A DNA stretch of 36,696 nt from Candidatus Poribacteria bacterium. Its GTDB lineage: Bacteria > Poribacteria > WGA-4E > WGA-3G. The notes below the pieces were generated by a model. It was not told where the DNA came from. It saw only the letters and a program-made list of their open reading frames with translations, and searched no databases. Positions 1 to 36,696 of the stretch are shown in pieces. Made by a program: the position numbers and the translations under genes. Location: positions 1-36,696 of the forward strand of contig JAJDWI010000096.1 in assembly GCA_022825665.1 (NCBI GenBank). The letters are read 5' to 3'. Every line of letters begins with the position of its first letter. Within the stretch, counting starts at the first letter, position 1.

Positions 1-2
1 CA

Positions 3-155
3 ATAAACCTTAGACACCTCGCTGTCGGATAGACAGAGAGACTAAACGCCTGTGGAGTCCGAATAAGACCTCTTATGGAGGCACGAGAGACGGAAGCAGG
101 AATCACACAGGAGAGTTGTGTGCTAAAAGAAGCACACGGCTCTATGCCGTCGTGA
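3..155 (+). pseudogene. TnpB (IS200/IS605 family) C-terminal remnant
   Basis: The frame starting at base 3 reads INLRHLAVG, a TAG stop at 30-32, then TERLNACGVRIRP, later TEAGITQESCVLKEAHGS, ending at TGA 153-155. The run TERLNACG followed by an EAG-containing tail is the typical extreme C-terminus of TnpB/OrfB proteins of IS200/IS605 elements, recognised from memory. The in-frame stop at 30 shows that this copy is dead, and only the tail lies inside the window, so the rest may continue to the left. The fragment overlaps the start of the membrane-protein reading frame that follows in another frame. Confidence 0.7.
136..150 (+). repeat. Small hairpin at the right end of the TnpB remnant
   Basis: ACGGC at 136-140 and GCCGT at 146-150 form a perfect 5-bp stem around the loop TCTAT. 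IS200/IS605 elements carry subterminal hairpins near the right end that are recognised by their transposase, so the position just at the end of the tnpB frame fits the element's right end. The stem is short and could occur by chance. Confidence 0.4.
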
Positions 156-604
156 GTATCACTGGAATAGAAAAGGTTATTGCACATTTGGAATTGATTC
201 AATCCAATATCAACCGCTATGGACTATATAGTTTTTTGGTAAAGATCGTGAGCATAGTATTTCTACTTTCAACTGAGGTGCTATTTTATTATTTTTGGGC
301 TAGTATACAACCGATAGGGCTACATTTAATAGTAATGTCTACTGTGCAAATTCTCATAATTGTTGGATTTTGGGTGATAGATGCATACTATCTTCGGCAG
401 GAACGTTTGTTTCGACACCATTATGATGCTATAAGACAACAAAGTGATACCGACTTGAATATGTATATTAGTATTCATAACAATAAACCCAAGAGCAGTT
501 GGAAATCAACGATATTTTCTTTAACTCTTGTTATTTTTTATGCAATTGAAATAGTCTTCGTCCTATTCCTACCAGCAATTGGTTTATATGATATTATCTA
601 TTAA
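152..604 (+). CDS. Small membrane protein, 5' end rearranged by an IS remnant
   Basis: Function not recognised with certainty. From GTG 152 the protein is 151 residues, with a helical N-terminus (IEKVIAHLELIQSNINR), two adjacent membrane helices, the motif DAYYLRQERLFRHHYD, a polar stretch, and a final membrane helix near the C-terminus. The HLExIQ...INR start and the YLRQERLFR motif resemble a widespread family of small multi-spanning membrane proteins of unknown function (from memory). An upstream TTG at 116 is also in frame, but its first 12 codons coincide with the tnpB tail read in another frame, so the native start codon was probably lost or replaced when the IS element arrived. No good ribosome binding site precedes 152, and whether the gene is still translated is open. 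Confidence 0.5.
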   Translation: MSITGIEKVIAHLELIQSNINRYGLYSFLVKIVSIVFLLSTEVLFYYFWASIQPIGLHLIVMSTVQILIIVGFWVIDAYYLRQERLFRHHYDAIRQQSDTDLNMYISIHNNKPKSSWKSTIFSLTLVIFYAIEIVFVLFLPAIGLYDIIY

Positions 605-655
605 TGGTGTGTTGTATAGACAGAAAAAATTGACTCGTTATACTTCAATTGAAAA

Positions 656-2032
656 TTAATCCTGAAATCCCGTTCTATCTGTATTGCCTCCATATTTCAG
701 CGTGTAAATAAGCATGTTTGTCATGAACCTATAAACATCGGGGGAACGTCGTAAGCGTAACATTGTGCGGCTTTCAATTTCTGCGGTTTCCATCGCACAC
801 ATATAGTCCTTTCGATTGAACACAACTCCCAATCTATTGTCAATAAATATACCCTTCTGATGTTTGAACTGCGTAGGCTGCGCGTTGTTTTCGTTCCCCC
901 AGAACACGTCTCCGCCAGTTGGTGGTTTCTCTAAATGGTAATGTATATTATAGATTTCATGATCATGTGGCAGGATTTCCAGAGGATACTCAGGAAAAAT
1001 CTGCTGCAATTCCTCTGCAACAGTATGTGCGAAGAGACCGTGAAAACCGCAGTCATCAAAAAAGAGCATACCACCTTCTTCAACGATATATTTTCGTAGC
1101 ATAGCATGTTCTTTGGGAGTAAATCTGTTTCGCAGTGGACCATCTCTCGCCAGACCACGCCCTGCGGTAATATCTCTGTCATGTCCCGTCATAATAATGA
1201 GTGGTGCATCTAAAATCCTTTGATCCGACAAAGGTAATGCCCCACCAGCATAGCTCATATCAAGTCTGATTGAAGTGTTTTTATCCATCCATTTCATAAG
1301 GGAAGGTATTGCAGTAGGATCTTGCCACCAATCAGAAAGAGAATGCTTCAATCGGATAATCCTGATATGACCACGCATATTATCATCTGTGCCTTCCAAG
1401 ATTGCACCTAACTTTCCTTGAGGTAACATAACAGGATTCGCAAGTGTGGTATTAAGCTCATCTTTAAGGTTATAATCCGGTAATGTTGTCTCAAGTAACT
1501 CTGTGAAACTAGTATTAGTAGGATTGTTTGATTTTGGTCGAATATTCACTGCAGGAGACTCAATTTTGGATGTAGCAGCGGGTAGAATCGGCACAACCAC
1601 GGTTGAACGTTGCACAGTATCTTTAGTATTTTGGTCAGTTTTAACTTGGAGATTTGGAGCAGATAGGTTATCTGGTTTTAGTGCTTCCGATTCATATTTA
1701 GGTATATTTGAAGGACTATTTATAGTTGTATCAGTATTTGGTAATCGATTTATTGATGAGAGTTCAACTCGCAAGGGGTTGACTGTATGCTCCTTAGTGT
1801 GGAGCGACATTGTTCTGTGTTTCTGTGTTGCAGTATCTCTTATTGTTCTTGATTTGACAAACCTCACATCTATTGCAACATCTTCTGATTTCCAAATGTG
1901 TTCAGTAAACAGCATACCAATGATTACAACAAGGATGAGATGAATTAGAATAGAAAGTAATACAGCGTGTAAGCGTTTATCTTTCATTGATAGTTTATAG
2001 ATGCCGTTGAATTTGGTGGAAACTCTTAGCAT
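656..2032 (-). CDS. DUF4159 domain protein with N-terminal membrane anchor
   Basis: About 458 residues. One membrane helix (roughly residues 23-43, TonB-like short cytoplasmic tail), a long Thr/Asn/Ser/Pro-rich periplasmic linker to about residue 215, and a C-terminal DUF4159 domain with the hallmarks PLIIMTGH, EGGMLFFDDCG and HEIYNIHYHL. DUF4159 has a class-I glutamine-amidotransferase-like fold but no assigned reaction. ATG 2032 is preferred because GGGAG lies 4 bases upstream; ATG 1987, just before MKDKRLHAVLL, would avoid overlap with the upstream gene and is a plausible alternative. It is the last gene of a run with the DUF1854 and ABC exporter genes, overlapping the former by 38 bases, so the three are probably cotranscribed. 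Confidence 0.75.
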   Translation of the reverse strand: MLRVSTKFNGIYKLSMKDKRLHAVLLSILIHLILVVIIGMLFTEHIWKSEDVAIDVRFVKSRTIRDTATQKHRTMSLHTKEHTVNPLRVELSSINRLPNTDTTINSPSNIPKYESEALKPDNLSAPNLQVKTDQNTKDTVQRSTVVVPILPAATSKIESPAVNIRPKSNNPTNTSFTELLETTLPDYNLKDELNTTLANPVMLPQGKLGAILEGTDDNMRGHIRIIRLKHSLSDWWQDPTAIPSLMKWMDKNTSIRLDMSYAGGALPLSDQRILDAPLIIMTGHDRDITAGRGLARDGPLRNRFTPKEHAMLRKYIVEEGGMLFFDDCGFHGLFAHTVAEELQQIFPEYPLEILPHDHEIYNIHYHLEKPPTGGDVFWGNENNAQPTQFKHQKGIFIDNRLGVVFNRKDYMCAMETAEIESRTMLRLRRSPDVYRFMTNMLIYTLKYGGNTDRTGFQD

Positions 2033-2552
2033 CCAACTCCCGGTAATCTGGAATGTCGTAACGATTTCCCCTAACATCTGTTACAAAAAGACGTGCTGGG
2101 GGAACCTGTTTGATATTCTGGTTCAAACCACGTACCATGAATGTCACACGACCGCGCTCCGTTTGAACTTCCCATTCATGTATCCCAAATTGTTCTTTCA
2201 CACGAAATATCTTTTTTATTGTTGGTGTGAAGTATCGTTTATCTAATTCATCATTTAATATTTTGAGACTTTCAGGTGCAAGGTCAGTCGGGTTTTTCAG
2301 TATTCCAATCTCAGCATCTTCATCCGCAGCGAGAGAGATATATTTATCAGGATTACTTAGTGGCATAAGTCTACGGACTATCACGCGGAGATGGCATACT
2401 TCATCGCTAATTTCAAGCTGGGCAGTACCTACAGGGGAACGGGTGAAGGTAAGTTGTGACGCATCCAGATAACGGGGTATAAAATTACTGTTTTCAGGTG
2501 ATTCGGTGCTTTCCGCTGGTATCTTATGTTCTTCTGAATTCTTATTCTGCAT
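1995..2552 (-). CDS. DUF1854 family protein
   Basis: 185 residues, no membrane segment. The body (YLDASQLTF, the CHLRVIVRRLMPLSNPDKYISL stretch, the GxHEWEVQTERGRVTFMVRG stretch and a final DVRGNRYDIPD) matches DUF1854 proteins, which are repeatedly found beside ABC exporters and have been labelled cyanophycin-metabolism-associated in some annotations. No cyanophycin synthetase or cyanophycinase is visible in this window, so that label should not be carried over. The gene begins 2 bases after the ABC exporter stop, with GGAGAG 5-6 bases before ATG 2552, which indicates translational coupling. Probable role: partner or substrate-handling factor of the adjacent exporter (inference). Confidence 0.8.
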   Translation of the reverse strand: MQNKNSEEHKIPAESTESPENSNFIPRYLDASQLTFTRSPVGTAQLEISDEVCHLRVIVRRLMPLSNPDKYISLAADEDAEIGILKNPTDLAPESLKILNDELDKRYFTPTIKKIFRVKEQFGIHEWEVQTERGRVTFMVRGLNQNIKQVPPARLFVTDVRGNRYDIPDYRELDAKSFHQIQRHL

Positions 2553-2554
2553 GA

Positions 2555-4876
2555 TTATCTCTCCACAATTTGAGCTTCGGCACGAACATTCGCTGCCTCG
2601 CGTTGTGTCTCAACGAGTTTGTAGTAGATACCTTTTTTCTCCATTAGTTCTGCGTGTGATCCGCATTCAACTCCTCTTCCCTTTTCAATTACAAATAACC
2701 TGTCAGCATTTCTAAGTGTTGAAAGTCTATGTGCAATTGCAAAAGTCGTTCGGTTTTGCACCAACCTGTCAATAGCCTGTTGGATTTTCTTTTCAGTTTC
2801 AACATCAACAGACGAGGTGGCTTCATCAAGAATAAGGATGCGTGGGTTGTGTAGAATTGCGCGTGCGATAGAAATGCGCTGTCGTTCACCACCTGAAAGA
2901 CTCCCACCTCTTTCGCCTACTTCTGCATCATAACCATCAGGGAATTTGATGATAAATTCATGAGCATTTGCTGCTTTGGCTGCGGTGATTATTTCCTCCA
3001 TTGTTGCATCAGGATTTGCATAAGCGATGTTTTCTGCAATTGTCCCGCTGAAAAGATATGGTTCCTGTAATACTACGCCAATTTGCCTACGTAAATCTTT
3101 AAGATTTATCTGTTTTATGTCTTCACCATCTATCTCTAAGTTTCCTGAATCTGGAGTATAAAATCGGCATATAAGATTGATAAGTGTTGACTTTCCTGCC
3201 CCTGAGTGTCCAACGAGTCCTATCATCTCACCGGGTTTCACATGAAGATTAATGTCTCTAAGTACCGGTTTGTGTGAATCGTAGCCAAAGGTCATATTGT
3301 GAAACTTTACCTCACCAAGTATATTTGGCATTGCTTTTAGGTTTCCATCGTCATATTGTTCCGGTTGTGAGTCTATCACTTCAAAAAGTCGTTCGGCTGC
3401 GGTCATAGAACGAGATGCCCAATTGATGAGTGGACTGATATACCGCAATGGTCCGTAGAACATCGTGAGATATGCATTAAATGCGATCAAAGTTCCAAGT
3501 GTCATTGAGTCACCGAGAACATCAAGTCCACCTACATACCAAACTATGAGAGAACCTAAATTGACAGCCAACATGAGTGGTGGATAATAGGTTGCCCAAA
3601 TCATTTCTGCTTTAGTTTCATAGTCCCGTGTATCAACATTTGCCACGTCAAATCTGTTAACCTCACTGACTTGTTGTCCGAATGCGCGAACGACACGTAT
3701 ACCGGATACGGAATCATTGACAACATCAAATAATTTTGAACGACGTCTCCAAGCGCGATGCCAGAGACTACGGACCTTTCTCCAAAACCAGCCTCCCCCA
3801 ACAACAATAACTGGAATTGGTATTAGGACGAAAAAAGCAAGTTGCCAATCCATCATAAAGAGCAGAACACCAATCCCAAATATCACAAACAATTCTCTAC
3901 CAAGGAACGATAATCCTTCTAACATGAAGTCTTGTAACCTTTCACTATCCTCCGTAATATGAGAAATGACAGTACCTGTTGTGCGTTTGTCAAAGAATCT
4001 GATAGAGAGATTATGCAGATGCTCGTAAACATGTTCACGTATATTTGCTGCGATTCTGAGGGTCAACCATGCGCTCAATCGTGATTGTAGGACGATGAAC
4101 AATGTACTGATTAGATGTGTTGCTAACAGCGCACCTGTCGCTATTGACAATGCCATAGCTGCAGGTCGTATAGCGCGGAAAATAGCACCTAACCATGTCG
4201 TTTCTCCATCGGGTGCTTGGATGTTTGCTTCGTTAAGCAGCAAAATATCGTCAACAAGGATTCGAAAGAAATAAGGTGGGATCAGAGAAATCAATGTGCC
4301 TATGATGACAAAAAGAATAAAGATTATTGCCCGTCCCTTATAGGGTTTCATGTATGACACAATACGTAACATTACTCTGTGCTTTTTTGTACATGCCGGA
4401 CAGGGAGAGTATTCATCTACCAGTGGCAGCCCACAGGTTTTACAGGAATGTTCCTCAATCTTATAGTCCCAAAGTGGTGGTTCATCTCGTTCACCATCAC
4501 GGAACGCTATTTCATCTCCTATGAATCGTGCTACAAAACCGAATTTTGCCGCACAACCGTTCGAGTATCTGATTAGGTCTACCGTGCCTTCTTGAGTTTC
4601 CAGCACAAGAAGACCTGCATCAACGACCATTTCAGCACGAATGCCAAAAACACTCTGATAGGGTATATAGTGAATTACCTCACCTTTACCCGTTACGGTA
4701 AATATTGCTGCATCGGTTAAGACAAACCATTCTTCACCGAATGTGCCTGTTGAAATCACATCGCTTTTGACAGAGAATCGTATCTCGTTAAATTGGATAT
4801 CCAGTGTCTTTAATGTTTCTTCAATTGATTTGGGCAGCTCATCAAGCGTACCCGTTGGTGTGTCTGCGGTTGACAT
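2555..4876 (-). CDS. ABC exporter (fused permease-ATPase) with PH-like and zinc-ribbon N-terminus
   Basis: 773 residues, about 170 longer than a standard MsbA/LmrA-type half transporter. Residues about 25-125 are beta-rich and PH-like. A C4 zinc ribbon follows (C145-x2-C148 and C159-x2-C162), then a six-helix exporter membrane domain (about 180-500), then the nucleotide-binding domain with Walker A GHSGAGKST, signature LSGGERQR, Walker B ILILDEAT and switch histidine in AHRLST. All ATPase motifs are intact, so an active ATP-driven exporter in the inner membrane is expected; the substrate is unknown. The start ATG 4876 has AAGGA 5 bases upstream. The N-terminal region plus adjacent DUF1854 gene define a specific subfamily rather than a generic lipid flippase. 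Confidence 0.9.
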   Translation of the reverse strand: MSTADTPTGTLDELPKSIEETLKTLDIQFNEIRFSVKSDVISTGTFGEEWFVLTDAAIFTVTGKGEVIHYIPYQSVFGIRAEMVVDAGLLVLETQEGTVDLIRYSNGCAAKFGFVARFIGDEIAFRDGERDEPPLWDYKIEEHSCKTCGLPLVDEYSPCPACTKKHRVMLRIVSYMKPYKGRAIIFILFVIIGTLISLIPPYFFRILVDDILLLNEANIQAPDGETTWLGAIFRAIRPAAMALSIATGALLATHLISTLFIVLQSRLSAWLTLRIAANIREHVYEHLHNLSIRFFDKRTTGTVISHITEDSERLQDFMLEGLSFLGRELFVIFGIGVLLFMMDWQLAFFVLIPIPVIVVGGGWFWRKVRSLWHRAWRRRSKLFDVVNDSVSGIRVVRAFGQQVSEVNRFDVANVDTRDYETKAEMIWATYYPPLMLAVNLGSLIVWYVGGLDVLGDSMTLGTLIAFNAYLTMFYGPLRYISPLINWASRSMTAAERLFEVIDSQPEQYDDGNLKAMPNILGEVKFHNMTFGYDSHKPVLRDINLHVKPGEMIGLVGHSGAGKSTLINLICRFYTPDSGNLEIDGEDIKQINLKDLRRQIGVVLQEPYLFSGTIAENIAYANPDATMEEIITAAKAANAHEFIIKFPDGYDAEVGERGGSLSGGERQRISIARAILHNPRILILDEATSSVDVETEKKIQQAIDRLVQNRTTFAIAHRLSTLRNADRLFVIEKGRGVECGSHAELMEKKGIYYKLVETQREAANVRAEAQIVER

Positions 4877-4939
4877 GTTTTCCTTCTATAACATTACAAT
4901 AGGCACGATTACAAACCGCGCACATAAAGATTTTAAGTT

Positions 4940-6058
4940 TCAAAGTTCAATTGTGTGTTTGTTTAATATTTCTTCGTTAAGTTCAATGCCGAGTCCAGGT
5001 TTTGTCGGTGGAATGATGTATCCGTTTTCCCATTGGATAGGTTCTTTGAGGATATCTGCATGAAATCCATCCCACATGTGTATGCCTTCCTGAATTAGGA
5101 AGTTTGGACTACAGACATCTAATTGTATATTCGCTGCACCACCAACAGGACCTCCGTAAAGGTGCGGTGCGATTTGTGCGTAGTGTGCCTCTCCCATTGA
5201 TGCAATTTTTTTCGCTTCAAGAATACCACCTGTGATTGTTAGGTCCATCTGTAAAATAGAAGCAGCCTGTTGTTCAAGTAGGTCAGCAAATTCAAATTTT
5301 GTAAGTAAACGTTCACCTGTTGCAATAGGAATACTTGTTGATTGTGCTACGCGTGCCATCTCTTTTATATTTTCTGGTGGAATAGGTTCTTCAAACCAGA
5401 GTGGGTCGTATTGTTCCACACGTTTTGCAAAACGAATAGCACTGTTCGTATCGAATTGTCCATGTGTACCAATGAGAATATCACATCTATCCCCGACTGC
5501 ATCACGTATTCCACGTATGACACTTTCCGCATAGTTGAGGGTTTCTAACCTATCTGCGGTGTGTGCTCTCACAGGGTCGAATTTGACAGCGGTGAACCCT
5601 TTTTCAACATAAGAGAGCGCGAGTTCTCCCGTTTTTTCTGGTGAATCTCCATATCTCCAATGTAATAGATAGGAATATGCTCTCAATTTTTCATGAAACA
5701 TCCCACCCAAAAGATTGTAAATCGGTTGATTTACTGCTTTGCCAACGATATCCCAACATGCCATTTCTATTGCACTCATAGCAGGGGTTACAAGCGGACC
5801 TGAGTGACGAACACAAGGTCCTTCATATAACGTAGACCATATCTTCTCAATGCGAAAAGGGTCTGCACCAATGAGATACCGTTCACCCCAATCCTTGATT
5901 AATTCAATGACAACATGGTTTAGACGGGTATGATAGGTGCATTCACCGACACCCTCGATTCCCTGATCAGTTACAAGTTTGACAAAAATCCATCGACTTC
6001 CTCCCCAATGTGGAGGAGGAACATCAACCATATAGGTTTTTACCTCAACTATTTTCAT
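4940..6058 (-). CDS. Enolase-superfamily protein (mandelate racemase/muconate lactonizing enzyme type)
   Basis: 372 residues, full length for the family: N-terminal capping domain then TIM barrel. Conserved landmarks are AVKFDP (K159), WFEEP (E223), ATGER (E249) and APHLYGGP (H299), as in galactonate-dehydratase-like members that abstract the alpha proton of sugar acids. At the first metal-ligand strand, where DgoD-type enzymes have DFHGR, this protein has GTHGQ (G197, H199), so the usual Asp ligand is absent while the His is kept. I recall the GTHGQ form from other uncultured marine bacteria, so it may be a distinct subgroup. ATG 6058 has GGGAG upstream. Substrate cannot be named; sugar-acid catabolism is likely. 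It lies 63 bases upstream of the ABC exporter gene on the same strand and may be cotranscribed. Confidence 0.8.
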   Translation of the reverse strand: MKIVEVKTYMVDVPPPHWGGSRWIFVKLVTDQGIEGVGECTYHTRLNHVVIELIKDWGERYLIGADPFRIEKIWSTLYEGPCVRHSGPLVTPAMSAIEMACWDIVGKAVNQPIYNLLGGMFHEKLRAYSYLLHWRYGDSPEKTGELALSYVEKGFTAVKFDPVRAHTADRLETLNYAESVIRGIRDAVGDRCDILIGTHGQFDTNSAIRFAKRVEQYDPLWFEEPIPPENIKEMARVAQSTSIPIATGERLLTKFEFADLLEQQAASILQMDLTITGGILEAKKIASMGEAHYAQIAPHLYGGPVGGAANIQLDVCSPNFLIQEGIHMWDGFHADILKEPIQWENGYIIPPTKPGLGIELNEEILNKHTIEL

Positions 6059-8688
<2,630 letters not shown>

Positions 8689-8698
8689 GGTTTGTAAG

Positions 8699-8751
8699 GA
8701 TGGGACATTAGGCTTGCGAATATCTCTCGTTCCTAATGTCCCATCTCTTTT
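8699..8751 (+). terminator. Rho-independent terminator after katG
   Basis: GATGGGACATTAGG (8699-8712) pairs perfectly with CCTAATGTCCCATC (8732-8745), a 14-bp stem with a 19-base loop, followed by TCTTTT. It starts 10 bases after the katG stop. Confidence 0.85.
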
Positions 8752-8814
8752 GCATAGTCAATGCAAGCAAAACTGAAATATCACTAACATACCACACTTA
8801 CAAATAGGGATTAC

Positions 8815-10125
8815 ATGAAAAACGATAAAAGAACTATCTTCGGATGGTGTATGTATGATTTGGCAAATTCAGCATATATAACGACTGTAAGTGCCGCATT
8901 GCTGCCTATTTATTTTAAAGAAGGTATCGTTGGAGAAGGCGGTATTGACCTGTTTGGTATGTCAGTTAGCGCAACAGCAATGTGGGGTTTTATGTTAGGT
9001 TTTGCTGCTTTGCTTGTTTTCCTTTTTGCCCCGGTGCTTGGTTCTATTGCAGATTTCTCCTCAGCGAAAAAGAAGTTTTTGTTAAGTTTTGCGTATTTTG
9101 GAAGTATGTTTGCAACGTTACTCTTTTTTAGTAGACCGGGTGATGTTTGGTATGCGGTAGTGCTATATATCTGCACCCAAGTTTGTTTTGTTGGCGCAAA
9201 TGTATTTTACGATGCTTTTTTACCTCATATCGCTTCTGAAGATAAAATTGATTCTGTATCTGCTAAAGGATATGCGTATGGGTATGTTGGTGGTTCAGTA
9301 CAATTTGGCGTTGCACTTGCTTTGGTAGCTTTGCATGAGTCTATAGGGATTGAACAACAACTTGCTGTCCGTATTGGTATGGCAATGACAGGAATTTGGT
9401 GGGCTGGATGGTCGCTGTTTACAGTCAAATATCTTAAAGAGGTAAAAACAGACACACAGTTGCCGGAAAAGTATCAAAACACACCAAAAGTTCTTGCCTA
9501 TTTATCCATTGGAATCAATCGAACTATCAATACAGCAAAAAAAGTAGGTAATTTCAAGCAACTCACCATATTTGTGATCGCATATATGATATATAACGAT
9601 GGTGCACATACTGTAACCAGTATGGCAGCAATATATGGTAAGGAAGAATTAGAACTTGGAACAACACATCTGATGGTTACGCTGCTACTTGTTCAAGTAG
9701 TTGCAATAGCAGGTGCTTTGATTTTTAGTAGGATTGCAAAAGGTATAGGTGCAAGACGTGCTGTGATGATTTCATTAGTGTTATGGAGTGGAGTTGTAAT
9801 TTATGGATACTTTATCCATTCAGCAGTGGAATTCTTTGTCTTAGGAATGATTGTTGGTATCGTACTTGGAGGGACACAAGCACTCAGCCGATCATTCTAT
9901 GGGGCGATGATACCGGAAAGTGCAAGTGCTGAGTTTTATGGGTTCTATTCTGTCTTTAGTAAGTTTTCTGCTATCTGGGGTCCGTTTACTTTTGGATTGA
10001 TTAAACAGATTACAGGTACAGCCAGACTTGCCATCATTTCACTAATGGTGTTCTTTGTTGTTGGGTTAATACTATTGGCATTTGTCAATGATGAGAAAGC
10101 GAAGGCAGAGAAGCTAATGTATTGA
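8815..10125 (+). CDS. UMF1-family MFS transporter (Atg22-like)
   Basis: 436 residues with about 12 hydrophobic membrane helices. The N-terminal signature GWCMYDLANSAY with a following PIYF is characteristic of the UMF1 family of the major facilitator superfamily, related to yeast vacuolar effluxer Atg22; bacterial members are thought to export small molecules but substrates are mostly unknown. A second family landmark is GGTQALSRSFYGAMIPES, near residue 350. The start ATG 8815 has only a weak purine-rich upstream sequence. Because of the katG terminator it should have its own promoter in 8752-8814. Function beyond transport cannot be assigned. Confidence 0.88.
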   Translation: MKNDKRTIFGWCMYDLANSAYITTVSAALLPIYFKEGIVGEGGIDLFGMSVSATAMWGFMLGFAALLVFLFAPVLGSIADFSSAKKKFLLSFAYFGSMFATLLFFSRPGDVWYAVVLYICTQVCFVGANVFYDAFLPHIASEDKIDSVSAKGYAYGYVGGSVQFGVALALVALHESIGIEQQLAVRIGMAMTGIWWAGWSLFTVKYLKEVKTDTQLPEKYQNTPKVLAYLSIGINRTINTAKKVGNFKQLTIFVIAYMIYNDGAHTVTSMAAIYGKEELELGTTHLMVTLLLVQVVAIAGALIFSRIAKGIGARRAVMISLVLWSGVVIYGYFIHSAVEFFVLGMIVGIVLGGTQALSRSFYGAMIPESASAEFYGFYSVFSKFSAIWGPFTFGLIKQITGTARLAIISLMVFFVVGLILLAFVNDEKAKAEKLMY

Positions 10126-10151
10126 AAATAGGATAACTTCTATTAATGAAA

Positions 10152-10172
10152 AAGGGTGATAGTGCCACCCTT
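10152..10172. terminator. Possible bidirectional terminator hairpin
   Basis: AAGGGTG (10152-10158) and CACCCTT (10166-10172) form a 7-bp stem with a 7-base loop between two convergent genes. On the minus strand it is followed by a short T run (from GAAAAA on plus), so it may serve the tonB transcript better than the plus-strand gene. Confidence 0.45.
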
Positions 10173-10203
10173 ATAGTGAAACCTTAAAATAAGTGCACAC
10201 TTT

Positions 10204-10278
10204 CCGGTAGATACGGTTTCCTAACTGCATCTATAAGATTGAATAAACACCGGTTCAGTTAGGAAACCGAACCTACCG
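10204..10278. repeat. MITE-like imperfect palindrome
   Basis: Left arm 10205-10227 (CGGTAG, 3 bases, CGGTTTCCTAACTG) and right arm 10256-10278 (CAGTTAGGAAACCG, 3 bases, CTACCG) are inverted copies that differ only in the three-base spacer. The loop is 28 bases. Such short, strongly palindromic, non-coding units between convergent genes are typical of small non-autonomous or extragenic repeats; copy number elsewhere cannot be judged from this window. Confidence 0.65.
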
Positions 10279-10317
10279 CAGTATGTAAATTATTATGGTT
10301 TTACTATAATTCAGGGA

Positions 10318-11319
10318 TTAATTAACCAATTCAAAGACAACTGGAAGTTCAAGTCGTATGCTATTCCCTGATTGTCCTTCGGGGAACGGGGGATATGGCT
10401 CAGCATTTTGAACGGCTGCGAGTGCAGCATTGTCCAAGACATGTGATCCAGATGATGCTGAAACCTTGGGATCCCTAATAGAACCGTCTTTAAGAAGTGT
10501 AAAGAGGATTGTTGTACTTGAACCTTCCTCTAAATTCCGAACATTTGGCGGGAAACGTTGCACTTGTTTTATCCGTTCACGGACCTGTCTCAAAAATTCT
10601 GAGAAAGACTGCTTTGTTTCACCAAAATCTGTAGCGGACAATCCAAGATCTTCCGTAGCATCAAAATCCATAGCAACTAAACTTGTGCCAGCATCCATGT
10701 TCGTTGTTAGTCCTGTTGATGAGAATTTAGGCATTTCGAATTTGGGTGCAGTGGATACAATTTTAACCTGTCGCTTTTGTTCCATTATGGCTTTTCCTAT
10801 TCCTAAAGTTGCAAGTTTCATAGAATTATCAGATGGTAAATCGGAAACTGGTATTGTAAAGTCTGCGGGACCAAGATTAATATTAGTCATCGGTGCTATC
10901 GTGTTGCCTTTTGGTGCAAGTATTTTTATAGCTTTTGGTTTAGCAGGTTTCTGTGCTTTACGTGGTGGGATGGAGCGTTTCGTTTGTTGTGGTGGTTTAT
11001 CTAAAACGATACTCTGTATCTTGTCTTCATTCATTTGTAACACAGTCTTCTTTACGAACCACACGGCAAGGACAATTAGAGCTACAGCGTGAAGTCCAAT
11101 TGCAAAACCGAATGCCAACTTTCTGGCTTTTGCTTTCCACTTGTTGGATGCCTGACGATTCTCACGTTGTGCATCTGCAACAGTGATTGATACTTCGGAT
11201 GTCATCCGTTTTGCGACGTTAGGTGCTTTTGTCCCTGTTTCCTTCGTTATTGCTAATTTTTTTCTCAGACGTTTTCTCTTTTGTTTTCCAAAAGCGTTAT
11301 TAGAGAGTGCGTAACTCAT
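10318..11319 (-). CDS. TonB family energy transducer
   Basis: 333 residues: Lys/Arg-rich cytoplasmic N-terminus, one membrane helix at about 68-88, a Pro/Lys linker (residues 105-135), an extended periplasmic region, and a C-terminal TonB domain at about 240-333 including VQRFPPNVR, LLKDGSIRDPKV and NAEPYPPFP. The cytoplasmic segment is longer (about 65 residues) than in E. coli TonB. It couples inner-membrane proton motive force to outer-membrane receptors; it closes the minus-strand locus headed by the TonB-dependent receptor, so it is probably dedicated to that receptor. No ExbB/ExbD genes are in the window. GGGAGG precedes ATG 11319 by about 10 bases. Confidence 0.85.
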   Translation of the reverse strand: MSYALSNNAFGKQKRKRLRKKLAITKETGTKAPNVAKRMTSEVSITVADAQRENRQASNKWKAKARKLAFGFAIGLHAVALIVLAVWFVKKTVLQMNEDKIQSIVLDKPPQQTKRSIPPRKAQKPAKPKAIKILAPKGNTIAPMTNINLGPADFTIPVSDLPSDNSMKLATLGIGKAIMEQKRQVKIVSTAPKFEMPKFSSTGLTTNMDAGTSLVAMDFDATEDLGLSATDFGETKQSFSEFLRQVRERIKQVQRFPPNVRNLEEGSSTTILFTLLKDGSIRDPKVSASSGSHVLDNAALAAVQNAEPYPPFPEGQSGNSIRLELPVVFELVN

Positions 11320-11454
11320 TCAGTTTGATCCTCCCTGACTTTAGTAGGCATGCGGGATGTTGCATGCAAAATTATGAATAATCTGGATTAGTTCGAATTT
11401 CAAAATAAATATAAAATCTTATGTCAGTGTAATATCAATTATGTTATTTTGTAA

Positions 11455-11982
11455 TTAGCCATCATCATAACTGAGTATTTTGTAACGATTATTTTTTACT
11501 ACAACAGAACCCAAAATGGTCAAATCACGTTTTTCTCCAACTTGGTTCTGTAACGTCAATACGGTTCCACGCAAAAGATGGAATCCGTTGAAAGATTCTG
11601 TAGGTTTATCAAATCTTATACTCACATATCTGAGGTTATGTCCACCCAATCTGTCAATCCACCTTTTCATACCGATATTACAGTTTTTATTTAGATTTGA
11701 CCAAGAGAAATCAGCAGTAAAATTGCTCTTAGGGAAAGTCGGGTATATCCACGAAAGATACTCTTCCCGCTGAATTCGCAATTCGTTTAACTTTTCAATA
11801 TCTTTCGTATTTAAAGCGTCAACGACTGCCAGACCAATTTGGTCTGGCGAGTCGAGACTGTTCTCCCATACTTGACGCTGACACCCCTGCAAACCATAAC
11901 TAAACAGTAAAACTGCAATCGCAATGTTTGTGAGGTTGCACCAAGCAGAGATTGTAGTACTACACAGTTTAATTCCGTGCAC
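11455..11982 (-). CDS. Small lipoprotein of unknown function in the TonB locus
   Basis: From GTG 11982 the protein is 175 residues: hydrophobic signal peptide with lipobox LQGC (lipidated C34), then a mostly polar domain with the run SPDQIGLAVVDALNTKDIEKL and a C-terminal beta-rich part. No family recognised; the overall size and the N-terminal helix followed by strands recall NTF2-like lipoproteins, but this is a guess. An upstream in-frame GTG at 12027 would add 15 residues that do not look like a signal peptide. The start overlaps the 3' end of the beta-helix lipoprotein by 14 bases, so the two are translationally coupled and probably work together at the cell envelope. Confidence 0.6.
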   Translation of the reverse strand: MHGIKLCSTTISAWCNLTNIAIAVLLFSYGLQGCQRQVWENSLDSPDQIGLAVVDALNTKDIEKLNELRIQREEYLSWIYPTFPKSNFTADFSWSNLNKNCNIGMKRWIDRLGGHNLRYVSIRFDKPTESFNGFHLLRGTVLTLQNQVGEKRDLTILGSVVVKNNRYKILSYDDG

Positions 11983-13321
11983 TTGTTGTCCAACCCTTTG
12001 TCCAATCGTTGTTAGGATCCACCCCACCTATGAAGTCAACCTTGTCAAAAAATGCATCAGATGGTTTCGCAGGTGAGACATCAGATGCCCCTGAACCGGG
12101 TGTAAAATCTGGGTTGTCTTTGTTGAAGGGGTCTGCGAGATTTGGGTCAATTTCCTTGTTTCCAAGACCTTTTGCCCATGCTGCTTCGTCAAAACCGTCA
12201 TCATCTTTTTCATCACCGAAGTTTCCAGCACCGTTGGAGAAGAAAATGCTGTTTTTCACGATTAAACCACCATCATCGGCTTGCTTGTGTGAGGATTCAT
12301 TGTTGACATCAAGTCCAACTTTGTTAAAACCAACAACGATGAAGTTTGCATACATTCCAGCTGCACCTTCACGAATCAACATACCGTTATCGCTTTCAGG
12401 TCCATCTGGATCGCCAACGAGTGTAACATTAAAGATTGTTGGTGCAGAACGTGGTGTTGCTTCGTTATTCTTGCTGCTGTTATCATTTTCAAAACCGTTA
12501 TCTGCGTCATCACCATAATGCTGTGCAACCCAGAATTGTCCTTTACCTGTCCAACCATCAGTCCAGTCAAACGAATCGTCACGTGCACCAGTGACCAATG
12601 CATATTTAATATTGACTGTTCCGCCAAACATTTCAATACCGTCATCTTGGTTCATGTGGACTTGGACGTTTTCAACAACTGTACCCGATCCAACACCTTG
12701 GAATGCGATACCGTTCAATTCGTTGTCTGGACTAAATTCAATTCCGGCATATTCAACGCGAACATAACGAAGAACACCGCTGCTATCAGTCGGAATATCA
12801 CCACCGAATGCCCCTGTGTCGCCTTCACCAAAGGTAATACCTTGATTTGTGGGTGCTCTTCCATTGATAATCAGACCACCCCACTGTCCACGTGCACGTT
12901 GTCCAATTTCAGCGTCACTTGTCATTACGATAGGGGCATCTGCTGTACCGTCAGCCATCAGTTTTCCACCTTGGGAAACGATCAATGTACCGTTTGTTGC
13001 ATTTTCACCATACAGCGTAACACCGGGTTCAATTGTAAGTGTTACACCATCTTTGACAAACACAGCATCACGTAACAGATAATCGTAGTCAGCAGAAAGT
13101 GTTCTATCTTCTAAAATGTCACCTGACAAGACAACCACTTCGCGTCCATCAACGGTGATAGTTTCCTCAACAATCACATCTGGTTCTGGTTCATCATCAT
13201 CTTGACCACATCCAACAATAAACAGTGATAAGCTGACTGTGAATATGACTATTAATTGATATAACCATCTATAATTTCCTTTTTTCCAAACGGATCCAAG
13301 GGTTGACACAATATTTGACAT
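11969..13321 (-). CDS. Right-handed beta-helix lipoprotein
   Basis: 450 residues. Signal peptide with lipobox IVGC (C38), an acidic linker (QDDDEPEPD), then repeated short strands typical of a parallel beta-helix: DGVTLTIEPGVTLYGE, GTLIVSQGGKLMADGTADAPIV, WGGLIINGRAP, GVLRYVRVEYAG, VVENVQVHMNQDDGIEMFGGTV. This lipoprotein type is commonly found next to TonB-dependent receptors with a carboxypeptidase-regulatory-like N-domain, chiefly in Bacteroidota and Proteobacteria (from memory), and is expected to be surface-exposed. ATG 13321 has GGAG 13 bases upstream, rather distant. In this locus it may capture substrate for the receptor encoded upstream (inference). Asp/Asn-rich loops suggest calcium binding, untested. 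Confidence 0.8.
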   Translation of the reverse strand: MSNIVSTLGSVWKKGNYRWLYQLIVIFTVSLSLFIVGCGQDDDEPEPDVIVEETITVDGREVVVLSGDILEDRTLSADYDYLLRDAVFVKDGVTLTIEPGVTLYGENATNGTLIVSQGGKLMADGTADAPIVMTSDAEIGQRARGQWGGLIINGRAPTNQGITFGEGDTGAFGGDIPTDSSGVLRYVRVEYAGIEFSPDNELNGIAFQGVGSGTVVENVQVHMNQDDGIEMFGGTVNIKYALVTGARDDSFDWTDGWTGKGQFWVAQHYGDDADNGFENDNSSKNNEATPRSAPTIFNVTLVGDPDGPESDNGMLIREGAAGMYANFIVVGFNKVGLDVNNESSHKQADDGGLIVKNSIFFSNGAGNFGDEKDDDGFDEAAWAKGLGNKEIDPNLADPFNKDNPDFTPGSGASDVSPAKPSDAFFDKVDFIGGVDPNNDWTKGWTTSARN

Positions 13322-13551
13322 TAGTTGTTCTAAGCTCCTTTATTTTGTTTATCCCACTACTATATTGAGTAGGTGCTTCTGTATTCGACCAAACAATTTG
13401 ATGAATTTATTTTGGTCGCTGTTGTAAATTTCTATCACGTTAAATTTACTAAACAATTGTTACGAAAAACTGACTATGATTTGACTTTTTATTGAATCAA
13501 AGATATTTCGCTTATTAGACATCCGGTTTATGTTGTTTATTATCAATCTTC
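13322..13551. other. Intergenic stretch upstream of the beta-helix lipoprotein
   Basis: About 230 AT-rich bases with no open reading frame of note. It probably contains a promoter or leader for the lipoprotein gene on the minus strand, but I could not identify one convincingly. Confidence 0.3.
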
Positions 13552-13593
13552 GGTGTCAAGACCCCGTCGCTTTAGCTCGGGGATGTAGACACC
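13552..13593. repeat. Two-tier hairpin resembling an IS200/IS605 end
   Basis: Outer arms GGTGTC (13552-13557) and GACACC (13588-13593) enclose inner arms CCCCG (13562-13566) and CGGGG (13578-13582), with the loop TCGCTTTAGCT. The CCCCG...TTTAG...CGGGG form recalls right-end hairpins of IS200/IS605 elements. It begins 1 base after the stop of the 107-residue frame on the minus strand, so it could alternatively act as an mRNA 3' structure; there is no T run. Confidence 0.45.
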
Positions 13594-13594
13594 G

Positions 13595-13918
13595 CTAATT
13601 CCTTTGTTGTCCCAAAAAGTCTTGACTCAAGGACATCATTTTGATATACTGCTCTTTAGCAATCGGCATCGGTTGTGATTGATGCTGTGGTAGACAGCTA
13701 AGCAGTGAAACAATCACGTAAAAGCCTTGCGATTCAAGACTGCTAAAGTTCTTTGTAACATCTATTGCACGTTCAGGGAAAGCAGCATAATAGCTCATCC
13801 TGTCTAAATCACGTGTACTCATTGTTCTTAAGACCTCCTTTGGAGGTGCAGTTGGGGCATCAACTGTTGGAGTAGGCTTTGTCAGACTTTCTTCGAAAGC
13901 AAAGGTCGTTGATCCCAC
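13595..13918 (-). CDS. Small hypothetical protein between receptor and lipoprotein
   Basis: 107 residues from GTG 13918; no family recognised. Upstream in the same frame the sequence reads FFRTTLVIV before GSTTFAFEES, which together looks like the hydrophobic core and cleavage region of a signal peptide, but an in-frame TGA (13943-13945) cuts it off from any earlier start. The mature part has a Pro/Thr stretch (TKPTPTVDAPTAPP) and a helical remainder. It lies 52 bases after the receptor stop and is read in the same direction, so it probably belongs to the uptake locus. Either the signal peptide is truncated by a nonsense mutation or the true start is non-standard. Confidence 0.45.
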   Translation of the reverse strand: MGSTTFAFEESLTKPTPTVDAPTAPPKEVLRTMSTRDLDRMSYYAAFPERAIDVTKNFSSLESQGFYVIVSLLSCLPQHQSQPMPIAKEQYIKMMSLSQDFLGQQRN

Positions 13919-13943
13919 GATTACCAGTGTGGTTCGAAAGAAT

Positions 13944-13964
13944 CACCAGTGCTTTAGCACGGTG
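13944..13964 (-). terminator. Hairpin just after the TonB-dependent receptor gene
   Basis: On plus, CACC-A-GTGCT pairs with AGCAC-GGTG around TT, a 9-bp stem with one bulged base, starting 6 bases beyond the receptor stop on the minus strand. No clear U tract follows, so it may be an attenuating or mRNA-stabilising structure inside the operon rather than a full terminator. Confidence 0.45.
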
Positions 13965-13970
13965 AGTATG

Positions 13971-16871
13971 TCAAAGGTTATAGCTAATCCCAAACGAGAA
14001 GGATCTTCCGATTTTATACTTGACAGATGTTGCACCACCCTGTTTGAATTCGACAGGACGGTCAAGTAGGTTTTTAGCAGAGACACTAAATTTATATGTA
14101 TCTGCTACAGTACGACTAAAGCTCATATCCAATTCTCCGCGAGGTTGTTCATATACATCTGGTGCGCCGTGGTTACCTACATCAGAGAGTCTTCGACCAT
14201 ATATATTGTATGCAACTGAACTTGAAATACTCCAGTTCGGTTCTTCATATCCCACAGAAACATTAATAATATAGGGACATTGTCCTTGTAAGGGGCGTTC
14301 TGCGGATGTTTGTATACCAACATCTTCGGGAAGTTCAACTCTTGAGGCAATAAATGCTGCATTTGTATTTATAGAAAAGGCTTTTAACATCGGAGTGAGG
14401 ACACCTAAATTCTGTCTTGCTTCAAGTTCTAATCCGTAATTGTGTGCTCCTTCAGCGTTTGCATAAGTGATACGCACCTCAGCATTTGGTTCAATTATCT
14501 GTTCAATCGGCTTATGGAATCTCTTATAGAACGCACTTACAGCAACTACACCGCCACCAGTTGTATCTGGAAAAACTTCCCAACGGAAATCGTAATTATC
14601 AATTAATGTGCGTTCCAGCTTTGTATTTCCAAGAATAGTTCTACCCCCGACAAAATCGGTGAACTCAAATGGAGCAAGTTCTCTTAAGTCTGGACGTGTA
14701 ACCGTCCGTGATGCAGCGAGACGTAGGTTCATTCTGTCTGTTAACCGATAGGTAAGGTTTAGTCCGGGAAGTCCATCTGAGGTATTTAAATTTGCCTTAT
14801 GACCTTCCAAAACAACGGTAGAGAATGGATCAAAAGCGGTGAGAACTTGGTCAGAATACTCCCATCGTAGACCGGACATCACTTGCCATTTTCTACTGAG
14901 TGGAATGTCAAGCATCATATATCCTGAGTAGACGCGATGGTCAGCATTGTAATTATCTGATCTTCTTGTAGATTCACGTAACTCAAAGACTCGTGGTGCG
15001 ATGTTATCTGTTTGAAACAGTGTTTCAGGAGGTGAGGATAGGTCGACTGCTGCATCCACATTATCTGAGGGTTGGAATCTGAATCTCCGCACATCAAATG
15101 CGCGAGATCTGTCCCGTATGAGTCCACCGAATTTGATGAACCCAGTTTTTCTCATTGGTATAGTCCAATCAGTGCGTGCGTTGTAATCATGATCTTCAAG
15201 TTCAAAGAAGAATCTACTACCGCTCTGTGAAGAATCTCGGAAGATGTAATCACCTTTTCCGTTATCTTCATATATAGTTTCACGTGTGTCAGGTTCATTG
15301 CGTGCTGCACGAGAATATGTGAGTCGCCATTCCATAGACAGATCAGATTGATCTGGTTGTCCAATTCCTATATCCGCTGCATCTGCGATTGCTTGTTCAA
15401 CGGACTCGGTATGTTCATCCATAGAAACGTTATTTAATTCAGGCTCTCCAAAATTGAAGCCGTGTGTTCCAGCTAATTGTCCCGAAAAGAGTTGACGTTC
15501 AACAAACATGAGTCTGGCACTCCGATATATAGTATTTCTATCGGCATTATCACCTTCCCAGGTTCTGGTTTGATCTTCTGCGGCATGGGTTGTAAGTGTA
15601 CGTATACTGAGTAGATGATTAGGAGAAAATCGTAGACTTGCACTTATCACACTTCCCCAATCAACTTCATGTCCGCTTTGTTCAATAACATAATCGGTGA
15701 CTGGTGAAAGCGTCTCATTTAAACCTATTCGGAAGTCTCTCCGTTCCTGCGTGCTATAACTATGACTATTACCGTAGGAGATAACTCCCAAATAACCGAA
15801 TTGTTTACCTAAGATTGTATTACTATTACCGATACTGAATTTATATCCTTGATTTGCAGGGACAGCATGTCGCTCAGGAGACCACACATTTGAAAAAGAG
15901 CGACCAAACTTTTGAATTTCATCATGTGTGAATCCGGTTGTGGTAAAACGTCCCTGTTCACGTATCGGAATTTCGTCAGCCTTTTCTTCAATTAGTTCTG
16001 GTAGTTTTCTCGATCCATCATCAAATCCTAAAAAATCAAGATTTCCACCGGGGTACGTTAAGCCATCAGTCCCTGTTGCTTGTGTATTAAAACCGGTTGA
16101 TAAAGATAGGGACATCGTCAATGCTTCTGGAAAGTCTTTTGTAAATACTTGTACGGAACCGCCAGCAAAACCTCCGGGTTGGTCTGGAGAAAACGTCTTG
16201 ACGGTTTGAAGACTGGCAAGCAGACTTGCTGGGAAAATGTCCATCGGGACAACCCGACGATTCGGTTCAGGACTCGGAATCTCAACATTGTTGAGAAGTG
16301 TATTACTATAACGTTCACCTAACCCACGAACAAAAACATATTTTCCACCTACTATACTGACACCAGTTACCCGTCTTATTGCTTGTGCAGCTGAGGAGTC
16401 AGGAAGACGACTGATCTCTTCAGTACTGATACTATCCTCAATGCGGGAACTGTGCATCCGTTTTTCAAGGAGACCACGTTCACCCGATTGGCTTAATCGC
16501 ACTTTCATATTAATTGGATCTAATTTAACAACTTGTGGTTCAAGTGTTACCTGTAGAGGTTCTGATAAACCTTCGACGTTGACTTTAATATCGGAAAGTA
16601 CAGAAGCATTGTAGAATGGTGCAGACACCTGTAGCGTATATGTTCCAACTGGCAATTCTAAAGAAAATGTACCAGTTTCATCAGTCTTTACCTTTGTTTC
16701 TGTGTCCACAACCTTAATTGTTACATCTGCAAGTGGTGTTTCTGTATCGCTATCCACGACGACACCTGTAAATTTGATTGTCTGTTGTGTATCCTGTGCT
16801 GCTACACCTACCGTAATGATAAGTCCGAAACACAACATAAAAAATGAGAACCCAATGCAAAGACCTTTCAT
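13971..16871 (-). CDS. TonB-dependent outer-membrane receptor with carboxypeptidase-regulatory-like domain
   Basis: 966 residues from ATG 16871, chosen because AGAGG lies 4-5 bases upstream; a TTG 15 bases earlier is less likely. Signal peptide ends at about VAA-Q. Residues about 30-110 form a CarboxypepD-regulatory-like beta domain (FTGVVVDSDTETPLADVTI, TDETGTFSLELPVGTYTLQV). The plug follows at about 135-245 (SRLPDSSAAQAIRRVTGV, KYVFVRGLGERY, DQPGGFAGGSVQVFTKDFP). The rest is a 22-strand-type barrel ending in the aromatic-rich FSFGISYNL. It imports a large or scarce ligand across the outer membrane using TonB energy. It is the first gene of the minus-strand locus containing two lipoproteins and a TonB. 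Ligand unknown. Confidence 0.92.
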   Translation of the reverse strand: MKGLCIGFSFFMLCFGLIITVGVAAQDTQQTIKFTGVVVDSDTETPLADVTIKVVDTETKVKTDETGTFSLELPVGTYTLQVSAPFYNASVLSDIKVNVEGLSEPLQVTLEPQVVKLDPINMKVRLSQSGERGLLEKRMHSSRIEDSISTEEISRLPDSSAAQAIRRVTGVSIVGGKYVFVRGLGERYSNTLLNNVEIPSPEPNRRVVPMDIFPASLLASLQTVKTFSPDQPGGFAGGSVQVFTKDFPEALTMSLSLSTGFNTQATGTDGLTYPGGNLDFLGFDDGSRKLPELIEEKADEIPIREQGRFTTTGFTHDEIQKFGRSFSNVWSPERHAVPANQGYKFSIGNSNTILGKQFGYLGVISYGNSHSYSTQERRDFRIGLNETLSPVTDYVIEQSGHEVDWGSVISASLRFSPNHLLSIRTLTTHAAEDQTRTWEGDNADRNTIYRSARLMFVERQLFSGQLAGTHGFNFGEPELNNVSMDEHTESVEQAIADAADIGIGQPDQSDLSMEWRLTYSRAARNEPDTRETIYEDNGKGDYIFRDSSQSGSRFFFELEDHDYNARTDWTIPMRKTGFIKFGGLIRDRSRAFDVRRFRFQPSDNVDAAVDLSSPPETLFQTDNIAPRVFELRESTRRSDNYNADHRVYSGYMMLDIPLSRKWQVMSGLRWEYSDQVLTAFDPFSTVVLEGHKANLNTSDGLPGLNLTYRLTDRMNLRLAASRTVTRPDLRELAPFEFTDFVGGRTILGNTKLERTLIDNYDFRWEVFPDTTGGGVVAVSAFYKRFHKPIEQIIEPNAEVRITYANAEGAHNYGLELEARQNLGVLTPMLKAFSINTNAAFIASRVELPEDVGIQTSAERPLQGQCPYIINVSVGYEEPNWSISSSVAYNIYGRRLSDVGNHGAPDVYEQPRGELDMSFSRTVADTYKFSVSAKNLLDRPVEFKQGGATSVKYKIGRSFSFGISYNL

Positions 16872-16913
16872 GTTACCTCTCTTCAAGCACGTTAATTTAA
16901 GATAATTCCTGTT

Positions 16914-16959
16914 ATTCTCAAAGCAACTTCCAATGGTAGTAGAATTTTAACTTGAGAAT
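16914..16959. promoter_or_regulatory. Inverted repeat in the receptor promoter region
   Basis: ATTCTCAA at 16914-16921 and TTGAGAAT at 16952-16959 are perfect inverted 8-mers separated by 30 bases, about 45 bases upstream of the receptor start. This could be an operator or looped site. No regulator gene is adjacent. Chance occurrence in AT-rich DNA is possible. Confidence 0.25.
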
Positions 16960-17126
16960 GAAACAAAATTGTGATATTTTCTTGGCAAATGCATGAAAAA
17001 TCTTATTGCTCAAATCTAATTCAAAGTAGTTATAATTCTATCTCCTACAATACAAAACCTACCAAACTTGAAATATAATTTATGAAAACACACTAAGTAA
17101 TACAATACTGTTAAAACTGAGGATTT

Positions 17127-17702
17127 ATGATTAAGGAACTATTACGAAAAAGCACTCACATCGCAGGATTAATAATTCCCATTATTTACATTTTTATCAA
17201 TAAAAATGTTATGTTATCAATCGTAGCAGTATTTGCAGGTATTGCAGTGGTAGTGGAATTTCTGAAATGGATTTATCGTCCATTTCGTGCACTTTTCTAT
17301 CGTTTTCTCAAACCACTTCTCCGTAGTCATGAACGTAAGGGGGCAATTACTGGAGCAACCTATTTCATCTTGAGTGCATTGTTATGTATTTATATCTTTG
17401 AGAAGAACGTAGCGATCGTCTGTATTTTCTTTATGATTTTAGGGGATACTGCTGCAGCGTTAGTTGGTACTCGGTGGGGACGGATAAAACTTATCGGCAA
17501 AAAGAGTCTTGAAGGGAGTGCTGCATGTTTTCTAACTTGTGTTGTGATAGCACTCTTCTGGTTAAATCCAATTATAGGTTTAACTGGTGCTTTTGTAGCG
17601 ACGGTTGTTGAACTACTACCTCTTAAGATTGATGACAACTTTACTGTGCCAATTATCTCTGGTGTCATAATGCAACTGATGATAGATTATCTTCCATTAT
17701 AA
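17127..17702 (+). CDS. Dgk1/SEC59-like CTP-dependent lipid kinase family protein
   Basis: 191 residues, about six membrane helices. Family landmarks: N-terminal RKSTHIAGL, the ILGDTAAALVGTRWGR motif followed by GKKSLEGSAACF, and the late ELLPLKIDDNFTVPI. These are the conserved motifs of the diacylglycerol/polyprenol kinase group related to phosphatidate cytidylyltransferases, which use CTP to phosphorylate an isoprenoid alcohol or diacylglycerol at the membrane. The substrate here cannot be told apart from sequence; in bacteria related proteins include phytol or dolichol-like kinases. It stands divergent from the receptor gene and apart from trmJ, so it is probably expressed alone. Confidence 0.8.
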   Translation: MIKELLRKSTHIAGLIIPIIYIFINKNVMLSIVAVFAGIAVVVEFLKWIYRPFRALFYRFLKPLLRSHERKGAITGATYFILSALLCIYIFEKNVAIVCIFFMILGDTAAALVGTRWGRIKLIGKKSLEGSAACFLTCVVIALFWLNPIIGLTGAFVATVVELLPLKIDDNFTVPIISGVIMQLMIDYLPL

Positions 17703-17712
17703 TTGTGGTTAT

Positions 17713-17886
17713 TGTCTGAACCAGGATGGACAGGATTTATAGGATAAGAGAATTCTATAGTCATAATACTATTGTTTATAATAGACCTCCTGTTGAATCA
17801 TCAAACATAAATGTTCTATATTCAGAATAAACTCATGATAATAAAATCTTGAAAATCTTGTAATCCTGTAAATCCTGGTCAGACGA
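17713..17886. repeat. MITE-like palindromic element
   Basis: The left end (from 17713, TGTCTGAACCAGGAT and on) and the right end (to 17886, inverse complement CGTCTGACCAGGAT and on) are inverted copies over about 35 bases with several mismatches and one indel. Each arm contains a degenerate GGAT-based tandem unit (ACAGGATT, ATAGGAT, AAGATT). The 174-base unit lies between two genes and encodes nothing. I recall closely similar CCAGGATTTACAGGATT-type repeats in many bacterial genomes. It fills almost the whole gap before trmJ. Confidence 0.65.
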
Positions 17887-18004
17887 TAAAAATATCAGCA
17901 TTTATGTTCGTTACAACTCCATTGAGAAAAACCGAAGATTAATAGTCATGAACTGAACAACTCACTTGACATTTTGTTGAATTTCAATTACCATTAAAAT
18001 TGTA

Positions 18005-18829
18005 ATGTCAACTGAATCTAATAAAACATCAAAACAAGCTGCAGAAAGTTTCCGAGCAATCCCCGTCTCTACACCAGAAAACCTTTCTAACATAAGGATT
18101 ATCCTCTTTGAACCACGCGAACCCGGTAACATTGGGTCAGTTGCAAGGGTTGTAAAAGGGATGGGATTATCCGAACTATATCTCGTCAATCCGGTTCCGT
18201 TTCAAAATGAGGATGCTGCCTTTCGTATGGCACATGGTGCAAGAGATATTCTGAAGAACTGCATTGTTGTCCCAGAACTAAAAGATGCACTTGATGGTAT
18301 AAAATACCTTGTCGGAACAACCCATCGTAGACGTGATGCACGTTTACCCGATCCTGTGACTGCACGTGAAGCTGCAAACACAATTGCATCCGTTTCACAG
18401 GATAAAACTGTTGCCCTACTATTTGGACGCGAAGACTTCGGTTTATCTACTGATCAGTTAAGTTTATGTCAGTTGACTGCAAGTGTGCCTATGGCAACAA
18501 AAAATCCGTCTCTGAATTTAGCACAAGCAGTACAGATATTCGCGTATGAGGTATTTATTGCGAGTATAGATGAACATACTCCTGATGCGTTAGATTATGT
18601 TGATGTTAATGCTTTAGAGGAGTTTTATGAACGGGTTGTGCGATTGTTAGATAAGGTTGGTGTGATTCCGTATAATCAGGATTGGGAGACGTATTTGAAA
18701 TCTTTACGACGTGTCTTTTCCCGCGCGCCACTTGAAGAACGAGATATTGCAACGCTTGATATGATCTTCTCTACAGCATATCGGCATATAGTGCGGTTAG
18801 AAAAAGAGATAGGATTGACAGAAAAGTAA
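18005..18829 (+). CDS. trmJ: TrmJ-like RNA 2'-O-methyltransferase (SpoU/TrmH family)
   Basis: 274 residues. SPOUT-class knotted methyltransferase using S-adenosylmethionine; TrmJ methylates the ribose at tRNA position 32. Motif 1 is EPGNIGSVARV (N42, R48), motif 2 LLFGREDFGLS (139-148) and motif 3 PSLNLAQAVQIFAYE (168-182), all intact. The C-terminal extension of about 90 residues matches the TrmJ dimer-associated tail and ends RHIVRLEKEIGLTEK. No clear Shine-Dalgarno sequence precedes ATG 18005. The last 22 codons have a diverged, displaced second copy downstream of the next gene (20471-20528), which suggests that this 3' end was supplied by an insertion. Confidence 0.88.
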   Translation: MSTESNKTSKQAAESFRAIPVSTPENLSNIRIILFEPREPGNIGSVARVVKGMGLSELYLVNPVPFQNEDAAFRMAHGARDILKNCIVVPELKDALDGIKYLVGTTHRRRDARLPDPVTAREAANTIASVSQDKTVALLFGREDFGLSTDQLSLCQLTASVPMATKNPSLNLAQAVQIFAYEVFIASIDEHTPDALDYVDVNALEEFYERVVRLLDKVGVIPYNQDWETYLKSLRRVFSRAPLEERDIATLDMIFSTAYRHIVRLEKEIGLTEK

Positions 18830-18875
18830 CAAGCAGATTCAGTAGGTTTTAGACTGCAACGTTATTGAGGAAAAC

Positions 18876-20465
18876 ATGAAGACATTTGGCACTCACGGTC
18901 CCGTGAATCCTGAAGATCATTACGTTGTTTCACGCAGTGAGGAACTTGCTGATTTCATCAACCGCGTCGAGCAGGGACGATATATTGTAATATTTGCACC
19001 ACGACAGACAGGGAAAACGACATTTTTTCAATGGGCTCTTGATGCGCTCACAGTCGATTCCACAGAGAAATACTTTCCTGTTGAACTAAATTTTCAGATT
19101 TATGAAGACTATAGTGCGTCCGATTTTTATGCCTCACTTTGTAAAAGGATTTTTGAGCAGATTAGACGCGTTTTTCAAAAACGCGATATGGTCCTTTCTG
19201 AAGATTTAACCCAATTCTTAGAGAACACAAAGATAACTGATCAGGTTACAATGCTGGAATTCTTTCAACGTTTCGGTGCATTTCTTGGAGATGAGAAATT
19301 AGTTCTCATCATTGACGAATTTGATGGCATTCCTCGTGATGCCGTGAACGGTTTCCTGAATGCACTCCGCACTATATATGTTCAACGTTCTATGCGTGAA
19401 TGTCCCTACAGTATCGGTATTGTAGGGGTTAAGAGCATAACACAACTTAATCTTAACCGCTCAATTTCACCGTTCAATATCCAGGACGAGTTCACTTTGC
19501 CGAACTTCACATTTGAACAGGTGTGTGAGTTACTTGCACAGTATACGGATGAGGTAGGTCAAACCTTTGAACCTGAGGTTATTGAGAATATACATAGACA
19601 GACTGCTGGACAACCTTTCCTTGTCAACAGATTCGCACAGATTCTCACGGAAGAGATGAATATTCCCAAAACAGAGACAATTACGATGTCGCACTTTTCA
19701 CAAGCACACATAGAAATCAGTGAAGAAGATAACGCGAACCTAACACATCTGATGACCAATATCCGTAGAGACCCTCGCTATAAAAACATCCTGATGCGAA
19801 TCGTATCTTATGAAAGGGGTATACGTTTCAACCCACGCCGAGAAATTATCAGTGAACTTGCTACACTTGGTGTTATCGGAAAGGCATTGGATGGAATGTG
19901 TCAAATTGTCAATCCGATTTACCAGTATTGTATCCTGCATGCGTTCAAACCTGAGATGAATGGACTTGAGCAGGACTATCTTCCAGAAGACACCGATTTT
20001 CTGGACTACCTCACACCGTCAGGACAGATTAATATGGAATTGCTTCTTGACAATTTCCAAAATTTCATTGCACGTGTCGGGTTTCGGATACTTCAAGTCC
20101 CTGAAACACCGAAAGAATATATCGGACAAGACCTCCTCTACGCCTATCTTGACCAGTTTGTCAGTATAATTCGCGGTGCGATGTTCCTTGAAGCACAAAC
20201 GGGACGTGGTAGGATGGATATGATTATCTTTCACAACGGACATAAGTATATCGTTGAAACAAAGATTTGGGAGGGTCAACGGCAGTATGATGCAGGTAAG
20301 AATCAACTGTCCGCATATCTCAAATTAGAACGTGTGTCTGAAGGGTATTACGTTGTATTCGATCATCATGCGGAACCTGAACCCCGTATAGAAACAGAGA
20401 CGATAGATGAGGTGTCTATCCGATGCTATGTTATACCTGTAGTGCAGGAAGTTCCTTCTCAATAG
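18876..20465 (+). CDS. AAA-like ATPase fused to a PD-(D/E)XK nuclease domain
   Basis: 529 residues. Residues about 10-260 are a STAND/AAA-like P-loop domain with Walker A APRQTGKTT (K47) and Walker B LVLIIDEFD (D147, E148); a winged-helix-like segment follows to about 350. The C-terminal domain (about 385-520) carries the nuclease pattern RMDMII (D448), then VETKIW (E461, K463) and NQLSAYL (Q477), as in the PD-(D/E)XK family 9 (DUF1703-type) domains attached to AAA-like ATPases of unknown function. All catalytic residues are present. It begins 46 bases after trmJ and ends 5 bases before a displaced trmJ 3' fragment, so it appears to be a single-gene insertion. Role in mobility, defence or regulation is unproven. 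Confidence 0.8.
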   Translation: MKTFGTHGPVNPEDHYVVSRSEELADFINRVEQGRYIVIFAPRQTGKTTFFQWALDALTVDSTEKYFPVELNFQIYEDYSASDFYASLCKRIFEQIRRVFQKRDMVLSEDLTQFLENTKITDQVTMLEFFQRFGAFLGDEKLVLIIDEFDGIPRDAVNGFLNALRTIYVQRSMRECPYSIGIVGVKSITQLNLNRSISPFNIQDEFTLPNFTFEQVCELLAQYTDEVGQTFEPEVIENIHRQTAGQPFLVNRFAQILTEEMNIPKTETITMSHFSQAHIEISEEDNANLTHLMTNIRRDPRYKNILMRIVSYERGIRFNPRREIISELATLGVIGKALDGMCQIVNPIYQYCILHAFKPEMNGLEQDYLPEDTDFLDYLTPSGQINMELLLDNFQNFIARVGFRILQVPETPKEYIGQDLLYAYLDQFVSIIRGAMFLEAQTGRGRMDMIIFHNGHKYIVETKIWEGQRQYDAGKNQLSAYLKLERVSEGYYVVFDHHAEPEPRIETETIDEVSIRCYVIPVVQEVPSQ

Positions 20466-20470
20466 ACATC

Positions 20471-20528
20471 ATAATCTTCTCTACGACATATTGTGCGGTT
20501 GGAGAAGCAGGTAGGAGATTCTGCTTGA
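20471..20528 (+). pseudogene. Displaced second copy of the trmJ 3' end
   Basis: ATAATCTTCTCTAC (20471-20484) matches 18761-18774 at 13 of 14 bases. After an 8-base deletion relative to trmJ, the frame from 20484 reads RHIVRLEKQVGDSA and a TGA stop, against RHIVRLEKEIGLTEK in trmJ. Of the seven codon differences in the first eleven codons, five are synonymous and two are conservative (E to Q, I to V), so the copies diverged while under protein-level selection. The fragment begins 5 bases after the stop of the ATPase-nuclease gene. Confidence 0.75.
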
Positions 20529-20750
20529 AATATTGGGAATGCTGGCGTATTATAGTATATACTGCTATAGTTGAGTTATTATAAGATGATTACTATTCAG
20601 AATTGAAAGAGTTACAAGTTCTCCAATTATATATCAGAATTGTCTGCTGTTAGTATAAGAACTTCATACCACATTCGAGGTTGATACAAAGACACAATTC
20701 ATACCACACAATATAGTAGAGTTCTTAGAATTAAAATAGACATTGATAAA
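20529..20750. other. Intergenic stretch before the spermidine-synthase-like gene
   Basis: About 220 AT-rich bases with no open reading frame that looks real. It holds the palindrome AGTATATACT near 20555 and presumably the promoter of the next gene, for which I see no convincing -35/-10 pair. Confidence 0.3.
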
Positions 20751-23700
20751 ATGCGACATATAAAACCCATCGTTTGGCTCATCTTTATATTATCTGGTGC
20801 GAGTGCACTCATCTATGAAGTAATATGGATGCGTCAACTAACACTTGTCTTCGGCAGTACTGTATTTGCGACAAGCACGGTACTAACCGCATTCATGGCA
20901 GGACTTGCCCTCGGTAGTTTCTACTTTGGTAGAAAGATTGATGAAGGTAATATGTCACCCCTGAAACTCTATGCACTCCTTGAGGTAGGCATCGGTGGAT
21001 TTTGCATCATTTGGCCTCTGCTTCTAAGCGTCCTCACAGCCATATATGTTCTCATCAACCGACATATTACATCTGAATTCTATCTTCTTTCTCTTATCCG
21101 CTTTATTCTCACGTTTGGAATTTTGCTTATTCCTTCAACATTGATGGGTGGAACGTTACCTGTATTGACACGATTTTTTGTCAAAAGGTTAGAACAACTT
21201 GGTACTAACATAGGTGTTTTATATGCGTTAAATACGTTTGGCGCGGTTATTGGGACAGTTGCTGCAGGATTTTTCTTGATACAGGCGTTAGGGGTTCAAT
21301 GGTCTCTCCGTGTAGCAATTGCAATAAATCTCGGTGTTGCGTTGGTTGCATGGGTAATTGCAAGACATGCAGAAAGAATGAAGTCAGATGAAGAGGAAAC
21401 TGAGATTGAACAGGAGGATATAGAATCGGAAGAACAACAGACAGAAGCACCTTTACTTTCATCTGAGGAAGTCAGCATACAGGAACGCCACTTTGTTTTG
21501 TGGGCAATAGGTATATCGGGTTTCTGTGCTTTGGCGTATGAGGTGCTGTGGACACGTATTCTCGTATTTTTTCTTGGCAGTACGACTTATGCATTTGCAA
21601 CAATGCTCGCTGCCTTCCTATTCGGAATTGCATTGGGTAGTATGGTTTTTGCACGGTGGGTTGATCGTATAAAACAACCTATTATTACCTTTGGGTTGGC
21701 GCAACTTGGTATAGGTTTATTTGCACTTATCCTTATGCCTGCATTTGAGCAGCTATATGGGATGACATACGCACTTCAGTCTACCTTTGGTGCGAGTAGA
21801 TTCTGGACATTCTTTTCAAGTTTCCTTGTTATGAGTGTTCCGACATTTCTGATGGGAGCCAGTTTTCCTTTGGTTACTAAAATATATACAGGCAATGCGC
21901 AGCAACTCGGTAGAAGCATTGGGAATGTGTATGCAGTCAATACCGTCGGGAGTATATTAGGGGCATTTTGTGCAGGATTTATCCTGATACCCTTATTGAA
22001 TATCCGACCGAGTATTGTTTTGACAGTAGCGTTGAATACAGGTATTGGGTGTCTTCTTGTCTTAAGAGGATGGCAATCAAAAGTTGATGCTGAAAGTGAT
22101 TCTACAGGTAGCGGAACGAAGGGATTATTGCAAGGTATAGGTATCGGAGTACCTATTATTACTGTTGGATTAGCAATTGTCGTATTACTAACTCTAAATC
22201 AACCGCTGTTCATAAAAAGCACCATTTATAAAACACAAAGACCCGGTGATGATGTTGTTGATTATAAGGAGGAGGTAGATGCGACGGTAACAACATTAAA
22301 AGATGATGAAGGTGTCTATCGTCTCTATGTAGATGCGAATCAAGCAGCAGATGCATCACGTTGGGATTCTCCTTCACACCGAGTCATTGCTCATCTTCCA
22401 TTGTTGCTACATCCGAACCCGGAACGCGCACTGGTTGTCGGTTTTGGTATGGGTCTTACTTCCTATTCCATTACACAACACGGAGTCAAAGTTGATGCTA
22501 TTGAATTATCCAAAGGTGTTATTTCTGCTGCACAGAAACATTTCACACATATCAATGGCAATGTATTTGATAATCGACTTTTTAACTATAAGGTCAATGA
22601 TGGACGCAATCATATTTTGATGACTCAAACCAAATATGATATGATCTCAACAGGTATTATACACCCACTTGTGAGTGCCGGAAGTTCTAATATATATACA
22701 AAAGACTTTTACAAGTTGTGCAGAAGAATTTTGACTGAGGATGGTGTGATGTGCCAATGGGTCCCGCTGCATCGGTTACCAGAGTCTCACTATAAGATGA
22801 TTGTTAGGACTTTTATTTCTGTTTTTCCAGAAACCACATTATGGTATAAATATACACCCGATTTTGTGATATTAATTGGCACTCAAAATCCACTTACAAT
22901 TAATTACAAAGACTTTATTGTCCGAAGTAAGAAACCGAGTATCCGTGAAGGACTCGCTGCAGATGACCTTGATGGTATGTCTCTATTAGATTCATTTATG
23001 ATGGGACCGAAAGCAGTAAAAGAGTATGCTGGTGTTGGACCTATTCACACTGATGACCGTCCCCGATTAGAATTTTTCAAGGCTGAAGATTTAACAAGTT
23101 CTACCGCAGATAATATTAAGGGAATGAAAATATATCGTCAACATGTGAGACCACCATTTCTGAGAAACTACGGGACAACGTTTGAAGAAAGGAAGACAGT
23201 ACAGGATAAATTAGATACCTATTTTAGAGCCACACAAAAGTTAATTGATGGACAGATTGCTTATGCGAATGCACAGAACGAACTTTCGATGGGGAAAGTT
23301 AACAACTTTAAAAACCAACTTGAAACAGCAAGTATGTTAATGACCGAGGCGATCAGAATAAATCCAGAGGACGAAACACTTCGATATAATTACGGAGTTG
23401 TCAGTGGTATAATACGTGAAGATGATTTGGAACAATTGCGACGTATTGAACAACAGGTAAAACTTGCTTTGCAGCAAAACCCGGATGATATCCAAGGATA
23501 CCTACAGTTAGCAGTAGTATATGAAGGGATTGCAAGAGAGTATGAGAGAAGGGGTAATAATGCATTAGCAGCAAAAGAACTTGCAAAGGCTTCTACAGAA
23601 CTTGAGAAATTACTTCAGCGTGATCCAAGTAGAATAGATGTTTTTGTCATCCTTGGACCAATATACCAACGTCAAAACCTATACAGAGAAGCACTGCGAA

Positions 23701-24023
23701 CCTATGAACGGCTTGAACAGTTAGATTCTGACTTACCTGCTCTAATTTTCGCTACTATGGCAGAACTACATTTGACACTGGAAAATGTTGATGAAGCAAA
23801 AAGATATGCACAAAAGGGTTTAGATACAGATAATAATTCTTGGCGTTCACACCATGTCCTCGGAAGAGTGTATAATGCAATGAATCAACCCAATAAACTT
23901 CTTGAACATTATACTAATGCTATAAACATATTAGATGATGAAATACCTCATTCAGCAGATCCAAGTAATTTGCTTAGTTATAGAGAAGAAATACAAAATG
24001 AACTTGATCAGATAAAAAAATAG
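20751..24023 (+). CDS. Membrane-fused spermidine-synthase-like protein with TPR tail
   Basis: 1090 residues. Two homologous membrane halves (about 1-205 and 245-490, each with an SGxxALxYEVxWxR start, AxFxxGxALGS and PTxLMGxxFP motifs) are joined by an acidic linker. A Rossmann aminopropyltransferase-like domain follows at about 500-720 (VVGFGMG near 562, SNIYTKDFY, MCQWVPLH), then a TPR-type helical tail (about 830-1090). This is the fused MFS/spermidine synthase architecture. The catalytic Asp of true spermidine synthases (YDVIIxD) is replaced: here YDMISTGIIHP. So polyamine synthesis is doubtful and a membrane-linked role is more likely. The next gene, aspS, starts 19 bases later with GGAGG upstream, suggesting cotranscription. 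Confidence 0.85.
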   Translation: MRHIKPIVWLIFILSGASALIYEVIWMRQLTLVFGSTVFATSTVLTAFMAGLALGSFYFGRKIDEGNMSPLKLYALLEVGIGGFCIIWPLLLSVLTAIYVLINRHITSEFYLLSLIRFILTFGILLIPSTLMGGTLPVLTRFFVKRLEQLGTNIGVLYALNTFGAVIGTVAAGFFLIQALGVQWSLRVAIAINLGVALVAWVIARHAERMKSDEEETEIEQEDIESEEQQTEAPLLSSEEVSIQERHFVLWAIGISGFCALAYEVLWTRILVFFLGSTTYAFATMLAAFLFGIALGSMVFARWVDRIKQPIITFGLAQLGIGLFALILMPAFEQLYGMTYALQSTFGASRFWTFFSSFLVMSVPTFLMGASFPLVTKIYTGNAQQLGRSIGNVYAVNTVGSILGAFCAGFILIPLLNIRPSIVLTVALNTGIGCLLVLRGWQSKVDAESDSTGSGTKGLLQGIGIGVPIITVGLAIVVLLTLNQPLFIKSTIYKTQRPGDDVVDYKEEVDATVTTLKDDEGVYRLYVDANQAADASRWDSPSHRVIAHLPLLLHPNPERALVVGFGMGLTSYSITQHGVKVDAIELSKGVISAAQKHFTHINGNVFDNRLFNYKVNDGRNHILMTQTKYDMISTGIIHPLVSAGSSNIYTKDFYKLCRRILTEDGVMCQWVPLHRLPESHYKMIVRTFISVFPETTLWYKYTPDFVILIGTQNPLTINYKDFIVRSKKPSIREGLAADDLDGMSLLDSFMMGPKAVKEYAGVGPIHTDDRPRLEFFKAEDLTSSTADNIKGMKIYRQHVRPPFLRNYGTTFEERKTVQDKLDTYFRATQKLIDGQIAYANAQNELSMGKVNNFKNQLETASMLMTEAIRINPEDETLRYNYGVVSGIIREDDLEQLRRIEQQVKLALQQNPDDIQGYLQLAVVYEGIAREYERRGNNALAAKELAKASTELEKLLQRDPSRIDVFVILGPIYQRQNLYREALRTYERLEQLDSDLPALIFATMAELHLTLENVDEAKRYAQKGLDTDNNSWRSHHVLGRVYNAMNQPNKLLEHYTNAINILDDEIPHSADPSNLLSYREEIQNELDQIKK

Positions 24024-24042
24024 GAGGAAAAACTAAACTATT

Positions 24043-26055
24043 ATGTCTCAAGAACCTTCATTAAAACGAACTCACTATTGTGGCGATTTACGTTTAAGTG
24101 ATGCTGGTAAAACTGTCCAACTCAACGGTTGGGTTAGACGGCGTCGCGATCATGGTGGTGTGATTTTCGTTGATTTACGTGATAGAAAAGGAATAACGCA
24201 GGTTGTCTTTGATCCACAAATTGATGAAAAAGCACACGCGCTTGCGGACTCGGTTAGAAGTGAGTTTGTCCTGAACGTTAGTGGTATTGTCCGTGAACGT
24301 GCCCCGGGTGAACTACTTTTCAAAGCCGATTTGTCATATCAAAATGAACTCACTAACAACACATCGCTTTCTTCTGAATTCCGTTCCCTTTTTTCTGATT
24401 TAGATACCAAATACACACTTTCAGATGATACAAAAATAAGTGTTCGTGAAAATGACAAACGATGGCTTCTCACCGATGTAGATAATAATCGCACCTATGA
24501 TATTGTCAATGAAGAAGATAGTCTTAATTTCTATCAAGGCACTGTGAATCCAGAACTGGATACGGGTGAAATTGAATTGGCAGTTCATTCCCTTAACATA
24601 CTGAATACTGCTAAAACTCCACCATTTCCTGTTGAAGATGATATTGAGGTTGCAGAAGATACCCGTATGCGTTATAGGTTCATTGATTTGCGCCGACCTG
24701 ATATGCAGAAAACGCTCGAGATGCGTCATAAAGCAACACATGCAGCGCGAAACTATATGAATGAGCAAGGTTTTCTTGAAATTGAGACTCCTATTTTGAT
24801 GAATAGCACACCTGAAGGTGCGCGCGATGTTCTCGTGCCAAGTCGTTACTATCCAGGTAAGTTCTATGCGCTACCACAATCACCACAGCAGTTCAAGCAG
24901 ATATTGATGATGAGCGGGGTTGATCGTTATTTTCAGATTGCCCGTTGTTTTCGCGATGAAGATACCCGTGCTGATAGACAGCTTGAATTCACGCAAATTG
25001 ATATTGAGATGTCTTTTGCGGGTGTTGATGATGTGCTTGAAGTCACTGAAGGTTTGATGAAGAGGATATTTGAGGATGCAGGGAACATTCCTGTCGAAAC
25101 ACCTTTCCTACGTCTGCCATATCATGAATCAATGGCAAGGTTTGGCAATGATAAACCTGATACACGATTTGGTATGGAGTTAACCGATCTTTCTGATGTA
25201 ATGGCAGATTGCGATTTTCAAGTGTTCACACGAGCAATTTCATCAGGTGGACAGGTGAAAGGTATTGCTGTTCCCGGTGGTGCAGATTTCTCAAGAAAAG
25301 ATATTGATGATTTGACTGCGTTTGTTGCTACCTACCGTGCAAAGGGATTAGCATGGGTTAAAATTACCTCAGATGGTTTCTCGTCGGGTATTGTCAAGTT
25401 TTTCAAACCTGAGCAACTTGAAACAGCACGGGAGCGTATGGGTGCGAAGGAAGGTGACATCATGTTCTTCGTTGCAGATCGTCCGAAAGTTGTCGCGGAT
25501 GCACTCGGCAATTTACGGCTACATCTTGGACGAAAACTGAACTTGATCGATGAAAATCAGTATAACTTTCTGTGGATTGTGGATTATCCGTTATTTGAGT
25601 GGAACGAAGATGAGAACCGTTATGAGCCTTTTCATCATCTGTTTACTAGCGCAACTGATGAGACTCTACCACTATTAGATTCTGATCCAGGTAAGGTTCA
25701 GAGCCAACATTATGATCTAGTGTGTAACGGTTCTGAAATATGTAGTGGTAGTGTGAGAATACATCAATGGGATATTCAACAGAAGATATTCGATATTCTG
25801 AAAATTAAACCTGAAGAGGTAGAAAGCAGATTTGGATATTTTATACATGCCTTAGAATATGGCACACCACCACATGCTGGGATCGCACCGGGACTTGACC
25901 GAATTGTGATGTTAATGCGGAATGAAGAAAACATACGCGAGGTAATTGCATTTCCAAAATCTCAACAAGGAATGTGCTTACTGACGCATGCACCATCTAA
26001 TGTGTCTGAGGAACAATTGGAAGAGTTGTCAATACGTGTTGATGTTGATGAATGA
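24043..26055 (+). CDS. aspS: Aspartyl-tRNA synthetase with an inserted domain
   Basis: 670 residues against about 590 for bacterial AspRS. Charges tRNA-Asp (possibly also tRNA-Asn if non-discriminating) with aspartate. The OB-fold anticodon domain opens the protein (GWVRRRRDHGGVIFVDLRD), and the class II core has motif 2 FRDEDTRADRQLEFTQID (near 302) and motif 3 GIAPGLDRIVML (near 611); the bacterial GAD insertion region lies between them. Residues about 91-167 have no counterpart in E. coli AspRS, falling between GIVRERAPGE and ELDTGEIEL inside the OB domain. The reading frame is intact across it, so it is a true insertion and not a frameshift. GGAGG precedes ATG 24043. Confidence 0.97.
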   Translation: MSQEPSLKRTHYCGDLRLSDAGKTVQLNGWVRRRRDHGGVIFVDLRDRKGITQVVFDPQIDEKAHALADSVRSEFVLNVSGIVRERAPGELLFKADLSYQNELTNNTSLSSEFRSLFSDLDTKYTLSDDTKISVRENDKRWLLTDVDNNRTYDIVNEEDSLNFYQGTVNPELDTGEIELAVHSLNILNTAKTPPFPVEDDIEVAEDTRMRYRFIDLRRPDMQKTLEMRHKATHAARNYMNEQGFLEIETPILMNSTPEGARDVLVPSRYYPGKFYALPQSPQQFKQILMMSGVDRYFQIARCFRDEDTRADRQLEFTQIDIEMSFAGVDDVLEVTEGLMKRIFEDAGNIPVETPFLRLPYHESMARFGNDKPDTRFGMELTDLSDVMADCDFQVFTRAISSGGQVKGIAVPGGADFSRKDIDDLTAFVATYRAKGLAWVKITSDGFSSGIVKFFKPEQLETARERMGAKEGDIMFFVADRPKVVADALGNLRLHLGRKLNLIDENQYNFLWIVDYPLFEWNEDENRYEPFHHLFTSATDETLPLLDSDPGKVQSQHYDLVCNGSEICSGSVRIHQWDIQQKIFDILKIKPEEVESRFGYFIHALEYGTPPHAGIAPGLDRIVMLMRNEENIREVIAFPKSQQGMCLLTHAPSNVSEEQLEELSIRVDVDE

Positions 26056-26108
26056 TAGAAGTAATAATATAATGATGGTTAAAAAATACAACCATAAGGA
26101 AACAAAAT

Positions 26109-27701
26109 ATGAACAATAACGGACATTCAGAAAGCAATTTTGGACTTCTCATTGGCATAGTCGTCGCGATTGTCGTTGGTGCTATTGTCGGAGGTTTCGC
26201 ACCAGGGTTTGCTGTACATACGGAAGTATTAGGTGACATATTCTTAACCTTACTGAAAATGGTGGTGGTACCTCTCGTCATATTCTCAATGGTTGTTGGG
26301 ATCACAAACCTTGGTGATATCCGTAACCTCGGTTCCATAGGTGGACGCACAGTTCTGTATTATATGGCAACGACTGCGATCTCTGTGATCATTGGTATGA
26401 TTCTTGTCAACATCATTGCCCCAGGAAAAGGGATTGAGTTATCTAAAGAAGGTGACAAATATCCTCAACTTTCATATACATTGAGCGGTGAGAATAATCT
26501 GGTTGTAACATTACCGGAAGAGCAAATTAAAGAAGATTATTCCAATAAATTTGTAATCACACTTGTTGACCAGAATTTGGTGGGTGAAATCCAATCAATT
26601 GAAAACAATCAAGTGACTGTAGCAAATTGGCAAGACCTATCTGGGGAAATTGACTACATCATCACAGAGAGTGGCAAGACTTTGATGATCGCCGAAAATC
26701 AATTTACCGATCTGAAAGTAGCAGATGCAGGAACTGGTATTGAAATCGCCTTACCCAAAGTTTCCGAGGTAAAAGGGAAAGAAGATCGTACGATGGGACA
26801 GACTATTATGGAAGTTTTCTTGGGTAACCAGGAAACTGGAAAACAGGGTATGATTCCATCAAACATCTTTAAAGCGATGGCGAATATGGATATCCTTCCG
26901 CTTATCTTTTTCTCACTAATTATCGGTGCTGCCTTGTCAGTAATCGGTGAGGTAGGTAAACCTGCAATTGCTATCTTTAACGCATTTAATGAAGCTGTGA
27001 TGCAGATTGTAAACTGGATCATGCTCCTTGCCCCTGTCGGTATTTTTGGGTTAATCGCAGGAAGAATAGGTGAGGCAGGAGGTTTCGCTGAATTCTTACC
27101 AGAATTAGCAGCTGTCGGCAAATACAGTATGACGGTAATAATTGCCCTCGGATTCCACGGTCTCGTTGTACTACCAACATTACTATTCTTCTTAGGAAAA
27201 CGGAATCCGATAGGATACGCACAAGGAATGGGAACAGCTCTACTAAATGCTTTTTCTACAGCAAGTTCAAGTGCTACACTTCCGTTAACTATGGAAAATG
27301 TTGAGGAACAAAACGGGATATCTAACCGCACTGCAAGTTTCGTATTGCCGTTAGGGGCTACCATAAATATGGATGGTACAGCACTTTATGAAGCAGTCGC
27401 TGTTATGTTCATTGCCCAAGTGTATGGAATAACAATGGGTCCCGCAGAGCAACTCATTATTGTCCTGACTGCGACACTCGCTGCAATAGGTGCTGCGGGG
27501 ATACCTGAAGCAGGTCTGGTTACGATGGTTATTGTGTTGAAAGCAGTTGGTCTGCCGATCGAAGGTGTTGCATTGATCCTATCAATTGACTGGCTTCTTG
27601 ATAGATTCCGCACAACTGTCAATGTTTGGGGTGATAGCGTTGGTGCAGGTATCATTGAAACTTATGAATCTGCTGATACTGCAGAAGTCGCTGCAACCTA
27701 A
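26109..27701 (+). CDS. Glutamate/dicarboxylate:cation symporter (DAACS family) with periplasmic insertion
   Basis: 530 residues. Inner-membrane secondary transporter of the GltP/DctA family, importing acidic amino acids or C4-dicarboxylates with Na+ or H+. Landmarks: LLKMVVVPLVIFSMVVGI near residue 50, serine-rich STASSSATLP hairpin, NMDGTALYE, AAGIPEAGLVTM and the substrate-binding helix DRFRTTVNVWGD. Residues about 111-225, between membrane helix 3 (ending NIIAPG) and MIPSNIFKAMANMD, are about 80 longer than in typical members, hydrophilic and beta-rich; by family topology this loop faces the periplasm. AAGGA lies about 8 bases before ATG 26109. The substrate cannot be fixed from sequence. 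Confidence 0.92.
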   Translation: MNNNGHSESNFGLLIGIVVAIVVGAIVGGFAPGFAVHTEVLGDIFLTLLKMVVVPLVIFSMVVGITNLGDIRNLGSIGGRTVLYYMATTAISVIIGMILVNIIAPGKGIELSKEGDKYPQLSYTLSGENNLVVTLPEEQIKEDYSNKFVITLVDQNLVGEIQSIENNQVTVANWQDLSGEIDYIITESGKTLMIAENQFTDLKVADAGTGIEIALPKVSEVKGKEDRTMGQTIMEVFLGNQETGKQGMIPSNIFKAMANMDILPLIFFSLIIGAALSVIGEVGKPAIAIFNAFNEAVMQIVNWIMLLAPVGIFGLIAGRIGEAGGFAEFLPELAAVGKYSMTVIIALGFHGLVVLPTLLFFLGKRNPIGYAQGMGTALLNAFSTASSSATLPLTMENVEEQNGISNRTASFVLPLGATINMDGTALYEAVAVMFIAQVYGITMGPAEQLIIVLTATLAAIGAAGIPEAGLVTMVIVLKAVGLPIEGVALILSIDWLLDRFRTTVNVWGDSVGAGIIETYESADTAEVAAT

Positions 27702-27817
27702 ATATCGCTTTTCAGTCATCCACTCTATTGCAAATAAGTTCTTCCTTGTAGCGTGTATTTTAAAATAATATCTATCAAAATGCACCTACATGGGAGATAA
27801 CATCGTTACATAATCGT

Positions 27818-30181
27818 ATGAATAACAAAGACGAAACCACTCAACGACCCTCTGGACTTTCCGGAGAGTCTGCACTTGCTATTATAAGTGTGGCTCTTGC
27901 TGCCCTCTGGATTGCATTTGCATATTACAATAGCGGGCGAACCGATGTAGATAACAATCAGATACTGTTATTGCATCCGCTTGTGCCAATTGCCTTAATA
28001 ATACTGCTTATCCGAATACACCGATGGGTCGGCATAAAGTTTGTCGTTCACCTTGAGGTTATAATGATCGGTCTCTGGCTTTTTGTCAGGATGTTAGGTG
28101 TCTTTATGCCTTTTATCCTCGGTTTCGGATTTGCCTACCTATTAAGGTTTCTATGGCGTGCTCTACCATTCAAGAGATATTATCAACGTGTGATTGCAAC
28201 TGTACTAATAGTTCTTGTCTGTAGTGGTGTGCTTGTTGTAACGAGCATTGCAGTTGGTAGACAAGTTGGACAGATGACAGCGGGATTACAGAAGTTTTTC
28301 CACGAATCAATACTACCCTTAATTGGTGGTGACGAAATGATTGCGTTCACTGTTGACGCATCTGGAGATAATGAGTTATTTTTCCTTGCTACTAATCACG
28401 GTATGTACTATTTAGAAGAAGATAGTGATGCAGAACAAGATGAAGAAAAAATGAAAAGGAAGGGAATTACTAATGGAGAACTTCTCGGAAAGCAAATTCA
28501 ACACATATCAGTTGGAAAAGAATTAATCTTCGCTGTTGCAGAAAATGGACTATATCAATGCAATAAGCCAGTAGTAGTTATAGACAAAGAAACAAAGGAG
28601 CCTAAAGTTGAACTACCTGAGGATTTTAAATGGAAAAAAATAAAGACAAGGTTTTTTGATAACCAAACAATTCAGGCAATTAACGCACCGTCTTGGGATC
28701 CAACCTTAATTTATGTTGGAACAAATAAAGGTCTCTATGAAAGTAAAGATGAATGGCAAGAATGGACAAAAATAAAATTGGATGAAGTTGGAGATAGGAA
28801 TATTGTCAGCATCAGTACAATTGAGAGATTTGAGGATAACCCTAAAGATAGTGTCATACATAATCGTATAAATAGGTTTATCTATGTAGCGAGTAAAATT
28901 ACGAGAGAACAGTGGAAAGAATTGCAAAAAGACCAACAATCAGACACAAAGGTTGGTATTTTTCTTGATAATTTACATAATGGAAACACAGGACAATCGT
29001 CAACAACAACGGAGAATGGAGAACAGGTTAATTCTGATAGTGAGGAAAAGAAGAATGAAATAGTAACGCAAGTACATAGTTTACGATTGACTCCTATTGG
29101 AGAGTGGCAAAGTATCAATCCTAAAGACGATTCTATTCCAGACATACAAGTATTGATAGTTACTGATAAGAATACAAGTAGAGGGGTTACCCAACTTTAT
29201 GCTGGCTCATCAAACGGGGGATTTGAAAAAGAACCTATTGAGACCGGTACGTGGAAAGATCTTCCAGATTCAACTCGACTTCCGCTATCTGTCACTCACT
29301 TTGTTTCAGTAAATTCAGGATTATATGCTGGAGATTTAAGTATTATCCATCACAATCCAAAAGATACATCAACGTGGAATACGTTTATAACTCAGAAGGA
29401 AGGCTTAGTACGATATATTGATGACCCATTTGTAAAACAGTTTCAGGAATATGTGACAGAGAAAATACCTGGATGGACACAAAGTGGTGGTGCACTTGTT
29501 AGATGGTTGTCTGGGTTAGCGGGATCAATTGCCTTTCAGTTCGGTGGATTTATTGCAACAATATCACTTGCTTTTATTGTATTTGTTTATGCGAGTCAGG
29601 GTTTCAATAAATATAAACGTAGTTTCATAAACTTAGTGCCAGAAAGCCATCGTGATACTGCTTTGGCATATCTACGAGAGATTGATAGGAATATGCATCA
29701 GTTTCTTAAAGGACAGTTCATAGTAATTCTTATTATTACAATTCTCTCCTGTATTGTCTACCACCTTGTTGGAGTGCCATTTGCCCTTCTCGTGGGTATC
29801 TTAGCAGGACTCTGTAATGCTATACCGACTTTCGGACCATTCATAGGCGGTGGATTTGCATTTATTGCTATGTTAATGGGTCTCGCTGCCGGTGAATTCA
29901 GTGTTGACCTTGAATTTCTCATCCGTTGTGTTTTTGTTTTAGGTGCCATCCTCGGTATTCAAGCAATAGACAACTCACTAATTTCACCGAAAGTTATGAG
30001 TGAGGCTGTTGATGTTGACCCATTACTGATAATGTTTGCTGTCATAGTCGGGGCATCTATTCTCGGATTCTGGGGTGTGTTACTTGCTATTCCAATTATT
30101 GTTGTGATTAAATCTATAATTACTGTATCACAAGCTGCTGAAAATGGTGAGGACTCATTACCCGCACAGGAGCAAAACTAA
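27818..30181 (+). CDS. AI-2E/PerM family transporter with a large propeller-like insertion
   Basis: 787 residues, about twice the family norm of 350-400. N-terminal membrane helices (about 18-145) and C-terminal helices (about 560-770, including GILAGLCNAIPTFGPFIGGG and IDNSLISPKVMSEAVDVDPL) are typical of the AI-2E (UPF0118) exporter family. About 355 residues (172-527) are inserted in the extracytoplasmic helical region. They contain recurring strand-turn units ending in GxY, e.g. FFLATNHGMYY, IFAVAENGLYQC, LIYVGTNKGLYES, LYAGSSNGGFE with nearby W-x-x-W/K, as in BNR/YCF48-like beta-propellers. Substrate unknown. Its stop overlaps the der start (TAATG), so the two are translationally coupled. 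Confidence 0.88.
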   Translation: MNNKDETTQRPSGLSGESALAIISVALAALWIAFAYYNSGRTDVDNNQILLLHPLVPIALIILLIRIHRWVGIKFVVHLEVIMIGLWLFVRMLGVFMPFILGFGFAYLLRFLWRALPFKRYYQRVIATVLIVLVCSGVLVVTSIAVGRQVGQMTAGLQKFFHESILPLIGGDEMIAFTVDASGDNELFFLATNHGMYYLEEDSDAEQDEEKMKRKGITNGELLGKQIQHISVGKELIFAVAENGLYQCNKPVVVIDKETKEPKVELPEDFKWKKIKTRFFDNQTIQAINAPSWDPTLIYVGTNKGLYESKDEWQEWTKIKLDEVGDRNIVSISTIERFEDNPKDSVIHNRINRFIYVASKITREQWKELQKDQQSDTKVGIFLDNLHNGNTGQSSTTTENGEQVNSDSEEKKNEIVTQVHSLRLTPIGEWQSINPKDDSIPDIQVLIVTDKNTSRGVTQLYAGSSNGGFEKEPIETGTWKDLPDSTRLPLSVTHFVSVNSGLYAGDLSIIHHNPKDTSTWNTFITQKEGLVRYIDDPFVKQFQEYVTEKIPGWTQSGGALVRWLSGLAGSIAFQFGGFIATISLAFIVFVYASQGFNKYKRSFINLVPESHRDTALAYLREIDRNMHQFLKGQFIVILIITILSCIVYHLVGVPFALLVGILAGLCNAIPTFGPFIGGGFAFIAMLMGLAAGEFSVDLEFLIRCVFVLGAILGIQAIDNSLISPKVMSEAVDVDPLLIMFAVIVGASILGFWGVLLAIPIIVVIKSIITVSQAAENGEDSLPAQEQN

Positions 30182-31527
30182 TGTCTGAACAACTTCCAAT
30201 TGTAGCCATTGTCGGCAGACCCAATGTAGGGAAATCATCACTCTTTAATCGCATTACAGCAGATGCACGACCAAGTGGGGAACATCCAAAAAAGTTCGCT
30301 GTGGTCAACGATACACCTGGGGTTACTCGTGATAGAAACTATGCAAATGTAAAGTGGATTGATACTCCATTTACGATTGTAGACACCGGTGGAATGGATG
30401 TTGATCCTGATGATCCACTCATTGATAACGTTCAACTACAGGTTGACGAAGCATTATCTGAGGCAACACTCATACTTTTTGTTGTTGATGTGCGATCCGG
30501 TGTTATGCCCCATGACCTTATTGTTGCGGACAAACTCCGTTCATCGGGTAAACCGCTCATTTTGGTTGCAAATAAAGCTGATAGTGTTAGTCTTGAGATG
30601 GACACGGCAGAATTTTATTCGCTTGGTTTGTCTGAACCTGTTTTGATTTCCTGCGTACAAAACATTGGTATTAGTCACCTACTTGACCAAGTGATAGAAA
30701 GACTTCCTGAGGTAAAAGATACATCGGAAGATGCTTCAGCACCTATCAAAATATCTATTGTTGGTCGTCCTAACGTTGGAAAATCCTCTCTTCTAAATTC
30801 GCTTCTCGGTGAAGAGCGTATGATCGTCGATAACCGTCCCGGCACAACACGGGATGCTGTTAACATCCGATTTGAGTATCAAAATATACCTTTCGAACTT
30901 GTTGACACTGCTGGTATGCGGCGAAAATCCTCTATCAAAGACGATTTAGAAACCGCGACTGTGAGAAGTGCAATCCAAAGTATCCGTCAAAGTGATATTG
31001 CAGCGTTGATCTTAGATGTAACACAAGAAGTAGCACAACAAGATAAAACAATTGCGAGTTTTATCGCACGGAATGGAAAGGCATCTGTGTTGGTCTTAAA
31101 TAAGTGGGATCTTGTTGATAAGGATAATGAAACACATGCTGAATATATGGAACAAATAACAGCACAAGTTCCACAACTTGATTATGTGCCTCGAATCTTT
31201 GTCTCAGCCTTAACTGGACAGCGTGTGTCAAAAATCCTTGATGTTTCCCTTGAGGTATACCGTGAGTATTGCACACGCATTCCAACACCTGAATTGAATG
31301 AATTGCTCTTGGAATTGCGTACAACACATCCACCACCACGTGTCAGAGGCACACGTCCAGCACTGAAATATATCACGCAAGTAGAAACACGACCGCCAAC
31401 TTTTCTTATTTTTGGTAGGAATACACACAGAATTCGTCCTCCGTATACTGCTTACTTAGTAAATAATCTCCGAAGTGAATTCGGTTTTCATGGCACACCA
31501 ATTCGCATCTTTTATCGGAGAAATTAA
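30181..31527 (+). CDS. der: GTPase Der (EngA), ribosome assembly
   Basis: 448 residues with two tandem GTPase domains and a KH-like C-terminus, the arrangement unique to Der, which acts in 50S subunit maturation. First domain: GRPNVGKS (12-19), DTPGVTRDR, DTGG, NKAD (131-134). Second: GRPNVGKS (195-202), PGTTRDA, DTAG, NKWD (307-310). The C-terminal KH-like domain ends PIRIFYRRN. Between the first P loop and switch I the segment ADARPSGEHPKKFAVVND is about 9 residues longer than usual. The ATG overlaps the preceding stop by one base, so der is translated from the AI-2E transporter message. Confidence 0.97.
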   Translation: MSEQLPIVAIVGRPNVGKSSLFNRITADARPSGEHPKKFAVVNDTPGVTRDRNYANVKWIDTPFTIVDTGGMDVDPDDPLIDNVQLQVDEALSEATLILFVVDVRSGVMPHDLIVADKLRSSGKPLILVANKADSVSLEMDTAEFYSLGLSEPVLISCVQNIGISHLLDQVIERLPEVKDTSEDASAPIKISIVGRPNVGKSSLLNSLLGEERMIVDNRPGTTRDAVNIRFEYQNIPFELVDTAGMRRKSSIKDDLETATVRSAIQSIRQSDIAALILDVTQEVAQQDKTIASFIARNGKASVLVLNKWDLVDKDNETHAEYMEQITAQVPQLDYVPRIFVSALTGQRVSKILDVSLEVYREYCTRIPTPELNELLLELRTTHPPPRVRGTRPALKYITQVETRPPTFLIFGRNTHRIRPPYTAYLVNNLRSEFGFHGTPIRIFYRRN

Positions 31528-31595
31528 GTGAATGTTTTCCACTTAACAATGTGTTGGTATCTGTAACACTCAACTGCAATCATTCTCCAACACAT
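31524..31595. other. Two nested-adjacent inverted repeats after der
   Basis: TTAAGTG (31524-31530) and CACTTAA (31540-31546) form a 7-bp stem overlapping the der stop, and ATGTGTTGG (31549-31557) pairs with CCAACACAT (31587-31595), a perfect 9-bp stem over a 29-base loop. Neither has a T run, so they are weak terminator candidates; the second ends 17 bases before the next start and could affect its translation. Confidence 0.35.
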
Positions 31596-31612
31596 AACAG
31601 ATGAGGCAATTC

Positions 31613-32587
31613 ATGGCAGCCCCAAAGATATTTATTACCCGTCCAATTCCCGATCCTGTTCTCGTTCAAATACAAGCTGAATGTGATGTTGACATGTGGC
31701 ATACCAGTGCTATTCTGCCGCCAATCGCAGAAAAGATTCCACCACTTGATGGATTGATGACTTACGGACATGAGCTTGTTACTGCTGAGATGTTTGATAC
31801 CTCACCGAATCTAAAAGTTGTGTCTGTCGTTGGTGTTGGATATGACCATGTGGATGAAGATGCAGCCAGAGAACGTGGTATTGCACTTGGACATACACCC
31901 GGTGTGCTTAGTGATACTACTGCTGATATGACGTGGGCACTTCTACTCGCTGCTGCTCGGAATGTCGTTCCAGCATATAACCACGTGCAAGTTGAAAAGC
32001 AGTGGCGTTACTATGATCCAAATATCCTATGGGGTTATGATGTGCATCACGCTACGATTGGGATTGTTGGAATGGGACGTATTGGCTGTGCAGTCGCGAA
32101 ACGCGCATTGGGATTTGATATGAATGTCCTTTATTACAAACGAAATCGTAGACTCGATTGGGAAGAGGAACTTGGAATTGAATATGCAGAACTTGAACAT
32201 ATCCTCAAAGTTTCGGACTTTGTAACCCTCCATGTTCCTTTGACAGAAGAGACAACACACATGATTAGTAAAGCAGAATTTGAATTGATGAAACCCACTG
32301 CAATTCTTGTTAACATTGCCAGAGGTCCTGTTGTTGATCACGATGCGCTGTATGAAGCACTTAAGGATGGACAGATTGCTGGTGCTGCACTTGATGTAAC
32401 CGAACCTGAACCGATCAACACAGATCATCCACTTCTTGATTTAGATAACCTGCTGATTGCACCACATCTGGGTAGTGCGACAATTCAAACGCGTATGAAA
32501 ATGGCGACAATGGCAATGGAGAATTTGTTTGCTGGGTTGAATGGGGAACGGTTGCCTTACGGTGTTGTGCAGCCACCTGAATTATAA
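31613..32587 (+). CDS. D-isomer-specific 2-hydroxyacid dehydrogenase (glyoxylate/hydroxypyruvate reductase-like)
   Basis: 324 residues from ATG 31613, chosen because GAGG lies 6 bases upstream; ATG 31601 would add four residues. NAD(P)-dependent reduction of a 2-keto acid or the reverse. Rossmann motif GMGRIGCAVAKRA at about 153, catalytic Arg in NIARGPVVD (R237), Glu in ALDVTEPEP (E264 or E266) and His in APHLGSAT (H285). It is close to the GyaR/GhrB-type glyoxylate and hydroxypyruvate reductases, but substrate specificity cannot be read reliably. It is followed by the ATPase gene after 33 bases on the same strand. Confidence 0.9.
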   Translation: MAAPKIFITRPIPDPVLVQIQAECDVDMWHTSAILPPIAEKIPPLDGLMTYGHELVTAEMFDTSPNLKVVSVVGVGYDHVDEDAARERGIALGHTPGVLSDTTADMTWALLLAAARNVVPAYNHVQVEKQWRYYDPNILWGYDVHHATIGIVGMGRIGCAVAKRALGFDMNVLYYKRNRRLDWEEELGIEYAELEHILKVSDFVTLHVPLTEETTHMISKAEFELMKPTAILVNIARGPVVDHDALYEALKDGQIAGAALDVTEPEPINTDHPLLDLDNLLIAPHLGSATIQTRMKMATMAMENLFAGLNGERLPYGVVQPPEL

Positions 32588-32620
32588 AATCCTTCTTAGA
32601 TTAGTAGGAGTTCGACTGAC

Positions 32621-33940
32621 ATGTTGGAAAAGAATATAACAGGCATCACCAAGATAGCAGTTAAGGGATTCAAATCAATTGCGGAAGAGTGCGAAATTGA
32701 AATCCGTCCGTTGACAATCCTTGCTGGTGCAAACAGTTCTGGAAAATCAAGTATCATGCAGCCGTTGTTAATGCTTAAGCAAACATTAGAGGCACCGTAT
32801 GATCCTGGACCGTTATTGATTGATGGACCTAACGTGCAATTTACTGAGATTTCGCAATTTTTGTCCAGGTTAAACTACAAGAAAAGTACAGACCGTTTTA
32901 AAATTGGAATTGGCACAAGTATATCAAACTTTCCTCATTTAGTGGAAATAACTTTCATGAAAGGTGCGGACGGAATTGAGATTGTTGAAATGACAAGTGA
33001 AGGAAGAACAGAAGATGACTCATCGGTGTTTCCTGAACATCTTACCTTATTTCCTGAGATGACACCTGAAGCAATCAAAGCACTAACGGATCAATATATG
33101 ATTTTCAGGATTGCGAATATTAATGGGGTAAAACGTTCACGGTGTTTTTTACGTTTAGCATCCCAAGGAGATTTTAATCCCTTAAACCTTGATACTACTG
33201 TTAAACTTATCAGCGATCCCGAGTCCGATATTCTTCGAACTATCCATCTTCCAGGATTACGCGACACTCCTGAACACATATACGTACAGTCAAGTACAGG
33301 CACTCGTTACCCAGGAACGTTCGAAGATTATGCAGCAAGTGTTATTCATGAATGGCAAGAAACGGAGGATGAAAGTCTAAATTCGGTTACAAATGCACTA
33401 CGTACACTTGAATTGACAGGAAAAGTTGCTACTAAAAAAATCGGTGATGTTGGTATTGAAGTGCAAGTTAGTCGACTTCCGCACTTTAGAAGTGATAAAA
33501 CAGATATGGTCAACATCACCGATGTTGGATTAGGTGTATCTCAGGTCCTTCCTGTCTTAGTTGCACTGATTGCAGCAGAACCGGGACAGTTGGTCTATAT
33601 TGAACAGCCAGAGCTGCACCTTCATCCAAATGCACAAGTAAAATTAGCACAAGTGTTAGCGGACGCAGCGAAACGTGGTGTGCGTGTCGTTGCAGAAACA
33701 CATAGTTCTTTGCTACTTTTGGGGATTCAAACACTTGTCGCAGAAGGAAAACTCTCTCCAGAATTGGTGAAACTGCACTGGTTTTCACGTAATGAAGAAG
33801 GAATTACCGAAGTTGATAGCGTTGATTTAGATGAAGTGGGAAGATACGGTGAGTGGTCAATAGATTTTGATGATGTCAGTCTCAATGCACAGAGTCGTTA
33901 TATAAAGGCATCTCGATCGCGTTTCATTGAAGGGACATAA
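32621..33940 (+). CDS. OLD/ABC-like AAA ATPase (AAA_15/AAA_21 type)
   Basis: 439 residues. N-terminal KIAVKGFKSI strand leads to Walker A GANSSGKSS (36-44, K42). An insert of about 240 residues of mixed strands and helices follows, then the signature-like DVGLGVSQVLPV, Walker B LVYIEQPELHLHP (E328, E331) and the switch His in VVAETHSS (H361). This is the single-protein arrangement of SMC/Rad50-like ATPases in OLD and related systems; there is no C-terminal TOPRIM nuclease, so an effector would have to come from a partner. The partner is likely the gene 6 bases downstream. GGAG lies 11 bases upstream of ATG 32621. A defence or toxin-control role is inference from the gene pairing. Confidence 0.85.
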   Translation: MLEKNITGITKIAVKGFKSIAEECEIEIRPLTILAGANSSGKSSIMQPLLMLKQTLEAPYDPGPLLIDGPNVQFTEISQFLSRLNYKKSTDRFKIGIGTSISNFPHLVEITFMKGADGIEIVEMTSEGRTEDDSSVFPEHLTLFPEMTPEAIKALTDQYMIFRIANINGVKRSRCFLRLASQGDFNPLNLDTTVKLISDPESDILRTIHLPGLRDTPEHIYVQSSTGTRYPGTFEDYAASVIHEWQETEDESLNSVTNALRTLELTGKVATKKIGDVGIEVQVSRLPHFRSDKTDMVNITDVGLGVSQVLPVLVALIAAEPGQLVYIEQPELHLHPNAQVKLAQVLADAAKRGVRVVAETHSSLLLLGIQTLVAEGKLSPELVKLHWFSRNEEGITEVDSVDLDEVGRYGEWSIDFDDVSLNAQSRYIKASRSRFIEGT

Positions 33941-33946
33941 TATAAT

Positions 33947-34495
33947 ATGCGTTCAAAGGATATGAAACAAATCGTGGTGAATGCCTCTGTCGCAAAAGCT
34001 GCAGGAGGAAAAGATGCTACTGCGTCTGTATCAATCAATTGCACTGAATTTCTTGAAACCTTTCGTGACAATACACCTAATCATTTAGTGATGACGTTAG
34101 AGTTGTCTGAGGAATGGGATGAACACCAATCAAATTTTGCGGCTGCATGGTTAGCAAACATGATTGCCACAAAGAGATTCCATTATATCGTTTCTCTACA
34201 AGATAGAACTTTGTATGAAGAAATTGTAACAATAGCAAACCAAGAAAAAGACATTAATGCGATGTTAAAAGATCTACACCTTCTTCAAGCAGCATTAGAA
34301 ACAGACAAGACTGTTATTTCACTTGATGAAACCGTTCGGATACTTTTTGCACAAACCTCACAAAGTGTTGGTGAGATACGGGAGATTATTTGGGTAAATC
34401 CTGACCGCAAAGAAGAAGAACAACCAATTACTTGGCTAAAAAATGGTGCACCCCCTGAAACACATCGTCAACTTGTTAACTATCTTACACAATAG
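33947..34495 (+). CDS. PIN-like domain protein, partner of the ATPase
   Basis: 182 residues from ATG 33947 (GGGA 11 bases upstream); ATG 33962 is an alternative. Layout resembles a PIN-like RNase domain: first strand QIVVNASVAKAAG, then EEWDEHQSNFA (E55/E56), KDLHLLQAAL (D109) and VISLDETVR (D127), followed by REIIWVNPD and a C-terminal WLKNGAPPE. The first acidic residue of PIN proteins is normally Asp in the form (V/I)DAS; here it is Asn (N12). This may weaken or abolish nuclease activity. Family assignment is from pattern recognition alone. Only 6 bases separate it from the ATPase, so the two form one operon and probably one complex. Confidence 0.6.
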   Translation: MRSKDMKQIVVNASVAKAAGGKDATASVSINCTEFLETFRDNTPNHLVMTLELSEEWDEHQSNFAAAWLANMIATKRFHYIVSLQDRTLYEEIVTIANQEKDINAMLKDLHLLQAALETDKTVISLDETVRILFAQTSQSVGEIREIIWVNPDRKEEEQPITWLKNGAPPETHRQLVNYLTQ

Positions 34496-34499
34496 TTGA

Positions 34500-35372
34500 T
34501 TATCCCCGCCAAGATGTATCAATGCTGGTATATCCGTGCGTATATTTATGAAGGTGCGGGGGTAAGTCTGCTAAGAATTGTTTGCCTATATCTGGAATCT
34601 CCCATGGAATATCTATGTGATGATTTCTACGACGGAAACCGATCGCACAGGACAACCGAATCTCGTCAATCTGGTTTGGGAATGCTCCATGATATGTCCG
34701 ATGCGCGAATACAATCATATCACCAGGATTCGTAAAAAGCGGAACACAACCAGGTATATCGAAGCCTGCGTAAGCCTTTGCTTCTCCACCTTCTTTGTAA
34801 AATGAACGTTTGTCAGCGGTGAGTTTGAAACCTTCTGGTCCCTCCCAGTTTTCAACATGCGAATCTTCAATCACACATAAACCACCGTGTTCAGGACGCG
34901 ATCCAGTGATGTAAAACCATTTACCTGAAGGCCACATACCTCTGTTCAGCACGTCCCCAGAATTTTTTGGTGCATCCTGCGAAAATCCACACCAATCTGT
35001 ATGCCACGCAACTGGATGTGAACCCGGCATGCGAATTATTGCAGCAGATCTGTGAACAGTCAATTCATCTGACCCAATAAGGTGTTGATGGATTTTCATA
35101 AATGGTTCATATTCAAGAAGTTCCCACGCGCCTGCTCCGGATTCTATCCAAGCATGTCGTGTTCGACTTTGTCCCTGTTCCAATTCTCTGTTTGGATCAG
35201 TGCCATCAAATACTGCTTGTTTCAGAGTATCAACAATGTCTGGTGGTAAGACATCTTTGATAATTGCAAAACCGTGTGTTTCCAAACAATCAGACATCTG
35301 TTCTAATTGATCTGTTTCAAATTCATAGGTGTAACTGAGTTTTGGCTTTTGAATCTGTAAATAGTGTTCCAT
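34500..35372 (-). CDS. Phytanoyl-CoA dioxygenase (PhyH) family protein
   Basis: 290 residues. Non-haem Fe(II)/2-oxoglutarate-dependent oxygenase fold. The facial triad is H124 and D126 in WHTDWCG plus a distal His in HRTYHGAFPN (H228 most likely), with R239 in EIRLS as the 2-oxoglutarate anchor. Family members hydroxylate diverse small molecules, so the substrate cannot be named. Its stop is 4 bases from the stop of the convergent PIN-like gene. It is divergent from a second PhyH-type gene, with about 200 bases between the starts. Confidence 0.88.
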   Translation of the reverse strand: MEHYLQIQKPKLSYTYEFETDQLEQMSDCLETHGFAIIKDVLPPDIVDTLKQAVFDGTDPNRELEQGQSRTRHAWIESGAGAWELLEYEPFMKIHQHLIGSDELTVHRSAAIIRMPGSHPVAWHTDWCGFSQDAPKNSGDVLNRGMWPSGKWFYITGSRPEHGGLCVIEDSHVENWEGPEGFKLTADKRSFYKEGGEAKAYAGFDIPGCVPLFTNPGDMIVFAHRTYHGAFPNQIDEIRLSCAIGFRRRNHHIDIPWEIPDIGKQFLADLPPHLHKYTHGYTSIDTSWRG

Positions 35373-35453
35373 TGTGAATATCCGTATAGTATTTTTGTGA
35401 AATTCTATTGTACGGACATTATCATGTCAACGGAATTTATTGTTGTTATCCTA

Positions 35454-35482
35454 TTGCACAAATTGTAGACTTTTGTTAAAAT
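35454..35482 (+). promoter_or_regulatory. Candidate sigma-70 type promoter for the second PhyH gene
   Basis: TTGCAC (35454-35459), a 17-base spacer and TAAAAT (35477-35482) match the -35/-10 layout with a weak -35 (3 of 6) and a good -10 (5 of 6), placed about 90 bases before the start codon in the divergent gap. Confidence 0.35.
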
Positions 35483-35571
35483 GCTAATTCAAAATCATAA
35501 CATTAAGCATCGGAAGTGGAAGAACTAATACAGTCTATTCCATAAAACACAATAATTATCGGAGGAAAAGA

Positions 35572-36474
35572 ATGGCTGAAACCGTATTTGTAGGAGATCA
35601 TGAAGTTACATTTCCAGGACCACATCTCGGTGTTTTGCGGGATTGCAATGAAGTGCTGGACTCCGCAGAAGGATTGCATCAACAGATAGCTGAGGATGGG
35701 TATTTGCTTGCACGCGGTCTAATTGACAAAGATAAGGTGGTGGCTGCACGACGCGCTATACTTGAATATGCTGAGGGAAACGGAAAAGATGAGGTATTTA
35801 AACCCGGAACTGAAATGATGGATGCCATTGCTGGACCGGGTAGTCCGGGACGAACAATGGGTGCACCTGATGTTACACATCATCCAGACGTATTGTCAGT
35901 TTTGGAAGGTGATGAACTCTTTACATTCTTCCGAAACTTCTTTGGTGGGGAGACCCGAACTTTTGATTACAAATGGCTTCGGTTCGTTCGTCCTGATGGG
36001 TGGTCTGGTCCACATTTTGATTTTGTCTATATGGGTAGAGGCTCCAAGCAGTTGCATACTTGCTGGATACCTTTTGGGGATGTACCTGCGACTATGGGAA
36101 CACTTACTGTTCTTGTCGGTTCACACAAATTGGATAGCTTTGCACCAGTGCGTAATACCTATGGAAGAACAGATGTAGACAAAGACGGTACCCCGGGACA
36201 TTTCGGACGCGATCCTATGGAAATCAGTGAGAAATACGGCGGTGAATGGCAGACAGCAGATTTTGAGATGGGTGATATTATCGTATTCACAATGCACACG
36301 ATGCACACATCTACCAAGAATCTATCCAATCGGTGGCGCATCAGTTGTGACATCCGCTTCCAACCAGCAGAACATCCAATTGATGAACGGTGGGTAGGGA
36401 AGAACCCTATTTCGCACACTGGAGGTCAGAAGATTTCGTTTGAGGAAGCAAAGAAACAGTGGGGATTGGAATAG
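35572..36474 (+). CDS. Phytanoyl-CoA dioxygenase (PhyH) family protein
   Basis: 300 residues. Fe(II)/2-oxoglutarate-dependent oxygenase fold with H148 and D150 in SGPHFDFVYM and a distal His in MHTMHTSTKN (H245 preferred, H242 possible), then R254/R256 in NRWRISCDIRF for 2-oxoglutarate. CWIPFGDVPATMGTLTVLVGSHK is the standard core strand pair, here carrying the substrate-side loops. It differs from the divergent PhyH protein in length and sequence, so it is not a recent duplicate. GGAGG 7 bases before ATG 35572 gives a strong start. Substrate unknown. Confidence 0.88.
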   Translation: MAETVFVGDHEVTFPGPHLGVLRDCNEVLDSAEGLHQQIAEDGYLLARGLIDKDKVVAARRAILEYAEGNGKDEVFKPGTEMMDAIAGPGSPGRTMGAPDVTHHPDVLSVLEGDELFTFFRNFFGGETRTFDYKWLRFVRPDGWSGPHFDFVYMGRGSKQLHTCWIPFGDVPATMGTLTVLVGSHKLDSFAPVRNTYGRTDVDKDGTPGHFGRDPMEISEKYGGEWQTADFEMGDIIVFTMHTMHTSTKNLSNRWRISCDIRFQPAEHPIDERWVGKNPISHTGGQKISFEEAKKQWGLE

Positions 36475-36571
36475 AAGATCAATGATGATGTGGTAGCAAA
36501 TTACATGGATAATGCCAATTCTAATATATAAACCACATTTTGAGGCACTAATGCTAAACTTAATGTAAGAG

Positions 36572-36587
36572 GCGCAATGAATTGCGC
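36572..36587. repeat. Short palindrome GCGCAAT-GA-ATTGCGC
   Basis: Perfect 7-bp inverted repeat (36572-36578 and 36581-36587) in the non-coding tail of the window, inside a GC-richer patch than its surroundings. It looks like a dispersed extragenic palindrome; copy number cannot be checked here. Confidence 0.45.
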
Positions 36588-36673
36588 GACTACGAACGCG
36601 TTTTCTCCTTAAATTGACGCTAATGGGTGTTGCTTTTCTCGCTTCGACCTACAGACTATGTGTGAGCATGCGG

Positions 36674-36688
36674 GCGAGGAAACCTCGC
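36674..36688. repeat. Short palindrome GCGAGG-AAA-CCTCGC
   Basis: Perfect 6-bp inverted repeat at 36674-36679 and 36683-36688 with loop AAA, at the very end of the window. It is likely part of the same type of dispersed palindromic repeat as the one 90 bases upstream and may continue beyond the window. The rest of 36475-36696 holds no gene. Confidence 0.45.
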
Positions 36689-36696
36689 ACATACGT

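Follow-up and report, generated by a model that had tools for sequence, protein, structure and literature searches.

An ATPase-nuclease gene in the 3' end of trmJ in Candidatus Poribacteria, with the original gene end displaced downstream

The trmJ locus and its ATPase-nuclease gene

The window analysed here, 36,696 nucleotides in length, is a single contig from a Candidatus Poribacteria bacterium associated with sponges, whose assembly totals 4.5 Mb; the closest named relatives with the same locus are metagenome-assembled genomes of Candidatus Poribacteria. The features of the locus all lie on the forward strand. The gene that hosts the insertion is trmJ (18005–18829), encoding a SpoU-family tRNA 2'-O-methyltransferase (Pfam SpoU_methylase, 3e-28; NCBIfam TIGR00050 TrmJ/YjtD, 188 bits, above its cut-off). 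Its last five codons and stop, GGATTGACAGAAAAGTAA (18812–18829), are followed by a 46-nt leader (18830–18875), identical in the closest relative, G014, and by a gene for an AAA+ ATPase of 529 residues with a PD-(D/E)XK nuclease domain (18876–20465; Pfam AAA_35, 2e-19; NERD, PDDEXK_9 and PDDEXK_3 weak). Roughly the last 20 codons of trmJ recur 3' of the ATPase stop, at 20469–20528, where after one 8-base gap the copy reads ...HIVRLEKQVGDSA-stop. A putative sigma70-like promoter, TTGAAA-17-TATTAT (20525–20553), overlaps the stop codon of this copy with its –35 element and precedes a spermidine-synthase-like gene (20751–24023), which shows TPR-like repeats by eye and is the likely user of that promoter.

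Two further observations concern this region. A small hairpin may form in the leader and its counterparts in g1 relatives, several of which have the sequence CAGACA...TGTCTG there. The aspartyl-tRNA synthetase gene (24043–26055) encodes about 75 extra residues (about 90–164) compared with relatives in other families of the order, so that its match to them splits into 5–89 and 165–668.

The motif residues of both domains are conserved: K47 (Walker A), D147 and E148 (Walker B), and D448, E461 and K463 (nuclease) do not vary among 33 aligned family members, nor in any trmJ-locus copy that can be read at these positions. AAA_35 matches the window protein with 70 bits, and PDDEXK_9 with 14–16 bits, below the cut-off of 25.5. 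Searches with the sequence found no relative in the PDB and no match in NCBIfam. A fold search with the predicted structure (mean pLDDT 79) returned the P. abyssi ATPase 2qen as closest (E 6e-10), then Avs3 (E 4e-7). The predicted fold thus appears to share the P-loop ATPase core, of the signal-transduction or archaeal ATPase kind, of 2qen and of the Avs3-type STAND NTPase-nuclease defence proteins; the TM-scores are low, however (0.42 for 2qen and 0.34 for Avs3, by query length), and matches to a defence library are weak and partial only.

A closer parallel in overall plan is offered by DUF1703 proteins, described as an AAA+ module related to ATPase_2, a helical region and a PD-(D/E)XK domain (PMC1913061). 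DUF1703 genes (AAA-ATPase_like PF09820 with PDDEXK_9 PF08011) are expanded in Cardinium cCpun, where recombination occurs within the gene (PMC6387759). The window family resembles DUF1703 in its N-terminal AAA+ module related to archaeal ATPase_2, its intervening segment and its C-terminal PD-(D/E)XK domain, with Walker motifs and D...ExK residues, as well as in having many divergent paralogs per symbiont genome and recombination inside the gene. The window protein, however, matches AAA_35 and not PF09820, and its PDDEXK_9 match is below cut-off; because it fails the DUF1703 Pfam cut-offs, we regard it as similar in kind and do not class it as a member. The available portions of PMC6387759 and PMC1913061 contain no mention of gene-end insertion for DUF1703, and among open-licence papers we found no description of the trmJ-ATPase locus or of this ATPase family in Poribacteria.

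Genomes of the poribacterial family carry 3 to 20 copies of the ATPase gene. Copies at the trmJ locus form one group, 71–97% identical to the window's, and the others reach at most 69% (80 named loci), the single exception being one G015 copy away from trmJ. This copy is surrounded by a mosaic of fragments from a G013-like trmJ locus, trmJ itself excepted, so that a precise transposition of the gene was rejected as its origin. The preliminary description had suggested a search for duplicated 3' ends of the upstream gene at other copies of the family. We looked at 64 copies elsewhere and found none; repeats in their flanks comprised only tandem neighbours with common promoters or termini and one interspersed repeat. 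End replacement is therefore a feature of the trmJ site and not of the family.

Several of the paralogs have peculiarities of their own. One in the window's genome (L129; G000:C137:7032–8642) has an open frame of 836 residues, compared with 529 for the family, and may have an extra C-terminal part. Tandem ATPase copies about 1.7 kb apart occur at L174, L169 and L162 and as several pairs in G020, and at L174 and L169 a similar promoter-like stretch is repeated in the leader before each copy. A 137-nt repeat-like piece lies 3' of the ATPase gene in G015:C36 (L238, downstream 4605–4741) and is also present at trmJ loci or elsewhere in several other genomes.

Two trmJ ends in occupied, empty and scarred alleles

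The alignment of the downstream copy to the trmJ 3' end scores 38, against a best of 32 among 2000 dinucleotide shuffles and at most 25 elsewhere in the window. The second trmJ end reported in the preliminary description is therefore real, and the coordinates given for it were right. The comparative evidence for a displaced end is far stronger than this lone alignment. We collected trmJ regions from 56 genomes of the family, in four genera, g1–g4. A full or nearly full ATPase-nuclease gene lies directly 3' of trmJ in 40 of them. Seven others (G001, G004, G007, G046, G049, G058, G070) bear deletion scars, with the ATPase gene deleted or reduced and with an occupied-type trmJ end or, in G007 and G049, a trmJ end fused to an ATPase remnant. 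The G043 region ends at a contig border and is uninformative. Eight sites are cleanly empty (G002, G008, G011, G019, G022, G053, G067, G074).

An empty site had been predicted to show a single trmJ end of the displaced type, and all eight do: trmJ ends there in DST or DSA followed by the TGA within CTTGA, which is the reading of the displaced copy, and none matches the upstream end. Every other site with a readable trmJ end differs from the empty type. In most cases the 3' flanks of the empty sites match the sequence that follows the displaced copy. In occupied sites the displaced block was detectable in at least 23 of 40 (score ≥39; control maximum 26), at +1 to +525 from the ATPase stop, and is visible by eye in G018 also. 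The preliminary description had named occupied sites lacking such a fragment as a refutation of its reading. Many do lack it, so that the objection stands in form, but at these sites other DNA has been inserted, the block has decayed or the contig ends.

We located the end of homology by anchoring occupied and empty trmJ genes at their RLE motif. Identity between the two is about 60–89% up to about 18 nt past RLE and then falls to about 15% (RLE+18 to +24 nt), a break that is sharp in g1 and in g2 types a, t and c; empty trmJ ends compared with each other are mostly 78–100% identical in bins over the stop. This abrupt fall, about four codons before the stop, means that the last 4–5 codons of occupied trmJ genes are a real replacement, non-homologous to the empty-site ends. 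Together with the clean empty sites, it bears out the earlier proposal of an insertion that carried a replacement end and displaced the original one. At the G007 locus (L054) a deletion has left trmJ running from RLEEE straight into the final part of the ATPase gene; the last trmJ codons are gone there, so that the tail seems dispensable.

The proposal that the two ends come from trmJ genes that diverged under selection fared less well. As had been noted, differences between them are mainly synonymous: of 11 aligned codons from CGG/CGA, 7 differ, 5 of these synonymously. The g1 displaced copies, however, have an ATG→ATA change in common and differ from one another at all three codon positions, so that their evolution has been that of non-coding DNA descending from a single displaced ancestor. 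With the upstream copy still coding and the displaced copies non-coding, an old insertion explains the synonymous pattern. The extent of what is left varies with the genus. In g1 the displaced copy extends back to –70, and in g4 (G020) a piece from –68 to –25 is retained, giving a direct duplication of about 55 nt in both; in g2 the part that can be recognised runs from about –24 to +44 relative to the old stop. Two genomes have very tight junctions: the ATPase frame of G073 takes the displaced DST-stop as its own end, and in G068 GGATTCTACTTGA follows directly on the ATPase stop.

What is conserved in the displaced block points to a promoter. Its core, ATTC..CTTGA-N18..21-TAnnnT, is sigma70-like, includes the old stop in the –35 and is present in empty sites as well; in the window the elements are TTGAAA at 20525 and TATTAT at 20548. 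In the empty genomes G008, G053, G067 and G074 the ortholog of the downstream, spermidine-synthase-like gene adjoins trmJ and begins 68–86 nt after it. Promoter-like sites are no commoner in the region than in shuffles (8 vs 6.7), so that a scan for such sites counts by itself as no evidence, and promoter function here means a consensus match only. From this pattern of conservation we infer that the displaced piece probably survived owing to a promoter for the next gene.

Exchange of the ATPase gene between hosts

The ATPase gene is exchanged between hosts independently of its flanks. In a tree of aspS, trmJ and the downstream gene, the empty genus g3 lies outside g1, g2 and g4 (84% support), and further empty genomes are nested among occupied ones, G002 and G008+G011 in g1 and G053, G067 and G074 in g2. 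AU tests reject the flank tree for the ATPase gene and the ATPase tree for the flanks (p≤2e-4 for residues 1–250 and far lower for 270–470, with too few replicates for exact values). The sister hosts G062 and G068 have flanks about 96% identical; the DNA identity of their ATPase genes is 83–93% over the first 240 residues and just 58–75% over residues 250–480. Pairwise distances in g2 for residues 270–470 correlate with those of the flanks at r 0.2, compared with 0.88 for flank against flank. This middle segment (19683–20285 in the window) falls into two strongly different allele classes in g2. Alternation between them is independent of the genes on either side, resembling the swapping of a specificity domain.

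The replacement tails mostly follow the host. Tail types are partly clustered on the flank tree, where they need 9 steps compared with a minimum of 3 and a mean of 15.9 after shuffling, and tails with leaders fit the flank and ATPase trees about equally well (7 vs 8 steps). Tail and ATPase gene moved as a unit in G041 and G050, which belong to different host clades and have tail, leader, ATPase gene and 3' flank in common as one block, with trmJ bodies that follow their hosts; in G072, G062/G068 and G071 they did not. Several g1 pairs show a divergence at fourfold sites that is about half as high in the ATPase gene as in the flanks. We considered this as proof of homing and rejected it, since the profiles show mosaic exchange within the gene and exchange of wider blocks. 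What was exchanged has thus largely been segments within the gene or blocks of the locus, the outcome to be expected of general recombination. General recombination accounts for the pattern, and an added homing drive is possible.

Origin of the insertion and its meaning

The best account of the locus, and in our view a probable one, is a single old insertion whose displaced end was kept for its promoter, followed by recombination and loss. Long ago, in an ancestor shared by three of the four sampled genera, a gene from the multi-copy poribacterial ATPase-nuclease family would have entered the trmJ 3' end with about four codons left before the stop. The incoming DNA would have given trmJ a few codons and a stop, pushing the original last codons to the far side of the new gene, where they would have been kept for the –35 region of the downstream gene's promoter as the remainder of the copy decayed, most completely in g2. 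The locus would then have been inherited, with homologous recombination swapping whole blocks or only the ATPase middle and with partial deletion on several occasions. A few lineages would have become cleanly empty again, having deleted what lay between the two ends or acquired an empty allele. Two findings weigh against this history. Because empty genomes are nested in occupied clades, one gain needs about five clean losses or imports; losses would be fewer if the gene had been gained repeatedly at this point. In addition, the g1 displaced copy is better conserved than a neutral relic of such age should be, so that constraint or recent block exchange is needed.

A one-sided homologous import could have produced the same geometry. 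Here a foreign trmJ 3' end with its ATPase gene would have been joined by recombination within trmJ on one side and by illegitimate joining on the other (homology-facilitated illegitimate recombination), leaving the recipient's end downstream and giving the ATPase no active part. Such an event accounts for a trmJ end that is directly duplicated in g1 and g4 and for the non-homologous tail, and the G013-like piece inserted elsewhere in G015 indicates that joins of this kind happen. It requires, however, a donor in which the ATPase gene already followed trmJ, and the new tails resemble no trmJ end seen without an adjoining ATPase gene or deletion scar. As an explanation in its own right we consider it possible but somewhat unlikely; it may instead be a route within the single old insertion, rather than a full alternative to it.

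Some integrative elements enter a gene, for a tRNA or a protein, at its 3' end and rebuild that gene as they do so. The trmJ insertion is like them in lying near the stop, in bringing its own completion of the gene, in displacing the original end downstream and in having clean empty sites. It differs in that the inserted unit holds one gene only, AAA_35 with a weak PD-(D/E)XK domain, in which no recombinase was found, in that we found no conserved termini, attachment core or attachment sites for it, and in that exchange occurs inside the gene. The preliminary description had proposed a single-gene element bounded by inverted 11-mers. These exist and are complementary at 10 of 11 positions, but they are not conserved: the first is common only to the window and G014, with 2–7 of 11 matches in seven other genomes of the genus, and the second is part of the ancestral trmJ end. 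We therefore reject them as termini and, as the 64 copies elsewhere have no end duplication either, find a self-moving element of that design unsupported.

Movement could also be driven by the nuclease. In intronless homing a free-standing endonuclease gene adjoins its target gene, as T4 SegF does, and the trmJ locus is comparable in having a nuclease gene beside a conserved gene, present or absent at one site, with a tree that differs from those of the flanks. A site-specific single-gene element that cuts the intact trmJ end and copies itself with a new end into empty alleles, in repeated gains, would fit the near confinement of one gene lineage to one exact site in 40 of 56 genomes, the nesting of empty alleles among occupied ones, the conflict of the gene tree with both flanks, the block in G041 and G050 and the low ATPase divergence in g1. 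Much of the conflict, however, lies inside the gene (residues 270–470) and not at element borders, the flank and ATPase trees account for tails and leaders about equally well, conserved termini are absent and paralogs elsewhere have no such end replacement. Exchange breakpoints within the gene likewise set the locus apart from intronless homing, and cutting of DNA or of empty sites by this protein is hypothetical. We regard such an element as improbable. Its most specific version earns a similarly sceptical assessment: in it, one point in the trmJ 3' end would be the homing target of a free-standing AAA+ ATPase-PD-(D/E)XK gene, which would cut intact ends, bring a protective recoded end and leave the displaced promoter-bearing end intact, with both neighbours unharmed. 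If it were true, related family members could be specialised for other sites.

A simple local duplication in tandem, with copies of the trmJ end and flank on both sides of the ATPase gene that later diverged, fits the direct order of the repeats and the synonymous differences of the upstream copy, but it is very improbable and largely refuted by the abrupt end of upstream-copy homology four codons before the stop and by a leader in which similarity to the ancestral trmJ 3' flank was undetectable against shuffles (mean z –0.8 to +0.3). By the same shuffle test we rejected the leader as a duplicate of the ancestral promoter flank. An assembly or binning artefact, which the metagenomic origin of all named relatives might suggest, is refuted by the agreement of 40 genomes and by single-contig genomes in both states (G009, G072 and G073 occupied, G074 empty).

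The alleles compared, dozens in all and occupied, empty or scarred, thus document how an accessory gene settled in a tight gene junction, one where the stop codon of one gene overlaps the likely promoter of the next. The promoter half was retained on the far side and the coding half was given a new end, with neither neighbour broken. The locus provides a natural series for asking whether a widespread, little-studied family of ATPase-nucleases, with DUF1703-like expansions in symbionts, is self-moving, and the exchanged middle of the ATPase gene points to a candidate specificity region.
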